Below are positions 1-64,000 of a stretch of DNA of 64,000 bases, piece by piece (position 1 is the first letter of the stretch; every line of letters starts with the position of its first letter). Position numbers and translations under genes: made by a program. The notes beneath the pieces are model-generated. The model was not told where the DNA came from. It searched no databases and saw only the letters and a program-made list of their open reading frames with translations. Source of the DNA: Deltaproteobacteria bacterium (GTDB lineage Bacteria; Myxococcota_A; Polyangia; JAAYKL01); the NCBI GenBank assembly GCA_016935665.1, contig JAFGQN010000223.1, positions 1-64,000 on the forward strand, given 5' to 3'.

Positions 1-84
1 ACCCGGAACGATGTCACTCACCATTGTCAGTAGCTCACCCGCACCCGGAACGATGTCACTCACCATTGTCAGTAGCTCACCCGC
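1..84. repeat. 42-bp tandem repeat, two copies, at window edge
   Basis: Positions 1-42 and 43-84 are identical, and a third copy begins at 85 but diverges after a few bases. The unit length is a multiple of three. Read on the minus strand it gives a 14-residue unit (ELLTMVSDIVPGAG) in a frame open from a GTG near 111 to the window edge. Read on the plus strand it gives SLTIVSSSPAPGTM. Both frames are open here, so I cannot say which, if either, is translated. The array may extend to the left of the window. Confidence 0.9.
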
Positions 85-126
85 ACCTGGAAGTAAATAT
101 CCGCCGCTGATCACGTCTTGCCGGCT

Positions 127-162
127 CTATCGACCGTTCATACAGTCCTATCGACCGTTCAT
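127..162. repeat. 15-bp direct repeat with 21-bp period
   Basis: CTATCGACCGTTCAT occurs at 127-141 and again at 148-162, separated by six bases. It follows the 42-bp array directly. No function is evident; it may be the decayed end of the same repetitive tract. Confidence 0.8.
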
Positions 163-415
163 CATTTTTCTGGAAGAAGCCCCCTTTGGTTATGCGTCAC
201 AGTGATGTTCGACGACGTTGTAGCCAAAAAAAAACTCCCTGCCCTTCTCGCATGTACTGAAATGATTAAACAAATTAAAATCGCCTACTGTATTCAATAT
301 CTTTTTTAGCCAATTGGCGCTTTTGCATGGTGCGAAGGCACACTTTACTTAGGACACTGATCGAAATCACGCGGGCGCGTTTTTTTTTTTGGAAATTTGG
401 CATGTTGCCAACCAG
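163..415. other. Intergenic stretch downstream of feoB
   Basis: No gene with a convincing start is visible. Immediately after the feoB stop codon there is a short inverted repeat, TTGGCA-TGT-TGCCAA (397-411). No T-run follows it on the minus strand, so it is not a canonical terminator. A run of T lies at 380-390 on the plus strand. Confidence 0.5.
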
Positions 416-2548
416 TCACAACCCCAGCAACGAACCAATTTGAAACACCAGCAACGAGAGAACATACGCAATCGCCGTCAGCCCGAAGAATTGCAGGGCT
501 GGCCATTTCCAGCTGCCCGACTCTTTGCGGGTGATGGCGATGGTGGCCATGCAGGGGGTGGCGATGAGTAAAAAGAGCATGAGGGAAAAGCCAATGAGCG
601 GGGAGTAGTCGCGCGCCAGGGATTCGCGCAGGGTGTCTTCGCCGGTTTCGCCGGGGTCGCCCAGTGCGTAGATGACGCCCAGCTGGGATACGAATACTTC
701 TTTGGCGGTGAAAGCGCCAATGGTGGCGACGCCGATTTTCCAGTCGAAGCCCAACGGGGCGATGAGGGGTTCGATGGCCTTTCCGATGCGGCCGGCTACT
801 GAGTGCTCCAGTTGCCTGAACGACTGCGCATTATCGTTACTGCCCGCAGATGCCAAATCCACCGAGGCGGCAGCGTTGGTTTCCTGTGCCGGACTGGCAG
901 TGTATTTGGGATAGGTGGTGAGCGCCCACATGATAACGGAAATGCCCAGAATCATGGTGCCCGCTTTTTTAAGGTAAAGCCACGAACTGAGCATCATGCG
1001 GCTGACCACCGAACGCCAGGTGGGCAAACGGTACGGGGGAAGCTCCATCACAAACGGCGCTTCTTCGCCTTTGAGCACGGTGTTGCGCAGTATCAACGCC
1101 AGAATGAACGCCAGAAAAATACCGATGAAATAAATGGCAAACAGCATTGGGGCGTGCAATGGCGGCGCAAAAAAAGCAGGGATGAGGAGCATCCAGATGG
1201 GCAACCTGGCGCCGCAGCTCATGAGGGGCAACACCAGCATGGTGGCCAGGCGGTCCCGTTCGTTTTCCATGGTGCGCGTGGCCATGATGCCGGGAATGGT
1301 GCATCCGAAACCGGTGACCAGCGGGATGAAACTGCGGCCGTGCAAGCCAAAGCGATGCATGAGACGATCGGTTAAAAACGCCGCCCGCGACATGTAGCCG
1401 CTATCCTGCAAAATAGCCAGGCCTAAAAAAAGCAGGACAATGTTAGGTAAAAACACCAGCACGCCGCCCACGCCACCTATGATGCCGTCCACTAATAGCG
1501 ACTGAATATCCATGGCTTTGTCGTTGGGCCAATAGGTCACTATCGCATCCGCCATCAGCCCGAAAAGCTGGTCGATCCAGTCCATGGGATAGGCGCCCAC
1601 CGTAAACGTGAGCCAGAAGATGGCGTACATCACCAACAGAAATATGGGAATTCCCAGCACGCGATGCACCACGATGGCATCAATGCGATCCGACTGAATG
1701 CGCGTATCAATGTGGGAGACCTGCACCACCACTTCCCGAAGCAGCCCATCGACAAAACCGTAGTAACGCTCCGTAACGTACAGGGCCACGTCCTCACCAG
1801 TAAAGGCTTCGATGGTGGCCCGCTCTTTTTTGGCCACTTCCAAAGCGTCGCGACCGGGTTTACCACGCTCCAGCACTCGTGTGACAAACAAATGGTCGTC
1901 CTGGAGTATCTTGACGGCGTACCATTCCCTGGCGTCTTCCGGTACCGACGTTTTACTCAGGGCGTCGACAACATGTTCAATGGCGCTTTCCAGTCGTTCC
2001 CCCAGCATGAGCCGACTCTTTATGCCATCTTTTTGGGCCACTTCTGCAATTTTCTCTTTGAGCGCATCCAGCCCCTGCTGCCTGTGTCCCACGGTCTCCA
2101 CCACGGGAAATCCAAGCAGTTTGGCCAGCAATTCAAGGTCAATGCGCTGCCCGGATTTTTTAGCCTCGTCCGACATGTTGAGACACAGCACTATTTTCCG
2201 GCTGTTTTGCATCACCTGCGCCAAAAGCACCAGACTGCGCTTGAGGGCTGTGGAATCCACCACCACCACCACCACATCCGGCCGCGCATCCACCAATTCC
2301 TGCTGCGCAATCATCTCTTCGGGAGAAAACGACGACAGACTGTAGGAGCCGGGCAAATCCCGCACTTCCACCCGCTCGCCGTTGTAGGTGTAATAGCCGT
2401 TTCGGCTTTCCACAGTCACGCCGGCGTAATTGCCCACATGCTGTCTGGAGCCAGTCAATCCGTTAAACAGGGAGGTTTTCCCGCAATTGGGACTACCCGC
2501 CAACGCCACTTTCAGGATGTTATTTTCCCGCGATTTGGTTGTGTTCAT
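416..2548 (-). CDS. feoB: Ferrous iron transport protein B (FeoB)
   Basis: FeoB is the inner-membrane Fe(II) transporter with a cytosolic N-terminal GTPase. The G1 motif GSPNCGKT is at residues 18-25, the G2 Thr near 45, G3 DLPG at 64-67 and G4 NMSD at 124-127. The C-terminal half carries the two conserved gate motifs with their cysteines (GFGCTIPG and SCGARLP), separated by hydrophobic segments, and the late motif GAFTAKEVFVSQLG. At 710 aa it is of normal length. I chose the ATG at 2548 because it overlaps the stop of the upstream regulator gene in an ATGA; a longer in-frame start at 2626 would lie inside that gene. The overlap indicates one operon and translational coupling. No separate feoA or feoC is seen, because the FeoA module is carried by the upstream protein. 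Confidence 0.96.
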   Translation of the reverse strand: MNTTKSRENNILKVALAGSPNCGKTSLFNGLTGSRQHVGNYAGVTVESRNGYYTYNGERVEVRDLPGSYSLSSFSPEEMIAQQELVDARPDVVVVVVDSTALKRSLVLLAQVMQNSRKIVLCLNMSDEAKKSGQRIDLELLAKLLGFPVVETVGHRQQGLDALKEKIAEVAQKDGIKSRLMLGERLESAIEHVVDALSKTSVPEDAREWYAVKILQDDHLFVTRVLERGKPGRDALEVAKKERATIEAFTGEDVALYVTERYYGFVDGLLREVVVQVSHIDTRIQSDRIDAIVVHRVLGIPIFLLVMYAIFWLTFTVGAYPMDWIDQLFGLMADAIVTYWPNDKAMDIQSLLVDGIIGGVGGVLVFLPNIVLLFLGLAILQDSGYMSRAAFLTDRLMHRFGLHGRSFIPLVTGFGCTIPGIMATRTMENERDRLATMLVLPLMSCGARLPIWMLLIPAFFAPPLHAPMLFAIYFIGIFLAFILALILRNTVLKGEEAPFVMELPPYRLPTWRSVVSRMMLSSWLYLKKAGTMILGISVIMWALTTYPKYTASPAQETNAAASVDLASAGSNDNAQSFRQLEHSVAGRIGKAIEPLIAPLGFDWKIGVATIGAFTAKEVFVSQLGVIYALGDPGETGEDTLRESLARDYSPLIGFSLMLFLLIATPCMATIAITRKESGSWKWPALQFFGLTAIAYVLSLLVFQIGSLLGL

Positions 2549-3297
2549 TTCACTTCCGGTTCCACCAGCACCATTTGGGCTTCTTTGAGTCGAAGACTCA
2601 GCTGTGAGCCCTGAAACTTTATCCACATGGGATCACCGGCCGGGGAAAGCCGCTCCACATAAATATTGATACCAGGCATGAGCCCCATATCCAGAATGCG
2701 CTGTCGAATGGCGCCAGTACCGCTGATGCGCACCACATTACAGGATTGACCGGGTTTCATCTCCCGAAGACTTTTCATCTGCTCGGCGATGACCTGCCGT
2801 TCATTCCTTTGAACCGTGCAACCACCAGTGCATTGTTTCTTGTCGCTGTTCACCAGGGCACAGGATTGCAACCTGGAAATGACATCGCCCCCTTCGGGGC
2901 AGGATTGAATAAATTCGAAGAAGCGAACAATGTAATCCATCCCCACATCGGACAGACTGTGCTCCAGGGCGCAGGCATCTTTTTGGGCAAACTCGTTTGG
3001 AATTCCCAGAATGTCCCTGAAGAATCGGGTCAAGAGACGATGTCGGGCATAGACCCGCCTTGCCACGCGCTCGCCGGCAGGGGTCAAATCAATGTATTCG
3101 CGTTTTTCGTAGGTGATGAGCCCCATCTCCGACAACCGGCGCATGGCGGGAATCACTGAAGCGCTGCGCACATCCCGCGCTTTGGCAATATCCTTGATTC
3201 GGGCCAGTTTGTTATCGCGCACCAGCTCAAAAATCGTCTCCATATAATCTTCGAGAGATTCACTGAGCTGGACCATGGGGATTTCTTCATCAGTCAT
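2545..3297 (-). CDS. DtxR-family metalloregulator fused to a FeoA domain
   Basis: The N-terminal part (about residues 8-130) matches the DtxR/MntR family: a winged helix (IKDIAKARDVRSASVIPAM, then GLITYEKREYIDLTP) followed by the helical metal-binding/dimerisation region with HRLL and ALEHSLSD. The C-terminal part (about 175-248) is a FeoA domain, with RILDMGLMPG, the GDPMWIK strand and LSLRLKEA. A linker with several cysteines (CPEGG, SCALV, QCTGGC) joins them. DtxR proteins normally end in an SH3-like domain related to FeoA, so this may be an elaborated version of that, but similarity to free FeoA is clear. The gene overlaps feoB by four bases, so the protein probably both senses iron and controls or assists FeoB. 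The start could instead be 3276 (MVQLSES) or 3333. Confidence 0.88.
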   Translation of the reverse strand: MTDEEIPMVQLSESLEDYMETIFELVRDNKLARIKDIAKARDVRSASVIPAMRRLSEMGLITYEKREYIDLTPAGERVARRVYARHRLLTRFFRDILGIPNEFAQKDACALEHSLSDVGMDYIVRFFEFIQSCPEGGDVISRLQSCALVNSDKKQCTGGCTVQRNERQVIAEQMKSLREMKPGQSCNVVRISGTGAIRQRILDMGLMPGINIYVERLSPAGDPMWIKFQGSQLSLRLKEAQMVLVEPEVK

Positions 3298-3418
3298 GTA
3301 GGCGCATCTACCATAACTAGGCATCTTCGGCAAAAGGAAATCACCAATCTTTAAATTAATTTTTCAAAACCACGAATAGCCCCTGTCGCATCAGGACCAA
3401 ATGGTGTACCAATCCATT

Positions 3419-3433
3419 GACATTTTTAATGTC
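3419..3433. promoter_or_regulatory. Inverted repeat between feo operon and gpmI
   Basis: GACATT-TTT-AATGTC is a perfect 6-bp inverted repeat in the divergent promoter region, 77 bases before the gpmI start and about 120 bases before the regulator gene. TTGACA at 3417-3422 overlaps it and could be a -35 element, but no good -10 follows. It is a candidate operator; the regulator is unknown. Confidence 0.3.
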
Positions 3434-3510
3434 CATACACACGCTGCCAAGCGAAACAAATGCCTGAACACCAGAGGTTGCAGGGATTCACAGATACGAC
3501 GGAGACCGAA

Positions 3511-5058
3511 ATGACAAATCAAATCAGAAAACCAGTGATGTTAATGATTCTGGATGGCTGGGGAATCGCTCCCCCCAGTGACAGCAATGCCATTAGCGTG
3601 GCCAACACCCCCGTTTTTGACAAACTGCTGGCCGAGTATCCCAATACACAGATCTCCGCCCACGGCAATTCCGTTGGACTGCCCAAAGGCCAAATGGGCA
3701 ATTCAGAAGTGGGTCATCTCAATCTGGGCGCCGGCCGCGTGGTGAAACAGGATTTGATGCGCATCAACGAGACAATCGAAAACGGCACATTTAAAACCAA
3801 TGAAAACCTAATCGCTGCAGCGGACGCTGTTAAAAAAGCCGGCGGAAAAATGCACCTGATTGGACTCTGCTCTCCCGGGGGCGTTCACAGCGCGCTGCCC
3901 CATCTGTATGCGGCGGTGGAAATGTTTTCTGGCGCCGGACTTGAAGTTTGCCTTCATGCACTGACTGACGGACGGGACACGCCCCCCTCTTCGGTGCGCG
4001 GATACATGAAAGACATTGAAGCCGAGATTAACGGCAAAGCCAAAGTGGCCACCATTATCGGCCGCTTCTGGGCCATGGACCGCGACAAACGCTGGGATCG
4101 CGTGGAACGGGGTTACAACGCCATGGTTCTGGGCGAAGGAACGCCCCACAACACCGCCGATGAGGCCATCGCCGCCGCCTACGACGCCGGCCAAACCGAC
4201 GAATTCATCGAGCCGCGCATCATCGTGGACGAGAGTGGCGCTCCCATTGGAAAAATTGAAGATGGAGACGGCATTCTGTTTTTCAACTTCCGCGCCGACC
4301 GCGCCCGGGAAATCACCATGGCGCTGGCATTTGAGGATTTCGATGGCTTTGAGCGCAAAGCCGTGCGCAAGCTTTCTCACTATGTATGCATGACGGAATT
4401 CCAGGCGGACTTTGGATTGCCCATGGCGTTTCCGCCCCTCTCCATGGACAACATCCTTGGCAAAGTGCTCGAAGATCACAATCTGACCCAGTTCCGCTGC
4501 GCCGAAACCGAAAAGTACGCCCACGTGACGTTCTTTTTCAATGGCGGCGAGGAGGAGCCGTTTAAAAACGAGTTTAGAAAACTGGTGCCCTCTCCCAAAG
4601 AAGTGGCCACATACGATTTGAAACCGCAAATGAGCGCCGATCAGGTGGGGGACGAAGTGGTGGCGCGCATCAACAGCAACGATGACGACTTCATTCTGGT
4701 CAATTTCGCCAATCCGGACATGGTGGGTCACACCGGGTTTATGGAAGCTGCCGTCAGCGCTGCTGAAACAGTGGATACCCAGGTGGGTCGTCTGGTGGAC
4801 GCCGTACTGAAAAAAGATGGTGCAGTGCTTATCACCGCCGACCACGGCAACAGTGAACAAATGAAAGACCCGGTCACTGGCGAACCGCATACGGCGCATA
4901 CCAACAATCCAGTGCCGCTCCTGTATATCGACAAACAGAATGCATCTGTTAAAATGAAGTCCGGCGGCGCGCTCAAAGATGTGGCCCCCACGATCCTGAA
5001 GGTCATGGGAATTAAGCAACCTGCTGAGATGACCGGCTTCTCGCTGATTGACGAATAA
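3511..5058 (+). CDS. gpmI: 2,3-bisphosphoglycerate-independent phosphoglycerate mutase
   Basis: This glycolytic enzyme interconverts 3- and 2-phosphoglycerate in the cytosol using two Mn2+ ions and a phosphoserine intermediate. The metal ligand Asp15 (ILDGWG) and catalytic Ser65 (MGNSEVGHLNLGAGR) are present. So are the substrate motifs DGRDTPP and FNFRADRARE and the C-terminal metal motifs DMVGHTG and TADHGNSEQM. At 515 aa it has the usual family length. The ATG at 3511 was chosen because GGAG lies seven bases upstream; the in-frame ATG at 3460 lacks a ribosome-binding site. It is transcribed away from the feo genes. Confidence 0.97.
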   Translation: MTNQIRKPVMLMILDGWGIAPPSDSNAISVANTPVFDKLLAEYPNTQISAHGNSVGLPKGQMGNSEVGHLNLGAGRVVKQDLMRINETIENGTFKTNENLIAAADAVKKAGGKMHLIGLCSPGGVHSALPHLYAAVEMFSGAGLEVCLHALTDGRDTPPSSVRGYMKDIEAEINGKAKVATIIGRFWAMDRDKRWDRVERGYNAMVLGEGTPHNTADEAIAAAYDAGQTDEFIEPRIIVDESGAPIGKIEDGDGILFFNFRADRAREITMALAFEDFDGFERKAVRKLSHYVCMTEFQADFGLPMAFPPLSMDNILGKVLEDHNLTQFRCAETEKYAHVTFFFNGGEEEPFKNEFRKLVPSPKEVATYDLKPQMSADQVGDEVVARINSNDDDFILVNFANPDMVGHTGFMEAAVSAAETVDTQVGRLVDAVLKKDGAVLITADHGNSEQMKDPVTGEPHTAHTNNPVPLLYIDKQNASVKMKSGGALKDVAPTILKVMGIKQPAEMTGFSLIDE

Positions 5059-5105
5059 TTCTTTTAAAGTCGCTCTCATTTGTCACCTTCACTCTGGGAG
5101 ACACC

Positions 5106-5702
5106 GTGGCTGATGACACTTCAAAATTTCTTGCTCGCGGCGCGACTGTTTTAGGCATTGCCGCGTTTGCCCAGTCCCGAAAAATTGACAGCTGGCAAAC
5201 TCTGGCGCCGGCGTTGCGCCACCCGGTGAAAAAGCTTGCCCAGTCTGTCGCCACCAGCGACGATGTGGTGCAGATGGCAAAGGCGGTCCTTCTGGCCACA
5301 ACGCAACAACAGCCGACGCATGTATCGGACTGGATCCGTCGCTGCATACAAAACCCAAAATTGCTGACGTTTGTTGGCGACAATCTGTCATTTCCCTGGC
5401 CACTTTGCGAGAAGACCCCCGCACCCGGCGGTTTTGACGGCGGACTGCTGGCCCTGGCCACAGCGCTGTGTCGCAACGAAAGTCGCGTCGCGGCAGCTTG
5501 CCGGCTATTTTTTGACGCACGTATCAGAACCCGGTTTTGCGATGCCGCAAAGGTGGCGTTCATTTTGGCGAAACCCGGTCAGCCCACGGCATTGCGCAAA
5601 CAAATCAAGGTGCTGGAGAACATGTTCCAGCAACGAACAACGCAGGCGTCCAGCGCCACACAGCCGGAGACAGACAATGGGCAGACTCATCAAAAAGAGT
5701 GA
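5106..5702 (+). CDS. Hypothetical protein, possible partner of the SctL-like protein
   Basis: I do not recognise this 198-aa protein. It starts with GTG at 5106, six bases after a GGGAG ribosome-binding site, and follows gpmI by 47 bases. It is helical and Ala/Leu-rich without a signal peptide or membrane segment, and ends in a polar Gln/Thr-rich tail. The next gene begins inside its 3' end (26-bp overlap), so the two are probably made together. Because that gene resembles SctL/FliH, this one sits where SctK is found in type III secretion operons (SctK-SctL). That is only a positional suggestion; I see no diagnostic SctK motif. Confidence 0.7.
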   Translation: MADDTSKFLARGATVLGIAAFAQSRKIDSWQTLAPALRHPVKKLAQSVATSDDVVQMAKAVLLATTQQQPTHVSDWIRRCIQNPKLLTFVGDNLSFPWPLCEKTPAPGGFDGGLLALATALCRNESRVAAACRLFFDARIRTRFCDAAKVAFILAKPGQPTALRKQIKVLENMFQQRTTQASSATQPETDNGQTHQKE

Positions 5703-6126
5703 ATTGAAACAGGTGCCGCTATCCCTTTCCAAAGGGGACCGGGGGTTGTTCAACGCGCTGGACGCCCAGCATCGCAAAACCCGAATCGTTGATGAAACCC
5801 GCGCGGGACTCATTGAGGCAGCTATGCTTTTGGCCATGAAAATTGTGAGTCACACGATCACATTGAGCCCTTCCATTATGGAAAAAAAATACCGAGAGGC
5901 CATTTTGGAAGTGGCATCGCTGGCGCCCGGTATCATTCGCATTCATCCGCAGGGGGCAGCGCATACGAACATTGAGTCACTGGCCACAGAGGCGGGATTC
6001 CAGCTGCAGACCGATAGCCAACTCCACCCGGCGGACTGTATCATAGAGACGGCCGACGTAACGTTGACAGCCACGGTGGATTCTGCCGTGTATCATTTTA
6101 AGAAACTGCTGAGCAACCAAACTTAA
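5677..6126 (+). CDS. SctL/FliH-like type III export stator protein, short
   Basis: This is a 149-aa protein starting at an ATG eight bases after GGAG. The C-terminal half follows the FliH/YscL pattern. A helix (KYREAILEVAS) is followed by a strand ending in the family-typical HP (IIRIHPQ). Next comes a spacer to GFQLQTDSQLHPADCIIET, matching the family's 'v..D..l.pg.c.veT' segment, and then TATVDSAVYHFKKLL. In flagellar and injectisome systems this protein binds and regulates the export ATPase. It is shorter than usual (about 200-240 aa) and lacks the long central coiled coil. No ATPase, ring or other export gene is nearby. It could be a diverged or repurposed stator protein. The N-terminal 60 residues I cannot place. 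Confidence 0.6.
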   Translation: MGRLIKKSELKQVPLSLSKGDRGLFNALDAQHRKTRIVDETRAGLIEAAMLLAMKIVSHTITLSPSIMEKKYREAILEVASLAPGIIRIHPQGAAHTNIESLATEAGFQLQTDSQLHPADCIIETADVTLTATVDSAVYHFKKLLSNQT

Positions 6127-6211
6127 CCTGGATAGGCGAAACGACCTACCCGTACAGGCTCCCCCTGTGGTTGCCCCAGGTACATTTCGAGAATTCCCTT
6201 ATACAGACCGT

Positions 6212-7297
6212 TTAATGCAATGTGTGAAACTTGCCGTCCACTTCGACTTTGGTGCGCTGTTTTTTTACCCGGTCCATTACCGGCGACATCGGCACCTTTG
6301 GCACGAGGGCGCCGGGATGCGTGACAATCAATTCATCCAGGGATGCAATGGCCTTTTCCAGGTGGGCTTCCTCTTCCTCCATCTCTTTGAGGCGCTGCTT
6401 TTTACGTCGCCGCACCAGGAAAAATCCCACGATGCAAATCAGAGCGCCCAGACCCAGCCACATGCCATCCCCGGTTACATGCATCAACCAGCCCATACCG
6501 CCAAACAACTCTTCTCGCCATTTTTTTTCGAGACGATTCACATTCTGGCCATACGACTGACGAAAGGCATCGTCAAATGAACTGCCATCCCGAATGGCAG
6601 CCAGCAGGAATCGAATGCCATTCCACCCCTCTCGTTCAATGAGAAATGTCGTAAAATCCGCCGCCTGCGCATACGCCTGCTCTGCAGATTTGGCGCCCTC
6701 GGGATACTTTTCAATTTCCTTTAGCGGTCGAATATCGTCTATCAGCGACGCCCACCAGATGCTCTGGCTGCGATGAAACGAAGACCCCTCCGACTGCAGA
6801 ATCGCCACCCCTTCGGAAAACCACCGCGGTGTGACTGCGCCCCCCGAAGCCGCCCGAAACGCCACGTGGGAAATTTCGTGAACCAGCGTCACTTCCAAAT
6901 CCTCTGACGGTCCGCCATCCATGCGTTGCAAGGGCAGCATCACCAGATTTTGCGTGGGAAAAGCCACCGCACCACTCCATAGCGGCAAACTGGTTCCAGG
7001 AGGCGCCAGACGGTGCATGTCACTTGGATGAGATACCACCCGGATGGTGATGGGGGCCACTTCTTTACTGCTCCAGTTCACGCCCAATTGCCGGTAAATG
7101 CGTGGCACATCATTGGTGCACACCCCGGAAAGCAACGCCAGAATGCCATCGTTTTTCTTTGGAACGGTAATGACGCAATGACCGCGCGTCCGTGTCACCA
7201 GGGTTTCGGTTTCCGGTAGTGGATCAATTCGTTTTGCCATTGCCACCGAATCAAGCAACAACAAAACCAACACCATCACTGGGAATAGAAACTTCAT
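6212..7297 (-). CDS. Membrane-anchored gluzincin peptidase (peptidase MA-like)
   Basis: A signal peptide (residues 1-21, ending VAMA) is followed by a domain with the zinc motif HEISH at 140-144 and a downstream Glu at 162 in WFSEGVA, the usual third ligand in gluzincins of the peptidase-MA type. A single membrane segment lies near 275-296 (MWLGLGALICIVGFFLV). It is followed by a basic stop-transfer, an acidic coiled segment and a cytoplasmic tail. The catalytic domain should thus face the periplasm. The substrate is unknown. The gene is convergent with the SctL-like gene and appears monocistronic. Confidence 0.8.
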   Translation of the reverse strand: MKFLFPVMVLVLLLLDSVAMAKRIDPLPETETLVTRTRGHCVITVPKKNDGILALLSGVCTNDVPRIYRQLGVNWSSKEVAPITIRVVSHPSDMHRLAPPGTSLPLWSGAVAFPTQNLVMLPLQRMDGGPSEDLEVTLVHEISHVAFRAASGGAVTPRWFSEGVAILQSEGSSFHRSQSIWWASLIDDIRPLKEIEKYPEGAKSAEQAYAQAADFTTFLIEREGWNGIRFLLAAIRDGSSFDDAFRQSYGQNVNRLEKKWREELFGGMGWLMHVTGDGMWLGLGALICIVGFFLVRRRKKQRLKEMEEEEAHLEKAIASLDELIVTHPGALVPKVPMSPVMDRVKKQRTKVEVDGKFHTLH

Positions 7298-7439
7298 TGC
7301 AATTTAAAGTATACACGAAGCGGGGAAAATCAATTGGATTGTTTCCCGAATATTTTTTGCAGTGAGGCATCTGCTCATCCAGCCGCACACATGATAAACA
7401 CCGGTGGAACAACTACAGATGGATTTGAGGGGGGTTGAT

Positions 7440-8564
7440 GTGTACCATGCTATCATGGGGTCCGTGACGCAAAGCCATGCGAAAACAATTCTGATTCGCC
7501 AGAAGCATGTTGATTCATGGTTCGTTTCCCGTGCCCACCTCAATATCTATCGCGGATGCAGCCACAATTGCGCCTACTGCGATGGGCGGTACGAAGGATA
7601 CCACGTTCCCGATGATTTCGGCTCAGATATAATCGCCAGGGTCAATGCGCCGGCACTGCTGGACAACGCGTTGAATCCCCTTGGAAAACGAACCTCCCTC
7701 CATTCGGGGTATATCCTGCTGGGAGGCGGTGTCTGCGACAGTTACCAACCGGTTGAGCAGACATTGGGTCTGGCCAGGGCGTGCCTCGAGGTGATTGCAC
7801 AGCGACGCCAGCCCGTTCATATTCTAACCAAATCAATCCTGGTCGAACGAGACCTGCCGATTATCCAGGAAATCAACAATCAAAGTGCCGCTGTTCTTTC
7901 GGTCAGCTTTAGCGGTGTCAACGACGACATCTCACGTATCTTTGAGCCCGGATGTCCGCCCCCGTCTGCGCGGCTTAAAATGATGAAGACGTTTGTTGCC
8001 GCCGGTATACCCGTGGGCATGTTCCTGCTGCCAGTCATTCCCGGTGTCACCGATACCGCCGAACGCATTATGCAATCGGTGGCGGCAGCGCACGAAATTG
8101 GCGCATCATTTATCCTGTTCGGCGGCATGACACTCAAAGCCGGTAGGCAACAGGATCACTTCACCAGCGTGCTGCAACATTTCGCGCCGGATGTTCTGGC
8201 CCGGTATCCCCGCATATACAAAGGCGATCACTTTGGCGCTGCGGTTATTGGGTATAGTCAGAAAATTGAACAGCGCTTCATCAACGCCATCCGAAAGTAC
8301 CCGTTGCCCAGACGAATGCCCCCCCGCCTGTACTGGGAGATTTGCAGTGAGCCGGACCGGCTGCAGATTATCCTGTCGCAGCTGAACTATTTGCAACAGG
8401 CGTCAAGACAGCGCCATCCATTTTCCAGACTGGCCAAACTGCTCGCAAACACCAGCGGCGCCCCCACACTGTTTGACCTCGCGCAACTGCCTCCCGCGCT
8501 TTGGCAACTGTATAAGGAACTCATTGCCCAAAAAGGCGAAGAATGGTTCAGCAGATTTCCGTGA
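7440..8564 (+). CDS. Radical SAM protein, SplB-like
   Basis: The motif CSHNCAYC (Cys 40, 44, 47) binds the [4Fe-4S] cluster that cleaves S-adenosylmethionine. It follows the strand NIYRGC, as in the spore-photoproduct-lyase-like branch. The remaining barrel motifs are recognisable: the Gly-rich GGGVCDSYQPVE, HILTKS, LSVSFSG, and GIPVGMFLLPVIPGVTD. The length (374 aa) fits that branch. The true substrate is unknown; DNA photoproduct repair is possible but not shown. I prefer the GTG at 7440, preceded by AGGGGGG at five bases; ATG 7455 and GTG 7404 are alternatives. Confidence 0.85.
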   Translation: MYHAIMGSVTQSHAKTILIRQKHVDSWFVSRAHLNIYRGCSHNCAYCDGRYEGYHVPDDFGSDIIARVNAPALLDNALNPLGKRTSLHSGYILLGGGVCDSYQPVEQTLGLARACLEVIAQRRQPVHILTKSILVERDLPIIQEINNQSAAVLSVSFSGVNDDISRIFEPGCPPPSARLKMMKTFVAAGIPVGMFLLPVIPGVTDTAERIMQSVAAAHEIGASFILFGGMTLKAGRQQDHFTSVLQHFAPDVLARYPRIYKGDHFGAAVIGYSQKIEQRFINAIRKYPLPRRMPPRLYWEICSEPDRLQIILSQLNYLQQASRQRHPFSRLAKLLANTSGAPTLFDLAQLPPALWQLYKELIAQKGEEWFSRFP

Positions 8565-8604
8565 TTTTTTTTGAGTTGCTGGCAGCTGCGCTTCAGTGCC
8601 GCCG

Positions 8605-9033
8605 CTACTGCTGCACAGGAAGGCAAATGTCGTTGCACACCTCAGGAAAACCGTCGGCGCCTCCCCCCAGTGAAAGCGCCTGAATGGATTGGGTAAACTG
8701 TTCGCAGGTCAGCCTGGACACACCAGGGACACATTGGGCGGCGGCCTGGCTGTTATAATTTTCCGGGGGGCAGACAGAATCACTGAACAGCAATACTGAT
8801 ACCGTCTGGACGCATCCGCTGTCGCCGCCCACCTGCTGGTACAGCTCAGGCGCACAGGATTTGAGCTGATTGCAAAGCGCCTGCCACACCTCCGTTTTGG
8901 TCAGTTCCATCGGAAGTGTCTCCCCATTTCCGTCCTTTCCATCGTCATCATTATCAGCGCAACCCGCGGGTAGACCCCCAAACCCAACACAGCAAATCAG
9001 AACCAATTGAGCAAGAACCTGCAGCCGAATCAT
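8605..9033 (-). CDS. Small Cys-rich lipoprotein
   Basis: A signal peptide ends in a lipobox with Cys25 (LPAGC), followed by an acidic Asp/Gly linker. The mature part (about 115 aa) carries seven or eight cysteines, suggesting disulfides, and no recognised domain. The ATG at 9033 has AGGA seven bases upstream. It diverges from the heme lipoprotein gene at 9267, so the two may share a control region. Function unknown. Confidence 0.75.
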   Translation of the reverse strand: MIRLQVLAQLVLICCVGFGGLPAGCADNDDDGKDGNGETLPMELTKTEVWQALCNQLKSCAPELYQQVGGDSGCVQTVSVLLFSDSVCPPENYNSQAAAQCVPGVSRLTCEQFTQSIQALSLGGGADGFPEVCNDICLPVQQ

Positions 9034-9235
9034 CGTGTTATCCTTTCGTCCAACCGGGGAAATTCGTCCCACACCATTGTAAGTTATTTCCCGTTATACG
9101 CAAAATATCCCCCTTTTCAATTATGACAAAGCGGGTTCGTGCAAACCATGCCAGTCGACATGAACGCCTCAAAAAACACATAATACTGGATATGCCATTT
9201 TTCAAACAGCGCCAAACAGGATATATTGGAACCTC

Positions 9236-9254
9236 GACGCCTGATTGTGGCGTC
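9236..9254 (+). promoter_or_regulatory. Hairpin just upstream of the multiheme lipoprotein RBS
   Basis: GACGCC-TGATTGT-GGCGTC forms a 6-bp stem ending one base before the GGAGG ribosome-binding site at 9256-9260. It could stabilise the mRNA 5' end or modulate translation; the role is inferred. Confidence 0.4.
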
Positions 9255-9266
9255 TGGAGGTATACA

Positions 9267-9971
9267 ATGAAATTCGCTTCGGTTTATACGCTTGTTGTCA
9301 TGTTAATCCTCTCCGGGTTTCTCACTGGATGTCTTTCCGGCGCGCCAGATGAAAATGCCAAAAATGAATTTGATACGGAGAACGCATTTGAGTCCTGTGA
9401 TGCGTGTCATGGTGAACTGCCCCCCCCATCCGCTCCACACGATTCGGACCACGACTTTTTACCCTGCAATAACAAATCGTGTCACGGCGATCTCCTCAAT
9501 GAGGACGGTTCGATGGCACTGCGGGATGACGATAGACACACCAACGGTGCCATGGATGCGTCGTGTTTCTCCTGCCACGACGAAAATGATGACCGTATTG
9601 TCACTGGCAGCGACGGCGATTCCGACTCTGACGGCGATTCTGACACTGACGGCGACTCCGACTCTGACGGCGATTCCGATGCTGACGGCGACTCCGACTC
9701 TGACGGCGATTCTGATTCCGACGGCGATTCTGATTCCGACGGCGATTCTGATTCCGACGGCGATTCCGATTCGGGTTCCCCGCAGGACTGCACCACCTGC
9801 CACGAATCGATGCCACCATCCGGGACACCCCATGACAACGCCCATCGAATGTACAGTTGTGATTCGCCGGGGTGCCACCAGGGCGTGGTCAACAGCACCG
9901 GCGACACGATACTGAACGAAACAAAGCATCTGGATGGCGTGCCAGAAGGCAGCTGCAACGATTGCCACTGA
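9267..9971 (+). CDS. Hexaheme c-type cytochrome lipoprotein (Geobacter CX4CH/CX2CH type)
   Basis: The lipobox Cys is at residue 22 (LTGC). The mature protein has six heme-binding motifs in two blocks. Block 1 is CDACH, CNNKSCH (CX4CH), CFSCH; block 2 is CTTCH, CDSPGCH (CX4CH), CNDCH. The order CX2CH-CX4CH-CX2CH is the same in both, as are the PP-S-PHD and H-DG spacers, so the protein arose by duplication. The pattern fits the Geobacter CxxxxCH/CxxCH family. The blocks are joined by a Gly-Asp-Ser linker of nine 18-bp repeats. It probably carries electrons at the outer face of a membrane. GGAGG lies seven bases before the ATG. Confidence 0.88.
   Translation: MKFASVYTLVVMLILSGFLTGCLSGAPDENAKNEFDTENAFESCDACHGELPPPSAPHDSDHDFLPCNNKSCHGDLLNEDGSMALRDDDRHTNGAMDASCFSCHDENDDRIVTGSDGDSDSDGDSDTDGDSDSDGDSDADGDSDSDGDSDSDGDSDSDGDSDSDGDSDSGSPQDCTTCHESMPPSGTPHDNAHRMYSCDSPGCHQGVVNSTGDTILNETKHLDGVPEGSCNDCH
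9612..9773 (+). repeat. 18-bp coding repeat, nine units, encoding GDSD-type linker
   Basis: Nine in-frame 18-bp units (GACGGCGATTCTGATTCC and variants) encode DGDSDS repeats between the two heme blocks. Codons vary between synonymous forms, and the last units at the 3' end are nearly identical, consistent with recent slippage or unequal exchange. The linker would be extended, highly acidic and possibly Ca2+-binding. Confidence 0.92.
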
Positions 9972-10052
9972 CCGATTCTGGTCGAAAAAGCAAGGGAATT
10001 GGCAGGACGGAAAGCGCCTACAGGCTCATCTGATGCAGGAAAAGATTTCGAC

Positions 10053-10295
10053 CTATTTATCCGCCCAGGCGGGCATGGCCTTCATATAGTATTTAGCGCG
10101 ACTCATACAGATGTTCATATCAACGTCCGGTGAAAAACTATTGAGCCAGTACGCAATTCCCCCCTGCACTTCTTCCCTGGGTTTCAGGTTCCCCGCTTCG
10201 TCGGCGCAATTGCCGCAATAGTCCCCTTTTACCCTACCAGCTGCAGGACTTTGCAGCGGTATGCCACAAGACAGACAAAATTTCATCGTTTCCAT
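10053..10295 (-). CDS. Small zinc-ribbon protein
   Basis: This 80-aa protein starts at an ATG eight bases after GGAG. The motif CLSCGIPL, then DYCGNC, is a Cys4 zinc ribbon near the N-terminus and matches the 'putative zinc ribbon' family in which the ribbon precedes a short helical tail (here VDMNICMSRAKYYMKAMPAW). Function unknown; such proteins often sit beside redox genes, as here between a cytochrome and a hemerythrin. Confidence 0.75.
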   Translation of the reverse strand: METMKFCLSCGIPLQSPAAGRVKGDYCGNCADEAGNLKPREEVQGGIAYWLNSFSPDVDMNICMSRAKYYMKAMPAWADK

Positions 10296-10386
10296 GAATA
10301 TTCTCCTTGAAGAAATATGGGACGCCATTGCGCCCCATAAACGTTTGAATATTCACGATATAGGCCAGCCCATTGACAACTGTATG

Positions 10387-10806
10387 TCAGGTTTCCAGAA
10401 ATTTTTCTTCCGCTTTTGCCCTCGTAAGCCTCATTCGATTGAAATTAAAGTACTTTTTATCCTCTTTTAAAATGTGTGAGGTCAGCATTTCAAAATAAAA
10501 AAGCTTCAGTTTGAGGATAGTGCGCGCATCGGGTTTGAAATTGGTTGCCACAGTATCCAACTGTTCAACAAGCCTTTCATGCAGTTTGCGATGGTTCTCC
10601 AATTCCGGAAATCCGATAGCGGCCATATGTGCCTCCTCAGCGGCGCAATGCTGCACGAAATATTGATACAAATCCGATATAAACATCTTTGCCTCATCTA
10701 ATTTCAATTCAGATACCACCCGAACCTTATCGAACAGGTACTTGTGTTGCCTGTCCAGAATTTCCACGCCAACGCTGTAATCGTCTTTCCACATAAAATC
10801 AGGCAT
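10387..10806 (-). CDS. Bacteriohemerythrin
   Basis: This 139-aa single-domain hemerythrin contains the di-iron ligands in their usual order: the first His in DRQHKYLFD, the HxxxE motif in HCAAEEAHM, the HRKLH segment, and HILKED with the closing His and Asp. Hemerythrins bind O2 reversibly and in anaerobes store or sense it. The ATG at 10806 was chosen because GGGAG lies nine bases upstream; a TTG at 10815 would directly abut it. The gene diverges from bioF. Confidence 0.93.
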   Translation of the reverse strand: MPDFMWKDDYSVGVEILDRQHKYLFDKVRVVSELKLDEAKMFISDLYQYFVQHCAAEEAHMAAIGFPELENHRKLHERLVEQLDTVATNFKPDARTILKLKLFYFEMLTSHILKEDKKYFNFNRMRLTRAKAEEKFLET

Positions 10807-10922
10807 CGTCTGCAACTCCCTTCCGGATTCAATTCAACATCCTGCCGACAGCTTTAATTTTACTTCGTCAACGAAACAACGCAACCCGGTCTTCAGGTGA
10901 ACTGGAACCGACCAGCATAAAT

Positions 10923-10945
10923 GTGCATGGTCCGGTTCCATGCAC
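10923..10945. promoter_or_regulatory. 8-bp inverted repeat upstream of bioF
   Basis: GTGCATGG-TCCGGTT-CCATGCAC is a perfect inverted repeat in the divergent hemerythrin-bioF region, about 51 bases before the bioF ATG. It does not resemble the BirA operator I know. Lacking a T-run, it is more likely an operator than a terminator. Confidence 0.4.
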
Positions 10946-10996
10946 TTTAAAACTGATACAAATAAGCGATTGCAATCTCCTTTTTGCTGACACAAG

Positions 10997-12160
10997 ATGG
11001 CGGCCATGAAAGAACGTTGGAAAAACCGACTTACGCAACTGGAACAAGCCCATCTCAAAAGGACACTGCGCGTCACCGGAGTGGGCCCCAAACTGTACAC
11101 ATCGAACGGTGAAAAGCTGATTTTCTGTTCCAATGACTATCTTGGGCTGGCCAATTCGGCTGAAATCGCCAATGAAATCATCGATGAATTGTCCAATGGT
11201 GTGGGCGCCGGCGCTTCAAGGCTGGTGAGCGGGAATTTCCCATGGCACGAACGGTTGGAAGAATCGTTTTCCCAATTTGTGGGACGACCCGCCAGTGTGC
11301 TTTTCCCCTCCGGATATCAGGCCAATGTGGGCGCCATCAGCGCACTGACCAGCGAGGATGACATTATTTTTTCGGACCGTTTGTGCCACGCCAGCATCAT
11401 CGACGGCTGTCGGCTGTCCAAAGCCACAGTTGAAATCTTCGACCATAATAACATGGATCATCTGAACCGACTGCTGGCGCAGCACAACGCTTGCAAAGGG
11501 GGCAAACTGATTGTCACCGAAGGAATCTTCAGCATGGATGGGGACATGCCGCCCCTTGAAGATATTTGTGTACTGGCTGAGACGCACAACGCGGCCATCT
11601 ATCTGGATGAAGCCCATTCCCTCGGGATTCTTGGGCCAGAGGGTCGGGGTCTGGCTGCCTCGCTCGGTGTCCAGAACAAAATAGATATTCTGGTGGGGAC
11701 GTTTGGAAAAGCCATTGGCGTTAGCGGTGCCTGCGTGGCCTGTTCATTCGATGCCGCCGGACTGTTGAAAAGCACCGCCCGCAGCCTGATGTATACCACC
11801 GCGCCCGCGCCGGCCCTTTCGAGGGCGATATGCAAAAGCCTGATTCTCATCAGTGCGGCAAACGCGCTGCGCGACTCCCTTTATCAAAACATTGAACTGT
11901 TCAAAAGCCTCGCTGCAACCGCAGGGATAAGGCTCATTCCCAGTGACAGCCCCATTCAACCGGTGCTCATTGGAGATGCAAAAAAAACAATGCACATTTC
12001 AGAAGAACTCTGGAAGCGCGGTATTTTCATCCAGGGTATTCGTCCGCCCACAGTCGCTTCGGGGACAGAACGGTTGCGTATTACAATCAGCGCCATGCAT
12101 ACGCCCACCCAAATCCAGCGACTTGTATCAGAACTTGTATGTTGCGGAGGTTCCACATGA
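10997..12160 (+). CDS. bioF: 8-amino-7-oxononanoate synthase
   Basis: BioF condenses pimeloyl-ACP/CoA with L-alanine, the first committed step of biotin ring assembly; it is cytosolic and PLP-dependent. The PLP-binding Lys is at about 238 in GTFGKAIGVSG. The cofactor Asp is in YLDEAHSLG (204), and other family motifs are CSNDYLGLA, SRLVSG, FPSGYQAN and EGIFSMDGD. At 387 aa the length is normal. It overlaps bioD in an ATGA. The start could be ATG 11006; neither has a strong ribosome-binding site. No bioA or bioB lies in the window. Confidence 0.94.
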   Translation: MAAMKERWKNRLTQLEQAHLKRTLRVTGVGPKLYTSNGEKLIFCSNDYLGLANSAEIANEIIDELSNGVGAGASRLVSGNFPWHERLEESFSQFVGRPASVLFPSGYQANVGAISALTSEDDIIFSDRLCHASIIDGCRLSKATVEIFDHNNMDHLNRLLAQHNACKGGKLIVTEGIFSMDGDMPPLEDICVLAETHNAAIYLDEAHSLGILGPEGRGLAASLGVQNKIDILVGTFGKAIGVSGACVACSFDAAGLLKSTARSLMYTTAPAPALSRAICKSLILISAANALRDSLYQNIELFKSLAATAGIRLIPSDSPIQPVLIGDAKKTMHISEELWKRGIFIQGIRPPTVASGTERLRITISAMHTPTQIQRLVSELVCCGGST

Positions 12161-12855
12161 CCCGAACCATTTTTATCACCGGCACCGGGACCGATGTGGG
12201 CAAAACCATTGTCACCCGCGCACTGGTACGCGCACTCGTAAATCGCCGTGTCCGTTTGAACGCTGTAAAACCCGTGGAAAGCGGTGTCCCGATAATAGAT
12301 GGAAACCCCGCGCCGCCGGATGGAACCGCATTGATTCGCGCCGCAAAAACCTGCCGGTCCATGGCGCAAACGTGCCGTTATATGTTTCGAACACCGGTGT
12401 CTCCACATCTGGCCGCGAGGCTGGAGCAGGAGAGCATCGATGAAGGAGCACTTCATCACTTCATTCAAGAAGCGTCCAGCGACTGTGACCTCCTGGTGGC
12501 CGAAGGCGCGGGTGGTTTACTGGTGCCGTTGAATGACAGCACTCTGTACGCCGATTTTATTGCCCGGACGCGCGCCGAACTGCTGATAATCACCCCCGAC
12601 ATTCTGGGCGCCATCAATAACACGCTGCTCACCATCGAAGCTGCCCGGCATCGGCAAATTCCCATTGTGGGCGTTATTCTCAATCAGGGCCCCAACCGAA
12701 CCCTGGAGAACGCCGAAGCCATTGGCCATTTTGGCAATACGCCCGTTTTGGGCACTTTTCCAACAGCGGATACACAGGCAGACGACGACACACTGGCCGC
12801 CGCTGCCGAAGCGCATCTGCATCTCGATATATTTGTCAAAGATTTACCCAAATAA
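12157..12855 (+). CDS. bioD: ATP-dependent dethiobiotin synthetase
   Basis: BioD closes the ureido ring of biotin using CO2 and ATP. The P-loop GTGTDVGKT is at residues 9-17. VKPVESG follows, and VAEGAGGLLVPL is the family's carboxylate/Mg site motif. VGVILNQ precedes the nucleotide-specificity region. At 232 aa it is full length. The ATG at 12157 overlaps the bioF stop and has GGAGG six bases upstream, so bioFD is translationally coupled. Confidence 0.95.
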   Translation: MTRTIFITGTGTDVGKTIVTRALVRALVNRRVRLNAVKPVESGVPIIDGNPAPPDGTALIRAAKTCRSMAQTCRYMFRTPVSPHLAARLEQESIDEGALHHFIQEASSDCDLLVAEGAGGLLVPLNDSTLYADFIARTRAELLIITPDILGAINNTLLTIEAARHRQIPIVGVILNQGPNRTLENAEAIGHFGNTPVLGTFPTADTQADDDTLAAAAEAHLHLDIFVKDLPK

Positions 12856-12857
12856 CA

Positions 12858-13310
12858 TCAGTGCATCATACAGGTAATAACTGGAGGATCCGTGTCCAAT
12901 GTGTAACAGTCGGCTCCGATGCAATTATGGATTTCGCAGGCTTCAGCGATGGTGACGCATTTTACCGGACTATCAACGCATTCAGGTATTGTCACGCAAC
13001 TCTTTGTGTCTCCGCTGCCTTCGGGACAGGTAAATATGCGTCCACTGCTGTCCACATCGCAGGCGGGTACGTCCTCGCACGCAAGCAGTGGAATATTCTC
13101 TTCGGTACTGGAGCCAGTATCCAAATCGTCGGTACTGGAGCCAGTATCCGAATCGATTTCACTCGCCGACCCAGTATCCGAAGTACCTGATGTTCCATTT
13201 TCCGAGCCGGTTACAGAATCAAAAAATTCATCCGCAACGTCATCTGCAATGTCACATCCAATGGCGCCAAACCCGCACATCATCATTATAAAAGCCGTTA
13301 AATTTTTCAT
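12858..13310 (-). CDS. Small Cys-rich lipoprotein
   Basis: The lipobox Cys is at 19 (GAIGC). An acidic Ser/Thr/Gly/Asp linker (about 30-70) includes short repeats of DTGSSTDD type. The C-terminal half has about ten cysteines spaced CEDVPACD, FTCPEG and CVTIPEC, suggesting a disulfide-rich head. A very strong ribosome-binding site (GGAGGTAGGAG) precedes the ATG and a hairpin lies just upstream. It is tail-to-tail with bioD, two bases apart. Function unknown, probably surface display. Confidence 0.75.
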   Translation of the reverse strand: MKNLTAFIMMMCGFGAIGCDIADDVADEFFDSVTGSENGTSGTSDTGSASEIDSDTGSSTDDLDTGSSTEENIPLLACEDVPACDVDSSGRIFTCPEGSGDTKSCVTIPECVDSPVKCVTIAEACEIHNCIGADCYTLDTDPPVITCMMH

Positions 13311-13322
13311 GCTCCTACCTCC

Positions 13323-13350
13323 GTTTCGTGTCTCCTGAGACTAGCGAAAC
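13323..13350 (-). promoter_or_regulatory. Interrupted hairpin in lipoprotein 5' UTR
   Basis: GTTTCG at 13323 pairs with CGAAAC ending at 13350, and GTCTC pairs with GAGAC inside it. On the minus strand the hairpin ends just before the GGAGGTAGGAG ribosome-binding site of the 13310 gene. It resembles in position the hairpin at 9236. Confidence 0.4.
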
Positions 13351-13517
13351 CCGTGCCAATGGGGCCGAATCATCCAATTGGCCATTTTGAAACAAAAAAC
13401 CTTTAAGTTTAACATATTGTTAGCGTAGCACCATTGAGAAGAGATGTGTCACATGTGTCAAAAAACTGAAAAACTATGAATTGTTTTCACACACGGAAGC
13501 AGATTTTGAAATGAACT

Positions 13518-13925
13518 CTAAAAGGGTTGCCCCGACTGAAACTCTTCGGCGACCAGCCACCATTTTCCAACGCGATACTCCCAGTGCTGTTTCGTTACCG
13601 TGTCATAGGCTGTCATTTCCTTTTTTCGATACCATGAATAGCGAACGCTGATGTCAGCCTTGCGTTCCCGGTCATTGTACAACACCTGAAGAACATCGGC
13701 GGCAGTGATGAGAATGGTTGTGCCCCACTCCTCATGCATCTTTTGAAAATGTTCCCGCGCATCCGCATCCACCACAGGAAGCACATCACTGTAACGCCCC
13801 CAGCGCAAACCTTCGTTAAACTGAAACAGACCCCTATCCAGTTTTTCCCGGGGACCTTCGGCCAGACCGCAGCCCAAAGCCAGAAACACAAGGGACATCA
13901 CAACCGCAATTTTGTTGAATTTCAT
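13518..13925 (-). CDS. Lipoprotein with NTF2/SnoaL-like appearance
   Basis: A 135-aa protein with lipobox Cys19 (LALGC). The mature part begins with a helix (LFQFNEGLRWGRYSDVLPVVD) and ends in beta strands rich in Trp and Tyr (RYSWYRKKE, HWEYRVGKWWLVAEEF). This order (helices, then a curved sheet) resembles small NTF2-like domains, but I have no diagnostic motif. It starts seven bases after the PP2C gene ends, so it belongs to the same transcript, and may be a membrane output or sensor of the phosphatase-kinase cluster. Confidence 0.7.
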   Translation of the reverse strand: MKFNKIAVVMSLVFLALGCGLAEGPREKLDRGLFQFNEGLRWGRYSDVLPVVDADAREHFQKMHEEWGTTILITAADVLQVLYNDRERKADISVRYSWYRKKEMTAYDTVTKQHWEYRVGKWWLVAEEFQSGQPF

Positions 13926-13932
13926 CTGAAAA

Positions 13933-14712
13933 TCAGTTTTCCTGAACGACTTCCACGAGAACGACTGTGATATTGTCCTCGCCGCCCCGTTCATTGGCGC
14001 CATCAATGAGAGCCTGTGCCGCCTTTTGCAAATCCGCGCGATGTGTTTCAACAATCCTTAAAATATCAGCATCTTTCAGCATACCATTCAAGCCGTCTGA
14101 ACACAGCAACATGACGTCTCCGGCTTCGATTGTGATGGTTTGCACATCCACCAGCACCTTGTCCTGCATTCCTAAAGCTCTGGTGATCACATTGGTGGGG
14201 AGTTCCGCCAGCTGCTCTTCTGTCAAATCCGGCGCCGCCCTAAGATAATCGTTGATAAGCGAATGATCCAGCGTCACAGCGGTGATTTCGCCACCACGAA
14301 TGCGGTAACAGCGGGAGTCTCCCACATGCGCCACATGCATGGCGGAATTCTCTTCAATTCCCATAACTCCCACCACAGTGGTGCCCATGCCCTGGTGTGC
14401 TTCACTTTCGCTGGATTTTCTGAATATTTTACTGTTTCCCACCTGAATGGCGGTCACAAATCGATTGACAGATGTGGGTGAATTGGGATCAAACTGAAAC
14501 GGCCAGGTGATATCATCCCGTGAAGTGGCTACAAAAAATTCACCAATGGAATCCACTGCCAGTCTGGACGCCACATCTCCTGCGCGATGGCCGCCCATGC
14601 CGTCTGCCACTACAAAAAGATTATATTCCGGGAACAGACCAAAACAGTCTTCATTATGATCTCGTTCGCGACCAACATCGCTCATCCCTGCCACTTTCAG
14701 AACTTTTCCCAT
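13933..14712 (-). CDS. PP2C-family Ser/Thr protein phosphatase
   Basis: A 259-aa soluble phosphatase of the PPM/Stp type that removes phosphate from Ser/Thr using two metal ions. Metal motifs are present in order: RDHNED (18-23), VVADGMGGHRAGD (35-47), HVGDSRCY, LLCSDGLNGML and the final GGEDNITVVLV. GAGG lies eight bases before the ATG. It is followed by the lipoprotein gene and preceded, 100 bases away on the same strand, by a Ser/Thr kinase, the natural antagonist. Confidence 0.94.
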   Translation of the reverse strand: MGKVLKVAGMSDVGRERDHNEDCFGLFPEYNLFVVADGMGGHRAGDVASRLAVDSIGEFFVATSRDDITWPFQFDPNSPTSVNRFVTAIQVGNSKIFRKSSESEAHQGMGTTVVGVMGIEENSAMHVAHVGDSRCYRIRGGEITAVTLDHSLINDYLRAAPDLTEEQLAELPTNVITRALGMQDKVLVDVQTITIEAGDVMLLCSDGLNGMLKDADILRIVETHRADLQKAAQALIDGANERGGEDNITVVLVEVVQEN

Positions 14713-14812
14713 TCATAACCTCGCTCGCTTTCAGACAGACCTTTCTGAAAAGACGATTTGAACATTATTCACGAATATATAGCACGAAATCACCCCACAT
14801 CCAAAAAGTTGA

Positions 14813-16099
14813 CTAAGGGATCCATCCCAATGCCCAGGCCACCGCCAGAATGATGGTGACAATGGCAAGCGTCACTGCCAGCCCTACAAAAAAGTTTTGT
14901 CGATCCTCAGAGCCATCATCCTCATACACGTCGGGCTCAGGCGGAGGCGTATGGAGACCGGATTGCGGATACATTTGCGGCAGACTTTGACTGGAGTCCC
15001 GTCGCATACCCGCCGGCGGCGATGCCATGCCACTTCCCAGACCGGACATTTCCCTGGGCCCCGGAGCGAGCGATCGGCTCGTCAAATCCGTTCGCAACGT
15101 CATTTTGTTATCCAGGGAGGCAAATACGGCAATTTCCTCTTCAATAAATTTATCGATAATCGCCTGTTTATCCAAGTCTTTACCAGGATCGCCCACCACT
15201 CTGTCCAGGCTGCGGCGAATATCGAAACCGGTCACCTTCAATTGGAAGGTGAACAGAAAATGAGCCAGGGATTCAGCAAAATCATCCGCCGTCTGAAACC
15301 GATCTTCCGGTTCTTTCGCCAGTGCGTGGCGCACTATCTGATCCAGTTCGTGGGGGATATTGGGATTGTACTGCAGCATATCGGGCACAACTGCGGCACG
15401 CACATTTTTAATGGTTTGAACGTCCGAATCCCCCAAAAACAGTCGCTGACCGGTCAGTAGTTCATATAAAACAATACCGGCACAGAAAATATCCATTCTG
15501 GAGTCCACTTCTTTGCCGGTGGCCGATTCTGGTGACAGATATGCGTATTTCCCCTTCACCACGCCCGGATCGGTCTTCTCCAGCTGGCTGGTGGCTTTGG
15601 CCAAACCGAAATCCACAATTTTAACTTCGCCCTGGTTGGAAATCAGAATATTTGGCGGCGAAACGTCACGATGCACAATGCCCAGCTTTTTCCCTTTGCT
15701 ATCCTTGATACCATGGGCGTACGACAGGCCGCGGCACACTTCCATGATGATGTAGACAGACTGTTCAATGGGAAGGATATGCTTTCGCTCTTTGAGCATG
15801 CGCATCAGATGTTTCAGATTGGTGCCATCCACATACTCCATCACGATGAAGTACGTTCCCCCCGCCTGTCCAATATCAAATACATTGACCACGTTGGCGT
15901 GACTCAGATGAAGACTTAATCGCGCCTCGTCAAGGAACATCGCGATGAATTTTTTATTTTCAGCAAGGTGGGGAAGCACGCGTTTTATGGCAACTTTTTT
16001 CTCGAAGCCCTCAATTCCTTCGGCGACGGCTTCGTATACCTCGGCCATGCCTCCTGCGTCCAGCTTTCGAATAACTTTGTATTTTTCTCTTTTTGCCAT
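14813..16099 (-). CDS. Ser/Thr protein kinase with C-terminal membrane anchor
   Basis: The kinase domain (about 7-275) has the Gly loop LDAGGMAEVY, catalytic Lys39 (VAIKR), HRDVSPPN at 143-150 (the HRDVSP variant common in Myxococcota kinases) and DFG at 163-165. A polar, Ser/Pro-rich linker (about 335-400) follows, then one membrane segment near 405-426 (FFVGLAVTLAIVTIILAVAWALGW) ending at the C-terminus, with essentially no extracytoplasmic domain. It therefore senses from the cytoplasmic side or through partners. It resembles the second kinase in the window at 55098 in layout. Confidence 0.93.
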   Translation of the reverse strand: MAKREKYKVIRKLDAGGMAEVYEAVAEGIEGFEKKVAIKRVLPHLAENKKFIAMFLDEARLSLHLSHANVVNVFDIGQAGGTYFIVMEYVDGTNLKHLMRMLKERKHILPIEQSVYIIMEVCRGLSYAHGIKDSKGKKLGIVHRDVSPPNILISNQGEVKIVDFGLAKATSQLEKTDPGVVKGKYAYLSPESATGKEVDSRMDIFCAGIVLYELLTGQRLFLGDSDVQTIKNVRAAVVPDMLQYNPNIPHELDQIVRHALAKEPEDRFQTADDFAESLAHFLFTFQLKVTGFDIRRSLDRVVGDPGKDLDKQAIIDKFIEEEIAVFASLDNKMTLRTDLTSRSLAPGPREMSGLGSGMASPPAGMRRDSSQSLPQMYPQSGLHTPPPEPDVYEDDGSEDRQNFFVGLAVTLAIVTIILAVAWALGWIP

Positions 16100-16544
16100 A
16101 AACGAGTAACTAGTCTTCTATCAGCAAATCATAGTATTTGACAGTTCCTTTTTTGGTCGTTCAAAGGAAATATCGCTTCAAATTCTGCCAGGACAATACA
16201 ACATCGTGGATCCGTTTGAAATAAAAAGACTTAGATTTGCTGATTTTTCCACTAATAATTGGACATCTGGCCGGACATGCATCCCGGATTACCGTTACCA
16301 AAGTGAAATAATCCAGAAATGATAAAATCTGTGCTCAATGCTCAATCGCCACAGGCAATCTCAGAATTCAACATCAGGGGAAATATTGCAATGCAGTTGT
16401 CGATGTGCCGCCAATATCGATGAGCGGCCCGGCATAAATACAGGACCCTGCATTTTTTAGGGATGACCGACATTTCTTTCGATTCCCCAATCATTAACCA
16501 CTGCGATACTTGCAGGGGCGTGCAGGTGTGTTACTGTATCGCTC
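16100..16544. other. 445-bp divergent control region, kinase and rseP
   Basis: This separates the minus-strand kinase and the plus-strand rseP-type gene, so it must hold both promoters. An ATCAGCAAAT near 16118 recurs inverted as ATTTGCTGAT near 16233. I see no coding sequence, tRNA or hairpin-T-run in it. Confidence 0.5.
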
Positions 16545-18284
16545 ATGAGTGTGTTCACAGGAATATTCTATTTTCTCATTCTGGTCGGCATTCTGATTTT
16601 TATCCACGAAGGTGGACATTTCATTTTCGCCAAACTTTTCGGTGTACGCGTCCACGTGTTCTCCCTGGGAATGGGTCCACGGCTTTTGGGATTTAAAAAG
16701 GGCGATACAGACTACCGCATCAGCGCCGTTCCCATTGGCGGTTATGTACGCATGCTGGGTGAAGATCCGGGGGAGGAAACCAATGCGGGAGAAATGAACT
16801 CCTCCATCCAGGGAATTGCGCCCTGGAAAAAGATCATCATTTATGCCGCCGGGCCTGCGATGAATCTGATTTTTCCCCTCTTCCTGTACTTTTTTCTGGC
16901 GCTGGGACAGGATGTGCTGCCTCCGGCAGAAATTGGAGTAGTCATCGAAAACAGTCCCGCCGAAAAGGCCGGACTGCAATCCGGGGACAAGGTGATGGCC
17001 ATCAACGGGTCTCCCGTCTTCAGCTTCAATCACATGGTGGAACTGATTCAGGCGCGCCCCAATCAGCGTATCCAGCTCACCATCGACCGGGCGGGTAAAT
17101 ACGAAACGGTCCCCATTACACCGGAAGCCAAAATTGGCCCCAAGTACAGCATTCCGTTTTTGCGTCATATTGAAGACACCAAAGGGCAGATTGGCATCAT
17201 TGGCGTCTACCCCAACAGCACCGTTTCCGTGCAGCCAGATATTCCAGGAGCTCCGGCGGAACTAAAGACTTTTGATAGAATATTATCCATTAATGGACGA
17301 AAAGTGGAACGGCTCAATGATATAGCGCAGGTCTTTAAAGAAACAAAAGGTCAAACCGTTACGATTAAATTTTTACGCGCCAAGGATGAATTGCCCACCA
17401 TTTTGTTTCCCAATGCCAAAGAGTCCGCCACAATTGATCTGGCCAAACAGCCGTCTGTGTTTGAGTCCAAACCGCGACAAACGAAATTTACTGTTCCAGC
17501 CCGCTTTGAACAACTTGGCGATATAGGCATTAACAGTGCGGAATCCTTTGTTTTGAACGTGACTAAAGGCGGACCGGCCGAGCGAATTGGCCTTCAACGA
17601 GGCGATGAACTGGTTGCGGTGGATGGCAAAAAGAAAAACACCTGGGATATTATGTCTACTCTGTTCGCCATCAACCAACAGGGAACTGACACAGAGACCC
17701 ACGAGTTGACATGGCGGCGAGACGGCAGGCTGTACACGGCAGAGTACAAAGCGGATTTCGTGGCTGCGGGTACCAAAAAGGACCTCGGCGTTGAAGATGA
17801 CCTTATCGAGCCGGGCTTCCATGTGCGACCGTTTTCGCAAGAATGGTTCGGCATTACACCAGAACCACTACCCAATCTGCATGCTGTCGAATACGGTCTG
17901 TACATGGCTGTCAGTCAGACGCTGTTCTGGTCAGAAGTGATCATTGATGTTTTAAAATCAGTGGCCACTGGCAATATTTCTCCCAAAGCGTTCAGTGGCC
18001 CCATTGGTATCGGACATGCTGCTGCCCAGGTGGGACAGGAAGGGCCCAGCGCTTTTTTTGGGTTCATGGGATTTGTCAGCCTCAACCTCGGACTGATGAA
18101 CCTGCTGCTCCCCATTCCCATCCTCGATGGTGGACGATTGCTGCTTATTGTCACCGAAGTAGTGATGCGCCGACGGCTTTCCAGCAAAACACAGGAACGC
18201 ATGATGGTCACAGGGGCCATCATGACCATTATGCTCATGGTATGGGCGGTCATAATGGATATCGCCCGCCTTTTTGTTGGTTAA
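16545..18284 (+). CDS. rseP: RseP/S2P-type RIP metalloprotease, three PDZ-like segments
   Basis: A site-2 protease that cuts membrane proteins within the bilayer, typically releasing an anti-sigma factor. The zinc motif HEGGH is at 21-25 in the first membrane helix, the third-ligand motif PIPILDGG is near 525-532, and GGYVRMLGED follows the first loop. The periplasmic region is unusually long. It shows three PDZ-like units: ENSPAEKAGLQSGDKV (about 130-145), a diverged one around FDRILSINGRKVERLNDI, and KGGPAERIGLQRGDELVAVDGK (about 340). E. coli RseP has two PDZ domains and about 450 aa; this has 579. No sigma/anti-sigma pair or dxr neighbour is seen. Confidence 0.9.
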   Translation: MSVFTGIFYFLILVGILIFIHEGGHFIFAKLFGVRVHVFSLGMGPRLLGFKKGDTDYRISAVPIGGYVRMLGEDPGEETNAGEMNSSIQGIAPWKKIIIYAAGPAMNLIFPLFLYFFLALGQDVLPPAEIGVVIENSPAEKAGLQSGDKVMAINGSPVFSFNHMVELIQARPNQRIQLTIDRAGKYETVPITPEAKIGPKYSIPFLRHIEDTKGQIGIIGVYPNSTVSVQPDIPGAPAELKTFDRILSINGRKVERLNDIAQVFKETKGQTVTIKFLRAKDELPTILFPNAKESATIDLAKQPSVFESKPRQTKFTVPARFEQLGDIGINSAESFVLNVTKGGPAERIGLQRGDELVAVDGKKKNTWDIMSTLFAINQQGTDTETHELTWRRDGRLYTAEYKADFVAAGTKKDLGVEDDLIEPGFHVRPFSQEWFGITPEPLPNLHAVEYGLYMAVSQTLFWSEVIIDVLKSVATGNISPKAFSGPIGIGHAAAQVGQEGPSAFFGFMGFVSLNLGLMNLLLPIPILDGGRLLLIVTEVVMRRRLSSKTQERMMVTGAIMTIMLMVWAVIMDIARLFVG

Positions 18285-18349
18285 AGTTGGCTCCATCCCG
18301 ATTGCTGGACAATTCAGACGTTTGGTCTCAGGGGGAACGAACGGTCTAT

Positions 18350-19438
18350 CTAATGACTCAAGGCCAGTTGCAGCTGGATGGAGTGACTGTCTGTGTCATA
18401 CCAGGCGTCGTTGGATAACTGTCGCAGATATTCATAATTGAAACCCAGGAGAAACGTATTTTGCTTCTTTGAACCAAATGCGCGCTCATAGTTGAGCCCC
18501 GCTCCAGCAATAATCCGACTGTCTTCCCGCGATTCACCGGTGGAAACGCCGGTGTCATCAACCAAAATAAACCCGTTGTACAAACGCCGCTGATACGTCA
18601 CCTCCAGAGTACCTTCAAAGTGGGCGCCCCACAACCGTTTGCCCCCCAGCGAAACCCCATGACCCGAATAGAGGAATTCCATACCTGCAAAGTTTGCCTC
18701 TGCACTGGTTAATTGGCCCACCACCATATTGTTATCATTAAAGGTGTACAGATATTCGTAATCCACCCATAAGCCGCTGTCATCACCCAGCCCCTGCGCC
18801 AGACGCACCCCCGGTTTCAATTGCATGTCCCACGGTTCATCCGTGAGAGCCTCAGGCGCCGGGTAAAATCGATACCCCCATGCCACCCTGGGAGTGATGG
18901 ACGTTTTGGATGGCATCGAAAAGGTCACAGCGGTTTGCAGCCAGGTATCCAGAGAACTGTTGGCGGTATAACTGTAATACCCACGATACTCCAAAGACGC
19001 CGATGTTTTCCAGTACACAACGGAGTTGGGTTCAAGGCCCAAAGAAAGTTCAAGACCCGGATACAACAAATTGACGCTTTCGAAGGTATCGGTGTTTTTG
19101 CCGGTGCCCAGATAAGCCATGACAAACAGATCGTGCTGGTCGTCATCACCAAACCGCGGGTTTGCAAGGACATACAACTCGTGTTCATGATAAAAAAGTT
19201 CAGTGTGACGCGTATAGGCCTCCATGCGACCGTTATAACCAACAGCCCACATTTCGGCAAAATCCACTTCCAATTCCAAAGCGGGATGAATTCCTACATC
19301 CCATTGCGCTGAAGCGTCAAGGTATGTGTTACTCAGGTATCCGGAGGTGACACTCCCTTTGGCAAACAGTCCCGCATACAGCACTGATGTATGCATCACT
19401 ATCGCCAACAACAGAATTCCAGTTATCCGGTTGTGCAT
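18350..19438 (-). CDS. Predicted outer-membrane beta-barrel protein
   Basis: A signal peptide (1-22) is followed by about 340 residues of alternating amphipathic strands rich in Tyr, Trp and Gly (such as VYWKTSASLEYRGYYSY and TFLLGFNYEYLRQ), ending in a terminal strand SIQLQLALSH, as expected for a barrel. No conserved domain is recognised. Its stop lies near the convergent rseP gene and its start is 18 bases after the KSEGQT-repeat gene ends, so those two form a likely operon. Confidence 0.75.
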   Translation of the reverse strand: MHNRITGILLLAIVMHTSVLYAGLFAKGSVTSGYLSNTYLDASAQWDVGIHPALELEVDFAEMWAVGYNGRMEAYTRHTELFYHEHELYVLANPRFGDDDQHDLFVMAYLGTGKNTDTFESVNLLYPGLELSLGLEPNSVVYWKTSASLEYRGYYSYTANSSLDTWLQTAVTFSMPSKTSITPRVAWGYRFYPAPEALTDEPWDMQLKPGVRLAQGLGDDSGLWVDYEYLYTFNDNNMVVGQLTSAEANFAGMEFLYSGHGVSLGGKRLWGAHFEGTLEVTYQRRLYNGFILVDDTGVSTGESREDSRIIAGAGLNYERAFGSKKQNTFLLGFNYEYLRQLSNDAWYDTDSHSIQLQLALSH

Positions 19439-19456
19439 AGGATATAACCCCTTTTT

Positions 19457-20257
19457 TTACTGATGTCGTCCGTTTCTTCCCGAGTCTGTTTTGCCCATCT
19501 GACGCCGATTGCGCATCATCTGACGGCGATCCCGGGTAGCCTTGCGCTGAGATTTGCTGCGAAAACGGTGTTCCTTACCGTCATTGATACCATCCCCATC
19601 CCTGTCTACAAACTCGGCGGTGTAGGGAGTATTCTGTTGCGCCTTTTTCTGAGATGGCTTCGCTGGTGCGGGAGCGGGAGCGAGAGCGGGCCTTTTTGAC
19701 GTTTGCGCCGCTGATTCCAACTGTTTATCTGATTTGGCTTTTGTCGTCGGTTCAGTCTGCGGAGTATGCGTCGATTTTTCCTGAGCTTCCGATTTTGTCT
19801 GACCTTCCGATTTTGTCTGACCTTCTGATTTTGTCTGACCTTCTGATTTTGTCTGACCTTCTGATTTCGTCTGACCTTCCGATTTTGTCTGACCTTCTGA
19901 TTTTGTCTGACCTTTTGATTTTGTCTGACCTTCTGATTTCGTCTGACCTTCTGATTTTGATTGGGATTTCGTTTGCACCCGTTTGGATTCGGATTCAGTG
20001 GCTACGTCAGCGGTGGGCATGGGCTGGGTTTCGGGGTATGCCTTCTTTTTCAAAGTGCGCTTTTGCGCTTTTGTTTTGGCTTTTTTGGCTACTTGCTCTT
20101 TTTTCTTCTGTTGTTTTGTCTCACCGGGTGCATTGGCATTCTTCGACTGTTCAGGACTTTCAGCTGCCGATGTCTCCGACGAAGCGGTATCATTTGCCAT
20201 GGCCAGTGGCGCCATCAATAGACTACTCAATACGATTGCTAAAAAACGACAGGTCAT
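19457..20257 (-). CDS. Exported repeat protein with KSEGQT repeats and a Ca-loop-like motif
   Basis: The chosen ATG (20257) has AGGA at a short distance and starts a signal peptide (MTCRFLAIVLSSLLMAPLAMA). The mature protein is low-complexity: a Lys/Gln-rich helix, about ten tandem KSEGQT units, an Ala/Pro segment, then DRDGDGINDGKE, a calcium-binding loop of the thrombospondin type 3/EF-hand kind, and a very basic Arg-rich tail (RRQMMRNRRQMG). It could be a periplasmic or cell-wall linker. An in-frame ATG at 20395 would put a non-secretory leader before the signal peptide and is less likely. Confidence 0.7.
   Translation of the reverse strand: MTCRFLAIVLSSLLMAPLAMANDTASSETSAAESPEQSKNANAPGETKQQKKKEQVAKKAKTKAQKRTLKKKAYPETQPMPTADVATESESKRVQTKSQSKSEGQTKSEGQTKSKGQTKSEGQTKSEGQTKSEGQTKSEGQTKSEGQTKSEGQTKSEAQEKSTHTPQTEPTTKAKSDKQLESAAQTSKRPALAPAPAPAKPSQKKAQQNTPYTAEFVDRDGDGINDGKEHRFRSKSQRKATRDRRQMMRNRRQMGKTDSGRNGRHQ
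19786..19959 (-). repeat. 18-bp coding repeat encoding KSEGQT
   Basis: About ten 18-bp units (for example CCTTCTGATTTTGTCTGA on the plus strand) encode KSEGQT; one unit reads KSKGQT and some differ by synonymous T/C changes. Near-identity between units suggests recent expansion or contraction. Confidence 0.92.
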
Positions 20258-20425
20258 CGTCCTATCCTTTCGCTCCTCATCGCAGCTTCGAACTTTTGGC
20301 GCCACGACGGTCCGCTTCATATTATAAGCACAATGTATACCACACGGATCACGCCGTGCAAAAACAGCCCCTTTCCTGAAGTTATCGTTCCTCATTTAAA
20401 GAAAGAATTCACCAAACTCGACCAA

Positions 20426-20441
20426 ATTGTCGAACGACAAT
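20426..20441. promoter_or_regulatory. Palindromic operator candidate (site 1)
   Basis: ATTGTCG-AA-CGACAAT has perfect 7-bp arms. It is about 170 bases before the 20257 gene on the minus strand and shares TTGTCGAA with site 2. Confidence 0.4.
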
Positions 20442-20718
20442 GACACAAATTGTTCGACCGCCTATCTGACAAGCAACACCCCCAACTGAAACAGTACGCT
20501 GTTTTCGTTTCAGTGAGACGTAACACCATCGGTCTGCTGCCGGTGCTCTGTCATTTCTGAATGTCGGCGCACAAAAAATGCACCCCATAATCTGATACGC
20601 CAGGCTGGACATCATATTGTTACCGCAATGGTACAGCTGTTGAAATCGACAATACCAATCGGAGCAAATCCCTGCTCATCATTTTCGATATATGTATCGC
20701 TCAATTCCATTACTGATG

Positions 20719-20736
20719 TTCGACAAAATTGTCGAA
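20719..20736. promoter_or_regulatory. Palindromic operator candidate (site 2)
   Basis: TTCGACA-AAAT-TGTCGAA has perfect 7-bp arms and lies between the ilvN stop and the 20257 gene. The shared half-site with site 1 suggests one regulator. Confidence 0.4.
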
Positions 20737-20872
20737 GGACCTGTACATCGGTTATCCATTGGTTTGCATAGTAAATTGTCTGTCGGATACGCACAACGTG
20801 ATCGGAACACCTCAATATGACAACTTCCACCTGGGGATTGTAGCAGCAGAGATGATCCTTTTTCGCAGGAAA

Positions 20873-21388
20873 TCAGGAATCCTGACTGGGCCATTTGTTG
20901 ATGGCCACAATACCGGTCCGCGCTATTTCCACAATAAGATTTTCGGGAATAAGACTGATAAAGGAATTAATTTTGTCCCTTGAACCGGTGAGTTGAAAAA
21001 CAAAACCACTGGGGGTGGCATTAATAATCTCACCGCCAAACACATCCACCAGCTGAAACAGCTCCATGTTGGACGCATTGGGCAGGCCCGAGGCGTTCTT
21101 CACTTTCACAAACGCCAGCTCCCGCACCACCTTGTGTCGGGGATCGATGGGCGTGACTTTAATAACGTCCACAATTTTGTACAGCTGTTTTTGAATCTGC
21201 TCCAGGCTGCGTTCATCCGCCTTTACAGCAACAATGATACGCGTTTTGTCACCGGATGTTTTCTCGGCACTCACGCTCTCCACATTAAAACCACGGCGGG
21301 TAATCAGGCTCATCACTTTAGAGAGCACACCCGGCTTGTTGTACACCAAAACGGATACGGTATGTTCAGATAATTTAGTATTTGCCAT
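20873..21388 (-). CDS. ilvN: Acetolactate synthase small subunit
   Basis: The regulatory subunit of acetohydroxyacid synthase; it binds branched-chain amino acids and activates IlvB. The N-terminal ACT domain (about 9-80) has the typical VLVYNKPGVLSKVMSLITRRG and NVESVSAEKT segments. The C-terminal half has ELAFVKV, a second ACT-like fold, and ends in GIVAINK. At 171 aa it is the long form. It lies nine bases after ilvB on the same strand. Confidence 0.95.
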   Translation of the reverse strand: MANTKLSEHTVSVLVYNKPGVLSKVMSLITRRGFNVESVSAEKTSGDKTRIIVAVKADERSLEQIQKQLYKIVDVIKVTPIDPRHKVVRELAFVKVKNASGLPNASNMELFQLVDVFGGEIINATPSGFVFQLTGSRDKINSFISLIPENLIVEIARTGIVAINKWPSQDS

Positions 21389-21397
21389 TATATCACC

Positions 21398-23071
21398 TCA
21401 GCTGGTCCGGGTATCATTTAGCGACGCCCCGGCCGCCACCATGGGAAACACATTCTCTTCCTGTTCGACAATGACATGAAGCAGCATGGCTTCGCTGGAT
21501 TGTGCCAGTTCGGCCAGTGCCCCTTCAACCTCATCAATCTTTTCCAACCTTTGGGATTTGATGCCCAGCACCTGCGCCAACGCTGCAAAATCCGGATTAT
21601 TGTCCAGCACCACACCAGAATATCGTTTGCCGTGAAACATATCCTGCCACTGCCGCACCATACCTAAAAACCCATTGTCGAGGACAATGATTTTAACCGG
21701 CAGTTTTTCCCTGCGAATGGTCACCAGTTCCTGCATGGTCATCTGAAAGCCACCATCTCCCGCCAGAACCAGCACTTCCCTGTCGGGACACCCCAGTTTG
21801 GCCCCAATGCCCGCGGGCACCCCAAATCCCATGGTGCCTAGCCCTCCGGAACTGACAAAACTGCGAGGGCTGGTGGTGGCAAAATACTGATGTGCCCACA
21901 TTTGATGCTGACCCACATCGGTGACCACAATTAGATTTTTGGGAAAAAGTTCCCGCGCCTTCTCCATCACAAACTGGGGCAAAATGGCATTCCCTTGCTG
22001 ATAGGTCAGCGGATTGTCGGCCTTCTTTTTCTGAAGCATGCTCACCCACTCGGAAAAGTTGGGCATCTCCCGATCGGCTTCAACCCATTTTTCCAGCACG
22101 TGTCTCAAATCCCCCACGATAGGCACGTCCACGTTGATATTCTTCCCGATTTCCGCGGGATCCACATCCACATGAATTATTGTGGCGTTGGGGGCAAAGC
22201 TCACAGTGTCCCCCAGAATCCGATCACTGAACCTTGTCCCCAGCGCGATGAGTAAATCGCAATGTTGAACCGCCCAGTTTCCATACACGGTGCCATGCAT
22301 GCCAATATTGCCAATCGACAAATTGCCGTTCTTTGGATTGATGCCATGGCCCATCAGCGTGTACACTGCGGGGATGCCGTACTTGTCCATAAAAGTATTG
22401 GCGAGCTCCGTGGAACCGGAAATCTGAATGCCACCGCCGGCCAGTATCAATGGCTGCTTTGCCTGGGTCATCAGCTCCAGCGCCTTGGCCACCTGTTTTG
22501 GATGCCCTTTGGATACGGGCCTATAACTTTCGAGATTGAACTCTTCGGGATATTCGAACTGGGTCGTCGCCAGCAGCACGTCCTTGGGAACATCCACCAG
22601 CACCGGTCCGGGTCGACCGGATACCGCAATATGAAAAGCGCGCTTCAGACTGGGAGCCAAATCTTCTATATCGGTAACCAGAATATTCTCTTTGGTCACC
22701 GGCAGAGAAATCCCTGTAATATCAGCTTCCTGAAAGGCGTCGGTACCTACATAGTTTGTTGGCACCTGGCCGGTTATCACAACCATTGGAATGGAATCAA
22801 TGTAGGCTGTGGCAATGCCCGTCACCGTATTGGTGGCACCTGGTCCGGAAGTGACCAACACCACACCGGGCTTTCCGGTGACTCGGGCATATCCATCCGC
22901 CGCATGGGTTCCCCCCTGCTCATGACGCGGCTGCACCATGCGAATCCCATCGCCATGCTGGTACAACTCATCAAAAATCGGAATAACTACACCGCCTGGA
23001 TAACAAAAAAGGGTATCCACTTTTTCTTTTTTCAGGCATTCAACAACAATCCTTGCACCTTTCATCGGCAT
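21398..23071 (-). CDS. ilvB: Acetolactate synthase large subunit
   Basis: The ThDP-, FAD- and Mg-dependent enzyme of isoleucine, valine and leucine synthesis. The N-terminal CYPGG and catalytic Glu in PRHEQGGTHAADGYAR, the FAD region IALGTRFSDR, and the ThDP motif GDGGFQMTMQELVTIRR are present. At 557 aa it is full length. I chose ATG 23071, with GGAG five bases upstream; GTG 23077 and ATG 23065 are alternatives. Forms an operon with ilvN. The leader (23072-23250) is pyrimidine-rich and shows no Ile/Val/Leu-rich leader peptide. Confidence 0.95.
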   Translation of the reverse strand: MPMKGARIVVECLKKEKVDTLFCYPGGVVIPIFDELYQHGDGIRMVQPRHEQGGTHAADGYARVTGKPGVVLVTSGPGATNTVTGIATAYIDSIPMVVITGQVPTNYVGTDAFQEADITGISLPVTKENILVTDIEDLAPSLKRAFHIAVSGRPGPVLVDVPKDVLLATTQFEYPEEFNLESYRPVSKGHPKQVAKALELMTQAKQPLILAGGGIQISGSTELANTFMDKYGIPAVYTLMGHGINPKNGNLSIGNIGMHGTVYGNWAVQHCDLLIALGTRFSDRILGDTVSFAPNATIIHVDVDPAEIGKNINVDVPIVGDLRHVLEKWVEADREMPNFSEWVSMLQKKKADNPLTYQQGNAILPQFVMEKARELFPKNLIVVTDVGQHQMWAHQYFATTSPRSFVSSGGLGTMGFGVPAGIGAKLGCPDREVLVLAGDGGFQMTMQELVTIRREKLPVKIIVLDNGFLGMVRQWQDMFHGKRYSGVVLDNNPDFAALAQVLGIKSQRLEKIDEVEGALAELAQSSEAMLLHVIVEQEENVFPMVAAGASLNDTRTS

Positions 23072-23337
23072 CAACACTCCTTCTGGTGTTTCCTTTTCCC
23101 TGGAAAGGGGACTAAAAAGAAAAGAACAATGTCTTCAAAAAAAGAAAAATGAGTAAACAACATTCAGTACCTGAAATCAACATTTTGACCAATACTTCCG
23201 GGGAATCCCCCAGGTCTCCATCTGAATTTTTTCGTTGCAGTGCATTTTTATTTTGCTTTTTGCCACCAGATGTGCTCAACTTTGAAATTCGTTCTTTTTG
23301 AACAGACAGGTATTATACATGACAAAACGCACATACA

Positions 23338-23453
23338 ACACCCCGGCACCTTGTTTCTGGACCATTATCGTCCTTACCGGAGGCGGTGTATGAGCTAACT
23401 GAACCCTATATAGGTCACTCAAACCCCGCTTCCAATTGCCTGGAAGCGGGGTT
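23338..23453 (+). promoter_or_regulatory. Structured leader upstream of MATE gene, candidate riboswitch or attenuator
   Basis: Nested stems can form on the plus strand: ACACC (23338-23342) with GGTGT (23385-23389), CCGG (23343-23346) with CCGG (23377-23380), and GGAC (23359-23362) with GTCC (23370-23373). The segment GGAGGCGG (23379-23386), part of the 3' strands, can instead pair along its whole length with CCGCTTCC (23426-23433), the 5' arm of the terminator, with one G-U wobble. That is a terminator/antiterminator switch. GGAGG is also a ribosome-binding site six bases before ATG-AGC-TAA at 23390. A TATTAT (23311-23316) could be the -10. I cannot match it to a known riboswitch class. Confidence 0.5.
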
Positions 23454-23460
23454 TTTTTTT
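23422..23460 (+). terminator. Strong intrinsic terminator in MATE leader
   Basis: AACCCCGCTTCCA (23422-23434) pairs perfectly over 13 bp with 23441-23453 around a six-base loop, and is followed by a run of T to 23460. It lies about 42 bases before the MATE start codon. No complete gene on the plus strand ends just before it, so it most likely acts conditionally on the MATE transcript. Confidence 0.92.
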
Positions 23461-23502
23461 GCCTGTTGAAAAACAAATGGGCAGGTTACTGGATGGTGTA
23501 CT

Positions 23503-24855
23503 ATGTTGCAAAAGGAAAAATGGAAGGAGCTTTTGGCACTGGCTGGACCCGTTGTGGTTTCCAAGCTGTCGTTTACGATGATGGGCATTGTGGATACGGC
23601 CATGGTGGGACACCTGGGTGCCACCGAACAGGCCGCTGCCGGCTTCGCAGTAGTTTACCTGTTTACGCTTTATGTGTTTGGGCTGGGCATTATCACCAGC
23701 GTCAATACCCTGGTATCCCAAAACGAAGGAGCGGGCCGTTCACATCAAAGCTGGAAGATTTGCACAAACGGCCTCGTAATTTCTCTGGTTCTTGGGCTTG
23801 TAACGTGGGGAGCGCTGCTAATCTCTAAGCCATTTTTTAAAATGATGGGACTCAATAGCACACTATGCCTAAAGGCATACGAATATCTTTTTTACCGTAG
23901 CTTTGGCATCCTGAGCGTTTTCGGATATTGGGTGTACAACAGCTTTTACGAAGGTATTGGCAATACGCGTATACCCATGTTGGTAACCATTGGCGCCAAT
24001 GTGCTCAATATTATTCTGGATTACGCACTGATTTTCGGTATCGGCCCCATTGAGCCTTTGGGACTGCGAGGCGCGGGGCTGGCTACGGCACTGTGCAATT
24101 TAACCATGTTTGCCACACTTGCCCTGCTGCTCCATCACGACCGTACGATTGCCAAACGGTACAGCAACCGCAGTGGTTCCAAATGGCTGGATCTGTCCAT
24201 TCTGAGACGAATGATTCGCCTCGGACTGCCCATGGGGGCACAGATGTTTCTGGAAGTTGGCGCATTTTTGGCATTTACCACAATCGCGGGATGGGCAGGC
24301 AACATCGAGCTGGCCGCCAGTCAAATCGCCATGCGCATTATGAGTATCAGCTTCATGACCGCATGGGGGATTTCCATCGCCACCACCACCCTGGTGGGCA
24401 GGCATCAGGGCGAACGCCGCAGCGATTTGGCCCAATCCGCAGTGATTCGATCGCTGACGCTGGTAGTGGGTTTCAGTCTGCTGGTTGCGGCCATGATGAT
24501 AGCGCTGAAACATACTATGGTGACATGGTTTACACCATTTCCCGCTGTTCAGGAGTTGGCCGTCCCCGTCATATGGGCGGCCTCTCTGTTCGCCATTTTC
24601 GACAGTATCAATCTGGTGAGCTACGGTGCCCTGCGGGGCGCTGGTGACACCGTTTGGCCCCTGTACAATGTGGCTGTAATGCACTGGATCGTGGGCATTC
24701 CGCTGGTGTATGTGCTTACCATCCCTCTCCAGATGGGAGCGTTTGGCAACTGGCTCGGCATGTCCATCATGATGTTTCTACAGGCGACCCTCATGCTGTA
24801 CCGCGTTAAAAGCGGCCGATGGAAGGCCATAAAACTGGTGGGACACGCCGCCTGA
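23503..24855 (+). CDS. MATE-family multidrug efflux transporter
   Basis: A 450-aa polytopic membrane protein with about twelve hydrophobic segments in two homologous halves. The N-terminal helix reads LALAGPVVVSKLSFTMMGIVDTAMVGHLG, a typical MATE start. The start of the second half reads RLGLPMGAQMFLEVGAFL. Such proteins export cationic drugs or metabolites by Na+ or H+ antiport. NorM-like and DinF-like branches cannot be told apart here. It stands alone behind a terminator-containing leader, which suggests induction by its substrate. The ribosome-binding site of the ATG is weak (GGATGG). Confidence 0.93.
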   Translation: MLQKEKWKELLALAGPVVVSKLSFTMMGIVDTAMVGHLGATEQAAAGFAVVYLFTLYVFGLGIITSVNTLVSQNEGAGRSHQSWKICTNGLVISLVLGLVTWGALLISKPFFKMMGLNSTLCLKAYEYLFYRSFGILSVFGYWVYNSFYEGIGNTRIPMLVTIGANVLNIILDYALIFGIGPIEPLGLRGAGLATALCNLTMFATLALLLHHDRTIAKRYSNRSGSKWLDLSILRRMIRLGLPMGAQMFLEVGAFLAFTTIAGWAGNIELAASQIAMRIMSISFMTAWGISIATTTLVGRHQGERRSDLAQSAVIRSLTLVVGFSLLVAAMMIALKHTMVTWFTPFPAVQELAVPVIWAASLFAIFDSINLVSYGALRGAGDTVWPLYNVAVMHWIVGIPLVYVLTIPLQMGAFGNWLGMSIMMFLQATLMLYRVKSGRWKAIKLVGHAA

Positions 24856-24871
24856 TTGTGCCATTTTTCAC

Positions 24872-25351
24872 TCAATTCCAGCTGCAATCCCCACCGCCAC
24901 ATACAAATGAGCTTCCCCCTGGACACGCGGTGGGCGATTCGCCGCCGGCACAGATAATGCTGCAACCAAAACAGTTTACCTTGCAGCTGCCCGTGCATTC
25001 AATCTGGCACGACCCAAAATTGTCGCAGCTGGCCACACTCCCCGGCCCCACCTGGGCATGACAACTGCCAACGGAATGACAATACAGGCGACAATTCTCA
25101 TCGCACTGATGGCGACAGGTTGAAACATCTTTGCAATCAATGCGACAGCCATCGTCACACCATGTATCACACACATCCGCAGAGCCACAGTCCATAGTGC
25201 ATCCATCTCTATCGCCGCAATCCATGGGACAATCCGGACGATCGCCACAGCCACAAAATCCATCCCGACAAAAATAGCTGTCGTCCCGATGACATTCCAC
25301 AACGGAAAACATCATTAATAAAAAAAACAAACCCGTGTTTTTTGCATTCAT
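24872..25351 (-). CDS. Exported Cys-rich repeat protein
   Basis: A 159-aa protein that begins with a hydrophobic leader (MNAKNTGLFFLLMMFSVVEC). The Cys could be a lipid anchor, but Glu at -1 is atypical for a lipobox. The rest holds about thirty cysteines in short units of the type DGC-x-x-DC and GSC-x-x-x-C-x-x-C, ending in a Gly-rich CGGGDCSW. The regular spacing resembles a Cys-stapled solenoid or small disulfide knots. Tail-to-tail with the MATE gene. Function unknown. Confidence 0.65.
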   Translation of the reverse strand: MNAKNTGLFFLLMMFSVVECHRDDSYFCRDGFCGCGDRPDCPMDCGDRDGCTMDCGSADVCDTWCDDGCRIDCKDVSTCRHQCDENCRLYCHSVGSCHAQVGPGSVASCDNFGSCQIECTGSCKVNCFGCSIICAGGESPTACPGGSSFVCGGGDCSWN

Positions 25352-25472
25352 ATTTGGATATGTACCACGCTGCCTTTGCCGGGGGCAACATCTGTTCACT
25401 GTTCAGTTGCCTCTTTAACACAAACGCCCCTGTTATCGTTGTCGAATGAAATCCGGCGTTGGAACAGACAAA

Positions 25473-25889
25473 CTACTTCTTTGTTTCCGACAGGTCAGGG
25501 CGTTCCGACACGGGTTTCCCCGGAGATATTCGGAGCATCGCTTCCATCCATGCATAAATGATGTTCAAAAAACAGTTATTGGAGTGAAACATGCACTTGT
25601 TGCATAGCTGTGGAATCGTTGTCAGGATCTCACGGGCCCAGTCGTCGCTGATTACAGCACCCGGTGGTCGCAAGGGCCGCTTCGATAAGTCCACGTCTTT
25701 GATTATCTGACGTTCATCCTCGGCGTACGTATTCAGGAGTTTTCGAGACATGCCAACCGGACAACCGCTTGTGAAAACGGGACAGTCCACGGCCATGCGG
25801 CAGTTATAACAAATACGATTCAGTTTAAGTGCCACTTTGCCAATTTCGCCCTTATTGAACTTAACGCCCTCGTTGCCCTCTTTAATCAT
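25473..25889 (-). CDS. Small seven-cysteine protein, possibly Fe-S
   Basis: 138 aa, starting at an ATG with AGGG eight bases upstream. Cysteines are at 27, 30, 36 and 43 (CYNC, then C and C) and at 96, 99 and 106 (CNKC, then C). The CxxC pairs could bind an iron-sulfur cluster or zinc, though the spacing is not that of ferredoxins. No signal peptide. Its gene follows the PNPOx-like gene by 34 bases on the same strand, so a redox role together with that flavin-fold protein is a reasonable guess. I do not recognise the family. Confidence 0.65.
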   Translation of the reverse strand: MIKEGNEGVKFNKGEIGKVALKLNRICYNCRMAVDCPVFTSGCPVGMSRKLLNTYAEDERQIIKDVDLSKRPLRPPGAVISDDWAREILTTIPQLCNKCMFHSNNCFLNIIYAWMEAMLRISPGKPVSERPDLSETKK

Positions 25890-25923
25890 TGCATACCCTG
25901 TTTTTCTCGCTGCTGGACATGTC

Positions 25924-26406
25924 CTATCCAAAAGTGATAACGGTGGGGGGTTTCTGTTCCAGAATCTCAGAATACAAACGGTATTTGAGTTCCAGTGTTT
26001 TCACCGCAATGATGACATAATCACCGAGACTTCCACTATCGAGAAGTCCCTGGACCATCGGCATTTTCTCCGCCAGCAACTCAAGCGCATTCTGTACTGC
26101 TTTATCGCTGAATGTCTCTAAAATAGTCGCTCTCCCTTTTATCAGCGTCTCCCGATAGTCCTGTATATCGGCCGCCAGCGTCATTGCTGCCAATGCGATT
26201 TCCGGCCTTCTCCTCAGGTCACCCACTTTGGCGGTACTTTTGCCCGTCATCAGATAAAACCAGTCAAAAGACGCTGTGTTTGCAAACAACATGAATCGTG
26301 CGTTTATATCCCCTGTCCCCGACAATGTGCTCATGGCGCAGTAGGGGGTGCCTTTGAGTTTAAGCGATATTTCTGCGAGTTTTGAATTGTCTGTTGTGGT
26401 TGTCAT
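25924..26406 (-). CDS. Pyridoxamine 5'-phosphate oxidase-like split-barrel protein
   Basis: 160 aa. The order KGTPYCAMSTLSGTGDINARFMLFAN, then FDWFYLMTGKSTAKVGDLRRRPEIALAAM, fits the FMN-binding split barrel: a first strand pair, the W/YL-T strand, and the K-x-x-x-L-x-x-x-P-x-x-A-L segment. Members reduce or oxidise flavin-linked substrates or act in stress responses. Real PNPOx is longer, so this is a general family assignment. ATG 26406 is preferred; ATG 26460 would add an unconserved leader. Confidence 0.75.
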   Translation of the reverse strand: MTTTTDNSKLAEISLKLKGTPYCAMSTLSGTGDINARFMLFANTASFDWFYLMTGKSTAKVGDLRRRPEIALAAMTLAADIQDYRETLIKGRATILETFSDKAVQNALELLAEKMPMVQGLLDSGSLGDYVIIAVKTLELKYRLYSEILEQKPPTVITFG

Positions 26407-26616
26407 CTTTCTCTTTACCGCCCTTTGATCGTCTATTGAATCAATATTTCTTTTTTCCATCCATACATCGTTAACGTCCAGACGAGCATTTTCGCTAGCC
26501 CTATTCAGGCGCAACGCACTGACTAAAAAGATACTGGATAACCGGATGGATACAACAAATTCAGTGATTAAAAAATTCTGGTATGAAAAATCAGGGATGG
26601 AGCGAAGACAGGACGT

Positions 26617-28308
26617 TTACCACCACATGGAAGCGCCGAATGTAATCACGTGCTTGTCACATTTCATCGGACCATTGGGACCGTCCACGTTCCAGGGATA
26701 ACCCGACATAACGTTTTCGCCCATGGTGTAGTAGGAGTATTGAACTGTTACCATTTCGTGTGTAACAAACTTGCTGCGGAACATCATTTTTCCGGTGTAC
26801 TCGATAAAACTGAGCGATGCGTCATCCATATCGGGATTAACAAAATCCACACGACCGCCAACTCCGTACCAGGGCAACGGTGTCCACATAGCATCAAATC
26901 CGTACTTCAATTTTGTTTTGGCCGCTGTAAAAACAGGGCTATCTGATTTAACTAAATTCAGCATACCAAACGCTTTAAGCACGATGTCTTTGTCCTGACC
27001 CCAGAATTGTTTGGGATGCCACAAAAATTTGGCAACACTGAATTCATATTCCCATACAAACGAATCGATGGTTCCTGTTGCGTCTCCCATGTGAGTGGGC
27101 ACCATGGAAGAACCGCCGCCGTACGGATCGATGGTTTGTGGCTTGAAATAGCTGGCATTCCAGGACCACCCGGCGATGGCATGCAGTGCCTCTATGGCGC
27201 CCGCCAGTCGAAGGGGGTTTTTCAAATCCGTATGGGCGTATCCGAAATATCCGTTACCAAAGAAGAAATCTCGCAAACGAACATCTACACCCATGTTCAT
27301 CACATGCGCATTTTTATTGCTACCGAAATCCACATTGAAGTTGTCTTTGTCAAGACTGAATTCATGCATAAAGTGGGCGCCGATAAACAGTTTGTCGTCG
27401 TAAGACACACCAAAGTGTTCGTGATGCAGGAAGGTATCGCCCAGCTCCCAGTCACTGCCGCCATAAGGGGCCCATTGTACCTGTGTCAACGGGTTGGGGA
27501 TTTTCTGGTCGTTGTTGAACGAATTGGTGACCACCTGACCATCCTGATCGAGCAGCTCGTACTGAATAAAGGGATCAACTTCGGTTTTTCCACCGAATCC
27601 CTGCTCAAGGTGCAGTGTAAGTTTGGGGGCGATGTCGAAGTAAACACGCATATGCTCACCCATCACTTTGGTCGCACCGAACAGATAGGTGTCATACGAA
27701 CCGGCGTCATACCGGCCAGCCATACCGTAGCGCGCAGTGAACGCCCCCACGTTGGCTACCAAACCACCGCGATCTGCAAACAATCCAGGGAAGTTGAGAC
27801 TCACAAACGCCTCGGAAATTCCCATTTGCGCAGCGAGTTTTTTATAGCTGCCATTGGTCAGGTTGTACGTGGCCAGTGACACATTGCCTGAGACCTTGCG
27901 ATTTCCGTAAGTAAACTTGATTTCCGCCCAGGGGCCACCGTGAGTATTTGTATATCTCCAGTCAACGTATGTGGCATCGGGCATTACCGGCAACGCATGC
28001 AATGATGTATCAGTTAAACCTTCACCCTCCAGTGTCTCGTTGCTGCCAATACCAAAACTGAAAGGCGCGCGGAAGTAACCAGTGTAATAGAAGTTATTGC
28101 GCTCGTCAGCATCGCCGCCGGCACCTTCGAGAGAAATCGGATTCACACCATAAGTCTTAACAGCCAATTCGCTGGGATCCTGCCCCAGACCCGGTGCAAC
28201 CTTGGCACGAGGCGCCACAAAGTTCGCATCGAAGTCATCCTGGGCCATCGCCATTGGCGACGCCAGGAAACACGACGCCAACATACCTAATAACAATTTT
28301 TTTATCAT
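26617..28308 (-). CDS. Predicted large outer-membrane protein
   Basis: A signal peptide (MIKKLLLGMLASCFLASPMAMAQ) starts at an ATG six bases after GAGG. The 540-aa mature chain is rich in aromatic residues and alternating strands (such as KLTLHLEQGFGG and MVTVQYSYYTMG) and ends ITFGASMWW, with an aromatic last residue as in beta barrels. It resembles porin-like proteins in composition, but no domain is recognised. Its start lies 56 bases after the stop of the upstream lipoprotein gene (28365), so the two are likely cotranscribed. Confidence 0.75.
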   Translation of the reverse strand: MIKKLLLGMLASCFLASPMAMAQDDFDANFVAPRAKVAPGLGQDPSELAVKTYGVNPISLEGAGGDADERNNFYYTGYFRAPFSFGIGSNETLEGEGLTDTSLHALPVMPDATYVDWRYTNTHGGPWAEIKFTYGNRKVSGNVSLATYNLTNGSYKKLAAQMGISEAFVSLNFPGLFADRGGLVANVGAFTARYGMAGRYDAGSYDTYLFGATKVMGEHMRVYFDIAPKLTLHLEQGFGGKTEVDPFIQYELLDQDGQVVTNSFNNDQKIPNPLTQVQWAPYGGSDWELGDTFLHHEHFGVSYDDKLFIGAHFMHEFSLDKDNFNVDFGSNKNAHVMNMGVDVRLRDFFFGNGYFGYAHTDLKNPLRLAGAIEALHAIAGWSWNASYFKPQTIDPYGGGSSMVPTHMGDATGTIDSFVWEYEFSVAKFLWHPKQFWGQDKDIVLKAFGMLNLVKSDSPVFTAAKTKLKYGFDAMWTPLPWYGVGGRVDFVNPDMDDASLSFIEYTGKMMFRSKFVTHEMVTVQYSYYTMGENVMSGYPWNVDGPNGPMKCDKHVITFGASMWW

Positions 28309-28364
28309 TTTATACCTCTATACTGTAAAGTGGAAACCAAGCGTATTGATTTCTGAACTTCGAA

Positions 28365-29249
28365 TTACTCTGCGGACGACTCAGCTGCGTCTCCCTCAGA
28401 TTCTTCGGAAGTTTCTGCTGTTTGTGCAGCATCGTCAGAGGCTGTTTCAGCAGGTGCTTCTGCGGCGGGAGCCGGGTCAGCCGCCGGTGCGGGGGTCTCC
28501 GTTTTGGTTTCACGGGGTGTCAGATAACTCTCGTTACAGGCGCCAATGAATCGAATGTCATCCACCATCACGTCAAACTTGATATTTGGAATAGTGGTCT
28601 GGAACTGAAGTGAAACCAAAGCGCTGGGATCGATTTTCTCGGGACGTGGATTTCCCCAGCCGGAACGCTGTTCCATTTCGTCAAAATAGATAACGTAACG
28701 CACCCACTCGTCGGTCAGTTTTACAGGAGAACCAAAGTGATTGTAGCACTCGGTGCAGATTTTACCGGCTGGATCGGTGTTGGCATCCGCCAGGTTGAAC
28801 CGAAATACTCCAACAGCGTCTGTGCTACCGCGCTTGGCAAGGAAGGAGACGCCGGCGTATTTGGACCCATCGTAAGTGGCGCCTTCAGCCGGCGACAGAT
28901 TGAATCCCCAACCGGCAAACACGTCGCCACCGGATTTGGCTGTGGTACCGCGGAATCGGGAGCAATACTTGCTGTCGCCTACGCCGCCTGGATATACTCG
29001 GAAATCGCCCTGGGGAAATTCAACTTCTGTGCCCAGACCGTCTTTAAACGTGTAAATCCAGCCGCCGCGACCTTCCGCTTCGAAACATTTGTTGTTGCTG
29101 TCTTCAAAGTCATCCAAAGTTGCATTTTTTTCACAACTTGAGACAGAGGCTGTCTGCCCGCCAGACTCTTTTGGCCCGCCATATCCACCACAACCAAGAA
29201 ACATACTGCTACCCATTAACGCAATGATTACTTTTGAGAGTGTTTTCAT
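28365..29249 (-). CDS. Lipoprotein with CBM11/CIA30-like beta-sandwich
   Basis: The lipobox Cys is at 20 (MFLGC). The central region, from LDDFEDSNN and GGWIYTFKDG through YAGVSFLAKRGST and WVRYVIYFDEM to VMVDDIRFIG, has the layout of CBM11/CIA30-type jelly rolls that occur in surface proteins and bind glycans or cofactors. The C-terminal 55 residues are Ala/Pro/Glu-rich (PAPAADPAPAAEAP). It precedes the outer-membrane protein at 26617 and probably works with it at the outer membrane. The ligand is unknown. Confidence 0.75.
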   Translation of the reverse strand: MKTLSKVIIALMGSSMFLGCGGYGGPKESGGQTASVSSCEKNATLDDFEDSNNKCFEAEGRGGWIYTFKDGLGTEVEFPQGDFRVYPGGVGDSKYCSRFRGTTAKSGGDVFAGWGFNLSPAEGATYDGSKYAGVSFLAKRGSTDAVGVFRFNLADANTDPAGKICTECYNHFGSPVKLTDEWVRYVIYFDEMEQRSGWGNPRPEKIDPSALVSLQFQTTIPNIKFDVMVDDIRFIGACNESYLTPRETKTETPAPAADPAPAAEAPAETASDDAAQTAETSEESEGDAAESSAE

Positions 29250-29616
29250 TTTACTGTCCGCTTCCCTTTTTTATTGTTTTCTGGAAAAAGTTACAGATAA
29301 AAATTTTAACGTTTTTTACCCAAAATAGTTCTTTAATTCAACATCTATATCAATAGTTTTGCATCTCGACACGCATCATTGTCGCTTGCAGAACGACTTC
29401 AGATTGCGTGCTCATCAAATACTGTGATCCCCGAAATTGAATCTGGCTCAATAAAAAACAACAAACATACGTATGGTGCAGATTTATAAATTGCCACACC
29501 CAAAATCGGTATGGACGAATCTGAAAAATTAAAAAGGGTGTCGGGATTCCTCGCAATCGCCTGGGGTGCATCCACCCATGTCAAAACAATCCAGTATAAT
29601 CACACAATCCAGTCGT
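29250..29616. other. 367-bp AT-rich intergenic region
   Basis: It lies between the lipoprotein gene start and the MBL gene stop, both on the minus strand, and should contain the promoter of the lipoprotein/outer-membrane protein pair. No RNA gene, strong hairpin or reading frame with a ribosome-binding site is visible. Confidence 0.5.
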
Positions 29617-30420
29617 TCACAACCGGATCAATTCCCCCTGGCGCATGATGTCGATCACCGAAGATTGACTTTCGAAATCATCCGGATAATGAATAAGACG
29701 CATTTTACGGCGAATGTCCAAAGGCAAAGTGGCCAGCTTTTCGTACGGTGTATGGGACGCCACATTGGTCTCATGGACAAACAAATCCGAGTCAGAGAGC
29801 CAATCAATGAGTCCGTAGTCAAACGAGGTATCAGAACTGTACCCGAATACCTTTTGTCCGGCGGTTATCTTCAAAGCGTAGGTGGGAATATGGTGAACGG
29901 TTCGTCGACAGGCAATTCGAAACGGTCCAAACGGTGTGTTGGTTTGCTCATTAAGAATCACAGGCGTGAAAAAATCCTCAAAAGTTCGCTGTTCATCTGG
30001 GGGATCACACACTGGCGCCATTGTACCCTTCAGATGCCATGGCCAGATGTCCCAAAGCACATCCTTATGCGCCAGCAGAGGCAATACCCTGTTTTTCCGG
30101 AAATACCCATAAAATCCCAGCCCTTCCAATCCCCCCGCATGATCCGCATGCAGATGTGTGATCACCACGCCATCCAGATTATCCACCGAAATATCACACC
30201 CGCTGGTGCTGGACGCTTCTCTCATGATTTTTCGAATGGGATGGGCGCAATCAATGATGATGGAACTCCCCTCATACGAAAGCCACAGCCCCGATGAATA
30301 GTACCTGTCGGAAAATGCATCTCCCACGCCCAGAGCCACTATTTTCAGTATTCCCATCCCGGAATTGAATGGCCCGGACGAATTCGCATCGGTAACGGGG
30401 AGGCGATCATCACTACTCAT
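29617..30420 (-). CDS. MBL-fold metal-dependent hydrolase (RNase Z/PhnP-like)
   Basis: 267 aa. The metal motif THLHADH at 88-94 follows the strand NLDGVVI. Downstream come HHIPTYALKITAG, GYSSDTSFDYGL and HETN, a sequence order seen in the RNase Z/arylsulfatase branch of the metallo-beta-lactamase fold. The substrate is not known. The start codon overlaps the activase-type gene stop (ATGA at 30417-30420), so it is cotranslated with it and may act on a thioester or anhydride in that pathway. An internal ATG 63 bases in is possible. Confidence 0.85.
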   Translation of the reverse strand: MSSDDRLPVTDANSSGPFNSGMGILKIVALGVGDAFSDRYYSSGLWLSYEGSSIIIDCAHPIRKIMREASSTSGCDISVDNLDGVVITHLHADHAGGLEGLGFYGYFRKNRVLPLLAHKDVLWDIWPWHLKGTMAPVCDPPDEQRTFEDFFTPVILNEQTNTPFGPFRIACRRTVHHIPTYALKITAGQKVFGYSSDTSFDYGLIDWLSDSDLFVHETNVASHTPYEKLATLPLDIRRKMRLIHYPDDFESQSSVIDIMRQGELIRL

Positions 30421-31898
30421 GCAAATTGCTCCTTCCCGGCCGCATCAGACACTGCTTCCGGGGATTCCACCGCCAATACCGGCGCTTCCTGATGTTGTGA
30501 TCCGCTTTCCTTCTTTTGCGCATGACGCTGCTTTGCCTTGAGCAACAGCATGGACACTCGGCTCAATATGCTCACATCATTGTCGCCACTGGTTTCAATG
30601 GATAAAAAATTCAATTCGGGAAACATGGCCAGCACTTTGGCCTGCACGCCGTCGGATACCCCCGAAGATGGCATGCAGCCAAACGGCTTGCTGGAAATGA
30701 ATCCGTCCACAGCATCTTCCTGTGCCAGGTGAATGGCCTCCGCAATTTCCAGATTTCCCTCGCCACCAAAAATTTCAGGGTGATAGTGTTTCCGGGCCAA
30801 ATCAGCCAGTTCCTGCAAATTAAGCAATTCCGTTCTGGCCCGAAAGGATGCGGGCTGCAACGCGTCGCAGTATTTATTATAAATAGAAGTAATAACCTTA
30901 GTGCTGGTGCGTTGTTTCTTTAAGGATTTTTTCCAGAATTTAATTTCTTCGGGATCTTTGGCATACCGAATGCCGCGATTGGCCTCCACAGTTCGGCGCC
31001 AATTATCGTAAAGGGTGCGCTGTGTGAAACTGCCGGGAATGACCTCACATCCTTCGTCGGTGATAAACCGACGCAAATGATAATTGCCATCGTTGTGGGC
31101 CAGATTGGCAAAGAACTCCCCAGTGACGTAAATCAGGGGAAGCTGTTCGTCACGTCTGGGAATGGCCGCAAACATCTGGCCTATCTTTTTAAGGGCTGCG
31201 GGAATCTTCCACCAATACAGCCGGCTCTCAAACGCTTTGCGAATCATCCGGTCCGCCTTGTCCAGCGCGGCCTCGGCCTCCGCTTTATTGAGTGCATATG
31301 CGCGAAGTGCAACTTCTGCAGCGTGCATCAAATCAGCCAGAATCAGCGCAATGCCCATTTCGATTCTAAACTGCAAATCAAATTTGAATGCGTGATTTTT
31401 GGAATCCGGTGTCCGGCCCAGGTCAGACGAAAAAATCAGCACTCGGAAGTCCTTGAATCCCGCTTCATTGGCCACCTTGAGATATTCCTGGGGATACATG
31501 CCATATCGACACGGTCCACACTGCCCGCCGCCACAAAGGAAAATATATCGATTGCATATCTCTTTTTTGGATAGCCCGGTTTCCTTTTCTATCTTTAGCA
31601 GATTGCGAATCATACTGCCCGACGTGAAATACATGGGGTTGCACTCCATGCGATTGCCGTAAAGCTTGCCGTATGTCACGTCTTCCTTGACGTGGTCGCC
31701 CATATCGATGAATTTGATTTTCTTTCTGTGGAAATACGCGGCCAGATAGTATGATTTTCGCCGCTCCAGAAAGTTAAACATGACTGTTACTTTTTTGCGA
31801 TCTTTTTTCAACCACGGTTTGGTGGCGTATCCGTGCCATTGCTCTGTCTGAACGATTTTGGGTGCTTTCACTTCAACGGTTTGCTTTTTTTCTGTCAT
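30417..31898 (-). CDS. C-terminal part of a split acyl-CoA dehydratase activase-type protein
   Basis: 493 aa. Cysteines at 86 (MECNP), 115, 122, 127 and 130 (LCGGGQCGPCRYGMYP) and near the C-terminus (SKPFGCMPSSG) resemble the Cys-containing D-component-like end of the long activase-related proteins. These usually fuse two BadF ATPase domains, a middle domain and this end into one chain of about 1400 aa. Here it is separate, six bases after the larger gene. It may carry a [4Fe-4S] cluster that accepts the electron. The C-terminal 40 residues are low-complexity. Which 2-hydroxyacyl-CoA dehydratase it serves is unknown, as none lies in the window. Confidence 0.8.
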   Translation of the reverse strand: MTEKKQTVEVKAPKIVQTEQWHGYATKPWLKKDRKKVTVMFNFLERRKSYYLAAYFHRKKIKFIDMGDHVKEDVTYGKLYGNRMECNPMYFTSGSMIRNLLKIEKETGLSKKEICNRYIFLCGGGQCGPCRYGMYPQEYLKVANEAGFKDFRVLIFSSDLGRTPDSKNHAFKFDLQFRIEMGIALILADLMHAAEVALRAYALNKAEAEAALDKADRMIRKAFESRLYWWKIPAALKKIGQMFAAIPRRDEQLPLIYVTGEFFANLAHNDGNYHLRRFITDEGCEVIPGSFTQRTLYDNWRRTVEANRGIRYAKDPEEIKFWKKSLKKQRTSTKVITSIYNKYCDALQPASFRARTELLNLQELADLARKHYHPEIFGGEGNLEIAEAIHLAQEDAVDGFISSKPFGCMPSSGVSDGVQAKVLAMFPELNFLSIETSGDNDVSILSRVSMLLLKAKQRHAQKKESGSQHQEAPVLAVESPEAVSDAAGKEQFA

Positions 31899-31904
31899 TT
31901 AAAT

Positions 31905-34900
31905 TCACATTGCTCCCGTTTTTTGAATGGCTTCCAAAATCCGTTCCTTCAACCGCTGCTGCTCTTCGTTAAGGAAATACTCTATAGATTGAATTCGAAT
32001 TTTAATCGTTGAAGACGGTTTGTTCTGATCCATATCGTGAAACAGGAAATGGGGTGTTGCCGACGCGTCCAGAATTCTGTCCACATACGAGTATGTGGGG
32101 GCATCGTGGCCGCACTTGAAACTGCTCATGTCCACCACCGCCAGATTGGGATGCCGCGCCGCCACCTTGGAGGCCCACACCTTGATATTGGTGTTGCGAT
32201 TAAAATTGCGCTGCCACACATCCGCAATATCCGTTACCGACATGCGCTCTGCCTCCTTACCGAACAATGGTTCGAGAAACTGTGCGCTCACCGGTAAAGA
32301 CTCAATGCTCAGCACGGGAAATCCCGCAGTGGCGAACTCTTCCAGAATATCGTGATTCAGCCCCGTATCATGATGGTACGGATGGCCAATAAACAGGATG
32401 CCAATCCGGTCTTCATCCACCAGGCGATTGATCACCTCTGCCCCTTTGTTGCGGAGTGTGGACAGGTACTCTTCCATGGCCGCATACCCACATTCTGCCG
32501 CATACCGATTTTCCTGCTCACTCAGCTGGAGTGGGTCCTCAAAGTATTCAAACAGATTCCCCAGCGCCTCTTCGTGACGGTCCATTCTCACAAGGGGCTT
32601 CCAATAGTGCACGTTGGCGTCCGCAAAATGATCCCGTCCGCGGGTAAATGCCGCGTCCACCACTTCGGGCGTGCCCATCTGAATCACGCAGGCGTTGTTG
32701 CCCAGCGTGTTATCCACCACGGACTGCAGATGCGTAATCATGGGGAAACAGATATGCGTCACCTCAGACTTCTGCATCAGATTGTACACGTGGGCCGGCG
32801 CCACCTTGGCCGGGAAACAGGGATCAATGGAGCCCCATTTGTTGCCTTTGGCCCACAGCTGCCTGGAGGTCACATCGCTGTATACCACCCGGCCCACGCC
32901 CAACGCCTTGAAATACGCGTAATAAAACGGCGCATAGAAAAACATGTTGAGCAATCGGGGAATGCCCACCACCATTTTGCGCCGCGCCAAAAGCGCTTCA
33001 TCGCTGCACAGCTGCGGTGTATGCATTGGCGCTTCGTACGGCGAAAACACCAGCTTTTCAGCCAGAGCCACCAGGTTGGGACTGGTCTTAAGGATTTCTT
33101 CTTTTTTTCGCTGCGCCATTTTCATATCGAGAACATTTTCCGTTGCGCCTTTGTCACAGGCGTACCCCGAGATATGACGGATGCGCCCTCCTCCCGGCAC
33201 CGAAATATCCACAAATGTCCGGGTGCACTTGTTGGAGCAAAAGCGGCATCGAGTGCTTTCGTCATTGCGTGACGCAAAGGTCACCCGCATCGCCTTTTCC
33301 ATACCGATAAAGGAACTGTCCTCGTTTTTAGTCTGCGAACGGGCCTCAAAGGCAGCGCCTATTGCCCCGGCCACATCGGCATATTTGTGAACGCCCACCC
33401 AGGCATCATTTACGCGACCTTTTATAAAATCCACCTGCGCCTTGACGGCCGCCAGGTTTTTCTGCGTTCCCCCCTGCAACAGAAATCGCTTGCCCAGTCG
33501 CGGCAGATTGGTTTCCTGCACCACGTAGTTCCAGATATTCTTCGGCAGCACCAGGGCCAGTCCGGCCATAATTTCGTCCCTGGACCAACCCAGCTGTTGA
33601 AAATTCACCTTGTCCTGTTCCATAAACACTGCGCACCCATAATTGAACGACGGCGCCTTGCGCACCGAAAACGCCCGATCCGCGTATTGCTCAATTGGGA
33701 CATCGAACTGATTGGCCATGGATTGCAGAAAATAGCCGTTGCCCGCACTGCACTGCGTGTTCAACTTAATGTCCACCACTCGGCCGTGCTTCATGAACAT
33801 CACCTTAATGTCCTGACCGCCCACATCGCAAATAATATCCGGGTCGCCATAGTACTGTTGCGCCGACCGCAGATGGGCAATGGTTTCCACCACCTGACAG
33901 TCCAGGGAAAACGCTTTTTTCAAAATTGCCGAAGCGTATCCGGTGACCCCTGCTTTCACAATTTCAAATCGAATGCTGTTGCGCCGTTCAAAACTGCGCA
34001 TGCTCCGAAACATATTGATCACATCCACAATGGGGTTGCCTTTGGAGAGAATGTAGTCTCTGTAGAGCAATTCCCCTTCATCATTCACCATGGCCAGTTT
34101 GGAACTGGTGGAACCGCCATCAATCCCCAGGTAGCCTGGAACGACTTCACCCCGTTTGAATTTCGGGGGCACAAAATCCGGCACTGTATATTCAGCCCGA
34201 AACGCCGCCAATTCCTCTTCGGTCTCAATCAACCCCGGCAAAACGGTGCCCGAGGCATGGGACATTTCCCGCTGTTGCGCATCAATGGCCGCCGCCAGCG
34301 CCGCTGCCCCTTTGTACGGCTCCACCTGGCGTCCACCGGACAGGGTGGCGTATGCATCCTTCCCAAACCACACCGCGCCCATGGCGGCGAAATACTGGGC
34401 GTCATCCGGAACAAATATCAACTCTTCAATGGGGCGACGCTTGGGTTCCCAGTGATGCAGTTTCCATATTTCGGGCACTTCCTCGCGCCAAATATCCACA
34501 AACGCCCTGAAATAGGTATGCGGTCCGCCCAGAAGCACCACATCATCCGACAACACGTTGCCGTGCAGCAATACTTCGATATTCTGCTTCACAATTGCCG
34601 CGCACAGCGACACCACAATCTCATCTTCGGGAATCCCCGCCTTGAGCAATCCCACCACGTCGGTTTCCGCAAACACGCCACATTTGGCTGCGATGTGATG
34701 GATGTTCCTGCCTTTGGCCGAAATACGCGAAATCGTCTCGGCATTAAGGCCCACTCTGGAAAAAATTTTATCCAGTGTGGCGCCCGTCCCCCCGGCACAT
34801 TTGTCGTTCATGTATGAAATGGTGGATTTGCGTCCATGGCGATCTTTTTTCCAGATGATAATTTTAGCGTCCTGTCCACCCAACTCCACCACCGACCCCG

Positions 34901-35204
34901 CATTGGGATGCAATCGTTCAGTGGCGACCGTGACCGCATTCACCTCCTGCACATGAATGGCGCCGAGGCTGGAACCAACGGAGCGACCTCCCGATCCGGT
35001 GGTAAACGCGAAAACATCGGTATCCGGAAACGCCTTTTCGATATCGGTCAGGTATTCCAGGGCGACTTCCTGCTGATGGGCGTTGTGGCGCCGATACCGC
35101 TTCCATACAATCTCACCCGCATCGTTCACAACAACCGCTTTTACTGTGGTGGACCCCACATCCAATCCTACCCATATTCTCTTATTATTCGTCATGCTGC
35201 TCAT
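31905..35204 (-). CDS. Acyl-CoA dehydratase activase with two BadF/BcrA-type ATPase domains
   Basis: About 1099 aa. The first ASKHA-fold ATPase starts at WVGLDVGSTTVKAVV, with VELGGQDAKII and CAGGTGATLDKIF. The second starts at LGIDGGSTSSKLAMV, with CDVGGQDIKVMFM and CSAGNGYFLQSMA. The next part has CRFCSNKC and the downstream DUF2229-like region. CSAGN and CAGGTG correspond to the Cys that bridges the [4Fe-4S] cluster in HgdC/BadG-type activases. These couple ATP hydrolysis to injection of a low-potential electron into 2-hydroxyacyl-CoA dehydratases or benzoyl-CoA reductases. The start is uncertain: ATG 35204, ATG 35195 or GTG 35234, none with a well-placed ribosome-binding site. Confidence 0.88.
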   Translation of the reverse strand: MSSMTNNKRIWVGLDVGSTTVKAVVVNDAGEIVWKRYRRHNAHQQEVALEYLTDIEKAFPDTDVFAFTTGSGGRSVGSSLGAIHVQEVNAVTVATERLHPNAGSVVELGGQDAKIIIWKKDRHGRKSTISYMNDKCAGGTGATLDKIFSRVGLNAETISRISAKGRNIHHIAAKCGVFAETDVVGLLKAGIPEDEIVVSLCAAIVKQNIEVLLHGNVLSDDVVLLGGPHTYFRAFVDIWREEVPEIWKLHHWEPKRRPIEELIFVPDDAQYFAAMGAVWFGKDAYATLSGGRQVEPYKGAAALAAAIDAQQREMSHASGTVLPGLIETEEELAAFRAEYTVPDFVPPKFKRGEVVPGYLGIDGGSTSSKLAMVNDEGELLYRDYILSKGNPIVDVINMFRSMRSFERRNSIRFEIVKAGVTGYASAILKKAFSLDCQVVETIAHLRSAQQYYGDPDIICDVGGQDIKVMFMKHGRVVDIKLNTQCSAGNGYFLQSMANQFDVPIEQYADRAFSVRKAPSFNYGCAVFMEQDKVNFQQLGWSRDEIMAGLALVLPKNIWNYVVQETNLPRLGKRFLLQGGTQKNLAAVKAQVDFIKGRVNDAWVGVHKYADVAGAIGAAFEARSQTKNEDSSFIGMEKAMRVTFASRNDESTRCRFCSNKCTRTFVDISVPGGGRIRHISGYACDKGATENVLDMKMAQRKKEEILKTSPNLVALAEKLVFSPYEAPMHTPQLCSDEALLARRKMVVGIPRLLNMFFYAPFYYAYFKALGVGRVVYSDVTSRQLWAKGNKWGSIDPCFPAKVAPAHVYNLMQKSEVTHICFPMITHLQSVVDNTLGNNACVIQMGTPEVVDAAFTRGRDHFADANVHYWKPLVRMDRHEEALGNLFEYFEDPLQLSEQENRYAAECGYAAMEEYLSTLRNKGAEVINRLVDEDRIGILFIGHPYHHDTGLNHDILEEFATAGFPVLSIESLPVSAQFLEPLFGKEAERMSVTDIADVWQRNFNRNTNIKVWASKVAARHPNLAVVDMSSFKCGHDAPTYSYVDRILDASATPHFLFHDMDQNKPSSTIKIRIQSIEYFLNEEQQRLKERILEAIQKTGAM

Positions 35205-35498
35205 GAAAAAAACTGCTTCGCTTTCTGTTTCCACAATCCTTGTGGCTGGCCATAAGCTTTGCTTTTAAATGAATTCAAAAACAATTTGAAAGCAAATTAT
35301 CATTGAATCTTTGCCGGTCGTCTGCAAAATCCACATAATCCATATTAATTTTCATTAGGATCATGATTTTAACCACAGAAAATGGTTGCTTCGCTTTTTT
35401 TTTAAGTGAAACCTCCAACCAGTATGTTAAAGCGCGGAAGAATTTTGAACCGTTGCTCTGATTTTTAGCAGAGAAGGTAATTTATAAGGAGAACAGAA

Positions 35499-36521
35499 TT
35501 GTATATCGAAAAACTTATGGAAAAGGGTGCGCAGTTTTTAGGTTGCAAATATCCCATCATGTGCGGCGCGATGACGTGGGTCAGTGACGCCAGACTGGTC
35601 ACTGCAGTGGGTAATGCCGGTGGATTTGGACTACTGGCCGGAGGGAACTCTCCGGTGGACGCGTTCGAAGCTGAAATTCAAAAAACCCGCGAGATGTCCA
35701 GCAACCCCTTTGGCGTGAATCTCATCACCGTGGCGCCCAACTACAAAGAACATTTGAACATGGTGCTGAACGCCGGTGTTGAAGTGGTGGTTTTCGCCGG
35801 CTCCATTCCCAAGGCCAAAGAAATTGCACAGGTAAAAAAAGCGGGCGCAAAAGTGATCTGCTTTGCCGCCACCGAAGCACTGGCATACAAAATGGTCACC
35901 CAGGGAGCCGATGCCCTGGTGCTGGAAGGTTCTGAAGCGGGAGGGCACATCGGTCCGGTATCGCTAACGGTGTTGCTGCAACAGATACTGTTTAAAATCG
36001 ACAAGGTGCCCATATTCGTGGCGGGCGGCATTGCCACCGGACGAATGATGGCTCACATGATGACCATGGGGGCGGTTGGCGTGCAGATGGGAACCCGATT
36101 TGTGATGAGCCGGGAATGCACTGCCCACTATAAATTTAAGGAGCAGTTTATCAGAGCAAAAGCGCGGGATGCCATTGCCACTCCCGCATTTGACAGCCGT
36201 TTACCGGTAATTCCTGTACGTGCGCTAAAAAACGAAGGGACCAATGAATTTGCCAAACTGCAGCTGGAACTGATTAACAAACTGGAGGCCAACCAAATTG
36301 GCAGGGATGACGCCCAGTATGAAGTGGAGCGATTCTGGATGGGCGCGTTGCGTCGCGCTGTTATTGATGGCGACGTGGTCGGTGGTTCCCTCATGGCGGG
36401 ACAGGCAGTGGGACTGGTGGACGAAATCATGACTATCCAGGGAATCATGGATGAACTCATCACCGAAGCGGATCAGACGCTCGCGGAGATTAAAGACCGC
36501 CTCTGCGACTGCGGCAAATAG
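35499..36521 (+). CDS. FMN-dependent FabK/nitronate monooxygenase-like enzyme
   Basis: 340 aa. A TIM-barrel FMN enzyme with the N-terminal PIMCGAMTWVSDARLVTAVGNAG GFG segment, the phosphate-binding GSEAGGHIG and VAGGIATGRMM, and VGVQMGTRF. This family includes enoyl-ACP reductase FabK, 2-nitropropane dioxygenase and propionate-3-nitronate monooxygenase; the sequence alone does not decide. In an anaerobe FabK is the more likely reading. The start is TTG at 35499, which has AAGGAG eight bases upstream, a perfect site that outweighs the rare codon. It diverges from the activase genes. Confidence 0.87.
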   Translation: MYIEKLMEKGAQFLGCKYPIMCGAMTWVSDARLVTAVGNAGGFGLLAGGNSPVDAFEAEIQKTREMSSNPFGVNLITVAPNYKEHLNMVLNAGVEVVVFAGSIPKAKEIAQVKKAGAKVICFAATEALAYKMVTQGADALVLEGSEAGGHIGPVSLTVLLQQILFKIDKVPIFVAGGIATGRMMAHMMTMGAVGVQMGTRFVMSRECTAHYKFKEQFIRAKARDAIATPAFDSRLPVIPVRALKNEGTNEFAKLQLELINKLEANQIGRDDAQYEVERFWMGALRRAVIDGDVVGGSLMAGQAVGLVDEIMTIQGIMDELITEADQTLAEIKDRLCDCGK

Positions 36522-36535
36522 ATTCATTTCCTCCC

Positions 36536-37222
36536 TTAAGTGCACCAGCCATAGTGTCTGTGCCTCAAATCCACCACCGCGTGTTTCGCCGCATTGCGTA
36601 CATGCGGCCGGGAATCGTCCATTAACGTTTTAAGAACTCCCTGATATGCCACAGGGTTTTCGTTCATCCGGGACATGGCCACGTCCACCACGGCGCGGCG
36701 CACTCGCACGCTGCTGTCCTCGGCCAGAATGGACAGCACAGAGGGGACTCCCAGACAGAAAAAATCTTCTTTTAACGCGGTGGTCAAAATAAACCGCAAA
36801 TTTTTGGACGGAGACAGCGCCAGGGTCGCCACCATGTCGGTGCGGGTGAGGACGTCGGCATGCTCTAACGTCGCCACCACCGCACGGCGCAGTTCATTTC
36901 GCACCGACGGATCTTTATCCTCCGACAGTTGCGTCAGCAATGGTATGAATGATTCCATGGTGCGAGACTCCATTTGGTTCATAAGCATTTCGCAAATACG
37001 AATACGCACTTCTGCTCGACGATCGGTGGCGATGTACGACAGCGCCTTGCGTTTTTCATCGCTGGACATCTCAGAATCGCCAACCTCATCGATAATTCCA
37101 TCCACCAGATTCATGGGGAAATCTTCCATGGCCGGCAGCATGGATGCTGAAATCCCAGGGGACGTCGAAAGGGCGGCGCTGGCGAGATAGGCTGCCAAAA
37201 CTCTTCTCATATATCCGTTCAT
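36536..37222 (-). CDS. Exported HEAT-repeat protein
   Basis: 228 aa. The ATG has GGAG six bases upstream, and the N-terminus (MNGYMRRVLAAYLASAALS) may be a signal peptide. From residue 55 onward there are about five HEAT-like helix pairs, each with the VR-x-R/VR-x-A signature: AEVRIRICEML, PSVRNELRRAVV, SSVRVRRAVVDVA and PHVRNAAKHAVV. Such proteins bind other proteins or tetrapyrrole-like ligands. Convergent with the FabK-like gene. Confidence 0.8.
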   Translation of the reverse strand: MNGYMRRVLAAYLASAALSTSPGISASMLPAMEDFPMNLVDGIIDEVGDSEMSSDEKRKALSYIATDRRAEVRIRICEMLMNQMESRTMESFIPLLTQLSEDKDPSVRNELRRAVVATLEHADVLTRTDMVATLALSPSKNLRFILTTALKEDFFCLGVPSVLSILAEDSSVRVRRAVVDVAMSRMNENPVAYQGVLKTLMDDSRPHVRNAAKHAVVDLRHRHYGWCT

Positions 37223-37298
37223 AAATCACTCCATTCTCGTTTTGCACCGACTCCGCGATGCAATATCCAACATCAAACCAAAACTAAAATTGGATGTT

Positions 37299-37661
37299 TC
37301 AGAGAACAGGGGGGCCGCGCCCTGAGGCGTCAGAAAGGAAACAGGTGACTGGGGCGAACAATTCCAGAGGGGCGTCAAAGCGGCAACGAGGGGATAGGCC
37401 CAACCCGAACAAATGAACGGCAGAGACCTCCCCATCCAGTCCCCCGCCATCATCAAATTCCTCGATAACAAAAACAATGCCATCATGATCAACAGACAAC
37501 AGTGCGGCATCGCACGATTTGCGGACTTTCACCCATTGCCCACTGTGCCCCATCTCAAAACAACTCTGCGTGAGATTACCCTTTGATACAGCGGGCCATG
37601 CACTCAACAAAAGTGGCGCCATGGCAAACAGAATCTGTAACAGTCTGGGTATCCGGTTCAC
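37299..37661 (-). CDS. Small exported protein, uncertain
   Basis: 120 aa starting at GTG with GAGAGGG nine bases upstream. A signal peptide (ILFAMAPLLLSAWPAVS) is clear. The mature part has four cysteines and the readable stretch VFVIEEFDDGGGLDGEV. The C-terminal 35 residues look less protein-like, and another reading frame is open alongside, so a frameshift near 37400 cannot be excluded. It is followed 76 bases later by the HEAT-repeat gene. Confidence 0.5.
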   Translation of the reverse strand: MNRIPRLLQILFAMAPLLLSAWPAVSKGNLTQSCFEMGHSGQWVKVRKSCDAALLSVDHDGIVFVIEEFDDGGGLDGEVSAVHLFGLGLSPRCRFDAPLELFAPVTCFLSDASGRGPPVL

Positions 37662-37814
37662 GGTACATGCCCTCTCATCCCGTTAAAAACAGTCGTGGGA
37701 ACAAATATATTCCTGTGCCCTGCAACAACGCAACATAATAGTGAAATGCAGTACCAGCGCAAACCGATACAAATTTCACCACATTCCAGAATTCCCATGC
37801 CATGCGCTGCACTT

Positions 37815-38551
37815 ATGTCTGATAAAAAAGTGAGAACCCGGGAAAACGAATCCGTCGATGGCGATGCGTCAATGGATGGCGAAAACGACGTCTCTTTTTC
37901 CCGAACGCTGGGATTTTTCGATGTCACAATGATCGGAGTGGGTGCCATGATCGGTGCCGGAATCTTTGTTCTTACCGGCATCGCCTGCGGAGAAGGGGCC
38001 CGGCGGCCATGCTCGCATTTGGCCTCAATGGTGCAGTGACGCTGATTACCGCCATGGTGTACGCCGAACTGACGTCCACAATTCCAGGGGCCGGCGGCGG
38101 CTACGCGTATGTGAAGCACGCCTTTCCAGATATACCTGGCTTTACTGCGGGCTGGTGGCTTTGGTTCGCATACACGGTGGCCTGTGCACTGTATGCGGCG
38201 GGATTCGGTTCGTATTTCATGGAGTTTCCGTGCAAATATACGGTTGAATTCCTCATCGACATCGCTGCGGCGCTGGCCATCCAGAAAGACGGCATAGTGG
38301 TCGGACTGACGGTGGTAAAAGACGACACCGGGCAGCACATCGTCCGCGCCAATTCGGTGGCTGCCGGAATCGCCCGGGCCGCAAATTCGTATGACATGGT
38401 GGTTATTGGCGCGGCGCCACCCCAATTTTTCAAACACATGCTTTTGGGCGACATTCCCGAAAAAGTCGCACGCCACTCCTCAAGTCCTGTTATTATTATT
38501 CAAAAATGGCAGGGTTCGGTCAGCGGGCTGTTTCGCAAACTGTTTGGATAA
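37815..38551 (+). pseudogene. Remnant of an amino-acid permease (APC)-UspA fusion gene
   Basis: The start (about 37815) encodes an APC-family N-terminus, SFSRTLGFFDVTMIGVGAMIGAGIFVLTGIA. At about 37995 the frame breaks. Restoring one base after GAAG recovers the family's AGPAAMLAFGLNG, and the continuation GAVTLITAMVYAELTS is in the other frame. The next helices are present to about 38220. The sequence then jumps, in frame, to the end of a universal stress protein domain: GIVVGLTVVKDDTG, ANSYDMVVIGAAPP and VARHSSSPVIIIQ. Most transmembrane helices and the start of the Usp domain are missing. So the gene has a 1-base deletion plus a large internal deletion and cannot be functional as a transporter. 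Confidence 0.85.
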
Positions 38552-38567
38552 AACAAACGGAGACTGC

Positions 38568-40214
38568 ATGAATATCGTATTTACACCGCCATGGCGGCAA
38601 AGTGTTCTCGTTTTTTTGGCATTGAACTGTTTTTACGCCGGTTGCGGATGGGAGAGCAAATCCGTGTCTCCTGAACAAAGCAATATCAACACCGGGGACA
38701 CCGTTTCCCGGTCCTCTGATTCATCAAAGACGGATTCCGCCAACACATCAGCCACCGATATTCTGGTCATTTTGCCCGGTGACACCGCGCCCTTCAACGC
38801 CGACACCGCGGACAACGACAGCAATAAAGCCGCCTCATTGTGCGGCAACGGCATACTCGATGAAGGCGAGGAATGCGACGACGGCAACCTCCAAAGCGAC
38901 GATGGATGCGATGCCCTGTGTCGGCTGATTGACTGGTCAGATCCCTGTGGTCCCCCGGATTATTGGTGCCGAAGAAACGCCCTGTGCGGTGACGGCAACA
39001 CATTGCTGCCCGAAATGTGTGACGACGGCAATCTGGAAAATAGCGATGGCTGTTCCTCCACATGCCAGGTGGAAATCGGATTTGACTGTGAAGGCGATCC
39101 CTCGGTTTGCCACACCACCCTGTGCGGCGACGGTATCGTGGAGGGCATCGAGGGGTGCGACGATGTAAATACGCTCCCATTTGATGGATGTTCCGCCAAT
39201 TGCCTTAAAGAACCCGTCTGCACAGCAGATGGATGTCATTCAGAATGCGGCGATGGTTCAGTTCTTTTGGAAGAATGCGACGATGGCAATCTCATTGACG
39301 GGGATGGGTGCAGTGCCCAGTGCCGCAGAGAAGCTGGATTCGTCTGTACTCCCGATGTCCCCAACGCCCCCGGTTCGCTGACGCTTTCGCTGCCTGTCAT
39401 TTACCGCGTGTTTCCAGATGCACACCCGGATTTTGGTCTCGTCGCCTGCAATGGCGCCGGACAGGGGGAGGCGATTATCGCCTCGACGTTGACAGACTGG
39501 AAACCCGCCCCGGGTGTCATGGCCCACGACAATTGCGTCACATCGCTTTGGGACTGGTTCTCGCCCTCGCACCCGGACGTCGATACATTTGCCGCAACCA
39601 TTTCGCTGGCGCTGGAAGAGGCCGGACGGTACATGGGCCGTCTCGATGTTGATCTGCTCCCGTTCGACGTCTCAGGCGATGACAGCGTGCATCCGTTTTT
39701 CACCTCGGAAATCCACTATTGGCAGGAGTTTGACGCCACAGCGGTGTTGCATTTGCTGTTTGGGGGCAGCGATGACACCTGGGTGTTTATCAATGGTCAG
39801 CTGGCGCTTGACGCCGGAGGTATTGGGGACCACCCGAATCGGGAATTGATGTTGGACGAAAACACCGCCGCCTCATATGGCATCCACCACGGGGATGCCT
39901 ACCGCATCAGTATCTTTCACGCCCATCGATCCACAGATACACCCCGACTCTTTGTCACTATGGGCAACCACTCCATTGAACGCAGCAGGTGCCATGGAGA
40001 ATGCGGGGACGGCATTGTTACCCTCGGTGAGGAATGCGATGACGGCGTCAATGACAGCAGATACGGCGGCTGTACCCGGGAATGCAAACTCGCCGATTAT
40101 TGTGGCGATGGTCAGGTTCAGGAAGCGGTGGAGGATTGTGATGACGGCAACAAAAAGGATGGAGACGATTGCCCGGCCAACTGCCAAAAAACAAGGAGTG
40201 GAATCGACGAGTAA
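38568..40214 (+). CDS. Fibro-slime domain lipoprotein with Myxococcus-type disulfide repeats
   Basis: 548 aa; lipobox Cys26 (YAGC). Four to five DUF4215-type repeats follow (CGNGILDEGEECDDGN, then SDDGCDALC and relatives). A central domain of the fibro-slime type comes next, with LHLLFGGSDDTWVFINGQL, ALDAGGI and YRISIFHAHRSTDTPRLFV, a PA14-like beta-sandwich. Two more disulfide repeats end the protein (CGDGIVTLGEECDDG and CGDGQVQEAVEDCDDG). Such proteins sit on the outer surface and bind polysaccharide or matrix. The ATG has GGAG six bases upstream; longer upstream frames fall in the pseudogene. Confidence 0.88.
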   Translation: MNIVFTPPWRQSVLVFLALNCFYAGCGWESKSVSPEQSNINTGDTVSRSSDSSKTDSANTSATDILVILPGDTAPFNADTADNDSNKAASLCGNGILDEGEECDDGNLQSDDGCDALCRLIDWSDPCGPPDYWCRRNALCGDGNTLLPEMCDDGNLENSDGCSSTCQVEIGFDCEGDPSVCHTTLCGDGIVEGIEGCDDVNTLPFDGCSANCLKEPVCTADGCHSECGDGSVLLEECDDGNLIDGDGCSAQCRREAGFVCTPDVPNAPGSLTLSLPVIYRVFPDAHPDFGLVACNGAGQGEAIIASTLTDWKPAPGVMAHDNCVTSLWDWFSPSHPDVDTFAATISLALEEAGRYMGRLDVDLLPFDVSGDDSVHPFFTSEIHYWQEFDATAVLHLLFGGSDDTWVFINGQLALDAGGIGDHPNRELMLDENTAASYGIHHGDAYRISIFHAHRSTDTPRLFVTMGNHSIERSRCHGECGDGIVTLGEECDDGVNDSRYGGCTRECKLADYCGDGQVQEAVEDCDDGNKKDGDDCPANCQKTRSGIDE

Positions 40215-40485
40215 CACCACTCGCAAAGCGCCAGTGACCGTCCCTTTTATTTCACAAATATCAAAAAAAATCGACAAATCGACAATTTTCCAACATTTCT
40301 CCAAGCCTTTCTAATGATTTTAATTGGACATCCGTAAACAATTAACTGGAGGGGATTTGATCTATTACAGTTTTATAGTAAAATATCACCCATAATGGAT
40401 TATTTTCATAATTCCAGAATCCTAATGTCGACTAATGCCTGTTGTCGTATGCACCTTGCGTTCGACGCAGAATAGGGGTTTCACC

Positions 40486-43400
40486 ATGAAACAGCAGCAG
40501 CGTTCATTTTTTTTTCTCTTCGGTGCCGTCCAACTGATTCTATTTTTCCTGTCAGGTTGTGAAGGCTCCGTTCGGGATACCGAAGCCCAGCTGGCACCGT
40601 CGCAGTCGCAAGGAGAAGACGCCGCAACGCCGGAAACACCGTCTGAAGACACCACCGACCAGGAAGATCTCATTCGCCCGCGGGATCTGGGCTATTTTTC
40701 GCCCCTCATCGAAGAATGCTGCACCAAGCCCGGCGCCGCCGCCGAGTGCTGGATGAATGATGCCGAAAACGACGGCGTTCTGTGTGACAGTTCTGCCGAT
40801 TGCCCCAGCAGCAGCTGCGATTTGACAAAAGGGCGCTGCAAATGCGAATCAGACGATGAATGCAACGACGGAATTTGCGTAAACGGCGTCTGTGGTCCCT
40901 CCTGGTGCAACGGTTATCTGAAATGCTCGTGCTGGGGCGGATGCGACTGGTGGACGGCCGACTCACCGACCAAAACACTGCACGAAGCGGCTGAAGCCCA
41001 GGGGATGTTCTGTTGTGAAGGGGTGTACGCGGCGGATCCGGTGGACGTGGATCCCGCGCTTGGAGGATTCTTTTCCCAAACCCCCTGCAATGGTTGCGAA
41101 ACCAATGAGGAATGCGACGACAACAATCCCTGCACCGCAGATCAGTGTGTGGAAAACAATTGCGTGCACACCAAACTGACAGGTACTCTTGATGCCATTC
41201 CCGACGCTGCCAAATGTCCGTTCAACGATGTCATTTACGCCAACGACTGCGCTCGTGCCAGTTGCGACAAAGGCGCCTGTGCGGTCGAAACATCGTGGCG
41301 GCTGGGCCAAAGCTGCTCGGACACGCCGGATGATGTCCCCGCAGGATACCATCCGGACTGCTTCACCCGCGTATGCAGTGCCGGCGGAACCTGTTCCGTG
41401 GTGGTACTGACGGGTCAACCCTGCAACGTAGGGCAAAACGACTGTTCCCAGGCTGTCTGCGATGCCGGCGCTCAATGCGTGGACGCCCCACTCGATTCAG
41501 CCGGTCTGGCAGCCCACGCCGAATGCTGCGACCCCGCGGTTACCGCGTCGTTCAACGATGGACACACCTGCACAGATGATTATTGCTGTCAACCCGGTTC
41601 CACTATCCCCAGCTGCAGCGGCATTGCTGTTTACACACAACGCAATGTTCCCAATTATGATCCCGCCAACCCCGGCGATTGTTGTCTCGAATCCACTCAG
41701 TGCAACGACGGTAACGGCTGTACCCAAAACATTTGCTGTGGCACCACAAACGCGGGACTGGCGGCGTGCGGCGGAGATGCATCTGATCCCAGCTGGGAAT
41801 GTGTTGCGCCGGTGAAGGATATTCCAGGATGCTGCGACGACACCCCGGCAAATCTGGCGGACAACTGCAACGACCTTTATGCATGCACACAACACACCTG
41901 CTGTACTCCCAATGCCGTCCTATTTGCGGGAGTCGGCGATCCCTGTTTTGGCGCCACCGAATACCACTGCTCAGATGCCAATATTTATAGTCCGCTGCCC
42001 GCCGGATGCTGCGACCCCGCAGGCAACGCCGCTGTGGACTGTGCCGACGGTAATCAGTGCACCAGCAAAAGCTGCGATGCCAATTCCTTTGCCTGCGATA
42101 CAACACCTCTGCCATCCGTGGCCGGTTGCTGCGGTCCCGCAATCAGCGAGGCTTGCGACAATGAAGACGCCAATGCCTGCACGGTGGAAACCTGTTGCAG
42201 TCCCGCGCGCATTGCCGGCGCCCCGGTGGGAGACCCCTGTTTTGGCGCCAGTGAATGGCAGTGCGGTATCTCCGTCAGCAACACGCCCGGCTGCTGCACC
42301 GATGCCGCAGACTGCAACGATGGCAATCCCTGTACCTACGACAGTTGCGTAAACAATATCTGTCAATGGGGACCCCTGTCGGATTTGTCAGCCGTGGCCC
42401 GCGTATGCTGCGACACACAGGGCGACAATGACGCGCAATGCGGTGATGCCAATGATCCGGGCGCCTGCACACAGAATGTATGCTGTTCTCCGGCAATGAT
42501 TGCCAGCGCGGTATCCGGGGATCCCTGTTTCGCGGCCGATGACTGGAGCTGCCAAAACCCGGTGGAGAATCCCGTGCCGGAAGGATGCTGCGACGGCGTG
42601 GACTTTGAAACCGAATGTAATCCCAACGGCAATACCTGTGCCGATGCCAGTTGTGTCAATCACAATTGTCAGTGGGTGGTCGTCACACCCGCGCCAGGAA
42701 ATGAATGCTGCACAAAGGATGCGGACTGCCCCGCCGCCGACAGCACGAATCCGTGTCTGGCAACCGCCACATGCAGTCAATCCGACGATCCCATTATCAA
42801 TACCAATTGGGGCCAATGTGATCTGACGTTTAAAGCATCGGGCGCTTCCTGCGGCAACGGCGACGATTGCTTCGACAATGTGTGCGGCGATCCGGCCCTT
42901 GAAAATCTGGATTGTACCGTCACCACTTTCATGGCTTCAGGCACGTCCTGTACACCCAATGGTCCCGCTCCCGCCTGCGGCACATACGCATGCGATGGCG
43001 CTGGAAACTGCGCCAAAGTAATTGCCGTGAGTGGCGGTCAACCCAATGAAACGTGCGCCACACTCATCGACCTGGGAGACGCCTTTGGGGGCATCAGCAC
43101 CACCGGCAGCAACGAATGCGCCCAGGACACGTACGAACCTGTCCGCACAGGCAAATTTACCGCGTGCGACAGAGAAACATATGGCGACGTGGTCTACACC
43201 TTCAGCAATTCGGTGGGTGACGCCTACGACCTGAAGCACAGTGTGGTGAAAGTAACGGACCCCTCCGGCGATTGGGATCCGGTGGTGTACACGCGCACAG
43301 AGTGCACCACTGACAGCAGTCAAACCCGTTGTAATGATGATTGCACATTCGCCGGCACCAACTACAACTCGACGGATTACGGTTTTGCCGTATCAGGCGC

Positions 43401-45192
43401 CTGTACCGGTACGGAATCCACCGTTGTGGCCGGGCCATATGCGGTCGCGGATATTCCTTCTCACAATGCCGCCTCTCCAGTGGCTGTATCCAGTCAGGAC
43501 TTCGACCGAAACAACGTCCGCGACGGATACAATGTGGTCCGCGACCATATCACCTCATTAATAGTGGATTCTCAGTATTCGCTGCCATCTGCGGGAGGCG
43601 ACTTCAATCTGAATGTGTCACAGGAGTCTCACAATAATAACGACTGTCGGGAAATCGGTTCCTATGCCGGTGCACCCACCATCGATGGCAACTTCACATG
43701 GAAACAGCGATGGCGCGGTACAATGACCTCCGGTAACTACAAAAACTATTTTGGGACGGGAATTGATCCGCATCAGGCCTTTTTCAAACTGGAAATTCCA
43801 GCGGGATCCGGCCAGTATCTCGCGTATGTGGATTGGAATGCGATGGATAGAAAAGGCGAACTGGGCAATACCATCAGCATGGACGCAGCGACTGCATCCG
43901 CCAGCTTCTTCCCAGCATCTCTAAGCAGACTGTGGGCGGATTCGATCAATAGCCAGGAGTGCTCCCGGACTGATACATTGACTGTTAAAGACACATCGGG
44001 GTTACCGGTTCAGGTCAGTCTGGATGCATCCGGGGCCACGTACGAAAACGCGTGGTTGGCAGTTGGAAATCAGAGCAACGGCGATTATGGCGATTACGAA
44101 CTCGCCATTCTAAAACGCCAGCCTGATTTCTTTGGGTTTTTCAACTCGTATTCAGGGTCTTGGAAACCGGGAGATTTTAGCTCAATGAATTATTTTGACG
44201 GCTCTGGAGACCGACTGGATTTCATTCCCAGTGGAACAGCGGACAATGGATATGTCATGACGATTTCAGATATTGGAGAGGGGCCTGACACCTGTCCGGA
44301 CAAAAGTGGTGGGACCGACAACGTTTGGGATATGGGTTGGCTGGTCCATCCGTTCTGCTATGGCATTTGGGGAAATAATTGGGATGCGCTATTTTATGAT
44401 GTTTACAACAGTGATTTCAACGAAATATTTGAATTGCCGTTCAAATTTCCACTTGGAAACGAAACGTATGAATTTGCATATGTGGACCATACAGGCCGCA
44501 TTTCATTATTGAAATCACTGGACGACAGTTACACATGCAGCACTGATTCTCAATGTTCCAGCAATGTCGGCGCCTGCAATCCTTCGGGGACATGTGTCTG
44601 CACTTCGGGACGATGTGTACACAACCCCGGTGGGGCGGATATCTGGCCCGATGCGAAAAAGATGTTCTCTCCGCCCGAAGCGGGAGGATATGCGCCAGTT
44701 ATCGCCGGGGCGTGGGGAACATTCAAACACCGCTGGGCGAACGGTGATCGTGGATACACTACTGTACAAACTATCGTATTTGAAGGGACCACTGCATTTG
44801 TTGTGACCTGGATGGCCATGGAAATTGCAGATACATCGGTCACAGACAGTTTTAGCACTCAAAACAAATGGAATCATTTTTATGCAAGACCAGGGTGGCA
44901 GGTGATTTTGAGAGTCGATGGCCGAATTGTCTTCTACTATCGACCAGGTAGGGTGGGTTCCACTTCAGTATGGGACGAAGCCGTCTCGAGGGGGAATTTC
45001 TTTGTTGGCATCACTGGTGGCACATCTACGGTTACTTGCGACAGCGACCAGGATTGCAGAGATAACTATTTCAGTGACGCTCAATGTGATGGCAACTACT
45101 GGTACTGGGGAAAATTCAGATCTGGATCCGATAAATGCTTCCGCCAGATAACACCGCTTATTCAGGGCAGCAACGGCATCGGAAACGAATGA
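40486..45192 (+). CDS. Giant Cys-rich repeat lipoprotein with nidogen-like C-terminus
   Basis: 1568 aa; lipobox Cys25 (FLSGC), AGGGG seven bases before the ATG. Residues 80 to about 860 are a long Cys-rich array. A unit of roughly 75-85 residues recurs, with DCNDGN-x-CT, CC-x-P, GDPCFGA-x-x-W/Y-x-C and PGCC/PEGCC (for example near 41700, 42000, 42250 and 42500). The next region (about 860-1000) is a pre-peptidase-like beta domain (NETCATLIDLGD and DVVYTFSN). The last 250 residues (FELPFKFPLGNETYEFAYVD, then FVVTWMAM and GRIVFYYR) resemble a nidogen-type domain. It is probably an extended surface fibre, with the array as stalk and beta domains as tip. Function not known. Confidence 0.85.
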   Translation: MKQQQRSFFFLFGAVQLILFFLSGCEGSVRDTEAQLAPSQSQGEDAATPETPSEDTTDQEDLIRPRDLGYFSPLIEECCTKPGAAAECWMNDAENDGVLCDSSADCPSSSCDLTKGRCKCESDDECNDGICVNGVCGPSWCNGYLKCSCWGGCDWWTADSPTKTLHEAAEAQGMFCCEGVYAADPVDVDPALGGFFSQTPCNGCETNEECDDNNPCTADQCVENNCVHTKLTGTLDAIPDAAKCPFNDVIYANDCARASCDKGACAVETSWRLGQSCSDTPDDVPAGYHPDCFTRVCSAGGTCSVVVLTGQPCNVGQNDCSQAVCDAGAQCVDAPLDSAGLAAHAECCDPAVTASFNDGHTCTDDYCCQPGSTIPSCSGIAVYTQRNVPNYDPANPGDCCLESTQCNDGNGCTQNICCGTTNAGLAACGGDASDPSWECVAPVKDIPGCCDDTPANLADNCNDLYACTQHTCCTPNAVLFAGVGDPCFGATEYHCSDANIYSPLPAGCCDPAGNAAVDCADGNQCTSKSCDANSFACDTTPLPSVAGCCGPAISEACDNEDANACTVETCCSPARIAGAPVGDPCFGASEWQCGISVSNTPGCCTDAADCNDGNPCTYDSCVNNICQWGPLSDLSAVARVCCDTQGDNDAQCGDANDPGACTQNVCCSPAMIASAVSGDPCFAADDWSCQNPVENPVPEGCCDGVDFETECNPNGNTCADASCVNHNCQWVVVTPAPGNECCTKDADCPAADSTNPCLATATCSQSDDPIINTNWGQCDLTFKASGASCGNGDDCFDNVCGDPALENLDCTVTTFMASGTSCTPNGPAPACGTYACDGAGNCAKVIAVSGGQPNETCATLIDLGDAFGGISTTGSNECAQDTYEPVRTGKFTACDRETYGDVVYTFSNSVGDAYDLKHSVVKVTDPSGDWDPVVYTRTECTTDSSQTRCNDDCTFAGTNYNSTDYGFAVSGACTGTESTVVAGPYAVADIPSHNAASPVAVSSQDFDRNNVRDGYNVVRDHITSLIVDSQYSLPSAGGDFNLNVSQESHNNNDCREIGSYAGAPTIDGNFTWKQRWRGTMTSGNYKNYFGTGIDPHQAFFKLEIPAGSGQYLAYVDWNAMDRKGELGNTISMDAATASASFFPASLSRLWADSINSQECSRTDTLTVKDTSGLPVQVSLDASGATYENAWLAVGNQSNGDYGDYELAILKRQPDFFGFFNSYSGSWKPGDFSSMNYFDGSGDRLDFIPSGTADNGYVMTISDIGEGPDTCPDKSGGTDNVWDMGWLVHPFCYGIWGNNWDALFYDVYNSDFNEIFELPFKFPLGNETYEFAYVDHTGRISLLKSLDDSYTCSTDSQCSSNVGACNPSGTCVCTSGRCVHNPGGADIWPDAKKMFSPPEAGGYAPVIAGAWGTFKHRWANGDRGYTTVQTIVFEGTTAFVVTWMAMEIADTSVTDSFSTQNKWNHFYARPGWQVILRVDGRIVFYYRPGRVGSTSVWDEAVSRGNFFVGITGGTSTVTCDSDQDCRDNYFSDAQCDGNYWYWGKFRSGSDKCFRQITPLIQGSNGIGNE

Positions 45193-45200
45193 GGGGGGAC

Positions 45201-47744
45201 ATGATCATGCACCATTTGAATGTCAGATATATCGTTCTCTTCAGCTCTCTGGCGTTTGCAATCTCCTCATGCAGCTGTGATGACAAAGAATGCAAATCCA
45301 GTCGCGATTGCGGGATGGGTGAAGTATGCCGCAATGGCAAATGCATCAGTCCCGAGGTGTCCACCGCATCGGACTCTGCCACCGACAGCAGCAGCGCCAC
45401 CGGATCGGACAGCATTTCCGATTCGAACGCATCGTCCGATTCCACCACCGACAGCGACACCACGCAAACCGGGACGGACAGCACATCGGATTCCGCCACG
45501 GCGACTGTGGCCTGCTTTGAGAACTGGGAGTGCAATGACGACAACAGCTGTACGACAGATGTCTGTCAAAATGGTCAATGCACCCACTCCCAAACAACGC
45601 CTTTACCTGCAGGATGCTGCAGGGCGGCAACGGACTGCAATGATGGCGACAACTGCACCACAGACACGTGCAACCCCACCACTTTTGCCTGTCAGTACAC
45701 CAGTGTTGCCGATGGCACCTGCTGCACCGCCAACAGCGATTGCAACGACGGCAACACTTGCACGCTGGACGCATGCGGATTTGATGGGCGGTGTGTTCAT
45801 GCCGCTGACCTTTCAGGAACGGATTGTTGCGATGATGTTTACGACTGTAATGTCAGCGCCTGTGCCAGCATGGCCTGTACCAGCTACCAGTGCGTTGCCA
45901 CATTTCCCGCCACATTGCCAGCCGGATGTTGCGCCGTGGCATCCGATTGTCCGCCCGGAGAAGGGGCCTGCGCAGTGGCCAGCTGCAACAGCATGGGCGA
46001 ATGCGAGTATGAGACCAACCCGGCGCTTTCGCCCGACTGTTGCATGACCGCCGCCGATTGCGATGACGGCAACAGCTGCAACCTGGATTCGTGCACGTTC
46101 GAATACATGTGCGCCCACTCTGCCCCCATCTCACCAGCGCCTGGATGCTGTCTTAACGACGGCGACTGTGCCGATGGCGACAACTGCACTGCGGACCTGT
46201 GCATCGACAATGTGTGCACCACTGGAATTCCCAACCCACTGCCTGTGGGATGCTGCAACGATGCAACCGACTGCGATGACCTGAACGACTGCACCAGGGA
46301 AGTCTGCAGCAATGGGCATTGTTACAGCGCCGGCGATCCTCTGCTGGGCGCCGAATGCTGTTACGAGTTGGGGGATTGTGATGATGGCAACGCCTGTACG
46401 CAGGACAGCTGCAGTACATTCAGCAGTCAATGCCGACATGCCGCACCGGACACCGATAGTATGCCCGACGGATGCTGTCTGGTGGCGGCCGATTGTACCG
46501 ATACCGATCCCTGCATGATTGGGTCCTGCGCGTCGAGCCCGCAGTTCAATTGCCAATTTGCCGCAGCGGTGGACGACACACCATGTGACAATGCATCCTG
46601 GTGTGACGGCCCGGAAGTCTGCATTGGCGGGGTGTGTCAAAGCAAGGCGGATGGCAACCCATGTACTGGACCCGCGAGCGTGTGCCGCGAAGTGGATTGT
46701 GTGGAGCCCGCAACCGTCGGTGGTATCGGCAGTTGTACCATCATCGCCGAATATGACACCGATAGTGCCTGTGACGATGGCATATACTGCAATGGAAACG
46801 ATATCTGTCTGGCGGGCGACTGCGTGCACGTGAACACACCATGCGTTGGACTTGATACAGACTCGCTGGGGATTTGCAAGACATACACCTGCAACGAGAC
46901 CACAACATCCTGTCTGGTGGCGAATAAACCCAATTTCACATCGTGTGACAATGCGCTCAAATGCGATGGCGTGAACCTGTGTGTGAATGGTGTCTGCGAA
47001 GCAGGCAGCTACTGTGGTGCGGGAAATGATTGCCTCACCTACAGCTGTATCGAGGACACCGCCGGGGGTACCCCCACATGCGTGGAAAATCTTGAGCCCA
47101 ACGGCAAAAGCTGCGCCACACCGGATTTGGGAGCCTGTTTTGGAAACAGTGGGCGAATGTGTCTCGATGGCAGCTGCTCCATAGGCGATAATCCCCTATG
47201 CAGCGTCACGGCCGCCACCAACGGATTCTGTACCGAAACCCTGTGTGTGGAAGCATGGGACACCGATGGCTGTTTCGTCGGGACATTCGATCCTGCAGAT
47301 ACATCCAGCGATACCGATAATCCCAGTCCCGTGTTCACATCACTTGGGTGCGCCATAGCAGCAGATACCGATAGTGGCGATGCGTACCTGAACACCGTTG
47401 TTTTCTCCACCGCCTACGAGCAAAACCGCGTATCCAATTACGGCGGCCTTTGTGGCTCTGGATTCGATGGTGGTGATTTGATTTACCAGATAGACCTGGT
47501 GGACACGCAAAATTACACCTTTACCATTACCAACCTGGAAACCACCATGGACACCACCGCTTACGATGTGTCGATAATGCTGCTCACCGACGCCTGCAAC
47601 AGCGCCAGCTGTGTGGTCATTGATTCCAACTCCGCCACGGCATCCATCAATTATACGGCTACCACCACAGGGACACACTACATCGTCATCGACACCTCGG
47701 ATAGACAGTACGTCACTGGCGCCCTGACAGTGACCTGCAACTGA
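45201..47744 (+). CDS. Cys-rich repeat lipoprotein, paralog of the preceding protein
   Basis: 847 aa; lipobox Cys24 (ISSC). A Ser/Thr/Asp linker (about 60-115, such as SDSTTDSDTTQTGTD) precedes many units of the same CC-x-x-x-x-DC-x-DGN-x-CT type, with PGCC/PDGCC boundaries. The last 100 residues are a beta-sandwich (DLVDTQNYTFTITNL, TGTHYIVIDTSD) of the bacterial pre-peptidase C-terminal kind. The start is nine bases after the preceding stop, with GAGGGGGG just ahead, so it is cotranscribed. The internal ATG at 45207 is an alternative start. The shared repeat shows common descent with the 40486 protein. Confidence 0.85.
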   Translation: MIMHHLNVRYIVLFSSLAFAISSCSCDDKECKSSRDCGMGEVCRNGKCISPEVSTASDSATDSSSATGSDSISDSNASSDSTTDSDTTQTGTDSTSDSATATVACFENWECNDDNSCTTDVCQNGQCTHSQTTPLPAGCCRAATDCNDGDNCTTDTCNPTTFACQYTSVADGTCCTANSDCNDGNTCTLDACGFDGRCVHAADLSGTDCCDDVYDCNVSACASMACTSYQCVATFPATLPAGCCAVASDCPPGEGACAVASCNSMGECEYETNPALSPDCCMTAADCDDGNSCNLDSCTFEYMCAHSAPISPAPGCCLNDGDCADGDNCTADLCIDNVCTTGIPNPLPVGCCNDATDCDDLNDCTREVCSNGHCYSAGDPLLGAECCYELGDCDDGNACTQDSCSTFSSQCRHAAPDTDSMPDGCCLVAADCTDTDPCMIGSCASSPQFNCQFAAAVDDTPCDNASWCDGPEVCIGGVCQSKADGNPCTGPASVCREVDCVEPATVGGIGSCTIIAEYDTDSACDDGIYCNGNDICLAGDCVHVNTPCVGLDTDSLGICKTYTCNETTTSCLVANKPNFTSCDNALKCDGVNLCVNGVCEAGSYCGAGNDCLTYSCIEDTAGGTPTCVENLEPNGKSCATPDLGACFGNSGRMCLDGSCSIGDNPLCSVTAATNGFCTETLCVEAWDTDGCFVGTFDPADTSSDTDNPSPVFTSLGCAIAADTDSGDAYLNTVVFSTAYEQNRVSNYGGLCGSGFDGGDLIYQIDLVDTQNYTFTITNLETTMDTTAYDVSIMLLTDACNSASCVVIDSNSATASINYTATTTGTHYIVIDTSDRQYVTGALTVTCN

Positions 47745-47897
47745 CCGCCACTCCCTGTTTTCCTGCTCCATAGGATTTCCATTTACAGCGTTTTTATTAT
47801 ATGTTAATTTTTTCAATAAAACTGTCGAAGGTTTCCCAATCATCGCTGTACTTTTTGGCAGATCGCGTTATAACATATGTCGGGGTTTTAAAGAATC

Positions 47898-49112
47898 ATG
47901 AAGCTACATTTACCAGACAGATTGCGAGAACAGTACGACAATATCAGCGCGGAGGAGTATCGCGTTCAACTGCATGAAATTGTCGAAAAAATTCGTGCAC
48001 TTCTGCGAAACCTTCCCGTTAAGAGCCATGTTAAATACCGGGTGAAAACCTTCGAAGAGTACTATAAAAAATGGACATCTCTAGGGGGCACCGAAGAAAC
48101 GCCCATTGGGGACATGCTCGGAGTCCGTGTCATCTGCCCGTTTCTCGAAGATCTGAAGCTGGTGGAGGCGCAGTTTAATCGGGAACTTCCCATTTCCGAA
48201 GTGGATCATAAAGGAGAGGAACGCTCTTTCTCTGAGTTTGGCTACGAATCCACCCACATGCTGCTCGATCTGAACAACGAGACCATCGAACACCCCATGC
48301 CCGGTGTGGCGCGGATATGTGAAATCCAATTGCGCACCATTTTGCAGGATGCCTGGGCCGAAGTGGAGCACGAACTCATTTACAAATCCGACTGGTCCAT
48401 TCCCACTGACCAGGTTCGCAGAAAACTTGCGGCGCTGAACGCCAACCTCAGTCTGAGCGATGTTATTTTCCAGGAACTGAGAGATTTTCAAAAGGACGTG
48501 CAACGCAAACAGGCGAAACGGCGTGAAATTCAAAAAAATCGCAGTGGTATTGCCCACCCTGTTGAAATGTCAAAACGCCTGGATAATGAACAGGTTGAAG
48601 AAGAGAGCCGGGAAGACCTCGAAAAACTGGTTCTGCGCGCACTCACCGCTCATTCCGAGGAGTCATTCAGCCGTGCCATTCGGCTCTATTCCCGAATTCT
48701 GCTGCGCCCCCAGTCGGACCCCATCCGTTCCATCATTTTAAATCATCGGGGAATGGCCTATTTTGCCATCAACGAAAACAACGCTGCCCGTTCTGATTTC
48801 AAGGCCGCATTGGCCATTGATTCGAAGAGTCATCGCGCATGGTACAACCTGGGACTCACTCACCAGGCGCTGGGCGATCACAACTGGGCCCTGGATGCAT
48901 TCAGTCGAAGCATCGCCATTGACTCCACATTCTATGACGCTCAGGTACAGTACATTCACGAACTGCTGTATCGCAGGAATCTGCCTGCTGCTGAAGATGC
49001 GGTTCAACTCCTCCCGCAGGAATTCACGCAGCGCCCGGAGATGGTCCATGAAATAGAACTGCTCAACCAGCTACTCGAAGAATCCGCCCCGGCCACTGGT
49101 TCGGGGAAATAG
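47898..49112 (+). CDS. RelA/SpoT-type (p)ppGpp synthetase domain with C-terminal TPRs
   Basis: 404 aa. The synthetase domain (about 20-200) has the DMLGVRVICP segment (Mg2+/donor site), the GYESTHMLLDL strand and the signature CEIQLRTILQDAWAEVEHELIYK. Residues 230-390 hold tetratricopeptide repeats, the clearest being HRGMAYFAINENNAARSDF and WYNLGLTHQALGDHNWALDAF. No hydrolase (HD), TGS or ACT domain is present, so this is a small alarmone synthetase-like protein with a protein-binding extension rather than a full Rel. It probably makes ppGpp or a related alarmone; the TPR may supply the signal. It is not clearly in an operon. Confidence 0.85.
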   Translation: MKLHLPDRLREQYDNISAEEYRVQLHEIVEKIRALLRNLPVKSHVKYRVKTFEEYYKKWTSLGGTEETPIGDMLGVRVICPFLEDLKLVEAQFNRELPISEVDHKGEERSFSEFGYESTHMLLDLNNETIEHPMPGVARICEIQLRTILQDAWAEVEHELIYKSDWSIPTDQVRRKLAALNANLSLSDVIFQELRDFQKDVQRKQAKRREIQKNRSGIAHPVEMSKRLDNEQVEEESREDLEKLVLRALTAHSEESFSRAIRLYSRILLRPQSDPIRSIILNHRGMAYFAINENNAARSDFKAALAIDSKSHRAWYNLGLTHQALGDHNWALDAFSRSIAIDSTFYDAQVQYIHELLYRRNLPAAEDAVQLLPQEFTQRPEMVHEIELLNQLLEESAPATGSGK

Positions 49113-49156
49113 CGGCTGAAATCAACCCGTATTATTTGAATAGCCGTAACGAAGAA

Positions 49157-50725
49157 TCACGCGATAAAAAGTTTAAGGGTCCTCGCCGCATCCTTGCTGT
49201 CGAACGGTTCGTCCTTCAACTCTTTACGCAGGCTCACCGAGTCAAACATTTTGTCCAAAAACAGATAAAATGCCTCACACTCCTCCAAAATACTGGAGAG
49301 TCGCTGCACTTCAAGGGCATCGCCATCCCGCAAACGGTCCACCAGCGCCATGAATTTATCAAATCGATCATAGTCACTGTAGCGCAGCAACTGATATCCC
49401 ATGGATCTGAAATACTCCACAAAGGTTTTTACAAAGCGGAATGTATCCAGCCCCACCCACCGATCCCGCACAGCTTCTGTCCCCCGGATTTTGGCCACAA
49501 ACGCCTTCAAAATCTGGCGAAACATCCAAATGTCCCGTCTCAAACGCTTGGAACGTGTAATGTCCGAGGTAAAATCCTTGAAAAGGTCGTCGCCCTTCAC
49601 GCTAACGTTAAACTCCTGAACCAAAAGCACCGCCGCGTTCTGAAAAAAACTCTGCAACGAGGTGCATGCGGTCTGCACGGCACTGATTACCGTCGCTTTA
49701 TTACTGTCCGCGAACTCTTTAAACGACGGCAACTGCTGCACAAAGGTTTTTCTCAGTTCCAAATCCAACTGGTCCCCAGTGGATTCAAGTAGTTCACGAA
49801 GAGATTTCAACTCCTGAAACTGGAGATTCAGCTCATCGTACGCCACCTCCAGCTTTTCGGGGCTTAAAGATTCGAATTCGGCGCCAAAATCCGCTGCGAG
49901 CCAGTGAGCCGTATCGTGGGCTAAAAAATGGGCGAACTGATTGCCATCGGAATAAATCAGGCACAGCATCGCAAACAGCGAGCCGGACGGTTCGCCGTGA
50001 TCCCACCGAATAGTAACATCCAGATAATTCATTAACCGAAAGACGGTCAGTAACGAAATGGCGCTGATGCGCTGCGCCGCCACGTGGTCAATACTGCCCA
50101 GCGTCAGCAGTACCTGATGCCGCAATATTTCGTCGTACTGAGGCCGAAACTCAAACAATGTAAGTGGATTGAAATACCTGGAACGCATCACTTCCTTGTA
50201 CAGAATCAGATGCGTCGAAATAAACTCCCGCTGTGTAATGGTCTCCTTGCGAGTCAACGCCCGTTCGGCCAGTTCCCTCACGGCATGCAATGTTCCCAGC
50301 AGCAGAAACATGCTCTGCTCCGGTGTATCCTGCACCAGGGTTCGCTCCAGATGTTCTGTCCTAAGGCCGTCATCAGCGGTGGTGGACATAAACACATCCA
50401 CCGTGTACCCCATGAATGTAGATGGCTGATTTAAATGTTCTCCCAATGAAATCAGTTCAGAAATCGCTTCGAGCAGCATCCGCATTTCAAACGAAAAATC
50501 CCGCTCCTCAGTGGATTTCACTGCGCGCGCACCGGGATAATTGCGATGATTGCCCAGTGCCACAGTGCCCTTGAGCAGCATTTCAAACCGGAACAGCAAC
50601 GCACTTTTATCCTCCACCTCCAGCCTCTCAAACCAGTCCTCCCGACGACGGGCCGCCCCCTCACTCATCCACCGGGACAGATGAAGATACTCGTCGTAAT
50701 AATTTTTTCCATCAGATGCGCTCAA
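49157..50725 (-). CDS. Hypothetical protein overlapping ruvB
   Basis: 522 aa, start TTG at 50725, overlapping the ruvB stop by four bases. No signal peptide or membrane segment. The chain is helical and Leu/Arg/Glu-rich, with heptad-like segments around 305-365 ([34 protein letters not shown]). Short aromatic patches occur ([41 protein letters not shown]). I recognise no domain. Its tight coupling to ruvAB suggests a possible role around recombination or replication, but coupling alone does not prove that. A myxobacterial lineage-specific protein is likely. Confidence 0.75.
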
Positions 50726-51756
50726 AACAGCCCCCGTTGTTCCCCCTGTCTGGGGCGCACACCCAAATGCTCATAAGCCAGGCGAGTGGCGATACGTCCC
50801 CTGGGCGTACGCTGTATAAACCCATTCTGCATCAGAAACGGCTCGTACACATCCTCAATTGTATCCCTGGGCTCCGACACCGCTGCAGCGATGGTTTCAA
50901 TTCCCACCGGGCCGCCATCAAATTTTTCGATGATGGTCAGCAAAATCCGTCTATCCATTTGGTCGAAACCCGCATTATCCACTTCCAGCCGCTCCAGCGC
51001 AAAACAGGCGATGGCCTTTGTTATGTTTCCCTCGCCCTCCACTTCGGCAAAGTCGCGCACCCGGCGCAACAGGCGATTGGCGATACGCGGCGTTCCTCTG
51101 GAACGTCTGGCAATTTCCACCGCCCCATCATCCTCAATGGGAATATTCAACAAATTCGCCGACCGCGCCACTATCTGCTTCAACTCTGAGGCCGGATAGT
51201 ACTCAAGGCGCATATTCACACCAAATCGGGACAGCAGCGGCGAGGTGAGCAACCCCGTGCGCGTGGTGGCGCCCACCAGCGTAAAAGGACTCAGGGGCAA
51301 TTTGTACGATGACGCATGGGGGCCGTCTCCGGCGATGATGTCTATTTCGAAATCCTCAATGGCCGGGTACAGATTTTCCTCCACCACGGGATTCAATCGA
51401 TGAATTTCATCGATAAACAGTACATCCCGGGGCTCCAGCTTTGACAGTAACGCAGCCAGCGATCCTTTATGCTCAATGGCCGGTCCGGATGTGGTGTGAA
51501 TGGTCACGTTCATCTCTTCAGCGATAATATTGGCGAGAGTGGTTTTCCCCAACCCCGGCGGGCCACAGAACAGCACGTGATCCAGCGGTTCTCCCCGACG
51601 CCTTGCCGCTTCTATAAACACACGCAAATTGGCCACATGCTTTTTCTGTCCCACATATTCACTCAGCGACGATGGTCTGAGCGCCACGTCGAATCTTTTT
51701 TCATCCGACGCTATCGATGCATCCACCAAACGCGTATTCTCCACAAATTCGTTCAT
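50722..51756 (-). CDS. ruvB: Holliday junction branch-migration helicase RuvB
   Basis: 344 aa AAA+ motor of the RuvABC resolvasome. Seen in order: [11 protein letters not shown], the Walker [13 protein letters not shown], Walker [10 protein letters not shown], sensor/arginine region [18 protein letters not shown], and the C-terminal winged helix with [12 protein letters not shown] and RTPRGR. Twelve bases separate it from ruvA. Its 3' end overlaps the following hypothetical gene. Confidence 0.98.
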
Positions 51757-51768
51757 TCAATCCGTATC

Positions 51769-52362
51769 CTATTTACTGCGAAGCAGCGCCAGCGACTTGC
51801 GTAACAACTCCTCGAATGTGGCGTTTTCTGCACTTTCCGCTTTTACTTCATTTAACACTTTGGAAACGACAGGTGGCTTGAAGCCCAAATTTTTAAGCGC
51901 AGAATCCAGCTCGGTAAATACACCGCCCAGTCCCCCGCTTTCCCCAGCCGCATCTTTGGCAAAATCCAGTTTGCCCCCCAACTCCAGAATCATGCGCTCG
52001 GCCGTCTTTTTTCCGATACCCGGAATGGAACTGAGCCGCTTTGTATCTGCAGTTTGAACCGCCTGCACCAATTCCGGACCGTTGAGGGCGCCAATTACAG
52101 CCAGCGCCACTTTGGGTCCCACACCACTGATTTTAAGCAATGTGCGAAACGCGGTGCGATCCTGTTTACTCTCAAAGCCAAACAGCCGCAGTTCCTCCTC
52201 GCGCACGTGGGTGTGAATCCATAACACGACTGATTCGTTCAGGGGCGGAAGAGCCGCCAGCGTGTTTAAAGGTAGTGAAACAGCGTATCCAACACCATTT
52301 ACATCAACCACCGCACCATCAGATTCCTTATCGGCAATAATGCCTTTCAACCGTCCAATCAT
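51769..52362 (-). CDS. ruvA: Holliday junction DNA-binding protein RuvA
   Basis: 197 aa. Domain I is the OB fold (MIGRLKGIIADKESDGAVVDVNGVGY). The helix-hairpin-helix motifs follow (LLKISGVGPKVALAVIGAL, then LSSIPGIGKKTAERMILEL). The C-terminal domain III (FEELLRKSLALLRSK) contacts RuvB. Length and order are standard. No ruvC lies in the window. Confidence 0.97.
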   Translation of the reverse strand: MIGRLKGIIADKESDGAVVDVNGVGYAVSLPLNTLAALPPLNESVVLWIHTHVREEELRLFGFESKQDRTAFRTLLKISGVGPKVALAVIGALNGPELVQAVQTADTKRLSSIPGIGKKTAERMILELGGKLDFAKDAAGESGGLGGVFTELDSALKNLGFKPPVVSKVLNEVKAESAENATFEELLRKSLALLRSK

Positions 52363-52599
52363 AGCGGGAAATCATACTCGCTCACGTGCAATAGCACAAG
52401 GAAACTGTGGGGAATTCACCTCGCGCACCTATTGGGCGAAGTTTCGATACAACGCTCCCGCTCGACCGGCAAAACACAACGGATGCCGGCATTGGGCATG
52501 CATTGTCGCCCCAAAAAAACACCGAAAATTTGCTCAGTACCCCTTCTGTATGGCATATTATCTCTCGAAGTGTAAACATACGAAATCATTAGAGAAAAT

Positions 52600-55101
52600 A
52601 TGAAAACCCCAGAAACATTCGAACAAATCACAAAACGCGCGGCAGCGTTTGCCAAAAGCGCCGGCATTAAACTGAACTCGGGACATTTACTTTTGGCGAT
52701 TCTGACCGGCGCGGGGGTAGCCGCAAATACGCTGTCTCTTCGCGGACTTACCGAAACCAAGGTCCGCGCGAGACTCCGTGAAGACCTGGAAGAAAGTGAC
52801 GAGGTACTAAACCGGGTTCAGCAAAGCACATTGCAGATTGCGCGGTCCGTTCGCAGCACAAGTATTGGCGCCATTCATTTACTTGCGGGAATTGCCACGG
52901 TAAAAGAGTGCAGGGGGCATCAAATCATGCGGGATTGCGATTTGAATGTGGATACCATTCGCGTTCAGTCACTGCGCAATATGACCAGTGGTTTTACCCG
53001 GGAACACGGTCATCGCAGCGACAATCAACAGTTGAATCTCGCCATGAAGGACTCACCCCGGGCCATCACGCAAAAAAGCAAACCGTCCAGCAAGCCGTCC
53101 AAAGAGACCCGTCCCCCAAAAAAAACACTGCCTGCTCAAAAAAAGAGGGTGATAGTCTCCAAAACCAAAGGCGTGGGGCGGCAACTGGAACAGGCCCAAA
53201 AAAAGATGCGTACCGGGGGCGCCATACCCGTCGACACGCCGTCATCGGCGTCAACGTCCCATGCCACCGTTTCCGGGGATATCGCCGTTTCCCAATTTTC
53301 ATTGACGCCCAAAGACTACCCCGTCCTTTGCACTTTGGGGCGAAATCTAACACAGGAAGCGGCGGATGGCGTACTCAAACCCATCGTTGGGCGCGTGGCG
53401 GAAATAGAGCAAATAGCTGATATTCTTAATAAAAAGCGGGCAAACTGCCCCTGTCTGGTGGGACCGCCGGGAGTGGGCAAAACGGCTATTGTGGAAGGTC
53501 TCGCCTGCGACATGCTGTTTGAGACAGTCAGCGGTTTCGATTATGAAGTCATTGTGGAGGTCAGTCTGCCCGCGCTGTTGGGGGGCACCACCCTCAGAGG
53601 TGAGTTGAGCGAAAAAATCATTGAAGCGACAAAGGAGATCGGAAAAAGCCAGGGCAAGGTAATTCTCTTTTTCGACGATGTTCATACACTGCTGGGATCC
53701 GCAGACGCCACAGAGGCGGTGACAGAGTTGAAGTCTGCCATGGGTAGAGGTGAAATTCCCTGTATTTTTGCCACAACTGAGTCCGATTTCAACAAATATG
53801 TCGATCCCGCGCTGGCCCGTCTGATGACCACCATCGATGTGACCGAGCCCAGGGAAGAAGAAGCCCTGGAGATTCTGGCGGGGGTGGCGCCGGACTACGA
53901 AGCCTTTCATGATGTAAAAATTGACACGAATGCGCTGCGTGCTTCAGTGGTGCTCAGCTCGCGATACATTTCCGACAGTTATTTGCCGGACAAAGCGGTC
54001 TCCATCATTGACCTGGCGGCATCCCAGGTGAAGCGGCGGGGTGGAAATAGTGTACAGGAAGCCGATGTGGCCACTGTTCTCGCGCAAAAAATCGGCGTCC
54101 CCGAAGAGCGGTTGAAAGTCAGCGATGCCCATCGACTGCTTGATCTGGAACAGGAACTGTCACAGGATATTATCGGACATCACCACGCGCTGTCCGCCCT
54201 GGGCGAAACGCTGCGTCGCAACGCCGCCGGTTTTCACAGCGGGCGTCCAATTGGCTCCTTTTTGTTCCTGGGTCCCACGGGTGTAGGCAAAACCGAAACC
54301 GCCAAAACACTGGCCCGGCTGCTGTTCGCCGATGAAAAGGCCATGATTCGCCTGGATATGTCGGAGTTTTCCGAAGCCCATGCAGTGGCCCGGATGATTG
54401 GCGCTCCCCCTGGATATATCGGCCATGAAGATGGTGGTCAACTCACTGACGCGGTGCGTCGACGCCCCTACAGTCTGGTACTGCTGGACGAAATCGAAAA
54501 AGCCCATCGCGATGTGATTCAATCATTGCTGCAAGTGCTGGACGACGGACGGTTGACGGACGGCAAGGGCAAAACGGTGGATTTTAAAAATACCGTCATC
54601 ATCATGACCAGCAATCTGGGCTCGGACATGCGACAGATGGAAAAAAATCATGGTCCCGTTGGATTTGGACACTCCGAAATAAGAGCCGAAACCAATCTTA
54701 AAGATACTGTTACAAACGCGGCCCGGGCGGCATTGCCTCCCGAATTGTGGAACCGTATTGATGAACCTTTGGTATTCGAGCCATTGACCCAAAATGATGT
54801 GGCCCGGATCGCCCGGTTAATGCTCAATAAATTGGCGAAACAAATTTACCGGGAGCGCGAAATTGCGCTTGCTATTGAGGACGAAGTGATTGATCATCTT
54901 ATAGTCGGTGGCGGATTTGACATGCAACTGGGGGCCAGGCCAATGCGTCGCACCATCTCCAGAATGATTGAAGGCCCCCTCGCCCGCATCATCCTTGGAG
55001 AGAGTAACAAAGGAGACACAATAGAGATCGCTGTGAATGATGAAGAACTCTATTTTAGAAATATTCGAGGCCAGGATGGCCTCTGTTCGGGGACCCCATG
55101 A
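52600..55101 (+). CDS. ClpA/ClpC-like AAA+ unfoldase with unusual first ring
   Basis: 833 aa. A Clp-N domain (about 1-125) is followed by a basic, Lys/Pro/Ser-rich linker (150-230), then AAA1 and AAA2. Walker A motifs are at 288-295 (GPPGVGKT) and 558-565 (GPTGVGKT). In AAA1 the Walker B reads ILFFDDVHTLL, with Asp instead of the catalytic Glu, and the usual ALERRF arginine-finger segment reads ALARLM. AAA2 is normal (LVLLDEIEKAH). There is no ClpB-type middle coiled coil. A VGF tripeptide (GPVGFG, near 690) lies where ClpC and ClpA carry their ClpP-binding loop. It probably delivers substrates to ClpP. ATGA overlap couples it to the kinase gene. Confidence 0.88.
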   Translation: MKTPETFEQITKRAAAFAKSAGIKLNSGHLLLAILTGAGVAANTLSLRGLTETKVRARLREDLEESDEVLNRVQQSTLQIARSVRSTSIGAIHLLAGIATVKECRGHQIMRDCDLNVDTIRVQSLRNMTSGFTREHGHRSDNQQLNLAMKDSPRAITQKSKPSSKPSKETRPPKKTLPAQKKRVIVSKTKGVGRQLEQAQKKMRTGGAIPVDTPSSASTSHATVSGDIAVSQFSLTPKDYPVLCTLGRNLTQEAADGVLKPIVGRVAEIEQIADILNKKRANCPCLVGPPGVGKTAIVEGLACDMLFETVSGFDYEVIVEVSLPALLGGTTLRGELSEKIIEATKEIGKSQGKVILFFDDVHTLLGSADATEAVTELKSAMGRGEIPCIFATTESDFNKYVDPALARLMTTIDVTEPREEEALEILAGVAPDYEAFHDVKIDTNALRASVVLSSRYISDSYLPDKAVSIIDLAASQVKRRGGNSVQEADVATVLAQKIGVPEERLKVSDAHRLLDLEQELSQDIIGHHHALSALGETLRRNAAGFHSGRPIGSFLFLGPTGVGKTETAKTLARLLFADEKAMIRLDMSEFSEAHAVARMIGAPPGYIGHEDGGQLTDAVRRRPYSLVLLDEIEKAHRDVIQSLLQVLDDGRLTDGKGKTVDFKNTVIIMTSNLGSDMRQMEKNHGPVGFGHSEIRAETNLKDTVTNAARAALPPELWNRIDEPLVFEPLTQNDVARIARLMLNKLAKQIYREREIALAIEDEVIDHLIVGGGFDMQLGARPMRRTISRMIEGPLARIILGESNKGDTIEIAVNDEELYFRNIRGQDGLCSGTP

Positions 55102-56435
55102 CTGATTCGGCCGAAACCCTAAAACTGCCCATTCAATTTGGCCCTTACTACCTGTTCGATTTTGTCGGCAAAGGTGGTATGGCCGAGATTTTCCTTGCCA
55201 AAACCCTCACTGAATTGGGAACAGAAAAAATATGTGTCATCAAACGTATTCTGCCCCTTCTGAATAAGGACAAGGATTTTTGCGAGATGCTGATTAACGA
55301 GGCCAAAATCGTGGCCAATCTGTCCCATGCCAATGTGGTGAAAACGCTGCAGCTGGGGCAAATCGATCAGCAATATTATATCGCCATGGAGTACGTGGAG
55401 GGCGTAGATCTGAATCGTTTGCTGGGCACTCTCTCCAAAGCAGGCGCAGCGCTGCCACTGCAGTTCGCCCTTTACATCATCATTGAAACGCTCAAAGGGC
55501 TCGATTACGCCCATCGCGCCACAGATGCCAGCGGCAATCCCTACAACATCATTCATCGCGATGTGTCCCCCACCAACGTGCTCATTTCCACCGAAGGCGA
55601 AGTCAAGCTATGTGATTTTGGTATCGCCAAAGTCACGCGCAAAGGGGTGGACGCCGAGGAACCTCATCTCGACGAGCAGCATGTAAAGGGCAAAATGGCC
55701 TATATGTCTCCAGAACATGTGGCCGGCGACAATATTGATCAGCGCGCTGATCTCTTCGCGGTGGGCATTTTATTGTGGGAACTATTGAGTGGACGACGAC
55801 TCTATAAGTCCAAAGACGCCGACGAAACTCGACGCAAAGCCAGTGAAGCCGTCATTCCCGAAATCACCGATCGTGGATTTGACGAATTTGAAATGCTGTC
55901 CGACATCGTCAAAAAGGCGCTGTCCAAAGATGTGACGCAACGTTTTGCAAACGGCAGAGAATTTATTCGCGCCATTGAGGATTATCTTCATGTCACCGGT
56001 CAGGTGGTCTCCCAATTGCGATTTTCTGAATTTTTGATGGAAAATCTGGGCGAGCTAATCATGGAAATGCGACAAACGCGCGAGAAGAATGCTCAGGCGT
56101 TGGCTGACGTAATAAAAAATAAATCATTGAATGACCACCTGGGATTCGATTTGGACGAGGTTGACGAAACACCCTCCAAATTTACTGTATCTCTGCTAAA
56201 CGACGACGATCTGGAAGATCCGCTGCATCACAGCGACCGCTATACCAGCACGAATCGCCTGGCTGAGAATCTGGCGCACAAATTTGAAGAAGAAGAACGC
56301 GCCATCAAGGAATCACAAACCAATATCCCCCGTCTTCCCGAAGAAAAAAAATCCCCGGCTACCGTCGCTGCCGGTTTCATGGCAGCCGCCGCACTGGCCG
56401 CAGTGGGATTCATTGTATACTGGCTGCTTTCTTAA
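55098..56435 (+). CDS. Ser/Thr protein kinase, coupled to Clp unfoldase
   Basis: 445 aa. The kinase domain (about 17-290) has GKGGMAEIFLAK, catalytic Lys49 (VIKR), HRDVSPTNVLI and CDFGIAK. A linker with acidic and Asp-rich stretches follows, and one membrane segment at the very C-terminus (TVAAGFMAAAALAAVGFIVYWLL). It is almost the same arrangement as the kinase at 14813. Its ATG overlaps the Clp stop (ATGA), so the unfoldase and kinase are made in fixed ratio, which suggests that the Clp protein or its substrates are phosphorylated. Confidence 0.93.
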   Translation: MTDSAETLKLPIQFGPYYLFDFVGKGGMAEIFLAKTLTELGTEKICVIKRILPLLNKDKDFCEMLINEAKIVANLSHANVVKTLQLGQIDQQYYIAMEYVEGVDLNRLLGTLSKAGAALPLQFALYIIIETLKGLDYAHRATDASGNPYNIIHRDVSPTNVLISTEGEVKLCDFGIAKVTRKGVDAEEPHLDEQHVKGKMAYMSPEHVAGDNIDQRADLFAVGILLWELLSGRRLYKSKDADETRRKASEAVIPEITDRGFDEFEMLSDIVKKALSKDVTQRFANGREFIRAIEDYLHVTGQVVSQLRFSEFLMENLGELIMEMRQTREKNAQALADVIKNKSLNDHLGFDLDEVDETPSKFTVSLLNDDDLEDPLHHSDRYTSTNRLAENLAHKFEEEERAIKESQTNIPRLPEEKKSPATVAAGFMAAAALAAVGFIVYWLLS

Positions 56436-56824
56436 TTAATTCGAGGTCAATGCCCTGGCGAGACGTGGAATGAAAAAAACCCGCGAAAAAAAACAAGGCG
56501 CGTAGCAACACCACTTCGCGCCTTGAAAAGTGAGGGCATTCACTTTCTTAACCGGTTAATCCACCGTATTGTCTGAACGGCAAGTATTTATCTTTAGATA
56601 AAAGTTCCGCATATATAAACTACCAGTGCACATTAAAAATCAAAATGGACACACAAAAACAAAAAAAATGAGTCCCACGCCAAACAACACACTGGGCTGC
56701 ATATTCCACAGAGAAAATGGAGTTGCATTTCCCGTTGTGTGTTTGTTCACAAAACGCCGACTCAGTGCAATTGGCTGGAAAAGAAGTTCGACGCAGGATT
56801 TGATGTGAACTTTAATACCGCGGT
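56436..56824. other. 389-bp intergenic region with nested inverted repeats
   Basis: It lies between two genes pointing at each other. An outer repeat AATGCCCT (56449-56456) / AGGGCATT (56533-56540) encloses the 9-bp hairpin described separately. The rest (56541-56824) shows no gene. Confidence 0.5.
56486..56525 (-). terminator. Intrinsic terminator, minus strand
   Basis: CAAGGCGCG (56494-56502) pairs with CGCGCCTTG (56517-56525), a perfect 9-bp stem. Read on the minus strand it is followed by eight T (56486-56493). It would end transcription from the 56825-58291 gene, 300 bases downstream of that stop, and so leaves a long 3' untranslated stretch. Confidence 0.8.
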
Positions 56825-58291
56825 CTAAAAGCCGGATGCGTTCAGTTCCGTAATACAAATCGGTGCATTTTGAGTCGTGGACATAATTTGAAGACTGATT
56901 TTCTGCACCGCTTTTTGGTGAACAACAATCCGCTGATAAAACATCGCTTCCGGGTTCAGCGAAACATCCTTTTGCACTTCGCCATCTGCGGTGAAAACAG
57001 TCATGCGGACGGCATTCAATTTCGCCTGGGGTTGATACGCACAGCTCGATGCCAGCCATAAAACCTCCACATTCGATGGCGGAAACCATTCAATTACAAG
57101 CGTATCGCCACTTTTGCCCTGCCAGGAACTGCGCCAGTTGCCGTCCTTCGCACGATCGCCAAGGGGACTGAGAATGCTGAATGGTCGATATTCCTTTCCA
57201 TTTACACGACCGGGTAATCCGGATGTCCATTCCAGTATGCGGATCGCAGCGCTCACCCGTTTACCGAATCCGTCTTTCGATTCATCCTGGACATTCTTCA
57301 TGGCGTCCGAAAAAGACATGGGCCACAGCACACTCGGGCTGCTTTGAATACGCGTTGTGGCGTTGTCCATAAATTCGATGAGTGCATCCACATTTCTTTG
57401 GGAGACCTCCGGTGGCAGCAACGGCCACACTTCGGTCAGCTGGCGAAACGACTTTATCCATAACGGAAAAGCGCCGAAACGTTTGGCGCCGCCCTGTTGT
57501 TCATAAAATCGAATAAAGTCGAACCACGATCCGTACATGCCATTTTCAGCCTGGTACCGGGTTTCGCCGGGATCCCGTCTCAATATCAGGTCGTACTGCA
57601 GCGGAAAGCGCTCTCGAAACAGAATTTCACCACTTGCCTTATGCAACACTGACGCCTCACATCCGGCACGTATGCTCTTTTCAAGAACGATACGCTCCGC
57701 TTCCCCACCCATTTTAGCCAGTGTCTGCATCGCTGTGCCCAGCTGGGGGCCACAGGATGCCACATGGGCCAACAGCGCTTTATAGCCCTCGCTGTGAGCT
57801 CCCAACGCCAGAATCGACGCCGCGTTAATGCGAATAACATCGCTTCTTGCACGCAGTTGGCCAGTCAGCCTGATGATATACGCCTTTTCCTTTGCCAACA
57901 CGCGCAACGACAGGAAGTCCTCCCGCCTGGGGCTTTGCGCCCACTTTGTGGCCAGTCGTGAAAAAAAAGAGGTTGGAACCAGCTTCCGTTGGGCCAAAAT
58001 TCTGGCGGCGTCCAGCACCAGAGTCGGATCCATGGCGTGTTCCGCCAACATCTGCAGAACATCGGGGGAGGCCGCTTCGAGCCATTGGTGAACCAAAGCC
58101 GGATGAACCTCTCCGTGATTCAACGAGTCCAAATCCAATCGCAGCGCTCGCCACGCAGTAACCCGCGCATTCCCAAGAACAATCGGGTTCGCCGGACAGT
58201 CGCCCGGACATACCGAAGTCAGGCCCCAAAATGGAACAAGAGGAGACAGCAATGCCAACATCACAATAAAATTACGCACAAAACTGAACAT
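56825..58291 (-). CDS. Exported HEAT-like protein with discoidin-like C-terminus
   Basis: 488 aa from ATG 58291 (AGGA close upstream). A signal peptide (MFSFVRNFIVMLALLSPLVPFWG) is clear. Residues 30-260 are helical repeats of the HEAT/ARM kind (ILALGAHSEGYKALLAHVASCG, TLAKMGGEAERIVLEKSI). The last 110 residues are beta-rich, from LVIEWFPPSNVEVLWLA and MTVFTADGEVQKDV to SLQIMSTTQNAPICITELN, like the discoidin-type NADase-type glycan-binding domains (inferred). Probably a periplasmic or surface protein. The function is unknown. Confidence 0.72.
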   Translation of the reverse strand: MFSFVRNFIVMLALLSPLVPFWGLTSVCPGDCPANPIVLGNARVTAWRALRLDLDSLNHGEVHPALVHQWLEAASPDVLQMLAEHAMDPTLVLDAARILAQRKLVPTSFFSRLATKWAQSPRREDFLSLRVLAKEKAYIIRLTGQLRARSDVIRINAASILALGAHSEGYKALLAHVASCGPQLGTAMQTLAKMGGEAERIVLEKSIRAGCEASVLHKASGEILFRERFPLQYDLILRRDPGETRYQAENGMYGSWFDFIRFYEQQGGAKRFGAFPLWIKSFRQLTEVWPLLPPEVSQRNVDALIEFMDNATTRIQSSPSVLWPMSFSDAMKNVQDESKDGFGKRVSAAIRILEWTSGLPGRVNGKEYRPFSILSPLGDRAKDGNWRSSWQGKSGDTLVIEWFPPSNVEVLWLASSCAYQPQAKLNAVRMTVFTADGEVQKDVSLNPEAMFYQRIVVHQKAVQKISLQIMSTTQNAPICITELNASGF

Positions 58292-58520
58292 TTTCCTGCT
58301 TTGACGACTTTTGATTTCGAATAACTGAACTGCCAGGGCAGTTGGTCGCCATTTCGGTTCCAACAGTACAAACTCACGCAACCGGAGGCAAAATAATTGC
58401 GCGTTCAGGATATTTCCCGCACTTTTAATTCAACAGTTTCATTGAATTCTCTCGGGTTTCAAATATTCGGCTAGCGAATATTCTTGCCTCATAAAGAACT
58501 TACGCTACATTTTTCAAAGT

Positions 58521-61397
58521 ATGCACCCCAGAAAACGTACAATTGCCGTGCTGTCCGACAGCTTTCTCGGAGAATATCAAACTTTGATACGTACTTCGGT
58601 GGAAGCGTTCGCCAAAACACACGACTGCAACCTGCAGTTTGTAGTGGGCAGAGAATTGGATTCCCCCCTGTTTCATGACCAGGTCCAAAATGGCATCTTT
58701 GAACAGATAGATCCCGTATTGACTGATGGCATCATTATTTTGACCGGGGCGTTGTCCAATTACTGCGGACCGGGGCGCATTTCCCAATTTTGCAATCACT
58801 ACAGACCCGCCTCCATCTGCAGCGTGGGAATTGCCGTTCCTGAAGTTCCCAGCGTACTGATTCGAAATCCATCCTTTGGAGAACTGGTGGAGCATCTCAT
58901 CACCGTTCATGAAAAAAAGCACATCGCTTTTCTGGGTGGTCCCCGTTCCAATACCGAGGCACAGCAGCGACGAGAAGTCTTTTTGGAAACACTTCGGGCA
59001 CATCATCTTCTGTTTGATTTGCGACTGGAGGCCTGTGGCGAATTTCTGGTTCACAAGGGGTTCGAAGCCACCATGCAGCTGCTCTCGAAAAATGTCCCCA
59101 TGGATGCCATCGTGGCGGCCAACGACGATATGGCCATCGGCGCGCTCACCGCGCTGCAACAGGAGGGGATTCGCATCCCAGAGGATATTGCGGTGACCGG
59201 ATTTGATGATTTATGCGAGTCCCGTTTTGTAAGTCCCAGGCTCACCACCATGCGACAGCCCTTCGAAACCATCGGTGACAAGGCAGCATCACTGCTTTGG
59301 AGGCAAATGGACGGAGAAACCGTTCCACTGATTACCGAAGTATCACCACGGTTGGTGCTCCGCCGTTCCTGTGGTTGTCGTCCCCCCGCGTTGCGTCCTG
59401 GCAACCGAAACGCCACCCATAAAGAGCCCGCAACCATAGAGACACAAAAGATGCAGCTGGAAGCCGTACTGCTCACTCAGATAAAACTCGCCGGCAAAGC
59501 ATATGAAGGCTGGGCATCTCGACTGGTGGATGCGCTGTTTCAAGAACTGGAGGGTGAAAAGAATGCGTTTACTTCGGGCCTGCGCGAAATCCTTTCCTCC
59601 TGCATCCCTGGTCCCTGGCTCATAGACGAGTTGCACACCGCCATTTCCTATTTACGCTCACAACTGCAAATTAAGCCGGAACAGGCCGAAACAGTCGAAG
59701 ATATGTGGCACCGAGGCCGAATTCTGCTATTCGATTCCATGGCCCGATTGCACATCGATGAACGTTTGGCCTTGATTCGAACCAACAAGATTCTCGTGAT
59801 GCGCTCCCTGGATTCCACACGCCCCGAATTGTCACGTAATCTGCTGCTCAAAGAAATTATTCACGAACTGCTGACGGTGGGTGTACGAAACGCAGTCATC
59901 TCCGTATTTACAAACGAAAGCTGTCAGCAGCTGGAGAGCGTCGTGGCGATTCGGGAAGGTCGCCCCGTGGCGGATTCGCAGCAGACATATCCCTCGACTC
60001 AGCTCATACCGGATTTCATGCGCTCAAACGAACGCAACAGCTACGTTTACTTTTCACTGGCCAGCGGAGAAGAAAGACTGGGTATCCTTGCGCTGGATGG
60101 GGGAAACGCGGGCAGTTACTACGAAATGCTCAGCGAATACCTCAGCGCCAACATTAAACTGATTACGCTATATCAGGATCAGCAGCGCAAATTCCGCTTC
60201 GAAGCGAGAGAACGACAGCGCGCATTGGAACTGCAGCATCGGCAAAAACTGGAGAGTCTGGGTGTGCTGGCGGGCGGCGTGGCCCACGATTTTAATAACA
60301 TGCTTTCGGTAATGGCCGGAAATCTGGACATCATTCACATGGAGATGCCAGAGGAGGACACCATGAGAGAACCACTGCAGGAATGTCGCAACACCGTTAA
60401 ACGTGCGACGGGTCTGGTGCAGCAGCTTCTGGCCTACTCCGGTAAAAGCAAGTTTTCTGTTGCGCGCACAAATCTGAACGCCGTTATCCAGGATCTTGAG
60501 GATTTCCTCAAAATGGCGGTATCCAAAAACGTCAGGTTGAAGTTTCAGCTGACTCATGAACTGCCTGACGTGGAGGCCGATACCGCGCAACTGAACCAGA
60601 TATTTGTCAATCTGGTGATCAATGCCTCGGAGGCCATTGAAGAGTTGGGCCGGGAAGGACTCATTCGCGTGGAAACCACCACGACACTCCTGGATGAAGA
60701 CTATTTCAAGCGGACCATCTCGCAGGAGATTCTTCAATCGGGTGAATATGTAGTGGCCCGCATCATCGACAACGGCACGGGAATCGACAAGGATACGCTC
60801 AGTCAGATCTTCGATCCGTTTTACACCACCAAGTTTGGCGGCAGAGGCCTCGGACTGGCAGCGGTACTGGGAATTGTTCGCGGTCATCGCGGCAGTATTC
60901 TCGTGGATAGTCAGCTGGGGAAAGGCACTACTTTTGAACTGGCATTTCCGCTGCTGCCCACACAGGATGACTCTCCCAGAAAGCCTGTTTCCAGACCAAC
61001 ACAAATTGGCGCTGGAACCATATTAATTGTGGACGATGAGAAAGCAGTGCTGAAAGCCGGCGCCAGACTTTTACAAAAAATGGGGTTTTCCACCCTGGAA
61101 GCGCAAAACGGGCAGCAGGCCATTCACCTGGTACAGGATTTCCCCGACGTCATCAATTGTATCCTGATGGACATTACCATGCCGGGTATTGGCGGAATTG
61201 CCGCCATGTCTGAAATCCGAAAAATCGACGCGAAAATCCCAGTGGTTCTCACCAGTGGTTATTCCGAAGAATCCGCGGAACAGGAAGACTACAAAGTCAA
61301 ACCCGCGGCGTTTTTGCAAAAGCCGTACAACCTGGAATCCCTGGCGGGGATCATCTACGATGTGATGCATCTGCAGGAAAGCAATATACACAACTGA
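58521..61397 (+). CDS. Soluble hybrid histidine kinase with LacI-type ligand domain
   Basis: 958 aa, no signal peptide or membrane helix. Residues 5-290 form a LacI/GalR-like periplasmic-binding fold without the DNA-binding helix-turn-helix: KKHIAFLGGPRSN, DAIVAANDDMAIGALTALQQEGIRIPEDIAVTGFDD, LTTMRQPFETIG. A middle region (about 310-560) follows that I cannot assign firmly (possibly GAF-like). The kinase core has GGVAHDFNNMLSVM (His), NLVINASEAI, DNGTGIDKDT and GRGLGLAAVLGIVRGH. The C-terminal receiver carries VDDEKA, the phospho-acceptor in CILMDITMPG, LTSGYSE and QKPYN. It would sense a cytosolic sugar-like ligand and relay phosphate internally. Confidence 0.88.
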   Translation: MHPRKRTIAVLSDSFLGEYQTLIRTSVEAFAKTHDCNLQFVVGRELDSPLFHDQVQNGIFEQIDPVLTDGIIILTGALSNYCGPGRISQFCNHYRPASICSVGIAVPEVPSVLIRNPSFGELVEHLITVHEKKHIAFLGGPRSNTEAQQRREVFLETLRAHHLLFDLRLEACGEFLVHKGFEATMQLLSKNVPMDAIVAANDDMAIGALTALQQEGIRIPEDIAVTGFDDLCESRFVSPRLTTMRQPFETIGDKAASLLWRQMDGETVPLITEVSPRLVLRRSCGCRPPALRPGNRNATHKEPATIETQKMQLEAVLLTQIKLAGKAYEGWASRLVDALFQELEGEKNAFTSGLREILSSCIPGPWLIDELHTAISYLRSQLQIKPEQAETVEDMWHRGRILLFDSMARLHIDERLALIRTNKILVMRSLDSTRPELSRNLLLKEIIHELLTVGVRNAVISVFTNESCQQLESVVAIREGRPVADSQQTYPSTQLIPDFMRSNERNSYVYFSLASGEERLGILALDGGNAGSYYEMLSEYLSANIKLITLYQDQQRKFRFEARERQRALELQHRQKLESLGVLAGGVAHDFNNMLSVMAGNLDIIHMEMPEEDTMREPLQECRNTVKRATGLVQQLLAYSGKSKFSVARTNLNAVIQDLEDFLKMAVSKNVRLKFQLTHELPDVEADTAQLNQIFVNLVINASEAIEELGREGLIRVETTTTLLDEDYFKRTISQEILQSGEYVVARIIDNGTGIDKDTLSQIFDPFYTTKFGGRGLGLAAVLGIVRGHRGSILVDSQLGKGTTFELAFPLLPTQDDSPRKPVSRPTQIGAGTILIVDDEKAVLKAGARLLQKMGFSTLEAQNGQQAIHLVQDFPDVINCILMDITMPGIGGIAAMSEIRKIDAKIPVVLTSGYSEESAEQEDYKVKPAAFLQKPYNLESLAGIIYDVMHLQESNIHN

Positions 61398-61422
61398 CGA
61401 GACGCCACTCGAACGACGTCAC

Positions 61423-62730
61423 TCACATCCAGACTTTATGGTAACTCTGGTCCAGACGCGCGTTGAACACGCCCGTATCCTCCCCCTCATTGCGACGGGG
61501 CAAAATCACAGTAAACCGCGCACCTTTCCCTGGGGCACTGCTCACTTTGATGCGTCCCTTCAATTGCTCCACCATGCCATGTACAACCGCCAACCCCAAT
61601 CCCGTTCCTTCACCAATGGGTTTGGTGGTAAAAAACGGTTCAAAGATTCGACTCTGGGTGTCCTTATCCATGCCGCGGCCGTTGTCCTTGATGGAAAACC
61701 AGTATGACAAATCACTGCACCCACTGCTGATGGAAATCGCACCCCCGCGAGCCACCGCCTGAGTTGCGTTCACCAGCAGATTCACCACAATCTGCGAGAG
61801 CTGTCTGGGATAACCGGCCTGCATGGGAATTTCTTCCAGTGCGAGAGACACCGTTACCCCAGGCCCAACTCGTCCCTGTGTCATACGCACCGCACTGCGA
61901 ATCACATCGTTAACATCAAAAATAGACAGGGACTCCACATCACCGCGGGCAAACCGTCTCAGGTCATCCACAATGGTGTTAACGCGTCCGATGCCCTCTT
62001 TGATTTCCGGGACGATTTCCGATACATACTCTGAATGCAACTCTTTGGAATCGCACAGATGGGGCAAGTCTTTTTCCAGCTGATGGATGTTGCTGGTCAC
62101 AAATGCCATTGGGTTGTTGATTTCGTGAGCAATACCCGCCGCCAGCATACCCAGAGAAGACATTTTCTCCTGATGTGTGGCCACTTCCTGCAACTGTTCC
62201 AGTCGCTGGCGCTGACGTCGCTGTTCTGCCGCAGCCTCTATCAGCACGCCGGAACGCGCGACACTCACGGTCATCGCGGTCACAGTCGCCGCACTAAACG
62301 CCAGAATGGTGAACCAGTCCATCTGAAAATACACACTGAATCCAATTTGTGCCGCCAGCAGCACCAACACTCCCGTTCGCGAAAAGACACTGCCGCCACG
62401 ATCGGTCATGGTAGCAAAAGCCAGCAAAAATCCCCAGGTTGGCACTGACGCATGCGCAACCACTATTTTGAGTACCTGTCCCACTACATTGACAACTTCA
62501 CGAATACGCGACATTTTCATCTGCTTTTGCGGATTCGTCAGCGATGGCAGAACCGCCACATTTAGAGCCCCCAGCACACCACAGACAATGATTGCCGACC
62601 ATCTTCTGAATTCATCGTCAAAACAACTGATAACTATCAGCACGTCCAACAGAAATGCCGGTAGCGCCACAGCCTGAGTCACCGATAGGCGTCGCCGATG
62701 AATTCTGTCGTTCATGCCCATCTCGTTCAT
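61423..62730 (-). CDS. Membrane sensor histidine kinase
   Basis: 435 aa. The N-terminal half (about 15-170) has four to six hydrophobic helices (VALPAFLLDVLIVIS, WSAIIVCGVLGALNVAVL, VLVLLAAQIGFSVYF) with no large periplasmic domain. A coiled coil (AAEQRRQRQRLEQLQEVATHQ) leads to the H-box GIAHEINNPMAF, then NLLVNATQAV, DNGRGMDKDT and GEGTGLGLAVVHGM. It overlaps the response-regulator gene by four bases (ATGA at 62727-62730). Confidence 0.92.
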   Translation of the reverse strand: MNEMGMNDRIHRRRLSVTQAVALPAFLLDVLIVISCFDDEFRRWSAIIVCGVLGALNVAVLPSLTNPQKQMKMSRIREVVNVVGQVLKIVVAHASVPTWGFLLAFATMTDRGGSVFSRTGVLVLLAAQIGFSVYFQMDWFTILAFSAATVTAMTVSVARSGVLIEAAAEQRRQRQRLEQLQEVATHQEKMSSLGMLAAGIAHEINNPMAFVTSNIHQLEKDLPHLCDSKELHSEYVSEIVPEIKEGIGRVNTIVDDLRRFARGDVESLSIFDVNDVIRSAVRMTQGRVGPGVTVSLALEEIPMQAGYPRQLSQIVVNLLVNATQAVARGGAISISSGCSDLSYWFSIKDNGRGMDKDTQSRIFEPFFTTKPIGEGTGLGLAVVHGMVEQLKGRIKVSSAPGKGARFTVILPRRNEGEDTGVFNARLDQSYHKVWM

Positions 62731-63131
62731 TTTGAACGTTCCCGTTTTCGCAATTCGTCGCAGACACGTTGAACAAACGCCTCATCATTCCAGGGCTTGG
62801 GAACAAAAAAGAAATGCCGACCCTTTTGCAGTTTTTTCATGGACGCCTGCAAAGCGCCGGAGTCTGCATAGCCCGAAATCAGGACACAAATTGTCTTTGG
62901 AAATCGTCGCTGCACCTCCAACAGCACATCAATCCCTGACAGGTCAGGCATTCGATAATCGGATATCACTACCCCTGGGGTGGTGCTGTCCAGCAATGAG
63001 ACGGCTTCTGTTCCGGAGCCGGCCACAGTGACAGTAAAACCAGCGCGTCGAAAGAGACGTCGCAATGAAGACGCAACGGGCGGATCATCATCAACAACCA
63101 ATAGCGGAACATTATTTGGCGTACTTGTCAT
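62727..63131 (-). CDS. Single-domain response regulator
   Basis: 134 aa receiver only, with VVDDDPP at the acid pocket, phospho-acceptor Asp in VISDYRMPDLSG, ISGYAD and the Lys in VPKPWND. There is no output domain, so it is a CheY-like relay for the kinase whose gene it overlaps; with that kinase it forms a two-gene operon in the less usual order regulator-kinase. Confidence 0.92.
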   Translation of the reverse strand: MTSTPNNVPLLVVDDDPPVASSLRRLFRRAGFTVTVAGSGTEAVSLLDSTTPGVVISDYRMPDLSGIDVLLEVQRRFPKTICVLISGYADSGALQASMKKLQKGRHFFFVPKPWNDEAFVQRVCDELRKRERSK

Positions 63132-63234
63132 AACTCGTATTCGTACTCAATCACCGGGTGAAAAAAGTCCAATCATAAAGTGTACTAAATGCCATAACTC
63201 AATTCAGCAATTAAATCCATACCGCAGGAGAAAA

Positions 63235-63306
63235 ATGACCTTATTGGAAAATCAGGGGAATATAGTCGGTCGGCATTGGCAGGCCGACTCATCCCTTCGT
63301 TTTTAG
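63235..63306 (+). CDS. Possible 23-codon small gene
   Basis: An ATG four bases after a perfect AGGAG opens a frame of 23 codons ending at TAG (63304-63306). An inverted repeat AGTCGG/CCGACT lies within it. It is on the opposite strand to both neighbours. No homolog is recognised, so chance is quite possible. Confidence 0.25.
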   Translation: MTLLENQGNIVGRHWQADSSLRF

Positions 63307-63351
63307 ACAGTTTTGCGGAGTATGAATCAGAAGAAGAAATCAGAGGACGAA

Positions 63352-64000
63352 TTACACCAGCGCCAAAAGAACACCGGCGGCAACCGCGGAACCAATCACA
63401 CCGGACACATTCGGCCCCATGGCGTGCATGAGCAGAAAGTTCTGCGGATTGTTATCCAGCCCCACTTTATTGGCCACACGTGCGGCCATGGGAACGGCGG
63501 ACACACCGGCGGCACCAATCAGCGGGTTGATGGGCTGCTTGGACACTTTGTTCATCAGTTTGGCCAGCAGTACACCAGCGGCAGTCCCAATGGAAAAGGC
63601 CACGGCACCCAGAAGCAAAATACCCAGCGTTTCTGCAGAAAGGAACTTATCGGCAGACAGCTTGGAACCCACGGAGAGACCCAGCAAAATGGTAACGATG
63701 TTAATCATCGCGTTTTGAATGGTGTCACTCAAACGATCGACCACTCCCGACTCTTTGGCCAGGTTGCCAAACATGAGACAACCAATCAGCGGTGTCGCAT
63801 CGGGGAGCAAAAGAATGCAGAGGAACAAAACGATAAGCGGGAAAGCGATTTTTTCCAGCTTTCCAACGTGACGCAACTGGTCCATCTTAATCATGCGTTC
63901 CGCTTTGGTGGTGAACAGATTCATAATGGGGGGCTGAATAATGGGAACCAGCGCCATGTATGAATAAGCCGCCACCGCAATAGCGCCCAGCAGACGGGGA
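63352..64000 (-). CDS. oadB: Na+-translocating decarboxylase beta subunit (partial, cut at edge)
   Basis: The last 216 codons are visible and the 5' end is beyond the window. The visible part is hydrophobic and begins [24 protein letters not shown], continuing to [23 protein letters not shown], which is characteristic of the OadB/GcdB/MmdB beta subunit that pumps Na+ as an enzyme-bound carboxybiotin is decarboxylated. Later helices ([61 protein letters not shown]) also fit. Which substrate (oxaloacetate, glutaconyl-CoA, methylmalonyl-CoA) cannot be told without the other subunits. It would need biotin, which the bioFD genes supply. Confidence 0.9.

Follow-up and report, generated by a model that had tools for sequence, protein, structure and literature searches.

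A putative leader-peptide transcription attenuator upstream of a MATE efflux gene in Myxococcota

The DNA analysed here, referred to as the window, is a stretch of 64,000 nucleotides from a deltaproteobacterium of the Myxococcota_A (contig JAFGQN010000223.1, positions 1 to 64,000). It contains a gene for a MATE family efflux transporter divergent from ilvB, and the leader of the MATE gene includes a short ORF, a series of alternative pairing regions and an intrinsic terminator (Table 1). No promoter-like site is seen in the 42 nt between the terminator and the MATE gene. Convergent with the MATE gene, a small protein, Cys-rich with numerous spaced Cys residues and apparently secreted, is encoded on the minus strand (24872-25399), and another minus-strand ORF (19457-20395) contains a run of near-perfect copies of the hexapeptide QTKSEG, likely a low-complexity region of variable length. 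The second MATE of the same genome (L038) is a distant paralog, 28% identical, without a comparable leader.

Table 1. Features of the MATE gene and its leader in the window
Feature	Positions	Strand	Basis
Acetolactate synthase large subunit, ilvB (divergent)	21398..23077	-	ORF sequence; same neighbour in L002 and L003
Leader ORF, 24 codons + TGA, MTKRTYNTPAPCFWTIIVLTGGGV (predicted)	23319..23393	+	Sequence; same-position ORF in L002, L003 and L043
Region 1, protector stem 1:2	23332..23346	+	CAUACA (23332-23337) with UGUAUG (23387-23392), CCCCGG with CCGGAGG; predicted fold
Codons W-T-I-I-V (TGG ACC ATT ATC GTC)	23358..23372	+	WTIxV in the genus, three-species alignment
Region 2, GGAGGCGGUGUAUGAG, antiterminator 5' strand	23379..23394	+	Contains the leader stop codon; pairing kept in L002 and L003
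Region 3, CUCAAACCCCGCUUCC, antiterminator 3' strand	23418..23433	+	Same as terminator 5' arm
Intrinsic terminator (3:4) and U-run	23421..23460	+	Sequence, predicted fold; kept in L002 and L003
MATE family efflux transporter, 450 aa	23503..24855	+	NCBIfam TIGR00797 (matE), 284 bits against a cut-off of 147

The terminator hairpin (23421-23454), composed of AAACCCCGCTTCCA-ATTGCC-TGGAAGCGGGGTTT and followed by the U-run, lies between the presumed promoter and the regulated gene. A sequence-only reading of this DNA had placed an intrinsic terminator 42 nt upstream of the MATE ATG at 23503, and this is correct; its stem has 13 bp by that count and 14 bp when the inner A-U pair is included. The same reading had claimed that GGAGGCGG (23379-23386) is complementary to CCGCTTCC (23426-23433) in the 5' arm of the terminator, which also holds, although the pairing reaches beyond this: 23379-23394 matches 23418-23433 at 14 of 16 positions, including an overlooked extension in which UGUAUGAG faces CUCAAAC. 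The energy of this 2:3 duplex is -21.1 kcal/mol as compared with a mean of -9.5 for dinucleotide shuffles, none of which (0/500) equals it. The antiterminator (z = -5.35), which is mutually exclusive with the terminator to an extent beyond chance, is the sole such case among the five terminators that one procedure detected in the window. What is exceptional at this locus is the terminator together with its complementarity to an upstream strand.

The leader ORF, likewise overlooked, spans the segment that had been taken for an aptamer, and its TGA (23391-23393) is located inside region 2. A ribosome at the stop codon would be positioned on the antiterminator strand, an arrangement that recurs in relatives. 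The Shine-Dalgarno sequence in the window is weak (ACAGG), and a -10-like TATTAT (23311-23316) could put the transcription start just 3' of the leader ATG, which counts against attenuation by this ORF. A mini-ORF, ATG-AGC-stop, follows GGAGG (23390-23398; the stop is TAA, TAG or TGA across the three species of the genus); a separate unit of this kind is unneeded because the longer leader of the two sister species ends with it in frame. A TnaC-like reading, in which Trp lies 12 residues before the stop as in the sister species, was also set aside: the window has 10 residues and no terminal Pro.

The nested stems described in the sequence-only reading do appear in the predicted minimum-energy fold (-48.6 kcal/mol, z = -4.2), whereas the 5' domain folded without the terminator is no better than shuffles (z = -0.84), and thus the stems of the supposed aptamer alone are unexceptional. 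The CAUACA/UGUAUG pairing of the protector stem is possible in L002 too, and its version in L003 is shorter and partly G-U in the predicted folds. A short hairpin (GGAC at 23359-23362 with GUCC at 23370-23373) overlaps the W-T-I-I-V codons. A transcript truncated right after region 3 is predicted to adopt the 2:3 antiterminator, and the energy model without ribosomes makes no firm choice between 1:2 and 2:3. When a ribosome is placed on the leader, with its leading edge set 12 nt past the A-site (a footprint assumed in the model), 2:3 is predicted to stay intact with the ribosome on codons up to about W-T, to be weakened at I-I and to be abolished from about V-L onward. Masking region 2, which mimics a ribosome on the stop codon, yields the terminator in the folding model. 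As modelled, the geometry is that of the textbook 1:2 / 2:3 / 3:4 attenuation logic.

True homologs of the leader were found by BLAST and a covariance model only in two other genomes of the genus (L002 and L003), where the MATE protein is 71% and 63% identical, respectively, to that of the window and its gene is again divergent from ilvB. Both keep an ORF at the same place, the 2:3 pairing and the terminator. The genus leaders, of 24-30 codons, are MTKRTYNTPAPCFWTIIVLTGGGV, MINRSYNILHSLFGTMFWTICVRTRGRCMS and MQFSSYLPIHIYRCWTITVKARGRCMS, in which the W-T-I-x-V codons are kept; the sister ATGs are aligned and equidistant from the CATA element, the ATG-to-TGG interval differing by indels of 3 and 12 nt. 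The alignment contains three conserved blocks, CTGGACCATT..GTC, GGNGGCGGTGTATGAGCT and TCACTCAAACCCCGCTTCC, the second and third of which are conserved largely because regions 2 (with 1 or 3) and 3 (with 2 or 4) do double duty. Openness of the ORF alone is weak evidence, with a probability of 0.19 given the ATGs and of 0.01 for all three species having some ATG ORF of 20 codons or more. As for coding selection, the frame and WTIxV are kept, in three sequences that are too few for a codon-level test. After V18 the leader of the window is one nt shorter than those of the sisters and out of register, ending in GGGV as compared with RGRCMS. The leader ends at nearly the same place in either frame because UAUGAGCU(AA/AG/GA) has stops in two frames in all three species.

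Outside the genus, a MATE relative from a different class of the phylum (L043), basal to the MATE clade of the window, repeats the order seen in the window, with a leader ORF (MKFVPTTNPIPVGVVPAGGGG), then the pairing of GGUGGCGG with CCGCCACC, then a hairpin; its U-run is poor, and its pairing as scored is no better than shuffles. L082 in G449 looks like the same locus. At each of the four loci in the group formed by the window, L002, L003 and L043, an ORF of 18-46 codons ends 15-35 nt short of the terminator, an arrangement found in 9-14% of the shuffles for each locus; the product, 1.7e-4, takes related sequences to be independent.

A scan for terminators with antiterminators pointed to another MATE family in the class of the window. 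Its leaders mostly have a good Shine-Dalgarno sequence and ORFs such as MNRLPRNQMLTAKSRKDFGVCIAFAAGGRLIA, with antiterminators of -31 to -43 kcal/mol (z down to -5.6), and in 15 of the 15 leaders tabulated the ORF, picked by eye, stops 21-30 nt before the terminator. Upstream regions of MATE homologs across the class were then fetched and scanned automatically for a T-tailed hairpin with an antiterminator. Such a combination is present in 30 of 63 homologs in the clade as compared with 1 of 63 shuffled sequences, and none of 29 members of a more distant paralogous MATE group passes the same scan. Of the 37 loci that bear a terminator, 28 have an ATG ORF of 18-46 codons whose stop lies 15-35 nt ahead of the terminator (1.55 expected), and at 18 of the 37 such an ORF also has a strong Shine-Dalgarno sequence (0.25 expected). 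When the stop position is left free, 20 of 23 ORFs with a strong Shine-Dalgarno sequence stop 17-35 nt before the terminator. These leaders share the architecture, and their sequences are unrelated. Changes are about equal on the three codon positions, and therefore the peptide is not clearly constrained, in contrast to the start, the stop and the register, which are kept. A test for synonymous-site conservation in the class leaders found none, and thus no conserved peptide is claimed beyond the WTIxV of the genus.

In the MATE tree, the clade of the window comprises seven members, four with and three without the element, and a second clade has 23 attenuator-bearing rows among others; each clade is well supported, and the two are not shown to be sisters. 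The absence of the element in L034 and L042/L071 may reflect loss, or else the element may have been gained repeatedly elsewhere. Seven leaders of family f12 (L130, L138, L139, L140, L147, L148 and L150) have in common V(D/G), a patch rich in S/T and, where region 2 starts, ARGxRG; the last of these probably reflects RNA pairing, not the peptide. Two kinds of match were discarded: covariance-model matches in other families, where essentially the terminators alone align, and short DNA matches to about positions 45-63 of the query in several genomes, which are coding sequence for a GTLFLDE-type motif and a chance similarity.

Most probably, the leader attenuates transcription of the MATE efflux gene by a ribosome-mediated (leader-peptide) mechanism, to judge by its sequences, by alternative pairings that exceed chance, by conservation within the genus and by the class-wide architecture. 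The suggestion of an attenuator controlling the MATE pump, made in the sequence-only reading together with that of a riboswitch, is supported by the mutually exclusive protector, antiterminator and terminator, by the absence of visible room for a second promoter, and by conservation with the MATE gene, in the sister species and, as architecture, class-wide. We infer from this arrangement that the ORF is translated, in which order the events follow, and that disturbed translation rather than one amino acid is the inducer. A promoter upstream of 23319 would give an RNA with the 24-codon ORF. On prompt translation, the ribosome at the stop codon would cover region 2 and leave region 3 free for the 3:4 terminator, keeping MATE off. 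If a ribosome stalled or fell behind within about 16 codons of the start (up to W-T-I), region 2 would be left open to pair with region 3, and the resulting antiterminator would allow RNA polymerase to read through, so that the pump is made. The inducers would be ribosome-targeting compounds or related stress.

Other readings can be weighed against attenuation by disturbed translation. A new ligand-binding riboswitch with its aptamer between regions 1 and 2, the earlier proposal, would suit the protector/antiterminator/terminator logic and the very conserved genus blocks CUGGACCAUU and GGNGGCGGUGUAUGAGCU, although these blocks are accounted for by the alternative pairings and the leader codons. 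The Rfam 15 covariance models of known classes give no match above the gathering score in the window, L002, L003 or L043, the sub-threshold matches being dominated by the terminator. The supposed aptamer, however, is an ORF with a start codon and with its stop inside the antiterminator strand, its domain folds no better than shuffles, and L043 and the class relatives repeat the ORF, the stop-to-terminator spacing and the pairings without a common aptamer-like core. A riboswitch is very improbable on these grounds. If MATE were expressed from elsewhere, the leader could be a small RNA in its own right that ends at the terminator. This would explain the strong terminator and the compact conserved RNA, and Pseudomonas ErsA is weakly similar, largely through the terminator, scoring 22.9 bits where the cut-off is 50. 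Such an RNA has no need of a terminator arm complementary to an upstream strand, only 42 nt without a promoter-like site separate the terminator from MATE, and the architecture recurs 5' of MATE genes across the class while being absent in the paralogous MATE group, all of which makes this reading extremely improbable.

Attenuation could also sense shortage of Trp or of Ile/Val/Leu. The leader of the window reads W-T-I-I-V-L (TGG; ATT ATC GTC CTT), its codons are placed where a stall would spare region 2, and the divergent neighbour is ilvB. Against this, what the sisters keep is limited to single W, T, I and V positions (WTICV, WTITV), ilvB is not adjacent to the MATE gene of L043, and induction of an exporter on starvation makes little sense. 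Runs of codons for a regulating amino acid, as in trp- or ilv-type leaders, are absent, none being shared by the three genus leaders or the class relatives, which lowers the likelihood of an Ile/Val or Trp sensor; overall, such a sensor is improbable. Since the leader frame is kept and the peptide is not clearly constrained, the class leaders speak for a putative sensor of general ribosome progress, as in bmrB or toiL, rather than for a specific arrest peptide.

The arrest peptides ErmCL and ErmAL1 contain an S-I-x-V motif and act on erm translation. Similar motifs occur here, T-I-x-V in the genus and S-I-A-V in G004 (L144), a likeness that is a lead only; the genus motif is at residues 15-18 in the window, and most class leaders lack it. 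It is rather unlikely that two Myxococcota MATE clades use a translation-stress sensor and that WTIxV of the genus is, in addition, a drug-dependent arrest motif recognising the exported compound, possibly a natural ribosome inhibitor.

Leader-peptide attenuation of exporters is already described for ABC and MFS transporters, and is proposed for an RND pump via armZ. The bmrB leader of bmrCD in Bacillus subtilis is a translated ORF that attenuates the transporter and is induced by ribosome-targeting antibiotics (PMC4191407). It resembles the present leader, where translation and induction are predicted, in the ORF, the anti-antiterminator/antiterminator/terminator series and the control of a multidrug transporter, although bmrCD is an ABC transporter of Firmicutes and its terminator lies within the 53-codon leader ORF. 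The mef(E)/mel leader of Streptococcus pneumoniae works by macrolide-specific leader-peptide transcription attenuation (PMC4335068), likewise with a short leader peptide, alternative stems and an intrinsic terminator before an efflux gene; it controls an MFS pump and an ABC-F protein, and its 8-residue peptide MTASMRLR has no sequence similarity to the present one. In Pseudomonas aeruginosa, stalled ribosomes on PA5471.1, the leader of armZ (MexXY), are proposed to relieve termination (reviewed in PMC12057347). Here, too, a leader peptide and a terminator lead to pump expression, but through an anti-repressor of the RND pump, not on the pump directly. The toiL uORF of topAI in Escherichia coli is multipurpose, sensing several classes of ribosome inhibitors (PMC12121999). 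The same role as a sensor is predicted for the present leader, although toiL acts via translation and Rho-dependent termination without an intrinsic terminator, and its target is not a pump. In the open-access papers searched, no case of leader-peptide attenuation was found for MATE or for Myxococcota.

Collectively, the leaders suggest that related Myxococcota may make the pump when protein synthesis is disturbed, and a supposed orphan riboswitch becomes a testable translation sensor. Leader-peptide attenuation of drug exporters would thereby gain MATE pumps among its targets and reach a phylum with many antibiotic producers. If confirmed, it would tell under which conditions these pumps are switched on, and would provide a large natural set of attenuators for study.
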